From the NCBI RefSeq assembly GCF_004210375.1, contig NC_134834.1, positions 137,611,009 through 137,675,008 on the forward strand: 64,000 nt of DNA, written 5' to 3'. The notes under the pieces were generated by a model. It ran no database searches. It saw nothing but the letters and a program-made list of their open reading frames with translations, and was not told the DNA's origin. Made by a program: the position numbers and the translations under genes. Positions 1-64,000 of this stretch are shown here, piece after piece. Numbering within the stretch: position 1 is the stretch's first letter; each line of letters begins with the position of its first letter. Source of the DNA: Tachypleus tridentatus. Its lineage: Eukaryota > Arthropoda > Merostomata > Xiphosura > Limulidae.

Positions 1-780
1 GAGACTGATAGATAATAGATATAAAAGAGAGAAAGGCAAATAGAAAAATAGGTAAACTTTGAATATATAAACTAAAGCTACTACAAAAGATATTGTGCTC
101 TAAGTACCTACTTCTTTGTGATTATCCAGAGAAACATTTTGTTAATAGCCAAGTCAGTTCTTTGGTGCTTGTCAAAGGTCAACAGAAGCTTTTGTAAGTA
201 ATAAATGGCATAAACAAGTTCAGATAACATATGTTGTCTTGACCTAAATTATATATAGAGAGAACATATTGAAAATTCCAGGTGCACAGTGGATTACCTA
301 CACTCTGTCTGTCACAGATACCTAAATCCGACTTGTAGTATTATAAAGTCTTCACACAGCAACTTTCAACCATTCTTTTGATAAATACAATTTTATATAT
401 ACGTTTATATACATATATACAAAAAATAAATCATTAAGTTCTTTCAGTCCACATTAATTTAAGTGATGAAAACTACATGATAGACGATCAGTGAAACTTC
501 CTGGACTTTGTCAGACTACTTAGAACAAAACCTTCCACTTTAAGGAACAGATACTATTTAATACCACAAGTCCTGTGTTCGAAAAACGAAAAAACAGCCT
601 CTCTTGTTCTACAAAAATATTTTTATTGAATGTTGTACAAATTGCATAAATTCTATTGTGTGTAACATTAACACATCTGCCATCCGACAATTTATGTTTA
701 AGTTTTCAACTTCAAATCAGAGAAATCACTAAACGATTCGTCTGACATTCACTTCAAACATAAATCTTTACTATAAATTC
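1..780. other. Noncoding AT-rich sequence, nothing recognised
   Basis: No open frame with gene-like composition, no splice-site series and no repeat family that I can identify. Only short AT-rich runs are visible. Confidence 0.5.
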
Positions 781-799
781 TACTATACCGAACTCTGTT

Positions 800-1034
800 A
801 AAAGGCGCTAGACACGCAATCTGAGGGTCACGGGCTCAAATCCCCGTCCCGACGTACATACTTGCCCTTTCAGTCGTAAAGGCTTTATAATTAATGGTCA
901 ATTCCAATACTCATTGGTAGAATAGCCTTAGAGTTGGCTGTTGGGGGTGGTCAGTAGCTGCTTTCTCTATAGTCTTACATTGTTAAATAAGCGCAAATAG
1001 CCTTCGTGTAGCTTTGCGCGAAATTGAAAACAAA
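800..1034 (+). mobile_element. tRNA-derived SINE, diverged copy
   Basis: The tRNA-like head is worn (box B region reads CGGGCTCAAATCCCCG). The body words AGTCTTACATTGTTAAATAAG and GTAGCTTTGCGCGAAATTGA match the better copies elsewhere in the window. Older than most other copies. Confidence 0.75.
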
Positions 1035-1757
1035 CTGTTAAAGAACAAATAAAACAATAGAGTAAGTTAATTGTATTTTATAACAATAGTTTGCATTTGT
1101 TTTTGATTTTCAAACTACGACAATCCAGTTACAAGTATTCTCTCCATTTATAATGTAGTGACCAATTCAAAGTATTTCTATTTGAAAGAGTAAGTATCTT
1201 CCATTGTGTCAAACACATTCAACATCTTTTTTCAGTGTGTTAATGTTTTTTAATTTACTACTCATCTATCGTATTCTACGGCACTGACAGTCATATAGTG
1301 TTAATACCTTGTACTAATTGCTCAACAACTTTACATGTTGAGTTTATAAGAGAGTTAATCTTATACCATATTACCAATGCTTTGAGGAATAACTTCAAAG
1401 TTACAGTATTTTTAGACTGAAATTCAGTTTTGAGGATTTGTTGTTGCTGTCGGAAGACAAACTTCTGATTATTTCAAAGGACGTGGAAATTTTACTTTTA
1501 CTGTCATCATGCATGTACAGGATGTAAATAGTTTCATTCTACAAAATACAAAATTGTAATGACAAAATTCGTGTAAAAACATTAGTCTGTCACCAGGAAC
1601 TACTACAATTACAGCCATACAGGGTGCATAAGGCACTGGCGGGTTATATGTTATGCAGGATATTAACACAATAAATATGCAAATAAAAAAGAAGCTTACA
1701 ATTTGAAGTAATTATTTAAAATGTGTTAATTGTCAACCAGTTAAACTACACCTCGGC

Positions 1758-1799
1758 ACCAAGCATCTTCACGTTTATGTAACGTGCATCATGCTTGGT
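1758..1799. repeat. Near-perfect 42-bp hairpin
   Basis: The arms ACCAAGCAT and ATGCTTGGT enclose a second pair, CACGTT and AACGTG, around a 5-base loop. Only 3-4 unpaired bases separate the two stem segments. It lies just outside the tail end of a SINE. No function is assigned. Confidence 0.7.
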
Positions 1800-1823
1800 A
1801 CTGATCCAGGACAGCACAAAAAT

Positions 1824-2087
1824 TGAATTTCGCACAAAGCTACTCGAGGGGCTATCTGCGCTAGCCGTCCCAAATTTAGCAGTGTAAGACTAGAGGGAAG
1901 ACAGCTAGTCATCACTACCCACCGCCGACTCTTGGGCTACTCTTTTACCAACGAATAGTGGGATTGACCGTCACATTACAACGCTCCCACGGTTGGGAGG
2001 GCCAGCATGTTTGGCGCGACCGGGATGCGAACCCACGACCCTCAGAGTACGAGTCGCACGCCTTAATACGCATGACCATGCCGGGCC
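1824..2087 (-). mobile_element. tRNA-derived SINE, full length
   Basis: Read on the minus strand, a tRNA-like head with box A and box B is followed by the conserved body and the tail ending in GCTTTGTGCGAAATTCA. In plus orientation it ends CCATGCCGGGCC. The next 20 or so bases, CAACAACTTAGACAAG onward, recur beside the copy at 10.19-10.46 kb. Confidence 0.85.
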
Positions 2088-2181
2088 CAACAACTTAGAC
2101 AAGTCTCACTATGCCCTAGTCGGTGTTTATTAGATTTTTTGATGAAATGTTTTTCGTATTTAGATCTACAGTATTGGTTTG

Positions 2182-2446
2182 TTTTGAATTTCGCGCAAAG
2201 CTACATGAGGGCCATCTGCACTAGCCGTCCCTAATTTAGCAGTGTAAGACTAGAGGGAAGGCAACTAGTCATCACCAACCATTGACAACACTTTGGCTAC
2301 TCTTTTATCAACAAACAGTGGGATTGACCGTCACATTATAACGTCCCCACGGCTGTAAGGGTGAACATGTTCGGTGTGACGGGAATTCGAACCCGTAACC
2401 CTCTGATTAGGAGTCGAGTGCTTTAACCACCTGGCCATGCCGGGCC
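2182..2446 (-). mobile_element. tRNA-derived SINE, full length
   Basis: Same family and orientation as the copy about 100 bp upstream. Box B (minus strand) reads GGGTTCGAATTCCCG. The body has scattered substitutions. Confidence 0.85.
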
Positions 2447-4140
2447 CGTGCCTCATTAGAAAGAAGCGGTTCTATTTCAATAAAACAATTGTCAAACACA
2501 ATTTTCAGTTGAATTCGAGAGACTAAAATTTTCTAAAAATGATTGGAAAATGCAAAAGAGAAATTTATATGAAAAAAAAGTTATGTTTGAACATTGTTCA
2601 AAAATTTCTTAATTATTTATAAAAATTAGAAAAATTTTGGTGGTCGACTTCATTTGACTGTCACATTCAAGTCTAGTAATTTTTCACAAAGTATGCATTA
2701 TCAAAGTAACGTCAAATGTTTGCAAAACTCCCTATTTATGAATGGGAATTGAACATCAAAAGTTAATTTGTTTTCAAGCGAGAGTCAGCAATCATGGAAG
2801 TGAGAGTTTGTCCTGGATCCTTTGTAGCCAATCAAGGCTGTAATCGGAAACTGTGTATTGATAATGCCCATTATCCATACATTTACTTAAAATATTCTTT
2901 AAAATTGTCGTTGTTAAGATGATATTTGGTACTTTCAACCTAAAAGCCACATTATGTGACGTACGACTTAGCTGAAGAACTAGATCAAAGACTTCTAGGA
3001 TTTAAATGTAGCTTTCTATAATTTTGAACTAATGTCAAGATTGAACCAAATAACGAAAATGAGTGCCAATCCTACGAAACTCGCAGCTGAAAGTACGTAG
3101 TGTGTTCAGCTTTATTGCGGCGCAAACACTGGATCTTCCGATACGCATCCTGCACAGTACCAGTCTGCCATGCTTTGCCCAAAGGAAAGTCAATGTATTT
3201 GTTACTTTTATTTCATTTTTCTAAGCTAACGTATGTGTGAAGCAATCTGGACCTATTTCAATGATCTTCAAAAAATAAACGCATTTGTCAGGTTAAGCGA
3301 TTTACTTTACTAATTTTATTTATTTTGGGCGTATTTTATGCTGAAGAAGGTTTCCCTGAAACACAACAAGCGGCGGACAAAAATATAATAAAGCGTTAAG
3401 ATATAAATTTCGCATCTTTTTCAATTATTATTTTACTCATTTCTGCCGTTATACAGAAGAAGAAAGTAAATAACGTGCGTTCAAGATAAAGAGTTTTGCG
3501 CCACCACTAACAACCAGAGTTCATAAATCTTTTCTACAGAGACAAGTGTCAACTGCGTTTAAATTACCTATTTTCTGTTCCATTTTCTCGATGCATAGTC
3601 ACATTAGCATTTTTTTCTTGTGTTTCCAATTAACGGTAGTTACTGGGTAAAGTCGTAAATGGTATGAAATAAACTATGATTTGGCCTACTCCAAGCTAGC
3701 TTGAAATTATTATATCAAAGCAGTACGACATTTTTCATGCCAAATTGAACTTGAAGCACATATTAGGTTTTAATAGGCATTATTTTCTTTAAACCACGAC
3801 ATTTGCTTTAAATATTAGCAACGCAAATAGATAAAGGTGAAGCTAAGTATAACAAGAAGTAACTGATACACGCGTCATTGTATCTATCCACTCTGTGGCA
3901 AAATATTTTGAGCATAGCATATAACAATCAACAATATACATATATATGAATGTACATCTTATCGAAAAAGTATAAAACGACACCACTTGAAGATTATTTT
4001 CGTTAACTGAATAAAAATATATCGTCAGGTTTTAATTTTAAAACGTATTTCATACAAACAATTGCCTTTTTTATTCGTTTTCTCTTTCATATCTAGAGCT
4101 AGGTTACTTTAAAAATGTATCATGAAAATCATGGTCTTTT
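2447..4140. other. Noncoding stretch, possible retroelement tail near 3335-3410
   Basis: No gene is visible. The string GCTGAAGAAGGTTTCCCTGAAAC (around 3340-3365) resembles the hairpin-type 3' tails of Penelope-like and related retroelements, as also seen at 37.83 and 47.75 kb. The resemblance is short and unproven. Confidence 0.3.
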
Positions 4141-4144
4141 TTAA

Positions 4145-4345
4145 TTTAGAAAGATGAGTTGCTAAGTAAGATCACGCATGATGGAAACCAAGGTTTTGTT
4201 TCCATCTGTAGAACTGAATTGCTAACAGCAATATCACAAAAACTGACATTTTATTGACATCTGGAGATGATTTTCTAACTAACATCATACGTCATCGAAA
4301 GTTATATTTTAGTAATACCTAGAGATCAGTTGCTAAGTAGTTTCA
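4145..4345. repeat. Degenerate tandem repeat, about 58-60 bp unit
   Basis: The phrase GA(T/C)nAGTTGCTAA(G/C) recurs at about 4155, 4210, 4270 and 4326, each followed by a CA-rich word such as ATCACGCAT, ATCACAAAA or TTCACGCC. The units are strongly diverged. Confidence 0.4.
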
Positions 4346-5540
4346 CGCCTCAAGGGAACAGAGCCAAATTCTTCCAATTATATATAAAAATTCATGATTC
4401 CTCACTCATAAAAGACTCCTTAGATTCACGAATCTCTCCCAATAATAATATAAAAATGTCAGGAAACATTTGCTATACGAAATATTTGATTAAAGTATAT
4501 AATTACAAAGGTGGTTCCACAAAATATTAGTTGTTAATTTCTACCAATCATCAGTAGATAATGCTATTAACAACATCACAATCCACATGAACTAATAATT
4601 TCAGTCAAAAATCTATTAAATAGGAAAAATGAAACTACATGATATGTTTTAATGTTTAGTAAGCTGTAAAATTTGGATTTAGCTCTAATCCACAATTCTG
4701 AAATGAATTCGTGATTCGATCCCTGGGGTAAGCACTGATAACCCATTGTACAGCTTTGCGCTAAAAAACAAATTTCGAAACGAGATGATCAGTATGATAA
4801 TCTACGACCTATTCACTAAAACATCTGTGCAGAGCCTGTAAAAATAAAAAGTTACAGAAGAATATATCGCTAATCAACATCACCAAAAACCGAAACAAAA
4901 CTTGGCCTATGTTTCATGTGGCTTTGAAGTTACCACTAACTAGAAAGCCAGTGAGCAAAAAATGTAAAATTTAATGAAACACATTACATTTAATTCTAGC
5001 CTAGTGACCTTAATATTATCAATATTATTCATTAAGATAATTTTTTCTATCCATTTAGCTTTAATTTATCCAAAACCGTTTGATTTTTTTATTTAGTTAG
5101 ATCAGATAGTTTCACAAAACAAATATCCTCCTACTAAAATATCGCAAGACTTTAAGAAAACGAATAATGTTAAGGGTCGGAATCGAATTTTGTATCACGT
5201 TTTCAAATCTTCAAAAAATTTCAACAACTTTGTAGGATCGTGTACTGTTTTATACATCAAACAGTTAAATAAATGCTTCTGATTGTGTACGTCTACAATC
5301 CCCAAAGTGTGGATCGCCCCTTCCCCCAGCGGCGCAAATTATCTCTTGGAGGGGCGAGCGATCAGGGTAGAGTCAACAATGCAATATACAAATTAATATA
5401 CAGAAAAACAGGTACACAGCTATAGATAAATAGATAGATAGGAAGACAATTGATAGTCGTACAAGTAATCATTAATATAAATAAATATGTGGTTTAAAGT
5501 TTACTTGTTTATATATATATATATCTGTTAAAACTCAATT
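4346..5540. other. Noncoding stretch with a fragment of a second SINE family
   Basis: Around 4690-4772 a short piece (GTGATTCGATCCCTGGGGTA then CATTGTACAGCTTTGCGCTAA) resembles the second, shorter tRNA-like SINE family seen at 40.8, 42.65 and 48.56 kb. The rest contains only AT-rich sequence and a TA run near 5508-5523. Confidence 0.4.
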
Positions 5541-5542
5541 AC

Positions 5543-5914
5543 CGTATTTTACGCCTTGGGAGACGCTACATCGTGGAAGACGCACCCTAATTTTAAAAAG
5601 ACACTTCTAAGAAAAAATATTTTGACTGAGTAACCAACACCTTGATGAAGCATTGACTTTTTTCAACCTACTGAGTAAATACAGTCAAATACATTATATT
5701 CTTCACAGTAAGTATCTCAACAATATTAGTTAAACTGAATGTTTTATGCTATTGAAAATACTTGTAATTGGTAAGTAATGAGATTACGATCTGTATAAGA
5801 CGTCGTTTTGAGTAGACTCTAAGCTAATCTCTTGCCTTAACTCATCACTTTTGTCTTGGAAGACGCATGGGGATTTTTAAAGAATAAAATGCGTCTTACA
5901 AAGCGTAAAATACG
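5543..5914. mobile_element. Non-autonomous DNA element with 24-bp terminal inverted repeats
   Basis: The left end begins CGTATTTTACGCCTTGGGAG (5543). The right end, read on the minus strand from 5914, begins CGTATTTTACGCTTTGTAAG. Over 24 bp the two ends differ at three positions. Total length is 372 bp with no coding capacity. The word GGAAGACGCA recurs inside both ends. No clear target duplication is visible, so the superfamily is left open. Confidence 0.7.
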
Positions 5915-5986
5915 ATAACAACTTTTTGGTATTTGTGATGAATATCTATTCTACTTTTTAGCACCAATTTACAACAAAGCCAATGT

Positions 5987-6108
5987 ATGACAGAAGATCA
6001 TTGGTTACTCATGTTATTTCTAAACCCAATACAAGTTTGAGTATGAAATGACAGAAGATCATTGGTTACTCATGTTATTTCTAAACCCAATACAAGTTTG
6101 AGTATGAA
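5987..6108. repeat. Exact 61-bp tandem duplication
   Basis: The 61-bp unit starting ATGACAGAAGATCATTGG occurs twice head to tail with no difference visible between copies (5987-6047 and 6048-6108). Confidence 0.9.
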
Positions 6109-6190
6109 ATGTTTTTTTCAGTTGTAAATTTTATCAACAGTCTGTTGGCTGCTTTAACAAAATGTAACGAGAACAACAGTTTCTTCCTTC

Positions 6191-6465
6191 CCAGCATGGC
6201 CAAGTGGTTAAGACACTCGAGTCGTAATTTGAGAGTCGCGGGTTCGAATCACCGTCACACCAAACATGCTCGCCCTTTCAGCCATGGGGCGGCCACAATG
6301 CTACGGTCAATCCCACTATTCGTTGGTAAAAGAGTAACCCAAGAGTTGGAGATGGGTGTTGCCTTCCCTCTAGTCTTACGCTGCTAATTAGGGATGGCTA
6401 GCGCAGAGAGCCCTGATGTAGCTTTGTGCGAATTTCAAAAAACAAACAAACAAAACAAGCTTTGC
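6191..6465 (+). mobile_element. tRNA-derived SINE, full length
   Basis: Box A (TGGCCAAGTGG) and box B (GGTTCGAATCA) are clear. The body and A-rich tail AAACAAACAAACAAAAC follow. An open frame across the head is not a gene. Confidence 0.88.
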
Positions 6466-6994
6466 GCAAAATTTAAAAACAAACCAAACCTTCATGACCA
6501 AAGAACACCTAGTTCGACGTAAAAATATCATTACAAGGGAATTTTCTCGTATTATCTGAATTGACACTTTCTGTAACCGAGTACAAGCATAAAGTAATAA
6601 TATAAAAATTCAGGTACATTATAAGCGGCAAAGACTCTTGATAGCTTTAATGTAAATATTATTAATCTGTAAATATCGTGTATAACGACAATATGAGAAA
6701 ATTACAAAATCATTTTCACACGGATTTTTGTACATCAGAAGCCAAATATTGCGTGAACTGACAATAGATTTGCAACACAACTCTTTATTATTTAGTCGAC
6801 CATTTAGTACATTATTTTTCTGTGATGGGAAAATTGTTCGTATCGTCCATAGAATTTAGACGTATAGCTTTACCTCCATTTACCTGTCTGCTTTTCAGAA
6901 ATCGATTCGTCCGAAATCGATGTAAAAGTCATGGGAAAACAGACATAAACAGGTTCCTTCCCACGAGAATTTTCCCACAGAAAGTTTGCAAGCT

Positions 6995-7090
6995 GCTTTT
7001 GAAACACTGATTTTGTTTTATGTGCTTGTTTTCAATAATAGACGAAGATTAAACAGGGGGTCATATTTATAAATATTTGGATTTACTAGA
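6995..7090. repeat. Dispersed 95-bp repeat, copy 1
   Basis: About 95 bp ending in AAATATTTGGATTTACTAGA is repeated at 7870-7966 with a few substitutions. It includes the invariant phrase GAAGATTAAACAGGGGGTCA. Unknown family. Confidence 0.75.
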
Positions 7091-7429
7091 CTTCCGGTCT
7101 AACTGCAGAGTTCAAGAAATCATTTAAACTAAGCTCTTCAATTGGCTAATGCAAACAGGTATAATGAAAACTATTACAAACATTAAAAGTACAATCTAGG
7201 AATCTGTTTAAAATTCGAACTGTTGTAGGAATTACAATATTTTAACAACTTGAAAAATATACGGTATATAACCCATATGTGAAAAGTGAATTGTTGTAGA
7301 AGGCTGTATTTGAATCACCTTACCCTACGAAACAAATTATCTAAACAACAGTTGACAATAATATAGTACTTTTAACAATTAAAACTGTAATAGAGAACAC
7401 AGTATACCAACTAGTGGTGAATGACAGAC

Positions 7430-7690
7430 TGTATGAAAAATGGAAGAGAGCAAAGCATCTAAACTGCAATCGAGAACACAGTATCTGAAGTACAGTGGAG
7501 AATACAGTACCTGAAACCCAGTAGAGAACATAGTATATGAAGCACAGTAGAGAATACAGTACCTGAAATCTAGTAGAGAACGAAGTATTTGAAGTACAGT
7601 ATCTGAAATCTAGTAGAGAACGAAGTATTTGAAGTACAGTATCTGAAATCTAGTAGAGACCGTAGCGTCTGAGCTGTGGTAAAGAACAAC
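7430..7690. repeat. Minisatellite, about 27-29 bp unit
   Basis: Units of the form GTAGAGAAC(A/G)NAGTAT(T/C)TGAAG(T)ACA repeat with variation, with two adjacent near-identical 45-bp segments near 7568-7655. The pattern fades out toward 7800. Confidence 0.75.
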
Positions 7691-7869
7691 AGCATCTGAG
7701 CTCTCCTATAGAACAGTGCGTCCAAGCTCTAGTAAAGAACACAATAAATGAACTATATGAGAACACCGAATCTAAGCTTGAATGAGAACACTTAAACTTT
7801 ATACGATAGGGCGGTCATACGTTTCAGATAGTGAATATTTCTCATCCGAAATCTCTGTTAACAAGCTAC

Positions 7870-7966
7870 ATGCTTTTGAAATACCGATTTTGTTTTATGT
7901 ACTTGTTTTCAATAATAGATGAAGATTAAACAGGGGGTCATATTTATAAATATTTGGATTTACTAG
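7870..7966. repeat. Dispersed 95-bp repeat, copy 2
   Basis: Second copy of the 95-bp repeat at 6995-7090. It runs directly into the 313-bp repeat that starts at 7964. Confidence 0.75.
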
Positions 7967-8276
7967 AAGTATACAGCAGAAATGTCTATAAAAATAATGT
8001 ATGTCAAATCACATCACACTTGATTTCTCTAAATAGGAAAAATCATACAAGTCAAAATGCATTCATCCAGATAAAATAGTTTGACAGCTGTCTGCTCATT
8101 ACGATATTAGTGACGGTGGTGAAAGGAGCCTTAAGAGGGAGTTGGGTGTTGTAAAACCTTATGAGTATAATAAGTCTTACAGTAAAGACTTAGTGTGGGA
8201 TTACCTAGCCTAGAGCCAAATGAATAAAATTTATCACGAAAGTTAAAATATCGATTCAATTTGAAATTAAGCTATC
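7964..8276. repeat. 313-bp dispersed repeat, copy 1
   Basis: This segment (TAGAAGTATACAGCAG ... AATTAAGCTATC) is repeated at 9030-9342, with one substitution noticed (ATAATAAG against ATAAAAAG). A diverged third copy lies at about 36.13-36.43 kb. There is no open frame, no terminal inverted repeat and no obvious target duplication. Confidence 0.85.
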
Positions 8277-8660
8277 TTATGTTATCCATCAACATTTTTT
8301 ATGAAAATAAACCTCTTTAATGAACAGAGACTCATAATTAAAAAAATAATTTTCCAGTTTATTTAGTGTGTATATTTCATTTTATACTTTCAATACATCA
8401 ACTAACAACAATATTAGGTTATATTTTTAATGTTAAATCATTATTGTAACGTACTACTACCACATCCCATTACGTTTTCTAAACTACTCAAAAAAGTACG
8501 TTTTCTTATTTAATTTATTTCAGTGTTCCAAATGTGATAATATTTTTGCCTCATTTCAGTTCCATCTGTATCCATTTTTTAATGTGTGATGAACGGTAAA
8601 ACATGGAAAAATATTTTTTTTAAAAATGACCAATATCACCAAAAACTGATATCCCATATG
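8277..8660. other. AT-rich spacer
   Basis: No gene or named repeat is seen between the 313-bp repeat and the Tc1-like remnant. Confidence 0.5.
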
Positions 8661-8689
8661 AAACAATACTTTAAACAGTTTACATGCGT

Positions 8690-9830
8690 TTATTCAAGAA
8701 ATGTTTGAAACATTCAATATCTAGTGTGACCTCCACGGGCTGTGACACACTCCTGACACCGATTTGGCACACTTCAAATCAGCCTATCGATGTTATCTCG
8801 TCTACCAGGGCTTGTCGGAGTTATTGTACATTCTGAGGAGCATACTGGTGTTCACTAACACACCTCGACAACATATCCTAACAATGTTCAATCAGATTTA
8901 AATCTGGAGATATGGCGGACCACTCAAAAGCCTCTATTCCTTCCTCGTCAAGAAGTCCATACACAGTCTAGCGACGTGGGCTCGCTAGTTAACCTGCATG
9001 AAAATGAACCCATCGCTGACAGCGATGTATAGAAGTATACAGCAGAAATGTCTATAAAAATAATGTATGTCAAATCACATCACACTTGATTTCTCTAAAT
9101 AGGAAAAATCATACAAGTCAAAATGCATTCATCCAGATAAAATAGTTTGACAGCTGTCTGCTCATTACGATATTAGTGACGGTGGTGAAAGGAGCCTTAA
9201 GAGGGAGTTGGGTGTTGTAAAACCTTATGAGTATAAAAAGTCTTACAGTAAAGACTTAGTGTGGGATTACCTAGCCTAGAGCCAAATGAATAAAATTTAT
9301 CACGAAAGTTAAAATATCGATTCAATTTGAAATTAAGCTATCAAGAGCCTCACAATGGGTTTCAGAATTTCGTCTTCATATCGTCGTGCGTTCAGAGCAC
9401 CCCTGTTGAGTATGAGTAAGTCCGTGCGGCCTGGGTGGCATATGCCTGCCCAGACCATTACAGAACCTCCTCCATATGCGTCGACTTGCACAATGTTAAG
9501 GAGGAAAATCGCTCTCCTCGGCGTCTTCACACTCTCGCACGTCCATCATCACGAGACACAGTGAACCTGCTCTCGTCTGTCCACAGCACAGTGGCCCCTT
9601 GACGAAATTCCCAGTCCAGGTATTGACGAGCAAACTCCAACCTGGCTGCATGGTGTCGCGCTATCAGAATAACTCCTCTCGCAGGCCGTCTGACTCTAAG
9701 GCGTCCTTCGTGCAGACGATTGCGAACTGTTTGGGTCAACACACGGGTTCCAGTGGAATGCGGAAGGTCATTTAGCAGTGATCGAGCCGTAGCTAACCTG
9801 CTCCGCAGAGCGGTAGTCACGATGTAGCGA
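8690..9830 (-). pseudogene. Tc1-like (IS630/Tc1/mariner) transposase remnant, interrupted
   Basis: Read on the minus strand from about 9830 downward, the translation follows a Tc1-type transposase. It starts with part of the helix-turn-helix region (RLHEGRLRVRRPARGVIL), continues with LDWEFRQGATVLWTDESRF carrying the first catalytic Asp, and then has VDAYGGGSVMVWAGI and ALNARRYEDEILKPIV. At that point a 313-bp repeat is inserted (9030-9342). Beyond it the C-terminal part continues in changing frames: a DGFIFM word, an AHVAR word, and EGIEAFEWSAISPDLNLIEH. There are several stops and frame changes, and the N-terminal DNA-binding part is missing. The protein would have acted on its own element's inverted repeats, which I cannot delimit. 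This copy is dead. Confidence 0.88.
9030..9342. repeat. 313-bp dispersed repeat, copy 2, inside the Tc1-like remnant
   Basis: Nearly identical to 7964-8276. It breaks the transposase between its EILKPIV and DGFIFM segments. The bases on either side (AGCGATGTAT and AAGAGCCTCA) show no target-site duplication. Confidence 0.88.
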
Positions 9831-10191
9831 TTCTCTCTGGTAGTCGATTGATTACGTTTGGTGACACACCGACGCGCTTTTAAGTTAAAGTAACTTTAAC
9901 TAAAACTTATAAACGAATAACCAGCCTTCTAAGCATTATTAAACTATATATATATATATATATATGCCCGTAAAGTATCAACACATTATGTACATATGTA
10001 ATAAGTACGTGTATTTTTGCAATTATTTAGTTGTCTAAGTAAGCTATGAAAAACGAGATGTTCGTAGCTTGACAAATCCAGTTGTTCAAAGTGATTTTGA
10101 TTTTAATTGACAATAGATGAACCAACGTGAGAACCTATCAAATTAGTTTTCTCTGGAGAATCACATAACTTTAAAACAACAACTTAGAACT

Positions 10192-10460
10192 TGTTTTGGA
10201 ATTTCGGGCAAAGCTACTCGGGGACTATCTGCGCCAGCCGTCCCTAATTTAGCAGTGTAAGACTAGAGGGAAGGCAGCTAGTCATCACCACCCACCGCCA
10301 ACTCTTGGGCTACTCTTTTACCAACGAATAGTGGTATTGACCGTCACATTATAACGCCCCTACGGCTGAAATGGCAAGCATGTTTGATGCGACCGGGATG
10401 CAAACCCACGACCCTCGGATTACGAGTCGCACGCCTTAACTCACCTAGCCATGCCGGGCC
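10192..10460 (-). mobile_element. tRNA-derived SINE with probable target duplication
   Basis: Full-length minus-strand copy. The flanks CAACAACTTAGAAC (10177-10190) and CAACAACTTAAAC (10461-10473) nearly match and may be a target-site duplication. The right flank also matches the flank of the SINE at 1.82 kb. Confidence 0.85.
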
Positions 10461-10484
10461 CAACAACTTAAACAAGTCTCAGTT

Positions 10485-13400
10485 CCACGAGTAAACAGAC
10501 ACAATCGCGTTTGTTAATGTGATATATTCATATCTTCCATAGTTACTACAATAAGCGAAAACTCCACAAGCATAAGCTCTGTTTCCGTATGATTTTATGG
10601 AAGCAGTAAACTCGATTACAAGTTTCTCCATTTTTAACTCAGATATTTAATAGACTATTTAGAACCTGAATCATGAATCACAAATTAAGCCAGATAGGGA
10701 TATAGGTTATTAGACAGGCCACATGTGCTTCACTCCTCATTAGAATCCTTGTTGTCACAACAATGTTGTACAAGCCGAAGGAGTTTTCTTTTCTTAATGA
10801 AAGTGCGGAGGAGATTTATGTATGTCTCACAAGTTTCATTATATCTCAAAATACAGCAGACAGGTGCCTTGTCTGTAAAATAATAACTCGTGACAATGAA
10901 TCTGGGAAACACGTTAAATCTTTATAAAAAAGAAAAAGAAATCTCAGCCATATATGACAGTTCGTACTAAAATATTTGCTAGTGAATCTCTCCTTCTAAA
11001 ATAAAATTATTGAATTAACAACTAAAAAGAACTTATTTTATAAAAATATAGTTTATATGTGTGTAAACTAACTAGATAAATAACATTCAATTGTTGAATA
11101 TTCACATAGACTAAAACAAATATTTAAATCATTTAATGTACTTATTTTTATCTGAAAATAGTTTTACATTTGTTTACTTTATGATTAAATCTACAAGTCT
11201 GAAAGCTAGAATTAAAATTATTCAACGTGTGTGCTTACAATAGATTAAGTTTATTTAACATGTAAAAACAGACCTGTATGTTATTTAGCCTTGCTACATG
11301 TACTGTGTGTAAATTAGCCATAACTCAAACTTACACAAAACTAATACTTTCACACGCTTCTCCAAGAAAATTTCAGCTTTTAAGCCTTTTTACAGTTAGT
11401 ATTATTTCACGCAATTAATTTCACATGCTACGCTGAGAAACTCAAGGTTTAAGAATTGTAGACATTCCATAAACTTAATAAAAAAATACGCTGACCAATA
11501 TTAAAGAGGATTAAAACAATAGATGTACATATGTTTGCCTTAGGTGATACAATCTACATTATTGCGAATTTTACAGAGTGGCTTTGGCTTGTCAGTTGAG
11601 AATCTCATGAAGGTAGTAGACAATACAAAGCAAATTTTCTCAGGAGATTAACAGACCTAAAACTGTCTATTGTTCTTTTCTTTAAACCCACACGATAGAA
11701 TGAACTACCCTATGATGAAGATACTGGTGCAATGAGATAGGAAAAGAAAAACTTCTAAAGATTTATGTCCACAATATGATAATTTATTTATTTTTCGAAT
11801 ATGTATTAAAAGTTCATAGAAGGAAAAGAAAAGACAAAGTGTGGGAAACTAGAAAGGCAAATAGGCTGAGGAGTGGATGTGCTGAAAATATGGTAAATTA
11901 AATAAGTAACCAGTTTATTGTACAAACACACAGATAAGTAAATGATGTATATATATAGAAACAGAGCGAGCAATAGTTATATACGTATATAAACAATAAA
12001 GCAAGATGCCCAGTCGGATGGATACAAAATGATAAGACGGTAATTAAAAACCAAATAAGTATATATCGAGAGTTATGCAATGAAAAAGTATTAAGCACAC
12101 AGAAAAGTAATCTGATAGATGGATAGACAAACAGGAAGACAGATACATCTAGTTGTAGCCTGTGTATATATAATGGTCAAAGTTTAAATTCTTGCAAATG
12201 CTATTACATTTACTTAATAGAATAGTTATTTATGTTCAAAAGTCCACTTTGCAATGAGCCGTGTCAGTCCGTCAATACGAATTTCCTAATTTCTCACAGC
12301 TCACTCAATTTTGTTCCATTAGGATTCTTAGTAGAAGCAGCCCCAGAAAAAAAAAAAAAACAGTAGAAAATAAATTGGCCATGTACTAGTTTTGAGACAC
12401 GAACAATCTCCACAACTCGAGGTACACGAGCACTACTGACTTTTATCAAATTACACCAACTGTTCTGCCTACGCTAATGAAGACAAAGTGCCTAGCGAGA
12501 GGGCTTCACGTTGTATAATGAAAAGACGAAGAACCAGGCGTATGACGAAGAATTAATTATCATCAAGTTTATGGATTTATTGTATACAGATAGGAGAAAT
12601 GACATCATCACCCCACCCCCATTCTCTAAACAAAACACGTTAATTTAATACCTTTAACGCCTGCGGTACTAGTGGTCTTTCCTTCTCAACTTCCAGGAGA
12701 CATCTTAATATAACAATTATATTGTTGAAAATGTAAAAGGTTTGCGAAAATACATACAAACAAAAACAAAATAAGTTAGTTAAATATAGAAACTGAGGCA
12801 CGCCTAAGACTTGTGTAGAAGTCTTGCTAGACGAAATAGACGTGCAAGCACCATAAATAGGCAGATATATATGTATATATAGCACTGTTACTTATAGTAA
12901 TTCTTATAATTTCGACTGACATTACTAATCCACCTTAAATTAAAACTTAAAATGTAACATCTTACATGTTTTGGCAATAACAGAATTATAGTTTTTAAAG
13001 ATTCGAAAGTCTTGACATACGCTGACGATACAGTTTACTGTAACTTAATTTATAGCAGATACTTTTTGTTGCAATCTTTCACCCTGTAAAAACGTATTTT
13101 TGTATGAACAGATCTGTAGTGCAAAGTAATAACATTTTTGAAAAGTTTGGGAAAGTTAAAATGCTACTGAATTTTTAAATATTAAAAATAGTTTAACAAA
13201 TCAACAAACAATTTAGATTATAATACATGTAACCCAAATGAATGCAAACATTTCTTTTTTGTTTTATTTTTCGTTCACTATGTTTGGTGCCTCTAAATCA
13301 AACTTCCCGTCACTCCCGTTACGTCTGAATTCCTGAGCCACTGCTTATCGTTTCCTTCAAAACTCATTTCATCTCCACACCCACAAGAAGTAGCTTTACT

Positions 13401-14400
13401 GTATCCAAGTTGTCATAGAGACACAGCCTGTGGCTACAGTGCTATGAAATATTCATTGGTCTTACAGCTCGATCTCTTCTTCATTTCACCGCCCTAACTC
13501 GGTCTTGTTCATCTCTGTCAGCATAATCACTAGAGGGCTTACGATGATTACTGGCACTGAGCCAACAGTCTTGCATTCTAGATAGTTGTTCACCAGCGCA
13601 GCAAATGACCCTACCAGCAAAGTAAAAAAGCTTGATCTGTTGCCATGGAAAATTAAAGATGGCGAATATCCTTGGAATGTGTGGTGTGAGCAGCTAATAC
13701 AAGCTTCGGTATGATTTCCCCTGAGTTCTAACATCCATTAGAAAATCCCAATCTGTGCTTCAAGTAGGAATGCCACATGAAGCGCTACGTTAAAAGTCAA
13801 TATTGCTTTTCCGTGGTCCAAAGCTATAAAAGAACACATTTGTAAGTGTTACAGGAAAAACTACGACTATAAATTATTAAACCTTGCGGAAATTCATAAA
13901 TATATTAATACAAGTACTTTTTGTAGAGCTACTCTTATGAAAACTAACATTGATTTTGACAATTACAACGATTTTATTTTTCCTTAAATACAATTTAAAG
14001 TTGTACAAGTGTTATTCATTTCATAATTAACTAGATATTAAAATACGGCTATTTAAAGAAACGTAGTTATTGCTCTAAACACAGATATCAAATAATACGA
14101 AAATGACGTTATAACTAATAAAATAAATATCATCTTTAGCCAAATGCACTAGAATTTAAGAAGACTCAGACGTATTTATGATATAGGAAACTTTGCCTTC
14201 AATACGTTCATTCTAAATATGACTCTTCACTTCCTGTAAAAGACATCTATTAGCATAATTTTCTTCTGTGCGTTGTATAATTATAATAAACCCGACATTT
14301 AGGTTTCCATTATAAGTTAATATATTATACTATGTAACACAAATTTTGTTCCTGGATAGTATGGGTTATTTCTTAATTACTTATGTTGTAAAAGTACAAA
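10485..14400. other. Long noncoding stretch
   Basis: About 3.9 kb of AT-rich sequence. Short open frames occur on both strands, but none resembles a known protein or has exon-like borders. A 14-base A run lies near 12347. No repeat family is recognised. Confidence 0.45.
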
Positions 14401-14424
14401 AAATGACCATTATTCCCTTCAAAC

Positions 14425-15385
14425 TTTGCTTTTGTGACCTGGATAATGAAATCTAGAAATTAACCTATTTTCTATGTAAACACGGGCAAATTTGCACATT
14501 TTCACTTACAAAAAGTTTGAATAAAACAACATACGAATCAAGATTTATATGTATTTATATTAAAGTTATACAAAAATGAGCAAAAATGTTTAGAAGTGAG
14601 TAGTTTTTCGAGATTTGCGACTGTAATGTCACTTTCACATATCAACCCCCAAATACAGTCTACCATCATGTTTTTGTCAGGGGCGTAGATTTTAACACCC
14701 GATGAGGTGATGTTTTTTGCAACCACTTATGTGGACTGTTCAATTTGCAAATTGGTACTCTCCAATTACGTGAACTTGAAAGCTGTAAACATGCAGTCAC
14801 AGAGTAATCTTGTTGCCACGATACTTGGATGTATACTTAGGCCTACTGACTGATACTTACGAAGTTACGAACTATAACTTAGATCGAAAAGCTTAAAAGC
14901 GCGCCTGTATTAAAGAGGTACGTTATAATGTTACGGTCAATCCCACTATTCGTTGGTAAAAGAGTAGCCCAAGAGTTGGCGGTGGGTGGTGATGACTAGC
15001 TGCCTTCCCTCTAGTCTTACACTGCTAAATTAGGAACGGCTAGCACAGATAGACCTCGAGTAGCTTTGTGCGAAATTGAAAAACAAACAAACAATATTAA
15101 AGAGATACATTTCGGCTACTGAAAAACGCCTACATCTAGGCCTAATTATGTAATTCGATTGGTAAAAACACGAGAATCACAAGAACAAACACACAATTTG
15201 TAGGCTTGTAATGCAATAAAACAATTCAACAGACCGAACTGTAGTGGGGATGATTGTATGCTCCATCCCCCCACCTAAAATGAAGGGGGGATGTATACCC
15301 TTCATCCCCCCCCAGGATCTACGCTCCTGGTTTTCGTTATACGCTTCCAGGTCACAAAAGCAAAGTTTGAGGAGAAAAATAGGTC
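14425..15385. repeat. Inverted repeat arms enclosing a SINE
   Basis: The left arm has AAACTTTGCTTTTGTGACC (about 14428) and CAGGGGCGTAGAT (about 14678). The right arm has ATCTACGCTCCTGG (about 15316) and GGTCACAAAAGCAAAGTTTG (about 15351), the same words inverted and in mirrored order. The left arm has about 240 bp between its two words, the right arm about 20 bp. Two G/C-rich hairpins made of GGGGGGATG and CATCCCCCC words lie at 15244-15313. It may be the remains of a foldback element. Confidence 0.55.
14922..15094 (+). mobile_element. tRNA-derived SINE, 5' truncated
   Basis: Only the body and tail remain, starting at GTTATAATGTTACGGTCAAT. The tRNA-like head is missing. Confidence 0.8.
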
Positions 15386-15828
15386 TTTTCCATTTACTTT
15401 AGGAATAATCAATTGGGAAATAACACTTTCTTCCCAGGAACAAGAAAAACTAAAAATTTTGTTACACAGTCTTATTACCTCATTGTGAACAATCTCGCTA
15501 TATTTTAACAATCTTACATGGAGTAAGATCATACATTATAGTTTGTTCATCGGAGCATCATTTGTAGTACATATGGCTGGGAGATTACACACGTTAATGT
15601 GGTTAGCAGCTTATTGTCTTCTTTAGTACAATTACTACGGTAGCAAGAATCAAGATGCCGTTCTAATGTAAACTGATGTTATTAGTTCAAAAAGAACAAG
15701 CTCAAAAGTTAAAATAAAAGTTAAGTATATATCTCGTGTTTCGAAGATGAACTTGGTTTTATTGAACGTTAGAGGTAAGGTTCTTTTAGAACCTCTACTT
15801 CTACGAAGACTTCAGTAAGTGCAAGTCT

Positions 15829-16480
15829 CAACACGAATCATTGATGTGGTTTTCATGTGCAATCGTTACAACTTTACCTAATATAAGTACTCAACACGTT
15901 TATCGTTGACATGATTGTCATATCCAATCGTCACAACTTTACCGTATATAAGTACTTAACACGTTTATCGTTGACATGGTTGTCATATTTGATCACTACG
16001 ACTTTACTGTATTTATATAAGCACCCAGCAAGTTTATCGCTGACATGTTAAATTGCACCACTTTTATACCTGTTATTATTTGAAAATTATCAGCTCCTTA
16101 AAATTGTTAGATTATATCATTTTGTACTTATTATGTTCAGATTTTATCAGTAGTTTCTAGTAAAGTTTAGATATTAGAAATTCACCAAAAATTATATATT
16201 GGATCAGTCTTGTGTCTAGTGTAGTATATGTATTAGAAACCCGCCTATTATTGTTTTATTCTATCAGTCCCATGTTTGGTATCGTTTAAATATTAGACAC
16301 TCCTGTAATGTTGTGTTTTAGTGTTTAGTGTTTAGTGTTGTTTAAACAATACAAACTTCACTAATATTGTCATATCGTATTAGTCTTGCGTCTAATATTT
16401 TTTAAGTATTATAAACTTGCTAATATTGGTTGATTGTATCAGTGTCGTTTCTTGTAATGTTAGAGCATATTAGTCGCTGA
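15829..16480. repeat. Degenerate tandem repeats, about 63-65 bp units
   Basis: Three clear units begin AACACG and carry TTTATCGTTGACATG and ACTTTACCGTATATAAG words (15829-16055). From about 16130 to 16480 a second series carries ATCAGTCTTGTGTCTAGTGT and TATTAGAAAC words about 65 bp apart. A related word, GTTGCGTCTAGCATTTTTGA, appears after the SINE at 16.97 kb, so the array may have been interrupted by it. Confidence 0.6.
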
Positions 16481-16684
16481 AAGGAAATAAGGTCTCAGGG
16501 AAAAGTCATATTTTATTTAAATACCATAAATAATTAAAGTAATAAAACAAACAAATATTTTAAATCACTGACAACACAAATTATTTGTCATGATATCACA
16601 CATACACTATTATGCAAAAAATAGAACATGTTTAAAAAACGTATTTTAAATAATGGTTTACTTGAATAATATTGGTTATTTATT

Positions 16685-16968
16685 TTGTTTGTTTGTTTTT
16701 GAATTTCGTGCAAAGCCAGCTAGCTACATGAGGACTATCTGTGCTAGCCGTCCCTTATTTAGCAGTGTAAGGCTAGAGGGAAGGGAACTGGTCATCACTA
16801 CCTACCACCAACTCTTGGACTACTTTTACCAACGAATAGTGGGATTGACCGTCACATTATAACGCCCCCATGGCTGAAAGAGCAAGCATGTTTGGTGTGA
16901 CGGGGATTCGAACCCGTTACCCTCAGATTAGGATTCGAGCGCCTTAACCACCTGGCCATGTCAGGCCT
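16685..16968 (-). mobile_element. tRNA-derived SINE, full length
   Basis: Minus-strand copy with the tail GTTTGTTTGTTTTTGAATTT at the left and the tRNA-like head at the right (ATTCGAACCCGTTACC, then CCTGGCCATGTCAGGCC). Confidence 0.88.
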
Positions 16969-17370
16969 CATTGTTGCGTCTAGCATTTTTGAAGTGTATA
17001 TAATATGTGGCGTTGTACACATATTTCACGTTCCAAGTATATTTTTTATTATCAGTAATTTGCCAGGGAAAGAAAAAACATTAGTTTAAATAAAAATATA
17101 TTTTTTATATTTATCTGGAGAGTAAATGTCGTTTTTTCTTAACTTTTATCAAATTGAGAAAATCCCTCCAGAATTATTTAAATACTATTCTGTCTATTGT
17201 GGGTTCTCTTTAGCACGTATAAATATAATATATAACTCGCAAGTGAATGTAAAAACAAACCCTCGAAATTTAAACTGCATTTTCGGACATCCTTGACCAT
17301 GCATTTCAGAATTTGGTACATTATCACGTTGTAGAACCTCCTCTCACTCTAAATAAAAGTTGCTCCTTTC

Positions 17371-17700
17371 GACTACCAGGGCATAGTCACGTCTATTTTC
17401 TACTTTAGAGATATCGTAGTCGCTGTCAAATTGACTATCTAAAATGTATCAATGAGCAAGATGACTATCAATTTGTAGTCGTGGATATGAAATTGACTAT
17501 TAAGTAGTAACGATGATCTAATACTAGTCAGTTGACTCGTAGTCAATTTAAGCAATTAGTCGGTTTGACTACTTCCCAGTCAGAATGGCCATGTCCCAGT
17601 TTGTTTGACCACTTCCCAGTCACCCTGACTACTTCATAGCAGCACTGCTATGCTGGTCTTAAGGACTACTTTGTGGTCAGGAAGACCAACACCATAGTCA
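17371..17700. repeat. Left GACTA/TAGTC array, probable left end of the large transposon
   Basis: About 15 exact GACTA or TAGTC words lie in 330 bp, many extended to GACTAC or GTAGTC, with additional one-off variants (GACCAC, TGGTC). The words occur in both orientations. A segment GTAGTCGCT-8 bp-GACTATCTAAAATG (17416-17446) has an inverted counterpart, GTAGTCGCT-9 bp-GACTACCTAATATG, in the right array (26193-26224). Likely a set of transposase binding sites; this is inference. Confidence 0.75.
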
Positions 17701-19983
17701 GTATTAACTCATGAATTGACACTCTTGATGTTTCTTATAGCATTAAAGCGCAGTTCAGGCAAATGACTGTAGACATGCATTTTGTTCCATAAATACAACA
17801 ATTGAAACGTGACCAGGGCTAAACTTTGTAAGAATTTATTTATTTATTTATTTACTTTTATTTGGGGGAAATAAATTTCTCTCACACAAAATAAATCCTA
17901 CCTAAATAAATCTTATTTATCGACCACTTCTATTTCTTCACTGTTTTATTTGACAATTGTGTTTTTATATTGTGTGCGTGTGTTGGAATATTCGAATATG
18001 ACATCCAATAATCAATACATTTATTATTATAATCCACAACGACCTAAGTTATGACTGAAATAAGCTTTCCCCACGTGGCTAACACTCGCGCTGATACTAC
18101 ACGTCCGGGAAATGCATCCCATTCGTCTAGTGGTCCGCAGTGCAAGTCGAGTACAAATGGAAAGCAGCTACATTAGGTGCAAGCGCGACTATCTCTTTTC
18201 CAGAGGGATATACCAGGTCGAGTTTATCTGAAGGCGGGAGTTCTTTGAGCAAGGAGGTCTGCAGGTGGTATTTCTGGAGAGAGGTTGATCATTCCTCAAG
18301 GTGGTCGAGGGGATATTTAGGGGCTCACATATAATAATACATACACAGGGGGGAGTGAAGAGCACGGTCCACTCCTAAGCGGCAGCCGAAGGTAGGGGTG
18401 ACACTATAAACCCAAAGGGGGGGAAATCACACACAGCAATATTTTGTCGCACATTGAAGAATTACATATGACGTTTATAGAATTTATAATGACCGAAACT
18501 TGTACTGACATTGCAAAATTGCCATGCAACCGCGTAGATAACGGAAAGAAGAAATCCAGGTAAATATTAATCGTTTATGTCATATTTTCCAATACTATGT
18601 TTCAATAAAATAATATAAGAATACGAATGTTTAACTTTCTAGATTAGCTGAAGTGAATCCATCCGTATTTTTTTGTACAACTCGTTATGTGTGAACAAGG
18701 ATGGTTGCCCGTTATATTGTGTAGGTCTGTACTACTGTAGTCTAGTAGTAGTAGAGTAGGAATATTTATATTTAGGTTATGCTTTGAAGCAAGTATGAAA
18801 TCGAAAACATTCCCCAGTCTTGACATCACAAATGCACATATTTGGTATCTTGAATGCATATCCTGTGGTAGAATCAAAATCCCGCAATGATCCATGTTGC
18901 TTCTCTGTTAAATTTAGCGCCAACTACACCGCTGCTAAAAAGATTTGTTACGGCCACCGCTACACAGATGAAAGTTGTATACTCATTAAAGGAGACTTCG
19001 TCTGTTATCATTTTATAAACCTTTGATAATGAAAGATGACATACGATAATACGTAAATAATAAATCCTTATTTTTAATACATCAGCAGAGCTACAAATGC
19101 TAAAGCGTACACACTTTATGCAACGTGTGTATTATGGTGGGATCCACTGACACAGCCAACAATGGAGTTACAAATGGGGCGGCAAGACAAATCATTTGAA
19201 AACTGCGAAAAGTGAAACATATATTGTCTTTAATATGTGTTTCTTTAATTTAATATTACAAACTATCTAAAAATCTCTTTAGGTACAAAATGTATTTAAA
19301 CTTTTAAACTCTATACTTTGAAATCGAATGGTGCGAGATAGGAGCCAGCGCCAGGCCGTACACTATGAATAGAAGGCCTGTGATCCTGCAAAATATTTCC
19401 CCAACCCCTCTCCCTTCTTTGCTCCCAGAGAACTTTCTCAGACTTTGGGTTCCTCCCATAATCCATACCGGTGAGAGAAATGTAGGATCCGAGGAATATT
19501 GCATAGAGTCATGAGCAAACGAGTTGTGTAGTTAAAATAATAAAAAATTCTATACCCTTACGAAAATCGTGGGATACTAGGGGTCACGCATCAGCATGCG
19601 TATGCAGATATTTCCTTGTGTTTACTCTACAGTCCACAATTCCTTTCAGATTTCTGTCCAGTTTGGTGAATATGTTAGTTAGGTTGAGGTATGGCAATAA
19701 ATGTTTTGGCCACACCGCCGGGAAAGGATGGAGGGTTTGTGGCAAGAATTTGCATTTTGAAGTACGTTTTTATTCGCTAGATTGACGGCAAGTCCGCGGA
19801 TACACCGTCGGTTCGCGGGCGACCGACATGTGCTAGTTGTTATTATTGAAATTTATCATTAAATTTAGTTAAATAAATGATACATTTTACGTTCCAGAAT
19901 GAAAACCCGTGACATTTGGATGCATGTCTTGCATGATATTTATTAATAGACACTGTGAAGTTTGGTAAACTTTGGAGTTAAAC
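17701..19983. other. Left internal region of the large transposon, noncoding
   Basis: About 2.3 kb between the left array and the transposase gene. It includes a TTTA run (17833-17856), a less AT-rich stretch near 18100-18430, and a GC-richer block near 19720-19830 about 150-260 bp before the ATG, which could be promoter or 5' UTR. No protein is recognised. Confidence 0.4.
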
Positions 19984-22437
19984 ATGGCAGAACAGTCAGA
20001 AGTTTTCAATAATTTCCCTTGCATTAAATGTAATTATAAGGTTAGGCATTTTAACAAGCTTCTTTCACATTTTTCTTTGGTTCATTAGCATGAGCCTGGA
20101 GTTGTTGTCTCATGTGGGGTTAATGGATGTAAAAGACCATTCAAAAGCATCAGATGTTTAAAAAGACATATAAGTAAAATGTATGGATGGTTTACTACTA
20201 CCAGTATGCATGATAATGAAGCTGGTGGTGAATGTGCCGAATACTTTATGGAACAGAGGTATAAAAACTCTGACAGTGATGAGGCAGTTGATGGTAATAA
20301 GGAGATGGTTGTCACAGACAAGCGAAGAAACTTAGTTAAAACAATTCTGCAGCTGCGTAAAATGAAAAAAATATTACTTACAAAACTACAAGTAATTTTT
20401 TTAAATTTGTCCTGTTCTATTATGGCTGCCAAAGATGAACATTTATTCCAAACCATAAAAAGAACATTGATCAGTGAGGGAGTTCCTAGAAATAGTATAG
20501 TTACAGTGATGGAAGTTTGCAAGAAAGAAAGTCTTGACTTTCATTCCATGATTGAAAATTTCACTGACCACAATAATTTCCAGTCTTACGTTGAAGATAA
20601 TTTGTCATTTGTAAAACCTGTTGAGTATGACCTGGGAATTGCTGGTGATGTGAAACATTACACAATGCAGCATGTTTCTTTATTAGATACTCTGAAGTGT
20701 TTGCTTAAACATGATGATATTTTTAGCCAGGTTGTTTTTCCTCGCCAGGCAGCTGATGATTGTCTTAGAGATGTCGTTGATGGTGAACATTTGAAAAACC
20801 ATCCATTCTGGCAAGAAACTCCCCTTGCCCTTCAACTCATTCTCTATTTTGATGAGTTTACAACTGTGAACCAGGCTGGAATACGAGCTCCTGCTTACAA
20901 ATGTGCTGCTTTCTACTATCAGTTAGGCAATACTGAACCTGCTTTGAGATCTCAGCTTCATTGTATATTCTTAGCAATCTTGTTGAAGAGCCAAAATGTA
21001 AAAAAACATGGGCTAAATACAGTGATGAGACCTTTGATTGAAGAACTATCTGTTCTTGAAAACATTAGCATTGACATTGTCAAACCAGAGGAAACATTCA
21101 AATTTAGAGGTGCACCTCTTGTTGTTGTTGCAGGTAATTTGGGAAGCCATGCTATTGGAGGGTTTCTTGAATCATTTTCTGATCTCAGATCATGTAGATT
21201 CTACATGGTAACTCAGGATGATTTAAGAAGGTTGACTGATATTTCAAAATGTTCAGAGAGATCTATTGCATTCTATTGCAAGTTGCAATGATCGAAACTG
21301 AACCGACTTTGTCAAGTACATATGGGGTTAAAACAAGATCGCCCCTGAACGTTCTGCAGCAATTTTATGTGGCAAATGCTCTACCACCTGATATATTACA
21401 TGACCTTTTTGAATCTGGCTTGGTGTCAGAAATTTTAGTTTTACTCATAAATCAGTATGTCTTGTCTGGATACTTCAGCCTTCAGTACCTTGCAGACAGA
21501 GTGAAGGAGTTCCACTACAAAGGAACTGATAAAATCAATAGGCCTGAGCTTGTTATTTTGAGGGTTCTGTACACATTAAGCAAAAAGCTGTGCAAGTTTG
21601 GTGTCTCTTAAGTTTATTTCCATTACTGGTGGGTGATGCAGTGCCAGAAGGCAACAACAAATGGGAAGTTCTGTTGGCTCTGCTGGATATGGTAAAATTG
21701 ATAATGTGTCCATCAATGTCATATGCAAGCATTGAATTCTTAAATGATGTAATACAACATTTCCATTCTCTTTATAAAAGAAAATTTCCAAATAGAACTC
21801 TCAAGCCAAAAGGGACATTTTACTTTGCATTACCCAGAGATGACCCGCAGATCTGGTCCATTGAAAAATGTGTGGACCAAGAGATTTGAGGCCAAACATA
21901 GTTTTGTTGTTGATGTTGCAAGACGTACCAAAAACAGGAGGAATCTTGCCAAAATAATGGCAATGAGACACCAGTATAAACTCTGTTCATATTTGGAAAG
22001 CAATGGATTTCTTGGAATAGATGCCTTTGACCTGACTAATCCTGTCAAACTGCCTGTGAATTCACTCGGAGAAAAGCGAAACCTTGTCAGTGCATTTGTT
22101 GGGGAAGGCGATTTTGTCACTAAAGCATCAATCAGGTTGTACAGTCATCTGCCTCACATACAACACAGAGACAATGGTTGTCAGTAGCTATGAATTCGAT
22201 AGTCTTCAATTTTCTTCAGTGATCTGTTGCTTTGTTCTTTGGGGAAAACCTTTTTTGTATTGTTAAAGATACCAAACTGTTGATTATCACAGGCATCTTC
22301 ATGCTTACATTGTAGAGCCAATGAGAAGTTATGAACTCCTGAGCATTCCAGATCTTTATGATCATTACCCATTGCCTTGTTATGTGAACAAAGGTGAAAA
22401 TATGATCATCCTACATCACTACATTCGTGGCGACTAA
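19984..22437 (+). pseudogene. Transposase-like gene with C2H2 fingers, multiply frameshifted
   Basis: The ATG at 19984 opens a zinc-finger region: C13-x2-C16-x12-H29-x4-H34, then C44-x4-C49-x12-H62, with Met66 where a second His would be expected. An in-frame TAG (20086-20088) follows H34. The core resembles multi-copy uncharacterised animal proteins with a transposase-like fold. It contains LALQLILYFDEF (Asp290), YYQLGNTEPALRSQL, VVVAGNLGSHAIGGF, LPPDILHDLFE, QVWCLLSLFPLLVG, GPLKNVWTKRFEAKHSF, and a C-terminal HLHAYIVEP...DHYPLPCYV ending at TAA 22435. The frame changes near 21285 (1 to 3), 21555 (3 to 2), 21810 (2 to 3) and 22130 (3 to 1), and there is a stop at 22264. Unbroken it would be about 815 codons. 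The superfamily is not settled; the LGN...R word and D/D/E spacing suggest a KDZ/Plavaka-type enzyme. The copy is inactive unless several breaks are assembly errors. Confidence 0.8.
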
Positions 22438-22905
22438 ATGATGACAAATTTTAAACAAAACTCAGTAATCAGTAGTAAATGTTAACCTATTTTATGTAAC
22501 TTGGTGTGTACCTTCCAGTGACAAATTTCATCAAAAGATTTGACATATTTTATGTAAATTTGTTTCTGCCTTTTAGTGACAAATTTCAACAAAATTTTTA
22601 AACAGAGAGAACTTTTGTCATATTAATATGTATCGTGCATATTTGCACCAAAATTACCACTATCATCACCATGTATTGAGGTCAGACTACTTATATTTGC
22701 TTTCACCTTTTAAAGGCTACTATTTGTTAGGGATAAAACCAAATTACTTATTTAGCTGATTTATACCAGTCCTGCTGATGTTAAATGTATGGAAATGTAA
22801 TATATCTTTCAGGTGTTTTGTAGTTGTTCTTCAATGACAACTTTTCAGCATGTGTATACATATAAGTCATTTTTGATCAGTATCATACTTTTAGATTCCA
22901 GAGAA
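22438..22905. other. Spacer between the two transposon genes
   Basis: AT-rich and noncoding. The phrase TGACAAATTTCA(T/A)CAAAA is repeated about 58 bp apart (22519 and 22577), a weak local duplication. It may hold the 3' UTR of the transposase and the promoter of the second gene. Confidence 0.4.
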
Positions 22906-25613
22906 ATGGCTTTATTCTATCAAATTACCTACAATGAAAAAGAATTGCGGTGTCAGTGGATAATCTGGGATTGTTGCTTAGTAAGATTTCTGACAACCTA
23001 AATCTGGATGTAGATGCTACCAACTTGTCAGCTCAAGTGTACATGGAAAACTGGCAGGACTGGGTGGATGTTCAATGGTCTGACATTCCAAAACCACGAG
23101 CAAAGTTGCGTGTTTCTCTGGTTTTTAATGATGGGGTTACTGACGGAGAGATAGCTGTTGTGGTAAGTCGTTTGTAAAAAGGCGCAACCCATTTAAATTT
23201 GAGTGATTATAATCGTTTATGTAGTCATTGGAAATCACTCTGCAGAAACTTTATTCTGAAGAAAAGAACTAAAATTGTTCAATATACATTATTCAAAACA
23301 GCACAATTACTGTTATTTTTTATTACAAATTTAGACCCGTTAAAAATGTATTTTTGACCAGAATCCACCGAACCCTGAGGTGCCTTCAAGCAAGCAGAGT
23401 GCATCTTCACCCGGTCCCAGAACTGAACAAATTCAGTCCATATCATCATGGTAGGATATGTTCTAATGTATGTCAAATAGATCTTTCAATTTGTTAGAGA
23501 AATAGTTTTATCTTTCACTTGAGACAATTAGGCCTTAGTTAGTATTTCATTGCAATCAGTCAACCCCAATTTGTAAGTCTTTTGAATTATTTGATATTTT
23601 CTTTGGTCAGCATCTTAGCATTCAAGCCTTGGCCAGTACCCTTTAAGCTGGAAAATTTGTCAAGTCTGCCTAGATCTACTGCTTTGCTGTTGTCGCAAGG
23701 GAAGCCTGTTGATAAAGAAGGTCGCTTCCATTTACTGGATGCAGTCTACACTGAGGTTTCCAACTATACCTAGTAAGTGCGTGCAGTGAATACCATGTGT
23801 ACCATTTCTGCCCAACCTCTATTTTCCAGATATCCCACGTCAAGGCAGTATGACCAAGTAGTGGATGAAATATTTAAGCGCTACCCTCAGCTGTCAGACG
23901 CCCCAAATCTAACACCCCAAGGTGTTCGTGTAAGTACTATCCACATGTGCATTATGTTATGTTTGTTGTGAAATATATTTTTATCACAAATATATTCTTT
24001 TATCTATACATTTGGCTTTATGAGCCCAATAGCCAATAAGCCTAATAAAATTCGTCCTAAAGTGCATAGCAGGAATGTCCATATCACAACTTGTAAGGGT
24101 GTAAATGTATTCTGCAAGAAATATGTTCATTAGTTACAAAATAAATTAAATGGCATTTTTTATGTTGCATAATATTAGTGAAGAAACAAATGAAAATTTT
24201 GTAGGAAGTTATATTTTTTAAAATACACACAAGTACATATATCTACCAAGGAGGGGCTGTGGAAAATACTATTTTGATACTTTGAAATATTTGTTTTGTT
24301 TGTATACGATGTAACATGACTCAACTAATGAAACTCAACTAATTTGACGCTAAAGAGAATACATTGTCAAGATGAACTCGTACAACTGATTTATTAACCA
24401 GCATGTGTATGACTTTCAGTTTCTCAGATTAAACCTGAAAATGCCAAAAGTGGTTTAAAAGAAATAATGTTTGAAATAATTGTAGTTATACCAGGGCAGT
24501 TTTGTTATTCATTCTCAATATAAATAATTTTGTCAATTCTAATTGTAGGAGCTGTGGAGGATAAGGCTTCGTCAGAAATTCCAGTATGATAGACAGCGAA
24601 AGAATTCATCATTGCCTATAGTCCAAGAAAGAAAGAAAAAAAGACGAAAGCTGTAACAGATGAAACCACATCTCAGAACAAAGGCTATATGGATTAAAGC
24701 AATACTTGTGTGAAAAGCCAGTTGGGGAGGATGAAACTTCCACCGAGAAACACAAGAAATGGATGAAAACTTGTCTGCATTGTAGAAAAAGGGTGATCTT
24801 TGTAAAGTGGGCTTGCTTATGGACAAAACTCTGCATAATCGTAGGAAACTGGTCATTGACAACACTCCTGTCAATGAACTTACAGAGCATTATCCCTTCC
24901 TTGTGGCACCACCAGCACAGCTATTGAATGAATTTAAGCGGCGAGGAAATGATGCAGAAAAAGGAGTGTCCAACTTTCTCTCTCAATATAAGGACTCAGT
25001 AAATTCTCACCTACAGGACAGAAACATATCACCAGAAAATAATCCATTGCTAGCATTTCTTATGAAACAGTCCTCACACATGCCTGATGTTACATCTAGT
25101 ATTGTCATTCTTGGTATCCCTTTTCTTCTAAAAGAAAGTGAAAGTATCATGGTGGGTAATGAAGTTAGGGAACCTGGTGAGAGTGGTATATACATTCAAT
25201 GTGGTTCAATTTCTCAGTTTTGTGATCAGGAATTCAAAATATATGTTGATGGCTTTGATATTTGTGCAACTGAAAATTTTTGTAGAAGCATTCACTATGT
25301 ATATAGGGAGTTTTTATGTCTTCAACTTTGCATTTCCAACAAAACTAAAGAAAACTTTCAACTTTGTTAAAAGAGTTGTTCTGAAGCTCTATGATGAGTC
25401 CAGGATAATTACCAAATCTGATAAAGATGCAGACAGATGTGTTCTTCAGTTGCTTGATCTCTTGAATGTTAAAAACATAGCCGCGGGAAATTTGTCAAAA
25501 CGTCCAAAGGTAAAGAAAGAGGAAAGTGTTCAAAGCCATAAGGTTATATTAGATCTGGTAATAGTAACTTATGTGTATTTGATCCAGGGTGAATTTTCAA
25601 AAAACAAGTGAAA
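22906..25613 (+). pseudogene. SAMD3-like accessory gene of the large transposon, five exons, frameshifted
   Basis: A second gene in the same orientation. Exon 1 (22906-23162) has a small ubiquitin/PB1-like N-terminal domain (MALFYQITYNEKELR, then VSVDNLGLLLSKISDNL, and WQDWVDVQ), with a one-base shift near 22949. Canonical introns follow at 23163-23361, 23451-23610, 23773-23829 and 23930-24548 (donors GTAAGT or GTAGGA, acceptors AG). Exons 3-5 give KPWPVPFKL, YPTSRQYDQVVDEIFKRYP and ELWRIRLRQKFQYDRQRKN. Then come LCEKPVGEDETSTEKHKKW, RRKLVIDNTPVNELTEHYPF, LGIPFLLKESES and YVFNFAFPTKLKKTFNFV. From memory this order matches fish and invertebrate proteins named 'sterile alpha motif domain-containing protein 3-like', which are often repetitive. 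The exon 3/4 junction reads TA+A, a stop, and further frame breaks fall near 24655, 24790 and 25300. Probable non-catalytic partner of the transposase; role unknown. Confidence 0.75.
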
Positions 25614-25699
25614 GTTCAGTTGTTTATTTTCAAATTGTTGCTGCATTTTGAATTTTATTTTGGTACATGTATATTGATGTACACTTGTTTTCAGTTTGA

Positions 25700-25705
25700 A
25701 ATAAA
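25700..25705 (+). promoter_or_regulatory. Candidate polyadenylation signal of the SAMD3-like gene
   Basis: AATAAA about 90 bp after the last in-frame stop of the second transposon gene and about 90 bp before the right GACTA array. Position is plausible but unsupported by transcripts. Confidence 0.35.
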
Positions 25706-25793
25706 AATGGTGCTGCTAAAATGCATTTTATATTTTTCAGGATGGTGGCAGGTTACTGGGACTTAGGTTGAATCATCAGATGGCTGCGGGGTT

Positions 25794-26280
25794 GACTACT
25801 CAATGATGGTTCTGCTGATCACAACTGACTGAGGATGGTCTCTTTGCCTAACAGTGACATTGCTGAGGTGGTACTGACCGGGTCAACATGACTTATCTTC
25901 AATGGTTGTTGCATAGTCATAATAACTATAGTCCATTGTTAGTGGATGGTCATAATGACAACCGCTCCTTGTACGAATAGGGTCACACTAACTAGGTCAT
26001 GACTACTCTGTAGTGGTTTGCAGGTAGGCAATGCGACTATTGTCAGGTAGTCAGCATTGGTCAGAATGACTACCTAACGAAAGTCATAACGACTATCATA
26101 GAGCAGTCAAATTTATTACCTGCGAGGTATCCCTGCCATCACCTGACTATTTTCCTACTACACAATAGTAAAAATGACTAATATTTAATAGTCATATTAG
26201 GTAGTCATCGATTTTAGCGACTACTTGGAGAGTCTTTTTTGACACCGCTTGACTACCTGATTTACTATTCAAAAGTAGTC
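25794..26280. repeat. Right GACTA/TAGTC array, probable right end of the large transposon
   Basis: About 16 exact GACTA or TAGTC words lie in 490 bp, densest from 26001 to 26280, in both orientations. The outermost word, read inward on the minus strand, gives CGACTAC, as does the left end at 17370. Beyond 26290 the words stop. No convincing target duplication is visible. Confidence 0.75.
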
Positions 26281-26656
26281 GCCTTGGCTAGTTCTTATTT
26301 TGAGTGCTTATAGTTACGTAACTAGCGTAACTATTTCCAACATCCCAGTCTTCTGTTTATTTGTAAAAATACCATACTTCAGTTTTTAGAAATCTGTATG
26401 TTTCGCGAATCAAAAATTTAAATATTTCTGTGTTAGAAAGTTTAAAAAACTGTTAGGAAACAGTAATATTTTAATGTATGATTCTAAATTAATTTTACAC
26501 GAAAACTAAATATCCAAAAACGTTTTCCACAAAAACTTAAGAGTGGAACTACGCATTATAAAAATAACAATTAATAGACAGATTTCTACCAGTAACGTAC
26601 TGAGTGAAAAATTCCAAATCAATAGAACTAACTTTCATTTTGGGTGAATGCATGCA

Positions 26657-26790
26657 GTGGATCTCAATAGCTCAGCGACAAGGCTGAAGAGAACTTATAA
26701 CGCTAAAATCGCGTTCTATTAATATTGTGACCACAGCGCAAATAGCCCATTGTGTAGCTTTGAGGTTAAAAAATACAAATAAACAAAGTG
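26657..26790 (+). mobile_element. Second-family tRNA-like SINE, worn copy
   Basis: The head ATAGCTCAGCGACAAGGCTG is followed by a degraded box B and by AAATAGCCCATTGTGTAGCTTTG and an A-rich tail, similar to copies at 40.8, 42.65 and 48.56 kb. Confidence 0.55.
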
Positions 26791-26856
26791 TTTTAATGAT
26801 GAGTTAAAATAAAAGAAAAACTTGAAAATAAAAGTTTTCTTTACAGATGAAATAAG

Positions 26857-27149
26857 TGATGTGATTTGAAGATCTTTTTAGTTGTTAAGACACACTAGTA
26901 ATGTGATTTGAAGATCTTTTTAGTTGTTAAGACACACTAGTAATGTGATTTGAAGATCTTTTTAGTTGTTAAGACACACTAGTAATGTGATTTGAAGATC
27001 TTTTTAGTTGTTAAGACACACTAGTAATGTGATTTGAAGATCTTTTTAGTTGTTAAGACACACTAGTAATGTGATTTGAAGATCTTTTTAGTTGTTAAGA
27101 CACACTAGTAATGTGATTTGAAGATCTTTTTAGTTGTTAAGACACACTA
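26857..27149. repeat. 42-bp tandem array, seven copies
   Basis: The unit TAATGTGATTTGAAGATCTT... ending GACACACTAG recurs with starts of GTGATTTG at 26861, 26903, 26945, 26987, 27029, 27071 and 27113. The copies appear identical apart from the outer edges. Each carries the palindrome AGATCT. Confidence 0.93.
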
Positions 27150-27221
27150 CAATTCTCTAGGTTTACTTATCATTGTCAGGTGCATAAAGTTGAAAGATGA
27201 GACAAATCTGTTGAGTTTTAT

Positions 27222-27499
27222 AGTATCAAGAGAGATACTACATCGCTAGATAATACTTAAAAAGGTCCTTCTTTTGTGTTTGAACACAAGGCTCAATTTG
27301 TTTCGAAAGTTAAAATGATAGACAAAGAAAATAATGTAAATAAAAGAAAAATCAAATAATACCTTTTCTTTTAAAAAAACTAGCGTTAACCAATATTCAG
27401 CTGTAAAATTATATTTATTTTAATTTTTCCCCTGTTTAATACTTGTATCTCAATTTTTTTACATTGTTGCCAACGATGTAGTATCACTCTTGGTACTAT
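27222..27499. repeat. Short inverted repeat pair, possible small element
   Basis: AGTATCAAGAGAGATACTAC (from 27222) and its inverse GTAGTATCACTCTTGGTACT (to 27499) pair over about 24 bp with three mismatches, about 230 bp apart. Just beyond, CTGACGATACTAGGTAAACC with GCGAAAC resembles the hairpin tails of Penelope-like elements. Confidence 0.45.
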
Positions 27500-27655
27500 A
27501 AAACGTAACGATTTTATTCCATCGTTCAGTTATACTCACCTGACGATACTAGGTAAACCTAGCGAAACTTTGCGTTTCTTGAAAACTTAAAAAGACTTTA
27601 AAAACGCATTATTTGTTTTATGCGTGAACAAAACTTTGAAGTCAGAATATTAGAC

Positions 27656-27930
27656 CCAGCATGGCCAGGTGGGTTAAGGTTTTCGACTCGTAATCCGAGG
27701 GTCGCGGGTTCGAATCCCCGTCACACCAAACATGCTCGCCCAACAGCCGTGGGGGCGTTATAATGTGACGGTCAATTCCATTATTCGTTGGTAAAAGAGT
27801 AGCCCAAGAGTTGGCGGTGGGTGGTGATGACTAGCTGCCTTCCCTCTAGTCTTACACTGCTAAATTATGGACGGCTAGCGCAAACAGCTCTCGTGTAGCT
27901 TTGCACGAAATTCAAAACAAACCAAACCAA
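27656..27930 (+). mobile_element. tRNA-derived SINE, full length
   Basis: Clean copy: TGGCCAGGTGG (box A), GGTTCGAATCC (box B), full body and tail. Confidence 0.9.
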
Positions 27931-28167
27931 AGTTGGTGAGTTTAGAGTTAGGCTGCGGTTCACATAAGAGTTACTGATAAAAAAAATGTCATTGACAAGT
28001 AGTAACTATAAGGCACGTGATTACAGTTGGACACAGTAAAATTTCTCGCGTCACAAGACCAAGTTTCGCGCGTTATATTTTTACAGCACGTGACGAACGC
28101 GTGCTTTAAGACTTGCAGGTACTTATGCATCGCACAGCTGTGTGATGGAACTTCTGTGGCATGTTGG

Positions 28168-28440
28168 TCCGGCATGGCGTGTTAAGGCGTGCGACTCGTA
28201 ATTTGAGGGTCACGGGTTCGCATCCCCGTCGCACCAAATATGCTCGCACTTTTAGCTGTGGGGGCGTTACAATGTTACCGTCAATCCCGCTATTCGTTGA
28301 TAAAAGAGTAGCCCAAGAGTTGGCGGTGGGTGGTGATGACTAGCTGCCTTCCCTTTAGTCTTACACTGCTAAATTAGGGACGGCTAGCACAGATAGCCCT
28401 CGAGTAGTTTTGTGCGAAATTAAAAAAAATCAAAAACAAA
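28168..28440 (+). mobile_element. tRNA-derived SINE, full length
   Basis: Same orientation as the copy about 240 bp upstream. The head lacks a few bases in the box A region (GGCATGGCGTGTTAAGG). Body and tail are intact. Confidence 0.88.
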
Positions 28441-29690
28441 CTGTGGCATGTTACCAACAACCAAGCAGAATATAATGTCATACTAAATACTGTAAAAATC
28501 TAGTTTAATTCTTAAATTGTTACTGAAGAGGTAAAGAGCTGATTCGCTCCTTTGATTTGGGTCCTAATTAAATATTTAAGAATTTTTATTAGCATTTGAC
28601 CAAGTTCAGTCTCTTCGATGAATTTCACGTAACAGAAATGTGAAAACCTTTTCTATCATTTGACAAATTTCGAATGAATTTTGTGTAAATGCATTTATTC
28701 GTCCCTAATGATTCGCTGAATTCTCAGGACTTAAAGAAAGATAGTAATATCAGTTCCAGTTAATTACACAACTTGTTTCAATAAACTATTCTTGTCAGCG
28801 AGCTGTTCAGTATTCAACTGAGTAATTTCTTATAATAAAACAAAAGAGTCAAATTATTCAACTGACAGTGATTCAATTAATTTGGTTATGACATGACCTC
28901 TTTCAGGTAAAGAACTGTATCTTATCAGTAACAGACGAATGAATCTCCAATAAAGCTAATTTTAAAAAGGAATCTTAAATATCTATATCTCTTCGACAGG
29001 GAAAATTGAGAAAGATCCGTATATAATCTGCAGAGTTAATCAAGTAATGATAACTGGATGTCATCAAGGCACAGGATGTCCACACTAACTCTGCGCTACT
29101 TATAGTAACGACTAGGCCTCAGCTGGTCCCTGAAAGCGTGAATATTGTAGGCACAGCTGGGAGGAACACAGATTTGATGAAGCCAGAGAAATCAGATGTA
29201 ATTCTCCAGAAGTCACTTACAGCGTGTTGAACTGGAATCATAATAGTTCATAGGAGTGTGTTGGAACTGACGCATCATCAATTTCACGTGAATTCACTAA
29301 GGTTAAATACGCATATATATATGTATACAGCACATATAATATACAGACAAAAAGGTATTCGCGCGCGTGTGTGTGTGGGAAAGTTATTTTTTACTCGTCT
29401 CCCAGGTTTATGTGTTACTGTTTAAGTTTCTGTAAGTTTATCAATATCCATTTACAAATAATTAAGTTTTAAAGTTCGAGAAATTTAAACCACATTCAAC
29501 TCTTAATGCCAGAGACGTTTGAGAAACCTTTTGACGCTTTGACAATCATATGTATGTTTTAAAAGAGTGTTCCTAACAGTATGATTTGTTCCTAGATTTT
29601 TTTTGGTGTTTAAATCATTATTTATTCAATAACAGAAAAACAAACCTGGCATAATAAAACTCGTTAGATAAACAGAATACCAACAACGAC
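28441..29690. other. Noncoding stretch
   Basis: No gene or named repeat is seen. A short CG/TG run (GCGCGCGTGTGTGTGTG) lies near 29359. Confidence 0.45.
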
Positions 29691-31560
29691 ACACTTTTAG
29701 TAGGAACACTTATTTAAGCACACTAATATATCCATTACTCCACACTAAAGTAAACTAATATAAACTTGAGCACACTAATATGTGTATGTGTATATATATA
29801 TATGAGTGTGTGTGTGCAAGAGAGGTAATAGAACATCAATCTAACCACAATAATAATTTATATAAGACATCAATAGTAACAGAATATTATGGTATACAGA
29901 AAATTAATCCTAACACAATATACCAGACAAAATATCCACTACATCAAACTAATATCTTAAAGGCAATACCAACTGCAACATACATAAAGGATCTTACTCC
30001 TCATGAGATAATATGGCAAGCAAACTAACCACTCTGCCATACTCATTTGACATACATATCAACTCGATTGCTAACATGTTTTAAAGAATATCCACTTTGT
30101 CACAATAATGTGTACTTAAAACATAAACATGACTACAAATAAGTTACAAAAATGTTAATTTCCCTCAAAAAACAATGTGACTTCCAAGAAGTTGCCAGGC
30201 ACGGCCAGGTGGTTAAGGCGCTCTACTTGTGATATGAAGGTCACGGGATCGAATCTCCGTCACACCAAACATGCTCGCCCTTCTAGTCGTGGGGACTTTA
30301 TAATGTTACGACAATCCCACTATTCGTTAATAAAAGAGTAGCCCAAGAATTGGCGGTGGGTAGTGATGACTAGCCTTGCACTGCTAAATTATGGACGGTT
30401 AACGCAGATGACTCTCGTGTAGCTTTACGTGAAATTTTACAAATAAACAACCAAGAAATAAACCAGAATATGTATTCTGCATCAGAAGTATACACACAGA
30501 ACATCAACTACTGCTAATATGTAAGACAAAATATCCAATCCGTCACAGTAATGTGCACCCAGAAAGTGCTGTACAGAATATCTCTTCCGTGAAAAAAATG
30601 AGCGTACAGAAAACGAACTACACTAACATGTTATGCAGAATAGACATTCCGTCACAGTAACATTTACTCAAATTACCAACTGCCACTAAAATGCTATACA
30701 AAAAAATTCATTCCATCACAGATATGAACACAGAACTTCTAGTAGTACTAATAGAGGATATCCATTATGTCACAGTAATATAAAAAGAGATCATCTCCGC
30801 AACTGTCGGAATTTTATGACCATTCTTTCATTACTGTACACACTGATCATCAATAACTAGTAAAATTCTTATAAGTAATTTCCATTACGTCACAACAGTG
30901 TGCAGAGAGAATACCAAATACTGCTAACATGTTACACAGAATAAGCACTTTGTCACAGTAATGCGAACTCAAAAATCAGTTAATACTAATATGTTATAGG
31001 AAGTATCTATTCTGTCATTAATGTAAACATAAAACATCAACGTATCTATTAATGTTGTTATTCAGAATATATATAACGTCACAGTAACGGGTCCAAAGAA
31101 CATCTACTGCGACGTTATACAGAATAGTCATTTTGTCACAGTAACATACACATAACACATTAGTATGTACTAAAATACTGTGTAGAACATCCCTTTCATG
31201 AAAGAAATGTGCACAGAGAATATTACATATTACTAAACTGATAAAAAATATCTATATCACCACATCAACTGCTACTAAAGGGTTATGTAAAATATGGATT
31301 TTCTATAATAATGTGAACACAAAACACCAACTACTATTAGAGTGTTATATATAATATTTTCTTTGCCAAAGTGATGAGTACACGGAACAACACATACTGC
31401 TAATATGTTATACTATAATACGGAATATTCATTCTGTCACAGAAATATTAACACAAAATATCAACTATTGCTAAAATGTTATACAAAAAGTAATCCACCC
31501 GCTCACAGAAGTTTTGACACAGAACATCAGTAACTACTAACATATTACCAGGCAGTTGGT
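29690..31560. repeat. Degenerate satellite, about 63-bp unit, block 1
   Basis: Recurring words ATGTTATACAGAATATC, CATTCTGTCACAGTAATG and CAGAACATCAACTACTA return at roughly 60-65 bp intervals with heavy divergence. The block is interrupted by a SINE at 30.2 kb. The left part (29.69-30.18 kb) is the most decayed. Confidence 0.75.
30194..30450 (+). mobile_element. tRNA-derived SINE with target duplication, inside the satellite
   Basis: The head is CACGGCCAGGTGGTTAAGG. The body is shortened (part of the GCTGCCTTCCCTCTAG segment is missing). CCAAGAA flanks the copy at 30184-30190 and 30451-30457. Confidence 0.82.
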
Positions 31561-31665
31561 AGCACTGCCTATGCAGCGATGGCTAAGATAGTTCACCGAA
31601 ACAGTATTTTAAATATCTTCTTAATAGGTCATCAGAACCGTAAAATACTATACAGTGTTTCCTTT

Positions 31666-32310
31666 TATAACAATATCTATGTAGTGATTGGATCACAATG
31701 TCTGTAAATATAACAATATCTATGTAATGATTGGATCACAATGTCTGTTAATATAACAATATATATGTAATGATTGGATCACAATGTCTGTAAATACAAC
31801 AATATCTATGTAATGATTAGATCACAATGTCTGTAAATACAACAATATCTATGTAATAATTGGATCACAATGTCTGTAAATATAACAATATCTATGTAAT
31901 GATTGAATCACAATGTTTGTAAATATAACAATATCTATGTAATGATTGGATCACAATGTCTGTTAATATAACAATATCTATGTAGTGATTGGATCACAAT
32001 GTCTGTAAATATAACAATATCTATGTAATGATTAGATCACAATGTCTGTAAATACAACAATATCTATGTAATGATTGGATCATAATGTCTGTACATACAA
32101 CAATATCTATGTAATGATAGGATCACAATGTCTGTAAATACAACAATATCTATGTAATAATTGGATCACAATGTCTGTAAATATAACAATATCTATGTAA
32201 TGATTGAATCACAATGTTTGTAAATATAACAATATCTATGTAATGATTGGATCACAATGTCTGTTAATATAACAATATCTATGTAATGATAGGATCACAA
32301 TGTCTATAAA
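31666..32310. repeat. 43-bp minisatellite, 15 units, with higher-order structure
   Basis: Fifteen contiguous 43-bp units start TA(T/C)AACAATATCTATGTA. Units 5-7 (31838-31966) are repeated unchanged as units 12-14 (32139-32267), exactly seven units (301 bp) apart. The marker variants are ATAATTGG, ATTGAATC with TTTG, and CTGTTAA. Confidence 0.95.
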
Positions 32311-33000
32311 TATCATAGCAAAAAGTTAGATTATTTTGTTCCTCTTTCGTTTGCTTCTTTTATTATTAAATGAAAACTCAAAAACCAAAAGAGTGGTGTC
32401 AACCAATTTCATTAAGATGTCATAGTTTTAAGCAGTATTATTAACTAATAATGATTAAAAAGAATCATAATTCTAGTGTAAATGTTGTTATCATTACCCT
32501 TTGAAGCTAGCTTTCCTACAGAAATTTGGTGTTTCTTTAAAAAACAAACAAATTTAGGTACAGGGTAAAACAGGAATTGCCAACCAATTATATACAAACA
32601 ATAAATATTACAATTGGAACCTCATTGTATTTAGAATTTGGTTATAAATATAACTTCCTGTCTATTGAAAAACTTCATTAAAAAACAAGCAAACAGGCAA
32701 AGAAAATAGCTTCCAGAACAATAAATTAAGTGTACAGATGACTGATATTAATCCTTCAAACACAATATAAACAAGATAGTAGGAATGACATTGTATCATC
32801 TCTACATAATAGTAGAAGTAAGACTTAACATATAGAAATATATATATAACTATTCAATCATAATTGAGTTTAATTTATCCCATTTTTAATGTTAAAAACG
32901 ATCCTCATTATTTTGTTTGCATTGCTTTTGAAATATTAGTATCAGTCATCCCAATCCCTACTTCCTTTTTGAAAATCTTGTTTTTTTATATAATACATCC
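32311..33000. other. Noncoding spacer in the tandem-repeat region
   Basis: AT-rich, with no satellite words and no gene recognised. Confidence 0.45.
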
Positions 33001-34790
33001 ATTCTGGCTAAATATTTCAACACACAACATCAAATAGTCCTAGCAGGTTATATTGATAATCCAGTCGGTCACAGCAGTGTACACGCAGTATATCATCTAC
33101 TAGTAATTTGACATGTAGAATATCTATCCTGTCACTGTAATGTGTAAACAAAAATCATCTACTACTAAAAGATTGTACAGAATATCCATTCTCCCAAAGT
33201 AACGGGAAAACAGTACATCAATGCGACTATTAACATAATATACAGAACATGTGTCACAGTAATAGGGAAAAGACATTGTCAATGCGATTGTCAACATTTT
33301 ATGTAGAATATTCATTGTCTCATAGACCTCTTCACGCAGGCCATTACTTAGAGTAACATTTTATATTTAATATACATTCTGTCACACTGATTTGCAAAAA
33401 AAATATCAATTGCTATTAACATATTAAACAGAATATCCATTCCGTCATAGTAATACAAACACAAACAAAATGCAATCCTCAATAACCGCGGAACTTAAAA
33501 TTCTTTCATGCAGGATTAGAGTAATATAATGTGATATACTTTTATCCCTTTTTATTAGCTGTATTTTTGTGCGCCATCAGTACCAAGCTTAGCGCGTGTG
33601 TATATACCCCACTTAATTGTGTTACTCATGAGGAACGCTACCAGCCTACCCTCGTAACGAAATTCTTTGATTACAGTAAATTAAACAGTGAAAACTTTGG
33701 CATTATCAAGTAAACCAGTCAAAAGGTTTTGACCTCCCCTCCCGACTCTAGAATTGTAATTAGATTTCAAATAGGTCAAGAGATGACAGAGTATGAACTA
33801 AAGATTTGTACTCGAAAAAAACCTCAGAGTCGTTCTATAAGCCGCAATGTCGCGGCTAATAATGAAGGCGACTACTAACATGTCATACTGAACATTCTTT
33901 CCGTCAGAAAATAAACGACTACTAGCATGTTATAAAAGATCCATTTTGCGATAGTAATGCGCACACTAACATAAACTATTACTAAGAATTGAACAGAAAA
34001 TCTTTTCTGTTACACTAATGTGTTTATAAAAAAAATCATTAAATACTAAACATATTCTCTGAAAATCTGTATTGTCACAGTAATGTAAACACAGAGCATG
34101 AACTCGACTGGCAGTATTTTATGCAGAATATCCATCCTCTCTTATTACTATTCACACAGATAATCAATTACTAGTAACAATTCATATGGAAAATCCATTC
34201 CTTAACACTGGATACACAGAAAACATTTCTACTATTAGTATATTAAAGTGAAAATTCATTCGGTCATAGTAATACCAAAACATCAAATGTTATTAACATG
34301 TTATACGAACTATAACTTTTGCAGACAGAACATGAACAAATGATAACATGTTATACAGAATATTCTTTCTTTCACAGTAATCTGTACACAAAACTAACTT
34401 TGTTATACAGAAAACCGATCCAGTCACAGTAATGTGAATACAAAACATTAAGTACACCTAACACATTATACATTCTGTAACTGTCAGATACACACAGAAC
34501 GTTAACAATTACTACTATACTGTACAGAATATCTATTATGTCACGTTAATGTGCAGAGTGAACATAAAATACTACTAACACGTTATAAAATATATTCATT
34601 CTGTCACAATAATGTGTCAAAGATAACCAACTACTAGTAATGTATTATATGGAATATCCATTGGTTAAAGTAATATAAACATAAAACATCAACGATACTA
34701 CTAATGTGTTACAAAATAATAACAATCTCTTAACATAAATGTGCATTCAGAACTTTAACTTCTACTAAAATTTAAAAAACATATCCATTA
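33000..34790. repeat. Degenerate satellite, about 63-bp unit, block 2
   Basis: Same words as block 1, for example AACAGAATATCCATTCCGTC near 33427 and AATGTGCAGAGTGAACAT near 34549. A part around 33500-33880 lacks clear units. Confidence 0.72.
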
Positions 34791-35390
34791 TTAACAATTT
34801 ACGATAAAAGAAGTTTCAAGTCGGAGCAGAAACCAAAACATCATATTATCTTCCTTAAATCAGATCTTAAGATGAAAGACATGGTCACTGTAGAGAACAC
34901 GTTCAACTTCTTAGTAGATATAAAGGATATAGACTTTCTTTGAGAACAACTGAAATAATCTGTTATTGAAATAACAGAAGAAGTTATGCGGAAATAAGTA
35001 AAAAAGAGTAAAAGCAAATGAATGACGTATTCTACATCTCATAGAGACTAGAAAGACTATAGAAATAAGACCCAGAAATGTATAAAAGATTAGGTAAGGA
35101 CATTAAAAAGAAACTAATGAAAACAAACAAAAGAAATATTTTCAATATCAACAATGCCAAGAAATAGCGAATAATTGGCAAGTACAAAACATTCCATGAA
35201 AAGATTAAGGAAGCAATTGGAAAGACGTTATGTTCCAATATCGAATGCATAAGTGCAAAAGGTTACACCATCTTAATGGAGAAAAAGAGGCATTCTAAGT
35301 AGGTAATATGATTTCATTAAAGTGCTTTTTCTTTTCTTTTGAAGATGATAGAGGTGACTAGCCACAAGTAAAACAGAATATCGATGGATA
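34791..35390. other. Noncoding spacer between satellite blocks
   Basis: Satellite words are absent. The segment is purine-rich on the plus strand, with AAGA and GAAA runs. No gene is recognised. Confidence 0.45.
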
Positions 35391-36120
35391 ACCCATATAT
35401 CGATTCTGGTACAGTAATATTCACCCAGAACATCAACTACTATAAATACGTAATACAGAATATCCATCAAGTGAAAGCGATTTGCATAAAGAACATCAGC
35501 GTGAATACTAACATGTTACACAAAATATCCATTCTATCACAATAATGTTCACACATAATATCAATCTCACTTCTAACATGTTATACAGAATACCCATTCT
35601 GACACAGTAATGTGTAAACACATCACCGCAACACCCTAACGTGTTAAACAGAATGTCATTTTTCAAATAGTAATCTGCACACAGAACATCAACTACTACT
35701 TAATATTTAAACAGAATATCAACTCTGTCATAGTGATTTTCCCTTAGAAAATCAATGCAACTAGTAAAACGTTGTATATAATATCGATTCTGTCACAGTA
35801 AGATGCATATAGAACAGCGACAAAACTCCTGCCATGTTATACAGAATACTCATTCCGTTACAGCAAGGTGCACAAGAAAATCAACGCAAGGTCTTAACAT
35901 ATTACAAAAAATATCCATTTCCTCACAGTGATGTGCATTAAAAACATCAACAACTACTAAGGTGTTACACAGAATATCCATTCTGCCAAAATAGGATCCA
36001 CACATAACATCAACACCACTACTACTAGATGTCAAAATGAATATCAATTCTATTAAATTGCCATGTGCGAAATGAAAATTAACACGATTACTAAAATCTT
36101 ATACAGAATGCCCATTCTGT
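35391..36120. repeat. Degenerate satellite, about 63-bp unit, block 3
   Basis: Contains the clearest units, for example ACAGAATATCCATTCTGCC near 35969 and ACAGAATACCCATTCTGAC near 35584. The last unit runs into the diverged third copy of the 313-bp repeat. Confidence 0.78.
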
Positions 36121-36129
36121 CACTGTAAT

Positions 36130-36430
36130 CTAATGTGTGTGTCACGTCACGCTTGATTTCTCGAAATAGGTGGTGTCATAAAAGCCAAAATGCATTTATT
36201 TATTCGGACAAAATAGATTAATGTCTGCCCATTACGATTTTAGTGACCGGGTGCAACGGGGCTGTGAAGAGGGTGCCGTGAAACCTTATAAATGTAGTGA
36301 TTGTTGGTATAATAAGCCTAAAGTAAAAATGTAGTATGAAATCACCTAGTCTAAAGCCTGTACATAAAATTTACTACAAAAGTAAAAGTAAAAATATCGA
36401 TTCAACTTTAAACTTGAGTTGTTTCTGAAT
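36130..36430. repeat. 313-bp dispersed repeat, diverged copy 3
   Basis: Shared words with 7964-8276 include CACGCTTGATTTCTCGAAATAGG, CCATTACGATTTTAGTGAC, AAAACCTTATGAGTATAA-like text, TAAAATTTA(T/C) and ATATCGATTCAA. It has many substitutions and small indels. Confidence 0.75.
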
Positions 36431-37358
36431 CAAGCTACTGTTGGAACATAGTGTTATTAAACACTCTGGATTTTCTATATACAGATGTTGTTAACCAATA
36501 ATTATTCTATGAATAAGTTACAAATTTATTTCATGAGTGATTTTAGTTTTGAGTGGCTCAGATATTGTTAATATAAAAAAAAGAACAGTTTGAAGCATAT
36601 GAAATCAACAATCTTAGCCAGACTCATCGTTCTTGTAACATGATAAATCATGATTAATGTGTATGGTTATATTTGAGACCTGCAATTACGAGAGTGAATG
36701 CATTTATTATTCAATTTGTGTTTAATCAAAAAATAGAACATTTAAATTTATCAGAGCCTTTCGATGAAACTTTATGGGATACAGTAAAGATAAATGACTT
36801 TATTCTAGAGTTATCAAAAATAATGTGCGTGTAATCTACCTTTGAAGATTCTAGGGAAAAATGAAATCTATAAACTAACTGTGACGACAATAAAAAGTTC
36901 TTAAAATATCTTAATTTTGTTGTTTCTTACGATGAAAGATATAGCTTTTCTTTTACATTTCATGAATCAGTCACTTTGTCACTCATTAAACAGATGACAA
37001 CTTGTACTATGAAATATTCCAAGAAGGTTATTTCCTATGGTGGTTGTGTGTCTATATTCTGGAAAACACCTAATCACTTAACATTCCAAAGAGAAAATAC
37101 GTTTTAAATTACTATTGAACAACACTCACCGTATAACAGTTTCCCGATATATTAATTCTGATTCCACTGTACAACAACAGAAACCGTACATCATGTATTT
37201 ACTGTATATTCAGTTACCATTGACTTTCGGTCTTCTCTCGGAACTTGGCTATAGTACAGGCATGTAGTAATAGCATTTGTGTATTTGTGCTTATGTACAT
37301 GCATTTAAACTATCTGTCTGTGTAAAATTATACTGTACCAAAAACTATCACGAATGAA
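36431..37358. other. Noncoding stretch
   Basis: AT-rich, with no gene or repeat recognised. Confidence 0.45.
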
Positions 37359-37359
37359 A

Positions 37360-37636
37360 AATATTGACATTCTGTACCACTAATAATAAAACGTGTTGTA
37401 AAACTTTAAACTAGAAGAACGCTAAACATGTACAATCTGGAAATACCACTATTTTTTTTAACTTTGATAGAGCTTCTTTGGATTATTTGACCATTCTTTG
37501 GAATATTGACATTCTGTACTACTAATAATAAAACGTGTTGTAAAACTTTAAACTAGAAGAACGCTAAACATGTACAATCTGGAGATACCACTATTTTTTT
37601 TTAACTTTGATAGAGCTTCTTTGGATTATTTGACCA
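37360..37636. repeat. 142-bp tandem duplication
   Basis: The segment starting AATATTGACATTCTGTAC occurs at 37360 and again at 37502. The second copy has two or three substitutions and one extra T in a T run. The last few bases are missing from copy 2. Confidence 0.9.
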
Positions 37637-37824
37637 CTTGCGTGTGCATGAAAGGACAATCTGTAAAATCTGACATAGTGTTTGGTAATACCGATTACTT
37701 TCCCACAAGCTAGCTAATAACAATTAATGTAAATAAAATCTTTTGCTTACAATGAACTGAAATACTTTTTAAGGTCATTCCATATACTAAACATCAATAG
37801 GTGTGCATACGGAGGATAACAATT

Positions 37825-37872
37825 CTAAACCTGAAGATAACCTAGGAAGGTCGAAACGTTGTTCTCTCCTTA
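37825..37872 (+). mobile_element. Penelope-like retroelement 3' tail, split by a SINE
   Basis: AACCTGAAGATAACCTAGG followed by AAGGTCGAAACGTTGTTCTC matches the tail of the Penelope-like element at 47.75 kb. The text resumes at 38154 after a SINE insertion. The 12-bp GTTCTCTCCTTA occurs on both sides (37861-37872 and 38154-38165). Confidence 0.6.
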
Positions 37873-38150
37873 AGGCCCGGCATGGCTAGATGGGTTAAGG
37901 CGTTCGACTCGTAATCCAAGGGTCGCGGGTTCGAATCCCGGTCGCACCAAACATGCTCGCCCTTTCATCCGTTGGGACATTATAACGTTACGGCCAATCC
38001 CACTATTCGTTGGTAAAAGAGTAGCCCAAGAGTTGGCGGTGGGTGCTGATGACTAGCTGCCTTCCCTCTAGTCTTACACTGCTAAATTAGGGACGGCTAG
38101 CGCAGATAGCCCTTGAGTAGCTTTGCGCGAAATTCAAAATAAAAAAAAAT
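37873..38150 (+). mobile_element. tRNA-derived SINE, full length, with 12-bp target duplication
   Basis: One of the best-preserved copies: GGCCCGGCATGGCTAGATGG, box B GGTTCGAATCC, complete body, A-rich tail AAAATAAAAAAAAATAAC. It is flanked by GTTCTCTCCTTA on both sides, as expected for LINE-driven insertion. Confidence 0.93.
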
Positions 38151-38862
38151 AACGTTCTCTCCTTATCTATAACAGTGTTAATACCCACAACAGCCGTTCT
38201 GAGATACAGGATAACAATGTTTCGTCTAATACACACTTCACTGGTTCATTAAAATAAAAGTGACCATTCCTTTCCGTGGACTTACATAAAACAAAATATA
38301 TAGTATTTTGTTAAAGCTGTTATTCGCATTCCTTTTTAATTACACATCGTCAAATGAGTGAACGAAACTGGGAATAAATCTTTCTTTTAAAGAGTCCACT
38401 GGCCTAAGACTGAATACACGCATATTTATGTATTTAATCTGCTGTTAGGTCTGTTTACTTGACTACTTTTCTTATATAGAAAGTAATTAAATAAAATATA
38501 AAAACGCAGTTGTATTTCAATTTTAACATAACATTGTCTGAAAACCAAAGAAAGAACGATTCTTCAAATTAATACATTTTAAATTTTACTTAATTGCTAG
38601 CGTTAGATTACTAATTAGCAGGGCTAATTTTTTGAAAAGATCCCCAGATGTTATTGAACTTCAGACTGTTTCTTATAGACAGATATTAAAAATGAGGATA
38701 TGTCTGAACTTATGATCGAGCTTGTCAACACTACCCTCAAATAAGTAACTCTGTTAATGTTCGATTACAGACAAATATAATTTGTTGTAAAATGAATTCA
38801 CAACTCTCATACATAGTTAACACGCCTGTAAATTTGTTGTAGTTCTAAATTCTAATTAGTTG

Positions 38863-39133
38863 GCTCGGCATGGCCAAGCGTGTTAAGGCGTCCAGCTCGT
38901 AATCCGAAAGTCGCGGGTTCAAATCCCGGTCGCACCAAATATGCCCACCCTTTCAGCCGTGAGGCGTTATAATGTGACGGTCAATCCCACTATTCGTTGG
39001 TAAAAGAGTAGCCCAAGAGGTGGCGATGGGTGGTGATAACTAGTTGCCTTCCCTCTAGTCTTACACTGCTAAATTAGGGACGGCTAGCGCAGATAGCCCT
39101 CGAGTAGCTTTGCGCAAAATTCAAGACAAACAA
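38863..39133 (+). mobile_element. tRNA-derived SINE, full length, with target duplication
   Basis: The head is CTCGGCATGGCCAAGCGTG, with full body and tail. CTAATTAG lies at 38852-38859 and 39135-39142. Confidence 0.92.
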
Positions 39134-39144
39134 ACTAATTAGGT

Positions 39145-40790
39145 ATCATAAATATTAAAAATAACAAGTCAAAATTAATCAACCATAGTCAAACTCTCTT
39201 TCATTTTAAAATATATTTTATTTGAAACAACGAATATCTTGCCCAATCGAATGCATATTTCCATATTGCTGAGGAAGTAAGAGGTGACATTTCTGAAAGG
39301 TAAGGGCGAATTTAGGTCAATTGGGGTCCGAGGCAGTAGAATAACATTTTTGCCCCTCTAATGAATAGAACTGCATATAATGTATAAAAATTTCAAAATC
39401 TATTTGCGATGAGGACTCCCAAGTGACCGGGGTCCTGGTGCAACTGCTTCTTCTTCTCACTTCACCATTAACATGGCCTTATCGAAAGGACGTCATGCTT
39501 ATATAATGCAATAACACAATACCACTGGATGCAGCAGGTAGAGAACGAAACTGGTAGTAATTTAAATATGTACAGATCATTAAAAGTATTAAAGTGTTTT
39601 TGATCAGCCATGTATTTTAACATTAAACATAAAATACTTGAGAAATTGTGCCTAGTATTTGCTGTGATTTTTTTCTCCACATACTGCGGATTCATTGAAA
39701 GTAAACTTCAAAAATGCACCTGTACATTAACAGCCTTGACTTCAGTTACAGTTAAAAAAAAAGCAGAAAAAATAAAATGCCATTGTATAGCAACAATGTA
39801 TGTAAAGAGAGTGATTTAGCAAATCATAAAACTATGATTTGTCGACCAGATAAATTATACCGTTGTAATCTGGTTTATAACTACCATCTCAATAATACAA
39901 AGTTTAGATGATACATATAGAATTCAGTTTCTAGAGTTACTATAAATCTATATATGATATTCACGTTACTAAATACAGACAAAAAATACGCATTACAAAT
40001 GTTTAAGCTGGAAACAGTACTTAGATTTAGTGCGAAATATCAGAAGGTTAGAAAATGTGTTTAGCAAAGTTTTTTGACTGTTTCCTAAGAAGGATTAAAT
40101 TGAGCTCATAATATTTGTATTTGTAATCTTTAGTTAGTCATACAGAGGTGGTTCACACATTTACAGTAGTGTGAACTGTAGTAATGAGCATTGGCTACAA
40201 AAACACAACGTTTTCAAGTTGTTTCAATTAATGCCGCCAAGCGGTCATTAATGAACAACCATATTACTAATCAGTTTATAAACGTTTACCCGTACTAAGA
40301 GAGAATAAATAAAAAGGAAGTTGATTTAGGTAATCATAAAACAGTTTGTTTAACAAAAGAACAAAAATATGAGTGTATAAAAATAAAAGTTTATTTATTA
40401 TTATTAATTGTTTGTTTGTTGTTAAATTCAAAACTACACAATGAATAACGTTTTCTAGCGTTATAAGATGTTAGCCTTATCGCTGAACCTCTGGACAGCT
40501 GTCACTATGAAAATGGCGTAATAGGAAAGTTTTTAATGTGAAAAATGTCGGTTTTAAAACTCAGAACAACACAAGTTAAAAAACTAAGACATGCGTTTTT
40601 CTTCGTTTCCCGGGATCCATTTACTAAGTTGGACACGACAGGTAGCCAAGCAACTGTGATTTTGCTGTTAAACAAACTTATGAACTACTTATCTAGTTAC
40701 CTACACTGTTGTGGGCTAAGTTAGATGTTTGTGTTGCTCACCAGAGAGAGTTCAAATTTTGATGTGACGTAACGAGTTGAGTAACGTTGT
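39145..40790. other. Noncoding stretch
   Basis: No gene is seen. The segment near 39300-39440 (GGTCCGAGGCAGTAGAATAA, then ACCGGGGTCCTGGTGCAAC) has the look of an old repeat and may be related to 43.04-43.21 kb. Confidence 0.35.
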
Positions 40791-40794
40791 TTGT

Positions 40795-40914
40795 TGTTTT
40801 GAAGTAAGCACAAAGTTACACAATGGGCTATCTATGCTCTGCCCACCACGGGTATCGAAACCCGGTTTTCAGCGTTGTAAGTCCGCAGACATGCCGCTGA
40901 GCCACTGGGGGGCG
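40795..40914 (-). mobile_element. Second-family tRNA-like SINE
   Basis: On the minus strand: CCCCCCAGTGGCTCAGCGG, a box B near GGGTTTCGATACCCG, GGGCAGAGCATAGATAGCCC, and a tail ending TTGTGCTTACTTCAAAAC. About 120 bp. Confidence 0.75.
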
Positions 40915-42650
40915 AGTTGAGTAACATCTCGAACCTTGAGTTGAAGCTTTAGAATAAGATAGAAACGCTAGTTAAGAGTACAGTAGTAATTAGTTCATTA
41001 ATTTTTAAGTTAATTGCCATAAATATTGTTTTCAACTACACGCTGAGATAATAGATATACGCAAGTCAGTTAGTATTTACTTTTGTTTGCGAATTAAACT
41101 TATTTGCGAAGTTGCAGATTTTGTAAGAGTTGTTTAAGTAATAAAACGCTATAATTTGCATTGTTTCTACATGATACTCAACATACTGTTACAATGATAC
41201 GACGTTGTTGCATCAATAAACTTCAAACAAACTTCCAAGTGTTGAAAATAACTACTGTTAATACTTTTTGTTCAAGTCTTAATGGTTTAATTACGTTTAT
41301 ACGTCACTTAGCATCTTTACATTTACTTACAAATTTATATAATATACATAATAATTTTACAAAACACAAAAATTATAAGCTTTTTTGAATTACAAGCAAC
41401 GCATGCTTAATTTACAATTTTGTTGAAAAAATGGATCTTGCTACATTATAGTGCAGAAAGCTACTAATATCATTTGAAGAGAGGAAGTGTAGATGCTACA
41501 AAACATATATATGTTTTATGAGCTGCAGACAAAGAAAATGGTAAACGACAGAATACCATATTCTATGGGGCGAGTGGATGTGAACAACTACGCAGTTTTG
41601 CTAAGATTAAACATGTAAAGTTTGAAATCTAATGTATTATACGTGGTTACAAAAGAAAACCTACTGAATGTGGATTTGTAGTTGAATCATTTTATTGAAT
41701 ATTCTAAGCACTCATACACTTTACGACTTCTAAGTTTTTGTTTAATATAACTAAACCAAGTATCAAAATTTTTCCTTATGTCTGCACATCCTCTTCTGAA
41801 TTTCTAATTTGTTACAAATAGTGAGAAAAAAACAATCGTATGATGTCAAAAAATCAGTTGTACTAGTACTTTGTTTTTGTTATTAAGAGCCACGCTAAAC
41901 ATTTGACTGTGTTCTACCCACTTCCATCTCAAAAGCCAGTTTTTAACATTATAAGCCCTGAAACCTTTTGCTGAGCTAGTGGTGGCTGAAACTAGCGATG
42001 AATGCAGTGTTGCAAGGAAAAAATTAATGAACATACAGTGACGGATTTATTTTTGATGTCAACGTTTTTTTCAGTATATATATTTTTTTTTTTTACATAT
42101 TGCGTGTATTGTTGGTTGCATACTGAGCAAGTCCCGCCAGTTCTCTAACTTTGTTTATTTTTACTTTCAATAATATTCTACATTTCTTTTACCAAAACGC
42201 TCTTGTTGAAACTTCAAGAAACTCGCGTGATTCGTATAACAGCAGATAGCCGAAAGACAGTAATAAAAGATAATTATTGAACAATTACAATTAGTGTGAT
42301 ATAGGTCTCAGAAGCTATAATTGTGATAAACGCTTACTAATCGCAAAACTCCAGAAATTTAACCAGGAATGTTTATTGATTTCGAACATTAAAAATCGTT
42401 TAACCTCAGTGAATTACTTCGGACGTTAGTAATTCTAGGAGGACATTAAATATTTTCGCCAGAAAAAGTCAGCTTGTAACCGGTGTGAGGCCAGCCAAGA
42501 AAAGCCAGCATTAGCTTAGGGGAGGTGTAACTATATCAATTCATAAGTAATTTGATCGTTGTGAACCTGGACCATCAATAAAATATTCAGTTCTAGACCA
42601 GATAAAGACTCAGTATAGTTGGTAAGGTTGCAAAACTCTTGTATATATGT
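40915..42650. other. Noncoding stretch with a worn second-family SINE
   Basis: At about 41870-41985 a minus-strand remnant (CCACCACTAGCTCAGCAAAA ... AACACAGTCAAATGTTTAGC) is recognisable. A T run lies near 42081-42096. Otherwise no gene. Confidence 0.4.
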
Positions 42651-42766
42651 GTGTTTTCTTACAGCAAAGTCATATTGGGCTATCTGCTGAGTCCACTGAA
42701 GGGTATCGAATCCCTGATTTTAGAGTTGTAATGCCGAAGAATTACCGCTGTACCAGTGGGGGGGAC
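42651..42766 (-). mobile_element. Second-family tRNA-like SINE
   Basis: On the minus strand: CCCCCCCACTGGTACAGCGG, box B GGGATTCGATACCC, TGGACTCAGCAGATAGCCC, then GACTTTGCTGTAAGAAAACA. It closely matches the plus-strand copy at 48.56 kb. Confidence 0.85.
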
Positions 42767-43039
42767 TCTTGTATATAAACCAATATTTGTAATAACCATT
42801 AATATCATTTGTGTTATTATTATTTGTATGTTAAAATATATTTGTGTTGAAAAAGAAAATTGTGTGTATCAATCTTGTTGGCTAGTATAAATTTGATACA
42901 TGTCGCCATTTCAGTAACTTTTAAAGTAAAATTCCTAGCTTGTCCGAGATAAATCTTAATACGTAACATATAATTAACAAATAAAAAAACAGTGATAGAG
43001 TACACAAAAATCAGCTCCAAAACATAATATTATGGTACA

Positions 43040-43215
43040 GATGCAGTGGAAGATTTAAGGCTGTGTGAGCCCAGAAGCTAATAAATTTTGTGAGCCCTAC
43101 ATCCCATGTAATTTTACGCAGAATAAAATTATCAATGGGTCCTCATTAAGACCATTGGCCCTGGTACTAAGCCTCATCTAGCCCCTACCTAAATACGCCA
43201 CTGACAGATGCTCAG
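43040..43215. repeat. Possible old dispersed repeat
   Basis: CATTGGCCCTGGTACTAAGC followed by CCCTACCTAAATACGCCACTG has the style of a known kind of animal repeat. No second clean copy in this window; weakly related text lies near 39.3 kb. Confidence 0.3.
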
Positions 43216-43323
43216 TAAAACACTACGTCATCGGTAAGTTCGCTAGGCGTAACCAAATTCTTTACAGTAATGAGTTTACTTCAAACTTCCGGACATATTT
43301 TCGGAAAAGAAAAAGCATATTAA

Positions 43324-45170
43324 CACATTGCGGACGGATCATGAGTTTACTCATGTTTCATACAGGTCATCTTTGTGTGCCATTTATTACAACGTTGAGT
43401 TTGAAAGAGTCAGATGCGTTTTATTTTGTTCATAACTCAACTATACTTTATTATTTATTTTAAACTTACAGAGCATGTACATGAAAATACCTATTAAATT
43501 TTTAGTGTGTTATCTTGTAAAACATTTTCCTATATGGAGTAGAATCACACAAAACTTGCATCCGTATAGCTTTTCACTTCTTTTCCCATGGGCAGTACAA
43601 ACTCTGCAAGCTCTAGTAGGAAGTTTCTTTTTTTCCTGTAGATAAAATGAACACAGAATATGTTGCTTCATGTCACTAGATAGTCTTCCTGGGGGATCTT
43701 TATGTAAAGCTCTCCTTTAGATAATGGACAAGGTTCATTCCTTTCTAGTTTCAGATAACCCTTCTTTCTCTTTGTCAGTAATCCATTCGTTTATCACGGA
43801 AAGAAGGACCTTCTTATATTTTATTTTTCTGTTGATTCAGAGCTTTGTAGATTATACATGAATTGAAAAGACCACGATTTATTAGATAAAGTACTAATGT
43901 ACTTTAGACATAGACTCTTGATTTTGAATGGTTGAAACCATTTTCGTTCTAAAAAATGAAAACACCACCTTTTCTACGGAAAGATGTTTTACCTTTTGTT
44001 CTTGTTGAAACTTCAGGCTTGGCAGATTTACAAAAACAGATGGTAGTAGTGTTGTAATAATTGCCCTAATATACGTGGTGCCACAATCCAAGATTGAAGC
44101 AAGAACTGAAATAATAGTTTCTTCCAATTTTTCCCTCGTCATTATAAATCTCTGTTGTATATAACCTGTGTCACTCTCACACACAATTCTCACCAGCAGG
44201 CTATATTTTACAATCTTTGCAGGGTTGTGCATTCGGATTCTTAGACATCCTCTCCATGGAATCTTGTCCTAATCCAATGACAACTGTTGATTTGGTTAGT
44301 ATTTATTGAAGAAATAATCCAGTAGTGTTTGACTTTTGAAGAGTATGCTTGAAGATTCATCCATTTCCTGATTTATCATTGAAATTCCAAAAGGTCTAAA
44401 TTTGTTCAAATCTATTTCAGGATCATTGTCTAAAACAATATCAGGCTAATCAAAAGAGGATCTGTTGATCAATAATCTTTCCAGTCATAATTCCTTATTT
44501 GTCCCATTAGTAGAATAAGGCCTAGGAATTTCCTTATATCTATAGGGGTAACTTCAGACCTCTGAAGTCCTTTAGATGAAATTTTATGTTTCTCTGCAGT
44601 TTGATTATGGTAGGTACACATTTCCTGACAAAACATTTCAAACAGGTTATAACTAAACATTAGACTTGTCATAGCAGCAATACGTTTTGGGGTCTAATAA
44701 ACCCTGGATGTCCTTCAAAATTTCCAAGTTCAGTGGAATACCTATTTTTGACCAATTACGATTATCACAATGGGAAAACAAATCAGTACCTGGAATATTT
44801 GTAGAATCAACATCACTTTCTGATTCAGAACCAGCTGAGAGCACAATAACTTTACTTATCTTTGAGGTCTTTCATCACTGTAACTAGAGTCACTGTTAGA
44901 ATGATCTACAAACACATCCACATTAGAATCTTCACCTTCACTTGGAAGATCTGACGAATCATCATCAAGTAGTTCGGTAATTATTTCATCTTCACTCAAT
45001 ACATCACGTTTTCTGCGAGAAACCATTTATAAAAATATTGACATTGTAAGGACAAATCAGAAAACTAATAACCTTCCGGAACAAAATAAAACGTGTCCGA
45101 CTACTTTCAAACTCAACGTTTCAGAGCCCTGCATGAAACACGAGTAAACTCGTGATTCATCCACAATATG
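43324..45170 (-). mobile_element. piggyBac-like element, complete ends, TTAA target duplication
   Basis: TTAA lies immediately outside both ends (43320-43323 and 45171-45174). The left end starts CACATTGCGGACGGATCATG; the right end, read inward on the minus strand, starts CATATTGTGGATGAATCACG. The inverted similarity continues for about 110 bp to the GTTTTATTTTGTTC word on each side. Each end holds a palindrome (ATGAGTTTACTCAT or ACGAGTTTACTCGT). Length 1847 bp. TTAA specificity is diagnostic for the piggyBac superfamily. Confidence 0.93.
43560..45026 (-). pseudogene. piggyBac-like (PGBD4-type) transposase, degenerate
   Basis: The minus-strand ATG at 45026-45024 opens a short basic and then acidic leader (MVSRRKRDVLSEDEIITELL), typical of piggyBac proteins. 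It continues through frame changes: SESESDVDSTNIPGTDLF, MFSYNLFEMFCQEMCTYHNQ, VTPIDIRKFLGLILLMGQIR, WKDY, WRGCLRIRMHNPA-like text, AKIVKYSLLVRIVCESDTGY and KMVSTIQNQE. The C-terminal region ends in a cysteine-containing stretch (TRACRVC...CKFC) like the usual zinc-binding tail. Several stops and shifts are present, and the SIDE-type catalytic segment is not readable. Dead copy. Confidence 0.88.
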
Positions 45171-45174
45171 TTAA

Positions 45175-45469
45175 AACCTGGGTAACCAATACATTTTTTC
45201 ATTTATATTAAATATTATATGAATTATGAAATTTCAAGTATGTATTCTTTTTTTTAACATCTCAAAACGCATTCTCAGCCACAAAATGTGAAATGCATAA
45301 CTCAGTTTCGATGAACGTCCACCCTTATAAGTTTATTAGTTGAGAAGTAACCCTTTCAGAGATTCCATGGCTTACTATTTGAGTAAGAATTTTAATCACT
45401 TATGTACTTATAACATTACATATTTCTCTTCAGATTGTTATTATTTATACAGCACTTATTCCTAGCAAT
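45175..45469. other. Noncoding spacer
   Basis: No feature recognised between the piggyBac-like element and the next SINE. Confidence 0.45.
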
Positions 45470-45478
45470 AAGTATTCA

Positions 45479-45737
45479 GGTCCGGCATAGCCAGGTGGTT
45501 AAGCGCTCAACCCGTAATCTGAGGTTCGCGGGTTTGAATCGTCGTCACACCAACCATGTTCGCCATGAGGGCGTTATAATGTGACGATGATTCCCATTAT
45601 TCGTTGGTAAAAGAGCAGTCCAAGAGTTGGTGATGGATAGTGGTGACTAGCTGCTTTCCCTCTAGTTTTACACTCCTAAATTAGAGACGGCTAGCGCAGA
45701 TAGCCCTCGGGTTGCTTTGCGCGAAATTAACAAAAAC
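45479..45737 (+). mobile_element. tRNA-derived SINE with target duplication
   Basis: The head is TCCGGCATAGCCAGGTGG and the body is somewhat diverged. AAGTATTC flanks both sides (45470-45477 and 45738-45745). Confidence 0.9.
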
Positions 45738-46164
45738 AAGTATTCTAATGATATGTGAAAACAAATGCTGTAAGTTGTGCCCCCTATCGATTTAAATAAC
45801 TTTAATAATTATCGTAAAAACAGGTTAATCTTTAGTTGATTTCGAAAAAAATTTTTTTATCATAATTATTTTTTTTTTGTTCACTGTTAAGACACTTGGG
45901 ACACTGAGTTTAATATCTTGTGCAGGTATAGAGAAAATCGGGCTAACAGCTTTAGAAACGTTTTTACAATATTTATACTAGGTGAGATGGAAGCACAACT
46001 GAATATCTTCAAATCATTTTAGAAAATTAAAAGCTAATGCATTATATATGGCAATACTACTAAAATCGCCGACTGTAATTTTGAACTATCAACCAAAAGA
46101 AAGGTACCAAAACGGTAGAACCCTCTGCCAACTTTAAGACTTCTTTAACGACTTGTAGGATTTA

Positions 46165-46276
46165 CAGTTTCATTATCGCTTCCATGGCTGAGAGAGCGAG
46201 CATGCTTGGCTCCTAGTTTCCATCCCGCGACCCATAGTTTGTGAGTCGAGCGCCTTAAACACCAGGCCAGGCTAGT
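46165..46276 (-). mobile_element. tRNA-derived SINE, head fragment
   Basis: Only the tRNA-like end and the start of the body are recognisable (GGCTGAGAGAGCGAGCATGC, then GAGTCGAGCGCCTTAAACAC in plus orientation). Confidence 0.65.
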
Positions 46277-47009
46277 GTTTTCCAAGTTATAGGGCAATAT
46301 ATCTCTTTGTGTAGCTTTGTGTTTAACTACAAACAAACAAATAAAGCTTTTTTATTCTCGCATTTGCTCACTCCTTACAAGCATCTTTTTTATTTAAAAA
46401 TGATTAAAAACAGGTAAATAAATTATTGATTTTGGTGTTATCACTCGCGAAAATTATTTTAATTAAAAGAGGAAGGGTGAAAAGAAACTTCGGTTAGTGA
46501 AGGGGACGACGCCGATATTTAAAATTTGGAAAACACTGAGCTAATACATAAAACATAATTGCTAGAAAATATAAATTACGATGATCTTTTAAACCAGGTA
46601 GTATGATAAATATTGATTTGTTTTAACTAAAAACACTGAAATAATTTCTTTAATTGTTAGAATAAAGAAAGTAAATGATATACCAACTCGAAAAAACTAT
46701 AATAAATTAGATTTATTAATCTACATTACATATTCTTAGGAAATGTTATTAAAATTCGCGAAGTTTAGATGTTTTAACACAAAGCTAAACATCTGACCAC
46801 AGGTATCGAACCCCGAATTGCAGCATAATAAACTCCTAATTTTACCATTAAGTCACGTTTGGTTCTAACCCGATATTGTTGGTTCATAACTGATAGTTAT
46901 GATGTAACACGCACCTTCAGAAAAACACGAATGATTTTTTTGCGCATTTTGTCTCTACCCCAACCAAATTTTCTCAAGAGGCGTCAGTTGGACCTTTTGT
47001 AGCATTCTG
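46277..47009. other. Noncoding stretch with a small SINE fragment
   Basis: At about 46775-46860 a piece (GGTATCGAACCCCGAATTGC) resembles the second SINE family on the minus strand. Otherwise nothing. Confidence 0.35.
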
Positions 47010-47170
47010 AATTTTGGTTCTGGTGAGCCTGGTTCGAATCTGTCCGATACCACAAAATATTCTCTGCACTCAAAGTGGGAGTGCCTTTATAAGAGTGATA
47101 GTCAATTTCTTAGGGTGGATAGTAGGTGATAGGGCGTCGTCGATAGGCTGCCTTTCCTCAGAAGTTCAAA
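47010..47170 (+). mobile_element. Possible third tRNA-like SINE or worn copy
   Basis: A box-B-like GGTTCGAATCTG (about 47031) is followed by AGTGGGAGTGCCTTTATAAG and GATAGGCTGCCTTTCCTC, echoing the layout of the main SINE family but with low identity. Confidence 0.4.
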
Positions 47171-47293
47171 ATATAGAGATAGATGCAAATTAACTCTTAT
47201 CATGTCCAATAACTTTAGAAGTTAAAAAATAGGTATGAGGCCAGATTCACGGTAATAGAGCCTTGTAACATAGAGACTAGGAAATAGGTTTCT

Positions 47294-47792
47294 GTGATAA
47301 TAGTACGTTTCTATGTCCAATGCTTCAATTTGTTCTTCTTTAAGTCGGCTAGCCTGATGAAGTATATATTCATAGTAATATCACAGACAACACTCACCTA
47401 TATACATATTTTACACAAGCAGAAAAATGGAAACCAGATACAAAGAACACACACAAAACACCATACGTTTTTGAACACTGCAAGTCAAATAAACACAATG
47501 TAACCATTGAAAACACTCAGATACTAAGTAGGGAAACAAATATAAACAAACGCAAAATCAAAGAAGCCTTACTTATGTAACAACTAAACCCAAAATTAAA
47601 CCCATATAAAGGAACATCTTTATACCTATACTAATTAATAACTTAACATCTAACTGCAACGCCCAATACAATCCTGTACCCGTTTACCCTCTCATCCCTA
47701 AGACATGCGCCCAGCAACGGTCAGTTGCAAACTCTCTCTTTGTTAACCTGAAGATGACCTAAGAAGGTCGAAAGGTTGTTCTCTGCTTTATT
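47294..47792 (+). mobile_element. Penelope-like retroelement, 3' end fragment
   Basis: The frame after about 47483 gives NKHNVTIENTQILSRETNI and then KRKIKEALL, followed by the NPKLNPYKGTSLYLY ending. This pattern is typical of the C-terminal end of the GIY-YIG endonuclease domain of Penelope-like elements. The 3' tail CCTGAAGATGACCTAAGAAG with GTCGAAAGGTTGTTCTC (about 47748-47785) recurs at 37.83 kb. The reverse transcriptase part is absent. Confidence 0.7.
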
Positions 47793-48556
47793 AGTAAAAG
47801 TGTTCATGCCTATACTAACCGTCCTGTTTTCTTTTAACTACGTAAACTGTACAATTAGGAATGTTGATCAAACTAGACACTTAAAATTCCTAATTAGAAA
47901 TTTTAATAATAATGCGAGTCTATCTCTCAAGCGGCAAGTGGGAAGTTATTTTAGTTGAGGCATAATTTCACGTAATCTTATTGTGTCATAACGACAGAGA
48001 AATGAAGCAAGAGCAAGTATTAATTACTTCTCTCACAATAGGTTAAAGGTGAGATACGAAAAGATCTGCTGACTGGAAGCAGTAAGCAATTTAGACAGAA
48101 GTTAGTTTTTATATCGGATCAGGTGGGGATGGAAGTAATGTGTGCAAAATTTTCTAAAATCATTTAAACATGAAGAGTTCGCTTTCTTCTTCACGATAAT
48201 ATGGCAAAATTAAATGATTGCTATCTGTTGTAGCCGTCTTTAACATACCAAAGGTAAAGCAATTATTCTTCGGCTAATATAATGGAATACTGAGATTTGA
48301 TAATCCTTTTTATATCACATCCTCTGCTCCAAAGTATCAAGCGAAATTTCTTTACAATGGGGCGCGAACCATGGACCGTTATATTTACAGTAAGACGCAC
48401 TAGCCATCTTTGGCCTATCAAACAAGAGAAACACGTAATTATATTATTGTAAAAAGCATGTGTATTGTATAAGCTTTATGTATGCACCATCTACAATGTA
48501 AATAGTAACAATGCAAAATAATGGGTTCTATTAGCTTGAGTTCCCTTCCCATAGTC
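47793..48556. other. Noncoding stretch
   Basis: No gene or repeat family is recognised. Confidence 0.45.
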
Positions 48557-48672
48557 CCCCACTAGTACAGCGGTAAGTCTACGGATTTACAACGTTAAAG
48601 TTAGGGGTTCGATTCCTCTCTGTGGACTCAGCAGATAGCCCGATGTGGCTTTGCTATAAGAAAACACACACA
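48557..48672 (+). mobile_element. Second-family tRNA-like SINE, best copy
   Basis: CCCCACTAGTACAGCGGTAA (box A side), GGGGTTCGATTCCTC (box B), TGGACTCAGCAGATAGCCCG, then GGCTTTGCTATAAGAAAACA. About 115 bp. Confidence 0.88.
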
Positions 48673-50332
48673 ACACCCTCCCGATAATGGATTGTATAAG
48701 GTAACATTTAAAAAAATTAATTATCTCATTGTATTGCGTTCAAATGCTATACATGAAAATTGCACTTACATTAGATTCTTCATTTATAATAAAGGACTTA
48801 TTCCTGCACGTGTATATATATATATACTAGATGAATTACTCGTTTCCCGTACATATGCCCCAATTACTTGAAATAGATACTTGAACACAACAAAATTTAC
48901 TTGTAAGAACATTTATCTAAACAAAAATTAATTTTCATAATATATTATGATATGTGCGTTTAATTTTCAAAACAAAAATTGCACAGTTTAAATTACAGCT
49001 TCTTGTTATACCGCCATATTGACTGTTGTTCCTTTTTCTGACAATATAAACAAGTTTTGATGAGATCCAACATTAATGGTATATCAAACTGTAAATTCAG
49101 AATACGTCCTGTCATCCCTAGTTATTCAAGAGAATTTAAGAGTTCAGCTAGATAATTTACAACATAATCTGTAAGTGGAATACTGACAATTGAGGTGTGG
49201 GCGAATTCTTGTAGGGAAACTTTTTAAATAATTGATGATTTATATCACGAACAAAACAATTTCGAAATGAAAAAACTGCTATTTAACAGAACCATTAATA
49301 ATTTTGACAAATACATCTTCCTTTAGCTCTTCTGCATCTTTAAGACTTGTCTGGAATAGTAACGCAATTCTTTGATTGACTGAAAATATTCCTAGACTAA
49401 CTTGAGAAGTTTCTTAATTACACTGTTTGCTTTTATATCTACAAGGTTATTAAAAACATACACAATAAAAATAAACCACAAATCAACAAGTATATTACGC
49501 GTTCAAAATAAAACAACAATATCGTAATAGTTTTATTGTTAAGCGACAATATATATAGTTTAGTATTACCAAAAAGAGCGTGACACGAAGACAGAAACTC
49601 AATTAAAATCCAAAAATTAGTGTTATGTTATTAAATAAATTTCTTTCTGAGAAACCTGATGGCAATTGTGTTCCTTTATGTTATTTCTGGGGGCTGTAGG
49701 AGTCACTATGCCAAATTTGGTGGTGATTGGTAAAATGGTGCGCAAGGCATTAGGAGATAGATAAACATATAATTTCGCTTATATAGTTATATATATATTT
49801 CCTAAAGCATTTCGAGTATAGTTCAAAAATAGTTTACTTGCATTTTGTACATTTAAATGTACGTTACACTCCTTTTTGAAGCAAAGGAATGCAGGGGGGC
49901 TATTGATTTAAGCACGTTTTGACAGCTGCAATTTCCGTAAGAAATATAAAAGGGAAGATGTTAATTTAAATTCAAGCGAACTTTTTTCCACAACGATACA
50001 ATAATTCATATATAAAATACCAACATAAAAAACAAACAAAAAACACAGAAATATGTACAAGTCCTCAAGCTTACAAATCTATACAAAATTTCCACAGAGA
50101 ATCTAGTACTGATGTCGCTTCTTTCTGTTACCTAAACAGGCAAGCATTTGCACTCATTGCTTTTCTATTTTATCTATCCGAAGCTTCACATATGTTAATA
50201 AATTCCCCTTAAATAAAATATACAAATAAGTGTACCTGTGTGATCGCCACGCCCATTGCTCCTAAACCCATCTTGTTACGGACAATTAACTGTAATTTCA
50301 CTCTTGCCTGTGAAGACCAATTTTCTTTATTG
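48673..50332. other. Noncoding stretch, possible LINE 3' end at 49560-49800
   Basis: Near 49690-49795, GGGGCTGTAGGAGTCACTAT, then CCAAATTTGGTGGTGATTGG, then GATAGATAAACATATAATTTCG resemble the 3' tails of arthropod non-LTR retroelements. No coding part remains. Nothing else is seen. Confidence 0.35.
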
Positions 50333-50334
50333 TA

Positions 50335-50742
50335 TTGGGTTGAGGAATAATTCGTGAGCGTTTTTTCGAGTTAAACAAATATATTCATAAATGAAACGCT
50401 TTCGCAAAATATTTCATGTCATTTGGTAGATAATTTTTTGCTCTAATAGATGGTGTGTTTGATTTTCATATGTCTTTAATTTTTGCTTTCATTTTCAGCT
50501 CAATAAATGGACTGTCAAGTGGACAAAATCGAGCATTTTCGACACCAGCTGCTTTTCGCATTTAATTTCTTGCAATTTCGTTTAAAACAATGCATACTAT
50601 ATACCTAGGTATTACATGAAATAAAGTATCATAATAAATGTTTTGGGTGTAATGTGTTCATGCATTGAAGTATTGTATAGTCTTGCATGTAATGCTTGAA
50701 TGAAATTATTTAAAAACGCTCACGAATTATTCCTCAACCTAA
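50335..50742. mobile_element. Mariner-type MITE with TA target duplication
   Basis: The left end starts TTGGGTTGAGGAATAATTCG. The right end on the minus strand starts TTAGGTTGAGGAATAATTCG. The inverted repeat is about 31 bp with one mismatch. TA lies at 50333-50334 and 50743-50744. Length 408 bp, no coding capacity. TA targets and this size suit a deletion derivative of a Tc1/mariner element. Confidence 0.85.
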
Positions 50743-50967
50743 TAGTTACTTCACAAGCTTTCAATTATCCTATAGCATTATTACAACTTCCTTTGTTCCA
50801 TACATATAAGAGAGCCCATCCTCGATCTTATGCTTATTTTGACCATTGCACAATCCTAAAATAAATTTGTTAAATAAACAAGTATTATAAATCAATATAA
50901 TAATAAAGAGAATATATTATTCTCATTTCAGTTTAATGTTCACATACTAAAGTAATCACTTTACCCA

Positions 50968-51090
50968 GGCCGCCCAGTGGCAGAGCGATATGCCTGTAGA
51001 CTTACAACGCTAAAAAACGGATTTCGATTAATGGCATAATGGGCAAAGTACAAACAGACCATTATGTAACTTTGTGCTTAACTCTAAACA
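50968..51090 (+). mobile_element. Second-family tRNA-like SINE
   Basis: GGCCGCCCAGTGGCAGAGCG, then a degraded box B, GGCATAATGGGCAAAGTACA, and ACTTTGTGCTTAACTCTAAAC at the tail. Moderately diverged. Confidence 0.65.
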
Positions 51091-52557
51091 AATCAACACA
51101 TTACACGGAGGAAAATAAAGAGAAAGTATTGTTGTTTTCAAGATTCAGAAATGGTACATTGTGTTAAAGTAAACTAAGTGTGCTAGAGCTACGAAAAATA
51201 ATAGAAAAGTCTCTTAGCTCAATATGTGATAATAATTATTTCCTCAAACATGTGTAAATGTTAGAAAACATACAGTTATGTTTCACTCTCTTTATACTGT
51301 ACTTGGTTTGCTATATAAAATACATGTAACAGTTCAGCAGCCCTATTAAAACGAACACATATATAGTACGAATTTCTATGGTGCAAGCCGAAAAGGACCC
51401 AGTATAAGAAAAAAAAAGGCTTAGCCTAAAAATGTTACAGACACTCTTCTTGTTTTATTGATATTTTCGACTTAGTCTTTAACAAAATATTCCGTTCCTT
51501 TTTAAGCATAAGATTACACAATGGGCTATCTTTCTCTGCCCACTTCGGGTACTGTATTATATAAGAATGATTTCCATTACTATTACAGTAACGTGTCGCC
51601 ACATATTCAAGCCGTGGTGTCATAGGAAACTTGTTGAGCACCTACATAATCGGTTCAAAGCGAAATCCTTCCCTTCGCAGTGCAAGATTGTCATTCCCTT
51701 TTCAGGAAAATAATATTTATATAGCGAGAATCTCACAAGATGTAGATTCAAAGGGTACAAGATATCGAAGAAAGATATTTCATTGTTCTATATTGTACAA
51801 AAAAAAATGCACACATAAAAGTTTAGGGAAATATAAACTTCAAAACCATACCTTAAGTAAATCAGAGCACTGTCCCCATGCTCTTGACGGACAATCGGAG
51901 CATTTTTTATAATTTTTAAAAATATCCTCGTAATTAATTCATTGTAGTTATTCACCTATATTGTGTTGTCTTACTAACGATTATTTTTTTCCATTTAACC
52001 TCAAAGCTTAGGTAAAATTTTCGCCGTCCAACTAATGAAAATGGATTTTTCTCAGAGTACCCCGCCCCTCACCACTACCACAGCAACTTCTCGCATACTG
52101 CATCTCCCTTTTCTTGGATCCCGTGATATCCTCTATTTTGTTGTTCTACACTACCCTATTTAAATTTATTCTATTCGATTTTTAAATAATTAATTACTTC
52201 AATAAATTTCTTGAACAAGGTAGAAGTTTTCTTAGAGTTGAACCAAGATTGGACGACCGTTATCTCGAACCTATCTGACTTCCTTTGCGAATCTAAAGTC
52301 TAAGTTGTTGTTGTTTTTTATTATTATTATTCCACAAAGTCTTTCAACTATCTATCCATAATCGGGGTGAGGTAAAGTTATTTTAATTTTTCAGCACCCC
52401 TGTTTCCTTGCAACTTAAACAGCTGCCAAGGAATGATGATATTTTATCTTTGTTAGGGGTTACAGATGGTGGCTAGTCTGGGATAGCATGTGATAACAGT
52501 TTAATATTGAATGTAAATAAAATTAATATTTTCTCTTGAAATTAAATGTTAATATAC
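51091..52557. other. Noncoding stretch with a small SINE fragment
   Basis: A fragment at about 51505-51550 (AAGATTACACAATGGGCTAT, then CTGCCCACTTCGGGTA) belongs to the second SINE family, minus strand. No gene is recognised. Confidence 0.4.
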
Positions 52558-52822
52558 TGATTGTTTGTTTTTGAATTTCGCGCAAAGCTACTCGAGGGCT
52601 ATCTGCGCTAGCCATTCCTAATTTAGCAGTGTAAGACTAGAGGGAAGGCAGCTAGTCATCACCACCCACCGCCTACTCTTTTTTACCAACGAATAGTGGG
52701 ATTGATTGTCACTTTATAACGCCCCCACGGCTGAAAGGGCAAGCATGTTCGGTGCGAAAGTGATTCGAACTCGCGACCCTCGGATTACGAGTCGAACGTC
52801 TTAACCACATATGTCGGGCCCA
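52558..52822 (-). mobile_element. tRNA-derived SINE, full length
   Basis: The tail GATTGTTTGTTTTTGAATTT is at the left and the tRNA-like head is at the right (GACCCTCGGATTACGAGTCG). The head lacks a few bases around box A. Confidence 0.9.
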
Positions 52823-53108
52823 TTATGCAAGTTAAAGCACAGAATAGATTCAATGGAAAATAAAATGCTTGTACTGAAATGATGAAGTACCTACATTCAG
52901 ACTCGAGTTCAAGAAATATATAAAAAGTATAAAAAATTCTTAGATTGTTACCTTTGTTTAAACAATATACAAGGGATTTGAATTTGTTTTGTCAAAGTAA
53001 CGAATCTGTAGTTGTCTTAAATTCTGGGTTTAGAAAAAAAAAAGGAAATCTGCGTTTTACATGCCACAGAACAAAATGTAACACTTCTAAATACATTGAA
53101 AACCATAA

Positions 53109-53160
53109 TATTGTTTATTTTGAATTTCGCGAAAAGATACAAGAGGGATATCTGCGAACC
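53109..53160 (-). mobile_element. tRNA-derived SINE, tail fragment
   Basis: Only TTTTGAATTTCGCGAAAAGA and AGAGGGATATCTGCG remain, about 50 bp. Confidence 0.6.
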
Positions 53161-56100
53161 ATTATGTTCAATATTGAGTGTTGGAACCACTAAACATTAT
53201 GTTCTTGTCATATTCCGTTGGGTTTAAGACAAGTCCTTTGGGCTATAGAAAACGTTTTACTATATTCAGTAATAACCCAATTGTTGTTACTATGATTTAT
53301 AAACTGGAACATCGTTATCTGAATTTCTTTGGTTGAGTCAACAAATTTAAGACTTCCCAACTTAGTTGCATTAACTGCCCCTTGATAATTCGTTAATGTA
53401 CATTACTTTGCACGGTACCTTTCTTAAAACGTATTTTGCAGTGCAAAGACAACCATACTGTACACTATGTTATGTTTAATGTAATATTTTGTTAAAAGTG
53501 TCATGCTTACTTAACTACATATTAAGAAAATGATGACTTTTCGAAAAACAATGATTTATTGCTCAAACTCTTAATGAAAAGCTAAATTCCTCACGTCAAA
53601 AGCTCTTCCAAGTATGTTTCACGAGCTAAAAGTAAAAGAAATATTTCCAAATTTTGTGACTGGTTTCTTTGAAATGTGTATAAAGTTTGAATTGGCTTAG
53701 CTTGAAGAAATAAGTTAAAACATAAAAAAATATTTCTATAAGCTTTGTACGTACAGATCATACAAATATCATTTCCTTCATTACCACCTTATTTACAAAA
53801 GAGATATACTTGGTACGCCCACTGTTTGTATTCCTAGAGATCACATGACGTTTTTTGATAAGGGTTTTTCACACGGAATGCAAGACCTTCAGTAATGCCA
53901 ATCATATAAGACTGATATTTCTAATTCCTAGGAATACAAAGTGCTTGTTCACTAAAAAGTTAAGTCGTAAATTGAGAATGAAGCTGAATAGCTTTAAAAC
54001 CTTTTCAGTTCAGAGTATAATGGGTCATTAATACTGAAATATAATCATTCTTTCATGTGATTTAGAAATAGAGCTGTTTTGAGGGACTAAAAGGGTTTTA
54101 TGCATATATACACAGTCAAAGAAACTGGGTTACATGTAATGCAACTGAATAATTCTCCTTTGGTTTCAATGACAGGTTCTTACAATATACTTGATCAGGT
54201 ATTATTATGTTAACTAAAGTATTTTTATAAACTCAACTATTGATATTACTACAATTAATTTATTTACAAATTAAACTACATGTACAACAACTGTTCAAAT
54301 ATACATGGAAAACAAACTTAATACACGATGTGAACAGTTCTGACATTTTTCTTCTACTCGTGGACAAAATGCACCATGAAGAACTGTTACAAATCTTACG
54401 TAAAAACTAGTTATGCACTAAGTTACAAATTACAATATAAATAAATTTCAAATTTTTTCATGTTTCACATAATATATAAATACATTTTATGATATTCCAA
54501 CCACAAAATCTCAACAATACATTCATAAATGTGAAACAAAGTGCTAGATTCATGAAAATATTAATACACTGGCTAAGCCTTGTAAATATACGAGGTATCA
54601 AACATTTATTGCAAAGAAAAGTGAAGTTCATTATTTTTTTACAAACTTAAAAAGGTAATATCGAATCTTCAATATCAATGTTTTATATACACCTTAAAAA
54701 TTTTCAACCATTAAAAAATCTTTCACATTTTCGGTTATCAACAAAACTATTTGTGGCAGCTGAACATTTTCAAGTATCATAAGTTAATTTTGTTGCTAAC
54801 CTGAAAAACATTATAAAGACAAGTAGAAGTCTACACTTTGATATTTAACAGTTATACAAAATTTTATTAATTAAATAATTGGGGCTTTCTTCTGTTCTAG
54901 CCATTTTGAGAGCAATCCACAAAACAAATTCTGAAAATCATGTAAATAACAAAGAAATACTACTTGGTATAAAATCTGAAAGAAAAGCTAAGAAGCATGG
55001 TAAAAAAAATGCTTTAATAAACTAGTTGCTCACACCAGCTTTTTTAGCTGCTGAAATTTTCATGAGAATCCACACTTTTTTAACTATCAAGATGCACAAA
55101 CTTCCAAAATTTGATTAATTTTAATCAAACTTAATTCACTATCAATTATTACATGCACAAAAAAAACCCAACAATGCTTGAGCTTTATAAAGCATCAAAG
55201 TAACAGTTATAAATACTGTAAAGCTACTACTATACTAATTTACACACTAATGTTTGCATGCCAGTTGTTTGTTAAAAAATATTTAAAACAACATACCCCC
55301 CCACAAACACAAGGTACCTAAAAACATTTTATAATTTAAAAAATACATAAAGAAATAACATTTGAATTTACACAAACAAATTTTTGCAACACTGACTTAC
55401 CTTAACAAAATAAAATTTAAATTACTGGTCATGTGCTTTTTATATTAAAACTAATGGTTTGACAGTTGCTTTTATTAACATTTTACTTTAAAAAATGACA
55501 GTAATAAAAACTAATACAATGGGTAAAATTTTTTTTTCAGAAAGATAATGGCAAGTGCTGCATGTACAAATCCTAGTAAATACGAACAATCTTAATAATT
55601 AAATAAACAAAGCCCAAAAATATTTCTTTTCAAACATTTTGAACATAAACATTCAAGATAATATTTGAACAATCCATGTAGGCTAGTAATATGATGAAGC
55701 TTTTTTTTATATTGGGTATTTGTAAAATTGAGATTATCTACCTTTCAATTCATACAGGATAACTGATTTCTTTGAATAAGTTAACTTTACATATGTAGGT
55801 CAAGTCTTAAATCACAGATCTGGAAAAAAAAAAGTAAGAGTATCAAACAAGTAGAACTATTAAAAGACATTTTCTGACACATCAGTTAGTATAAAGGCTT
55901 ATCAGAATAGTGGATGTACAGAAAGCTTTCTAAAAAGTTAAAACTATCAGATTTAAAGTCAATCTTATAAGAAAGAAGTATTTAAAAGTTTGGTGGGCAA
56001 CCTAAACTTATTCATCACACCATTTGGGTCCACAACCCCCCATTTATCAGTATCAGCCAGAAATGAGATGTTTTAATAAAAATGAACTATGAAACACATT

Positions 56101-58317
56101 TTAGCCAAAGAAGCAGGTGTGCAGGTGTGTGAGTGATATGTAGTCTCAGGGGTCATGAGTTGCCCACTTTAGCAGTAATATTAAACAGCAAAGATGTTTA
56201 CTCTCCGTGTTAAACTACTATCTTTCAGTTATTACTATTATCACAATACATTTTAGTTCTTTTGGTAACTCATTGGTAAAATCAGATCAGCTAATGATAT
56301 CTACTATGCATAAAGACTGAGTCAGATCTAAACTATCAAAAGCACACAAGTACACCCATACAGAATTTATAATCAGAAAGCTAAAACTGAAGAATATGTA
56401 AATTATTCACTTGCCACTTAGTATCTTTACAAGTTAAAGAATTATACCAAACTTCCACTTTTCCTAAGTTGTTAGCATTAAAACCCACAAAAAAGCTTCA
56501 TATTTGAAAATAAAAGATTCTGGTAACTGAACATCTTAAATGAATTTCATTTGCTATTTGAAAATATAAAAGCAATTTGCTCTTATTAACAGATTATTAT
56601 TAGACAGCTCATGGCATTTAGGTGCTGGAAGTTCTGTTGTTTTACTCCACAAATAGTATGTACTGACAGCTTAAAATTGTCATTATAAACAAGTAATTAC
56701 TGTTAAACAATTATTCAGAAAAGACTACTGAACCTAATTAGCAATAAAATGAAAGCTAGACTAATTACAGAACAAAACAAAGTTTACCTTACAAGTTATC
56801 ATCTCAAAACATCAGTAAAAACGTTTTATAAAAGCATTTTTGATTATAAATAATTGTGGAAAGACTAAATCACAATATTTACTAATCAATTTAAATTAAA
56901 ATTTGTGTACTTCAAAAGATATTGAAGGTTCACACCTTTACATCTTCTCATCTGAATCTAACTTTTTAACAGTGAGATGTAGTTAATGTTTGTGCTTGTA
57001 TTACTATTGTTATTACATCAGTGCTAAACAATTAACAAAAACTTAACAGCATAAAATCATACAACAGCAGTTCATGGAAAGTAATCCTCTTAAAAGAGTG
57101 AAAATATAGAGTTGAAAAGATAAATACACACCATGAGTAAACGACAGTAACTAGTAACATCCAAACCTCTCTCGACAGTCACGACCAAGGATATTCCTAA
57201 GTAAACACCTCAAGTAGTGCAAACACTCTGTGCTTCAATTCAGAATAGCAATCAAGACTTTTTATATTGCACTTTCTTCCACTTTAGAACTATCTTCTTC
57301 AATACTTAAATAAATTTTGAGAACAGTGTATTGCAAATCAACAATACAATCTCAATATTATTACATAGTAAAAACCACTGATCTTTTAATTATATGAACT
57401 GTATTCTTTCTAATAGATTTTAAAATGTGTTATTCAAACAATTTTTGAGACAATTTCATGAATATACATTGATCCAACATAATTCACTGAATATGTATAC
57501 CAGAAACATTTCTGGTTTATGCAAATACCTTTTAGGGATGGAAAAAAAAAGTTTTGAATGGATTTCTATATAACATTATGTAAATGCTTATTCTAAATTT
57601 TAAAGACCAAATATAATAAAACAACAAATAATATATGAAAGGCAGATCATTGCAATTTATCCTCTCTCTTTTGGAAAACAACTTGCACATTTATACCAGA
57701 TTTAAGAAACAAAAACTGGTAACAGCAGGCTATTTTCAATGGGAAGAATGCAAGCTTTCCCTAATTCTTGACTAAATGACATGTTAAACAACATACTTTT
57801 TTCTTCAAGTATTCTGATAAAAAATCAACTTAATTTACAGCAATGATGATTCTCTTCACAAGCACTCTATTCTTTTTTCTTTTATCAGTTTATCAAGTTA
57901 GTAAACTATCTTCACAGATATGTTTAGAAGCAACACACATTTAAGTATATTTACCATGTATAACATTTGTTTTTTCAATAATGCCCACATACATATTATT
58001 GAATACAACTATCACACAGATACATTTTACACATTAACTTTTTTAACGTGTTGACAAACACATTTTTAAATACCTGCAATACAAAAATTGAAACGTTACC
58101 ACAATTTCAAACTATAATTCCTTATTTTATTATGGTGTTGCCTCAGTGCAAAATGTTTGTATACAACTGATGAAAGCTCATAGAATGTCTATCCACATAT
58201 TTTTCATTCAGTCTACACTCTTCTAAAGTATGATTTATAAATTATTTTAAATATTTAGTAGAATTAACAGCTTTAAACAACATTTACTGAAAATAAAGTT
58301 ACTAATAATTTACAAGG

Positions 58318-58490
58318 TATATCTACACTATTTTTTTATTTCGGAAAGAACAATTTGTTTTACAAAATTTACATTTAGATTAACCTGTACCAATTATTTT
58401 GTAATAAATATCTTTGGCTTTTTTACACAGATTATTTTTCACAGTTGTTCTTGGAGTGGCCTGAATGAGGAGACACAGACAATTATCTTT
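58318..58490 (-). repeat. Duplicated exon-like segment, copy A
   Basis: On the minus strand a pyrimidine-rich run GTGTCTCCTCATTCAG precedes GCCACTCCAAGAACAACTG. The core at 58429-58464 is identical to 59085-59120, and similarity extends over about 140 bp. The reading frame after the AG is open for 26 codons (ATPRTTVKNNLCKKAKDIYY and on). Confidence 0.6.
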
Positions 58491-58977
58491 ACGATTCTGT
58501 ACATAATAAATAAATAGAAACCTAAATATAAAAACAATTACAAAAATATTGTTCAATCAATTTGGGGAGTTTAATCTTATCTGTTACTGTTATTTAGGAA
58601 TTTATTACATACTTCAACTTTTAAAACTACTTTAATTTAACAATTGCCTCAAACAAAAATATTCACATTTTTCAAGTCTGATTTCAATAGTTCACATCTT
58701 AAAACTTTTACAAAAAACAGAAACAATTGTTTAATTCTAAATGTCATTTTGATGCCAAATGAATAAAACTTTTAATTTCAGATATTAACAATTTAACTTA
58801 GGGTCAGTACAAAAGACTGGGACACACAATTTTAGATACATGTAAAAAGTACTCCATGAACTCCATAAAAACAAGTTGTCAAAAAATAACAATAAAGTCA
58901 AATGTTTCATAGAAACTAACTGCAGGTCATAAATTTGTTTTCTATAATTTGATCATTACAATTAAACCAATTTACAG

Positions 58978-59150
58978 GGTCATCTACACTATTGTTTATT
59001 AAGGAAAGAATTTATTTTCTAAATGTAAATTTAGAACAATGTGTTCCAATAATTCTGTAATAAGTATCTTTGCTATTTATACATAGATTATTTTTCACAG
59101 TTGTTCTTGGAGTGGCCTGAGTGAGAAGACAAAGGCAAGAAATCTCAATT
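58978..59150 (-). repeat. Duplicated exon-like segment, copy B
   Basis: On the minus strand TTTGTCTTCTCACTCAG precedes the same GCCACTCCAAGAACAACTG core. The frame gives ATPRTTVKNNLCINSKDTYY. It lies about 80-250 bases after the IP6K stop codon. Confidence 0.6.
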
Positions 59151-59227
59151 CAGAATTTGAACACCATACTTATCTTTATCACTGGTTTCTATATTTCATG
59201 AGAAGAAACAAACAAAAAAACATTAAA

Positions 59228-59844
59228 TCACCCTTCTTCTTGCAAAATTGTTTTTAGTAAAGCAATCACATTCTGAAGCCCAAAAAAGGTAACCTTCATC
59301 AGGCCCTTCATGAAGTCTGCGATCACTTGGGAGTTCACAATGGGTGGAATGTGCAAAATCAATCATACGCACATCAATAGGGCACAGAAGTTTTCTCTCC
59401 CATGGAAAAGAAGAAAGAGTTTGAGTGACGTCCGTATAACAACTATCTAATGGTTTGCCCCAAGCTCCCACATTTTCTCTCATTTTGAGTGATCTTTCAC
59501 ACTCACTGAAATCATCATTCAAGTAGTCATTGCCATTACCTTGGATTTGGTCATGAACCATTCTACCTGCATCTTGGTTCCCATTCCAAGAAGTGACATC
59601 CTGAGTTTTTTTACCATCATAAATAATAAGAAGGGAGCTAGTGTAAAAGCGGGAACGTGTCAAGATGTTCAATAACAGTGTATAATTTGTCTAAACGATC
59701 TAGTAATAACGGGATGACATCCAAACGAATATGCTGACCATTATGAAGAAACCTGCGGAAAGCCTGTTTGAATCCATCCACTGTCAAGCTCCTGCCATAA
59801 TATTTGTTGTGACAAAGAAATCGGCCTGAATTCAACTGATAAAC
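59228..59844 (-). CDS. IP6K: Inositol hexakisphosphate kinase, last coding exon (two 1-bp frame breaks)
   Basis: IP6 kinases phosphorylate inositol hexakisphosphate to the pyrophosphate form (IP7) with ATP. The minus-strand exon starts after a TTGTAG acceptor at 59845 and opens VYQLNSGRFLCHNKYYGRSL, then a helix-rich part (FKQAFRRFLHNGQ, PLLLDRLDKLYTVIEHLDT), RFYTSSLLIIYDG, and VRMIDFAHSTH, whose Asp is the family's metal-binding residue. HEGPDEGYLF and LQNVIALLKTILQEEG end the protein at TGA (59230-59228). Two extra bases break the frame, one in CCC (59651-59653) and one in TTTTTT (59282-59287). Without them the exon is 615 bp, exactly 205 codons. The low-complexity middle part is shorter than in vertebrate paralogues as far as I recall. 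Family assignment is confident. Confidence 0.93.
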
Positions 59845-60758
59845 CTACAACAGTTCCATAAAAAAATTCAAAGGGAAACTATAATGTTTATTTAAAACAA
59901 ACCCTAACAGTTAGAATATTTATAGTTGTTCTCGTTAAAACAATTCTTGTGCTTGTAAATTAATTTCTTAAAGCTATTTTGAGTGCTAAATTTAGGAAAG
60001 TTTCTTGCAGGCAGTTCACATACACTCACCATATATGTATAAAAAGTTTATATGTATTATTTTAACTTATACATTTCTAAAGCATTACATCTGACTTACT
60101 TGTATCATTGACAAATCAAACATTAAAACTATTGTGAACACATTTGAAAGAGCATACTAAAACAGACAATATTACAGTGAGTAATAAGAATTTAATGTGA
60201 TGCAATTTTTTATTAAACATGTACATTTAACTTATGAAAAATTCTTTTCCATGTACAGATGCCAGTATAACAGCTACACATGCCTATTAATATTGTTCCT
60301 GATTCAAACTGTTTTATGCAAGACAAAAAGCAGACTTCATTACTAATGTTAAAATTATATTTCTTAATAACTTAATTAGATATTAGCTTTTTCCAAACTT
60401 AAATATTTAAAAACTTTGATGGAAACATTAAAAAAGTCTTATAATTTATTCAATAAACTTCTAATTACTCAATTTAATGTAACAAAACTTCTTGTTATTA
60501 TTATTATTATTTATCTACAAACTTGAACAAAAGAGTGCTGGCTTCAAAATATCTGATTTAAAAATAAATAAAGCAACATAATATTCTTGAAATGGACCTA
60601 TGAATTTTGTAATTTTCCAGCACACTACAGAATGATTAGGAGACATTGTTTTAAAATAATATAATTATTATTGTCCACTTTAAAATGATTTTCAGAAGGA
60701 TACTACCTTCTCATTGAAATGCCTACAGAATTTGTTACAAGATGATGTCTATACCTAC
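59845..60758 (-). other. IP6K intron
   Basis: Minus-strand donor GTAGGT (60758-60753) and acceptor TTGTAG (ending 59845), phase 0. 914 bp, AT-rich, no repeat recognised. Confidence 0.8.
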
Positions 60759-60934
60759 TTGCATACCACAAATCCTGACACCCAGACTTCCTGATGTAGT
60801 GAGAGCAACTTTGGCTTCATGGCTTTTCTGCTTAGCAAGTGAGGCATCATCTCCATGTTGCCTAGTACCCATCTTTAGATCCAATATACAAGGGTATTTA
60901 AACCTACTTGTCAGGTTCTCCAATAGAATGAATT
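60759..60934 (-). CDS. IP6K: Inositol hexakisphosphate kinase, internal exon with catalytic Lys-containing motif
   Basis: The minus-strand exon of 176 bp encodes [31 protein letters not shown] and [12 protein letters not shown]. The PxxxDxKxG segment (PCILDLKMG) is the signature of the inositol polyphosphate kinase family and forms part of the inositol phosphate binding site. The acceptor is TCTTTAG before AATTC and the donor is GTAGGT after ATGCAA. The first two bases complete a Lys codon begun in the upstream exon, and the exon ends in phase 0, matching the next exon. No damage is seen here. The order ENL...LDLKMG...QHGDDAS...RICGMQ is that of IP6K rather than IP3K or IPMK. Confidence 0.95.
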
Positions 60935-61837
60935 CTAAAGAATGACATGTTGCAAATAAAATGCTCAAAAACTGACACCTGGAATATTCCTCAGAAAATC
61001 TAAAAAATTAAACTGATTATAAGTTGGGATGTTCAAGTATTCTGTACAAAAGATATGAATATGACTTTCTGATTAATAATGTGTATTTGGATAACCTTTG
61101 TTTCTAGGTTAAAGTTGCAAGTGTAAATTTGAATGTTTCTAAGATTCTAAGCCATTATTTTTACCAAACAGTTTCATGACACTATCAAAAGTTGAGCACA
61201 TTTTTATACTAAAATATATTTGGGTGAATGCTGTAAACTACAAAAAAAAATAAAGGTAAATAACCAAAACTACTCCTTCATAGTACAACTTTAACAAATT
61301 TTTGTACAATAATAATAATAATAAAAAATCTTTCCCAGAAAGTTATTTTATTAGTGACTTAAGAAATAATTTTTCAAGTTTACTAATTACTTAATACTTA
61401 GAAAATTTAATAAATGGCAAAGAATGTTATAGTAAAATTCTAACTTTTGATGTGCCAGCTGTATTACAGTAACAGTAGGGCTTGTGCCACATCTTGTAAT
61501 AACAAGAAACTACAGGTAAAAATGTTATGTCATACTAATTAAAATGTCTATTCTTTTTCAAACAGCTTATTCTATACTAGACAACTTATTAGTGTTATAA
61601 ACTAATTCTGTATGAGTTATATGAATGAATCTAAGTAATCGAGAAAATACTCTGACAAATATAAGAAAAAAAGAAAGACGTCATAAAAACAGATACGAGT
61701 GTACTTAAAATTAATTGATTAATAATTTTTCAATAACATGAAATTGGTTAAATCAGCTGGGACCGTGTAACACTATATCCCAAAATGCAAAAATAACTTT
61801 GTACTATAGTGTAGCAAAAAGAAAACAAACACCATAC
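60935..61837 (-). other. IP6K intron
   Basis: Minus-strand donor GTATGG (61837-61832) and acceptor CTTTAG (ending 60935), phase 1. 903 bp, no repeat recognised. Confidence 0.8.
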
Positions 61838-62059
61838 TTCTTTTAGAAGTTTTTGAAGCAGATGCAGTTGCATGCATTTTTACTAACTGCTCTCGATGAC
61901 AACGAAGAACCCATGGGTTGTGAATACTTTTAGTTCTTTTATCAGGTTCATCACCTTCTTCAAATATTGTTAAGTCTTTTTCTTCCCGTTCACTTTCAAT
62001 TTCAATAGTGCCAGACTGACAAAGCCGTATTCTGGAAGGTTCACTAAAAGTTGATAAAA
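61838..62059 (-). CDS. IP6K: Inositol hexakisphosphate kinase, upstream visible exon
   Basis: Minus strand. The readable part is LSTFSEPSRIRLCQSGTIEI, an acidic linker rich in Glu and Asp, then NPWVLRCHREQLVKM and SKTSKR, followed by a GTATGG donor after one base of the next codon (AAA when joined to the next exon). NPWxLxCHxxxL precedes the substrate-binding part in IP6 kinases and supports the family call. The acceptor is probably TATTTTCAG (exon start at 62059); a second AG nine bases inside is an alternative. The N-terminal exons are not found in the remaining 1.9 kb. Confidence 0.85.
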
Positions 62060-63177
62060 CTGAAAATATTTTACAAGCATCACAACACAAATATTCAGCA
62101 CTTAATATTGTTTTTTAAAATGTAAAAACTCAAAACAAAAAATACTAAAAAAAGATCATCATAACGAATAGAAAATTAGTTCATACACATATCCCAAGCA
62201 AATAAGAAAAGATACGTGCTCCAGTTAGGTATATCTTATGTAGAAAAAATGTAATAATACTGAACAAACAAACAAAATCTATGGATAGTAGATAAACTGA
62301 AGTGTCAGTACAAGATATTTGCAAACACTGTAATTAATGATGTTTAAGATAAAGCTTGAAGTATTTTAAAAAACTTTAATTTTTTTGAGATTCATGTTAT
62401 CAATAACATTTTCCAAATATATTAAAATTACTTTATATATATACATAAAACCATAAACCTACAATGAGTAAACAGTTGAACTCTTCCTTTTGAATAACCA
62501 CAAATTAACCATGGCAAATAAACATTAATATTAAATAAGATACTACTTATCATTACAACAAGCAAACAGTTGAATTGGCATATTTTTTGACAATGTCATT
62601 TACTTAAACTGTTAAAATGATCAGAAAATGAAAAAAAAATCACATAAATGAGCTCTCAGACAGAACTAATTAGAACACACCAGAAAATGTTTTTTTAATT
62701 GAATGTTCAGAAGACTTTGAAAACGTTTTTAGATGTTTTAATTTTAAAAAATGTTTGCATGTTTCCTATATTAAAAGCTCTGGAAATTTGCTTTTCAGAC
62801 ATCAGATAAGTCTTATTACGTTTAGAGGGTATGGTAGATAACAGCAAAACAGATAACTCAAATCCTCATTAACTGAATATTATCTTAATGTTTAGTGTTC
62901 AAACAATGAACACAAATATAATAACTTATAGTTACTTGAAAAAAAAATTTATCAGATACAATTTTAATTCTACCAAGAATATTATTTTTAAAAATATTGT
63001 TGGCAAGCCTAACAAAATGCCAATGTAATGGGTAAGCTTGTAGTTCACAGATAAATGTCAGCTTCAGCACAGTATTTTTTATAATGTATAGCACAAAGTG
63101 GTACATACTACACTTTGCCAAATAAAGTACCAACAAATATATTAATTCATATCAATGAAGCTAAAATTGATTAAATA
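62060..63177 (-). other. Probable IP6K intron, upstream part outside the window
   Basis: AT-rich, no exon recognised, no SINE. It ends at the inverted repeat of the Tc1-like element at 63178. Confidence 0.5.
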
Positions 63178-64000
63178 CACTGCTGGTCAAAATCTTAAGG
63201 CCAGTGAACATAAAGAAAAAATATGAATATTGGTTATTGGACTCAACCATTTATTTGAGTAGAGTTTGGAAAGATGAAAAGAAGGAAAGGGAAAATAAAA
63301 ATAAAAACCTTTTTCAGCATTTAACAGGGAAAATGTGAACACTATGAAATTAGCCTAAATACTAGTTGGTCAAAAGATTAAGACCATACCAAAAAAAAGT
63401 CCTAAACAGGGTAGGAAATGCCCAACAAGAGGTCTCAGTAGAGAGTTGCACAGCCATCATTGCAAATAACTGCAAACATTCACTTTGACATGGTCAATAT
63501 AAATGTTTGCAGAAGCCTGGCTGGAATGATATTCCAAGTGGTGAAGGTGGCTTCACAAAGATCATGTGCTGTTTGGAACTGACATCCATTTTTATAGACT
63601 TCCCTTGCCATCTACCCCCAAACAATTTCAATGGTGTTCAGTTCGGGCAAACACGCTGGGTGGTCCAAAAGAATCACTTTATTTGCCATGAAAAAGTCCT
63701 TTGTCCTGTGGGCATTGTGAATTGCAGCGTTTTCTTGCTGAAAGATCTAGTCATTTCCACACAAGCAAGGGCCTTCAATCAATAACAATGCTCTCTCCAA
63801 CATGCCAATGTAGCCAGCTGCTGTTTGACACCCCTGTATAACCTGAAACTCCATTGTTCCATGGAAAGAGAAAGCACCCCAGATCATAATGGAACCTCTT
63901 CCACTGTGTTGTGTAGAAAATGTCTCCGGTGGGATATTCTTATAATGCCAGTAATGTTGGAAGCCATCTGGAGCCTCCAGGTTAAATTTTTTCTCATCAG
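63178..64000 (-). mobile_element. Tc1-like transposon, cut by the window edge
   Basis: The left end CACTGCTGGTCAAAATCTTA with AGGCCAGTG is a typical Tc1-family terminal repeat, and a second related word (TTGGTCAAAAGATTAAGACC) lies at 63366. The minus-strand translation gives transposase pieces: [53 protein letters not shown], and DHPACSPELNTIEIVWG with a stop soon after. Only the C-terminal half is in the window. The Asp of the usual DNAxxH word is read as ENAAIH, so the catalytic residue appears changed. Probably inactive. Confidence 0.88.

Follow-up and report, generated by a model that had tools for sequence, protein, structure and literature searches.

A stretch of 64 kb on contig C10 (hereafter the window), taken from a genome of 2.17 Gb in 205 contigs, carries two genes between two arrays of the word GACTA/TAGTC, which raises the question of whether genes and arrays together form one mobile element, as a preliminary description had proposed. 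Comparison with other copies in the same genome supports this core idea. We read the locus as a mobile element because its ends are shared, target duplications flank it, copies are many, gene 2 travels with gene 1, and gene 1 has a conserved core of D, D, C2C, H3H and E (Table 1). CACTA elements are cut-and-paste transposons, best known from maize, and the explanation that we favor, with a probability of roughly 85%, is a divergent EnSpm/CACTA-type (CMC clade) DNA transposon that left mostly broken copies from an old, star-like burst.

Table 1 Features of the transposon copy, in window positions; residue counts refer to the 20 long-read copies
Feature	Position	Strand	Remarks
Whole copy of the transposon, broken	17345..26306	+ (both genes +)	8,962 bp; edges common to other copies
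Left target duplication CT	17343..17344		2 bp; from the repeat pattern across copies
Right target duplication CT	26307..26308		2 bp; from the repeat pattern across copies
Left terminal inverted repeat, CACTC...	17345..17358	+	From comparison of ends and copies
Right terminal inverted repeat, ...GAGTG	26293..26306	-	From comparison of ends and copies
Left subterminal array	17371..17699		14 GACTA words, 7 per orientation
Right subterminal array	25794..26280		15 GACTA words, 9 and 6 by orientation
Gene 1, putative transposase, broken	19984..22434	+	ATG at 19984; stop at 20086, several frame changes
Two C2H2-like zinc fingers, head of gene 1	20020..20178	+	From sequence; Pfam matches weak, below cut-offs
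Putative first catalytic Asp (D1)	20851..20853	+	D in 15/20 copies, 2 gaps, 3 others; aligned with the plant tnp2 Asp
Putative second catalytic Asp site (D2)	21133..21135	+	Gly in the window; copies D 14/20, N 2, S 1, gap 3
Putative C2C zinc site	21193..21204	+	Second Cys is Tyr in the window; first Cys in 13/20 copies, second in 17/20
H(3)H motif and putative catalytic Glu (21888-21890)	21816..21890	+	H 15, H 13, E 14 of 20 copies
Gene 2, broken	22906..25608	+	Five exon pieces; paired with gene 1 genome-wide
Gene 2 introns (n=4)	23163-23361, 23451-23610, 23773-23829, 23930-24548	+	GT-AG ends, exons in one frame

Arrays and ends of the element

The arrays at both ends were described correctly. 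GACTA or TAGTC occurs 107 times in the whole window, with 14 words in 17371-17710 and 15 in 25790-26285, and with the remainder of the window as background the Poisson chance of such density is 4e-17 for the left array and 3e-16 for the right. Every 500-bp stretch of the window with at least six such words overlaps one array or the other. Both arrays are dense in the word in either orientation, with ~8 kb between them, and both lie just inside the ends of the element. The bounded unit is likewise real, with edges common to the copies, but the copies place those edges at 17345 and 26306, 26 bp farther out on each side, and the limits of 17371 and 26280 drawn in the preliminary description are rejected.

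The termini consist of short, imperfect CACTC...GAGTG inverted repeats that are the same in most copies, a few having point changes. The sequence CACTCWAAATAA has two exact matches in the window, one per element end and facing inward, each outside its array at 26 bases from the outermost GACTA word. Placed in register, the two ends are identical at 11 of 12 and at 21 of 32 positions, a likeness equaled by 34 of 2,000,000 random pairs of places. The dinucleotide CT stands directly outward of both matches. Fifteen distinct insertions were compared, among them the one in the window, with L027 omitted as a duplicate of L026. Direct repeats flank 11 of them; eight are of 2 bp and three of 3 bp, and the remaining four insertions have none. 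When the right flanks were shuffled, a mean of 2.1 insertions showed a direct repeat and the maximum in 100,000 permutations was 9, versus the 11 observed.

CACT ends, duplications of 2 or 3 bp (11/15) and subterminal arrays at both ends are features of EnSpm elements, for which the available sections of one source give ends of CAC...GTG type and 2-3 bp duplications (PMC12730594). A similar combination of CACT ends, short imperfect inverted repeats and subterminal arrays is described for the plant EnSpm/CACTA elements maize Spm/En and soybean Tgmt* in passages of a second source, together with a short target duplication (3 bp in Tgmt*) and a large transposase accompanied by a second protein (PMC2613891). 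Unlike the plant elements, the present one has 2- plus 3-bp duplications, GACTA as its array word and a gene 2 unmatched in the libraries searched.

In 20/20 copies the left array belongs to the same end of the element. An inward CGACTAC had been reported at both ends. At the left end, 15 of 17 copies retain it (17371). At the right end it is private to the window copy, as are several words of that array, the outermost included: of 16 aligned copies, 0 retain the TAGTC at 26276. Over the aligned copies, GACTA words are kept in 69% of cells versus 65% for the other 5-mers of the arrays, which suggests that the copies decayed without clear constraint on these words after insertion. Three poorly aligned copies (L011, L019 and L022) were omitted from this comparison and from hhalign but counted in the residue tally. 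A search within the window for short relatives by their end pattern, allowing up to two mismatches, gave 34 matches versus 32 expected.

Outside the element, positions 16900-16975, just to its left, read by eye as tRNA-derived on the minus strand and may be a SINE; ARAGORN made no call. Tandem arrays occupy 26855-27149 (42 bp x 7.0, 99% matches), ~550 bp to the right of the element, and 31666-32313 (43 bp x 15.1, 93% matches).

Copies across the genome

Genome searches with the left and right arrays scored 40 places among 128 candidates and 40 among 129, respectively, the window included in each. The other left-end places number 39, with 20 read over 10 kb and 19 over 150 bases. All 20 long-read copies align from 17342-17348 at the left edge, and 15 of them reach 26305-26314 at the right. 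Among the five that fall short, two (L015 and L024) break off no more than 90 bases from the end, one (L012) is truncated where the stretch read runs out, and L011 and L019 do not reach the edge. The 19 places read at 150 bases start at or near CACTC, a few of them with point changes or alignment slips. Matching the 40 left with the 40 right places yields 12 correctly oriented pairs, 5.6 to 14.2 kb apart, and no wrongly oriented pair. Pairwise divergence is roughly equal throughout the copies (median 8.7%, 18 rows), as after one burst followed by decay.

Copies L026 (C7 near 160.93 Mb) and L027 (C7 near 159.71 Mb) lie 1.2 Mb apart, have the same flanks and differ by 0.1%. Such duplicates, together with the clustering of gene 2 matches on contig C13 at 82.1-82.6 Mb, are what one would cite for a reading in which two host genes and flanking repeats, and no transposon, were spread by segmental duplication. 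Against it stand the sharp edges common to the copies, the target duplications, the spread over many contigs and the flanks, which are unlike between all copies except this pair, one insertion duplicated; we regard such an origin as extremely improbable. The common flanks and 0.1% difference of the pair lead us instead to see it as a recent segmental duplication that carried the transposon along.

Positions 275-3728 of L022 hold a 3.5-kb, internally deleted derivative that keeps both ends and hardly any of either gene, the form expected of a non-autonomous copy. Relatives elsewhere were not confirmed in IMG/VR or GTDB genomes, nor in a phage search with gene 1 or a plasmid search with gene 2, and a search of Rfam gave no match.

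Gene 1 and its place among transposases

The two same-strand genes reported between the arrays, the first C2H2-headed and the second intron-containing, are present, and both are broken by stops and frame changes. The finger residues of gene 1 are mostly kept in the copies. At two positions the window departs from the pattern expected of the family, with Gly in place of Asp (21133) and Tyr in place of Cys (21202); the copies bear this out, with Asp in 14 of 20 and Cys in 17 of 20, the latter position being Tyr, Ser and a gap in one copy each. Longer frames survive outside the window, one of 439 aa in L016, which starts ahead of the second Asp and continues past the Glu, and one of 461 aa in L028, which extends from the fingers past the C2C. 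The D1-D2 spacing is 95 in L028 (94 in the window), and L016 gives 20 for D2-C, 253 for D2-E and 20 from the second His to the Glu. The residue numbers of RAG1 correspond to 108, 19, 254 and 20 (PMC4914335), so that gene 1 resembles RAG1/Transib in the order and spacing of its catalytic and zinc-binding residues; its ends differ from theirs, and sequence searches of the PDB returned only a weak zinc-finger resemblance and chance matches, with no match to RAG1. The mark common to EnSpm, Mirage, Chapaev, Transib and Plavaka, as stated in sections of PMC12730594, is a C(2)C plus an H(3-4)H lying after the second D and before the E, and gene 1 has D, D and E with this CMC/CMCT mark. Judged by its sequence, gene 1 is predicted to be a C2H2-headed transposase with a core of the CACTA/Transib/RAG1 type (D, D, C2C, H3H and E at RAG1-like spacings).

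Its similarity to plant CACTA transposases is modest. The plant references were one tnp2 piece and one DUF4218 piece, a single manually entered sequence each, which Pfam identifies at 2e-66 and 2e-28. The D1-D2 block scores 60 against the tnp2 piece, where 2,000 shuffles give at most 48. Against the DUF4218 piece the H..E block scores 44 without gaps, where the maximum of 2,000 shuffles is 43; with whole-chain shuffles, the observed score was reached in 0 of 500 for tnp2 and 3 of 500 for DUF4218. Gene 2 scores at chance level against the same pieces. In hhalign with 13 rows, both Asp fall in register at a probability of 57%, and the E block alone reaches 3.5%. The blocks can thus be aligned with those of plant elements, from which gene 1 differs in its C2H2 head and in being missed by the Transposase_21 (PF02992) and DUF4218 (PF13960) models, which find no match in the element proteins up to E 10. 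None of the Pfam transposase models is significant, the best being Plavaka (PF18759) in copy L016 (E 0.15, 11.7 bits versus a cut-off of 26.3). Across the whole genome PF02992 also found no match, yet its controls were silent too, which makes that search uninformative. Because the similarity is modest and no Pfam transposase model is significant, we assign gene 1 to the CACTA type, inside the CMC clade, without choosing a branch.

The element may alternatively belong to a CMC-clade lineage outside EnSpm proper, perhaps nearer Plavaka or another branch, its CACT ends being owed to convergence or to shared descent. Plavaka is the sole transposase model to appear, weakly and below significance, Transposase_21 is without a match, and excerpts of PMC12730594 assign CA...TG ends and 2-5 bp duplications to several CMC-related lineages. 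Plavaka/CMCT elements also have, like gene 1, a D, D and E whose last two members enclose C(2)C and H(3-4)H, but the ends listed there for Plavaka are TGT..ACA or CATCA..TGATG, unlike the CACTC..GAGTG found here (PMC12730594). CACT ends combined with subterminal arrays and 2-3 bp duplications form the EnSpm pattern, and the D1-D2 block aligns with plant tnp2; we consider a placement outside EnSpm possible but rather doubtful.

For the EnSpm/CACTA-type reading, the animal relatives of CACTA elements, reported in 2006 (PMC1636069), offer a further comparison. SmTRC1, like the present element, has an animal host and a CXXC after the second Asp, and its duplications are of 2 bp in 7 of 14 copies; a CACTA relative in Aedes is of similar size, at 9.2 kb (PMC1636069). 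Within the sections of that description available to us, SmTRC1 and the animal relatives differ in beginning with CCC, in having a transposase with a recognizable Transposase_21 domain and in the lack of any such second gene (PMC1636069).

Gene 2, its linkage to gene 1 and a possible role

Gene 2 has a stop at its third junction and further breaks in its last exon. It finds no match in the PDB or in Pfam, and the labels SAMD3-like and PB1/ubiquitin-like, given in the preliminary description, are provisional. Its linkage to gene 1 was assessed over 86 loci of gene 1 and 119 of gene 2, clustered in both cases. These came from 94 of 113 gene 1 rows and 121 of 158 gene 2 matches, the other listed rows being, by eye, pieces of loci already entered; the best 92 of 429 candidates for gene 1 and 150 of 304 for gene 2 were scored. 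Among the scored matches, 75 of the 86 gene 1 loci are followed on their own strand by gene 2, no more than 8 kb downstream, with a median gap of 3.6 kb, no other arrangement and a chance expectation of 0.02. Against this, 11 loci of gene 1 and 44 of gene 2 among the scored matches are unpaired. Some of these do contain the partner, unscored or partly deleted: two copies listed as unpaired, L014 and L018, hold 69% and 77% of gene 1.

Within its own genome, the claim that both genes belong to one mobile element therefore stands, on the pairing in the same orientation and on copies with common edges. The preliminary description had named copies with a single gene, arrays occurring independently of the genes and unshared edges as findings that would speak against it, and this is not what the genome presents.

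Travelling together could still leave gene 2 without a role in transposition, as a passenger picked up by one transposon family and amplified along with it. All matches come from one family of copies in one genome, and gene 2 has introns and no recognized domain, both of which suit a passenger. At least 65% of both genes is present in 16 of the 20 long-read copies, which together with the 75 of 86 loci speaks against a passenger, although copies of one burst would show the same anyway. Both proteins may be common in animals, which would also weigh against it. On balance we find the passenger reading plausible but somewhat improbable.

Under the favored reading of a CACTA-type transposon, the gene 1 protein would have excised the element at its CACTC ends and inserted it elsewhere, with duplications of 2-3 bp as the result. 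Either gene 2 or the zinc-finger head of gene 1, or the two together, may have bound the GACTA arrays and brought the ends together, like TNPA in maize Spm. In that system TNPA binds the subterminal repeats and both TNPA and TNPD are required, according to passages of two sources (PMC2613891, PMC1636069), and subterminal-binding proteins vary between CACTA elements in the first of them (PMC2613891). Given this variation, the role of array binder would suit gene 2 even if it is unrelated to TNPA. By this analogy, we give gene 2 itself slightly less than an even chance of being that binder.

The way in which these ends, these arrays and the two genes are combined, together with a transposase missed by Pfam, seems new. 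Literature on SAMD3, SAMD3-like proteins, EnSpm with sterile alpha motif, and transposons yielded no account of the gene pairing; Repbase, outside that coverage, may hold one. The element adds an animal CACTA-type lineage whose transposase is missed by standard models. If the pairing holds beyond its own genome, two groups of uncharacterized animal proteins now listed separately would together make up one mobile element, which would allow many annotations to be corrected. A wider conjecture, which we consider unlikely, is that the C2H2-headed and SAMD3-like proteins of many animals are both encoded by a single, widespread lineage of CACTA-type transposons, that the SAMD3-like protein is a TNPA-like array binder and that vertebrate SAMD3 was domesticated from such a second gene. 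Two questions become testable with this element. One is whether CACTA-type elements of animals rely on a second protein at their subterminal arrays, like maize Spm; the other is whether the host gene SAMD3 derives from such a protein.

The gene 2 matches on C13 lie at 82.14-82.58 Mb, and seven of them were entered in the linkage count. Several agree in score and stops, as would copies of a segment that underwent repeated duplication.
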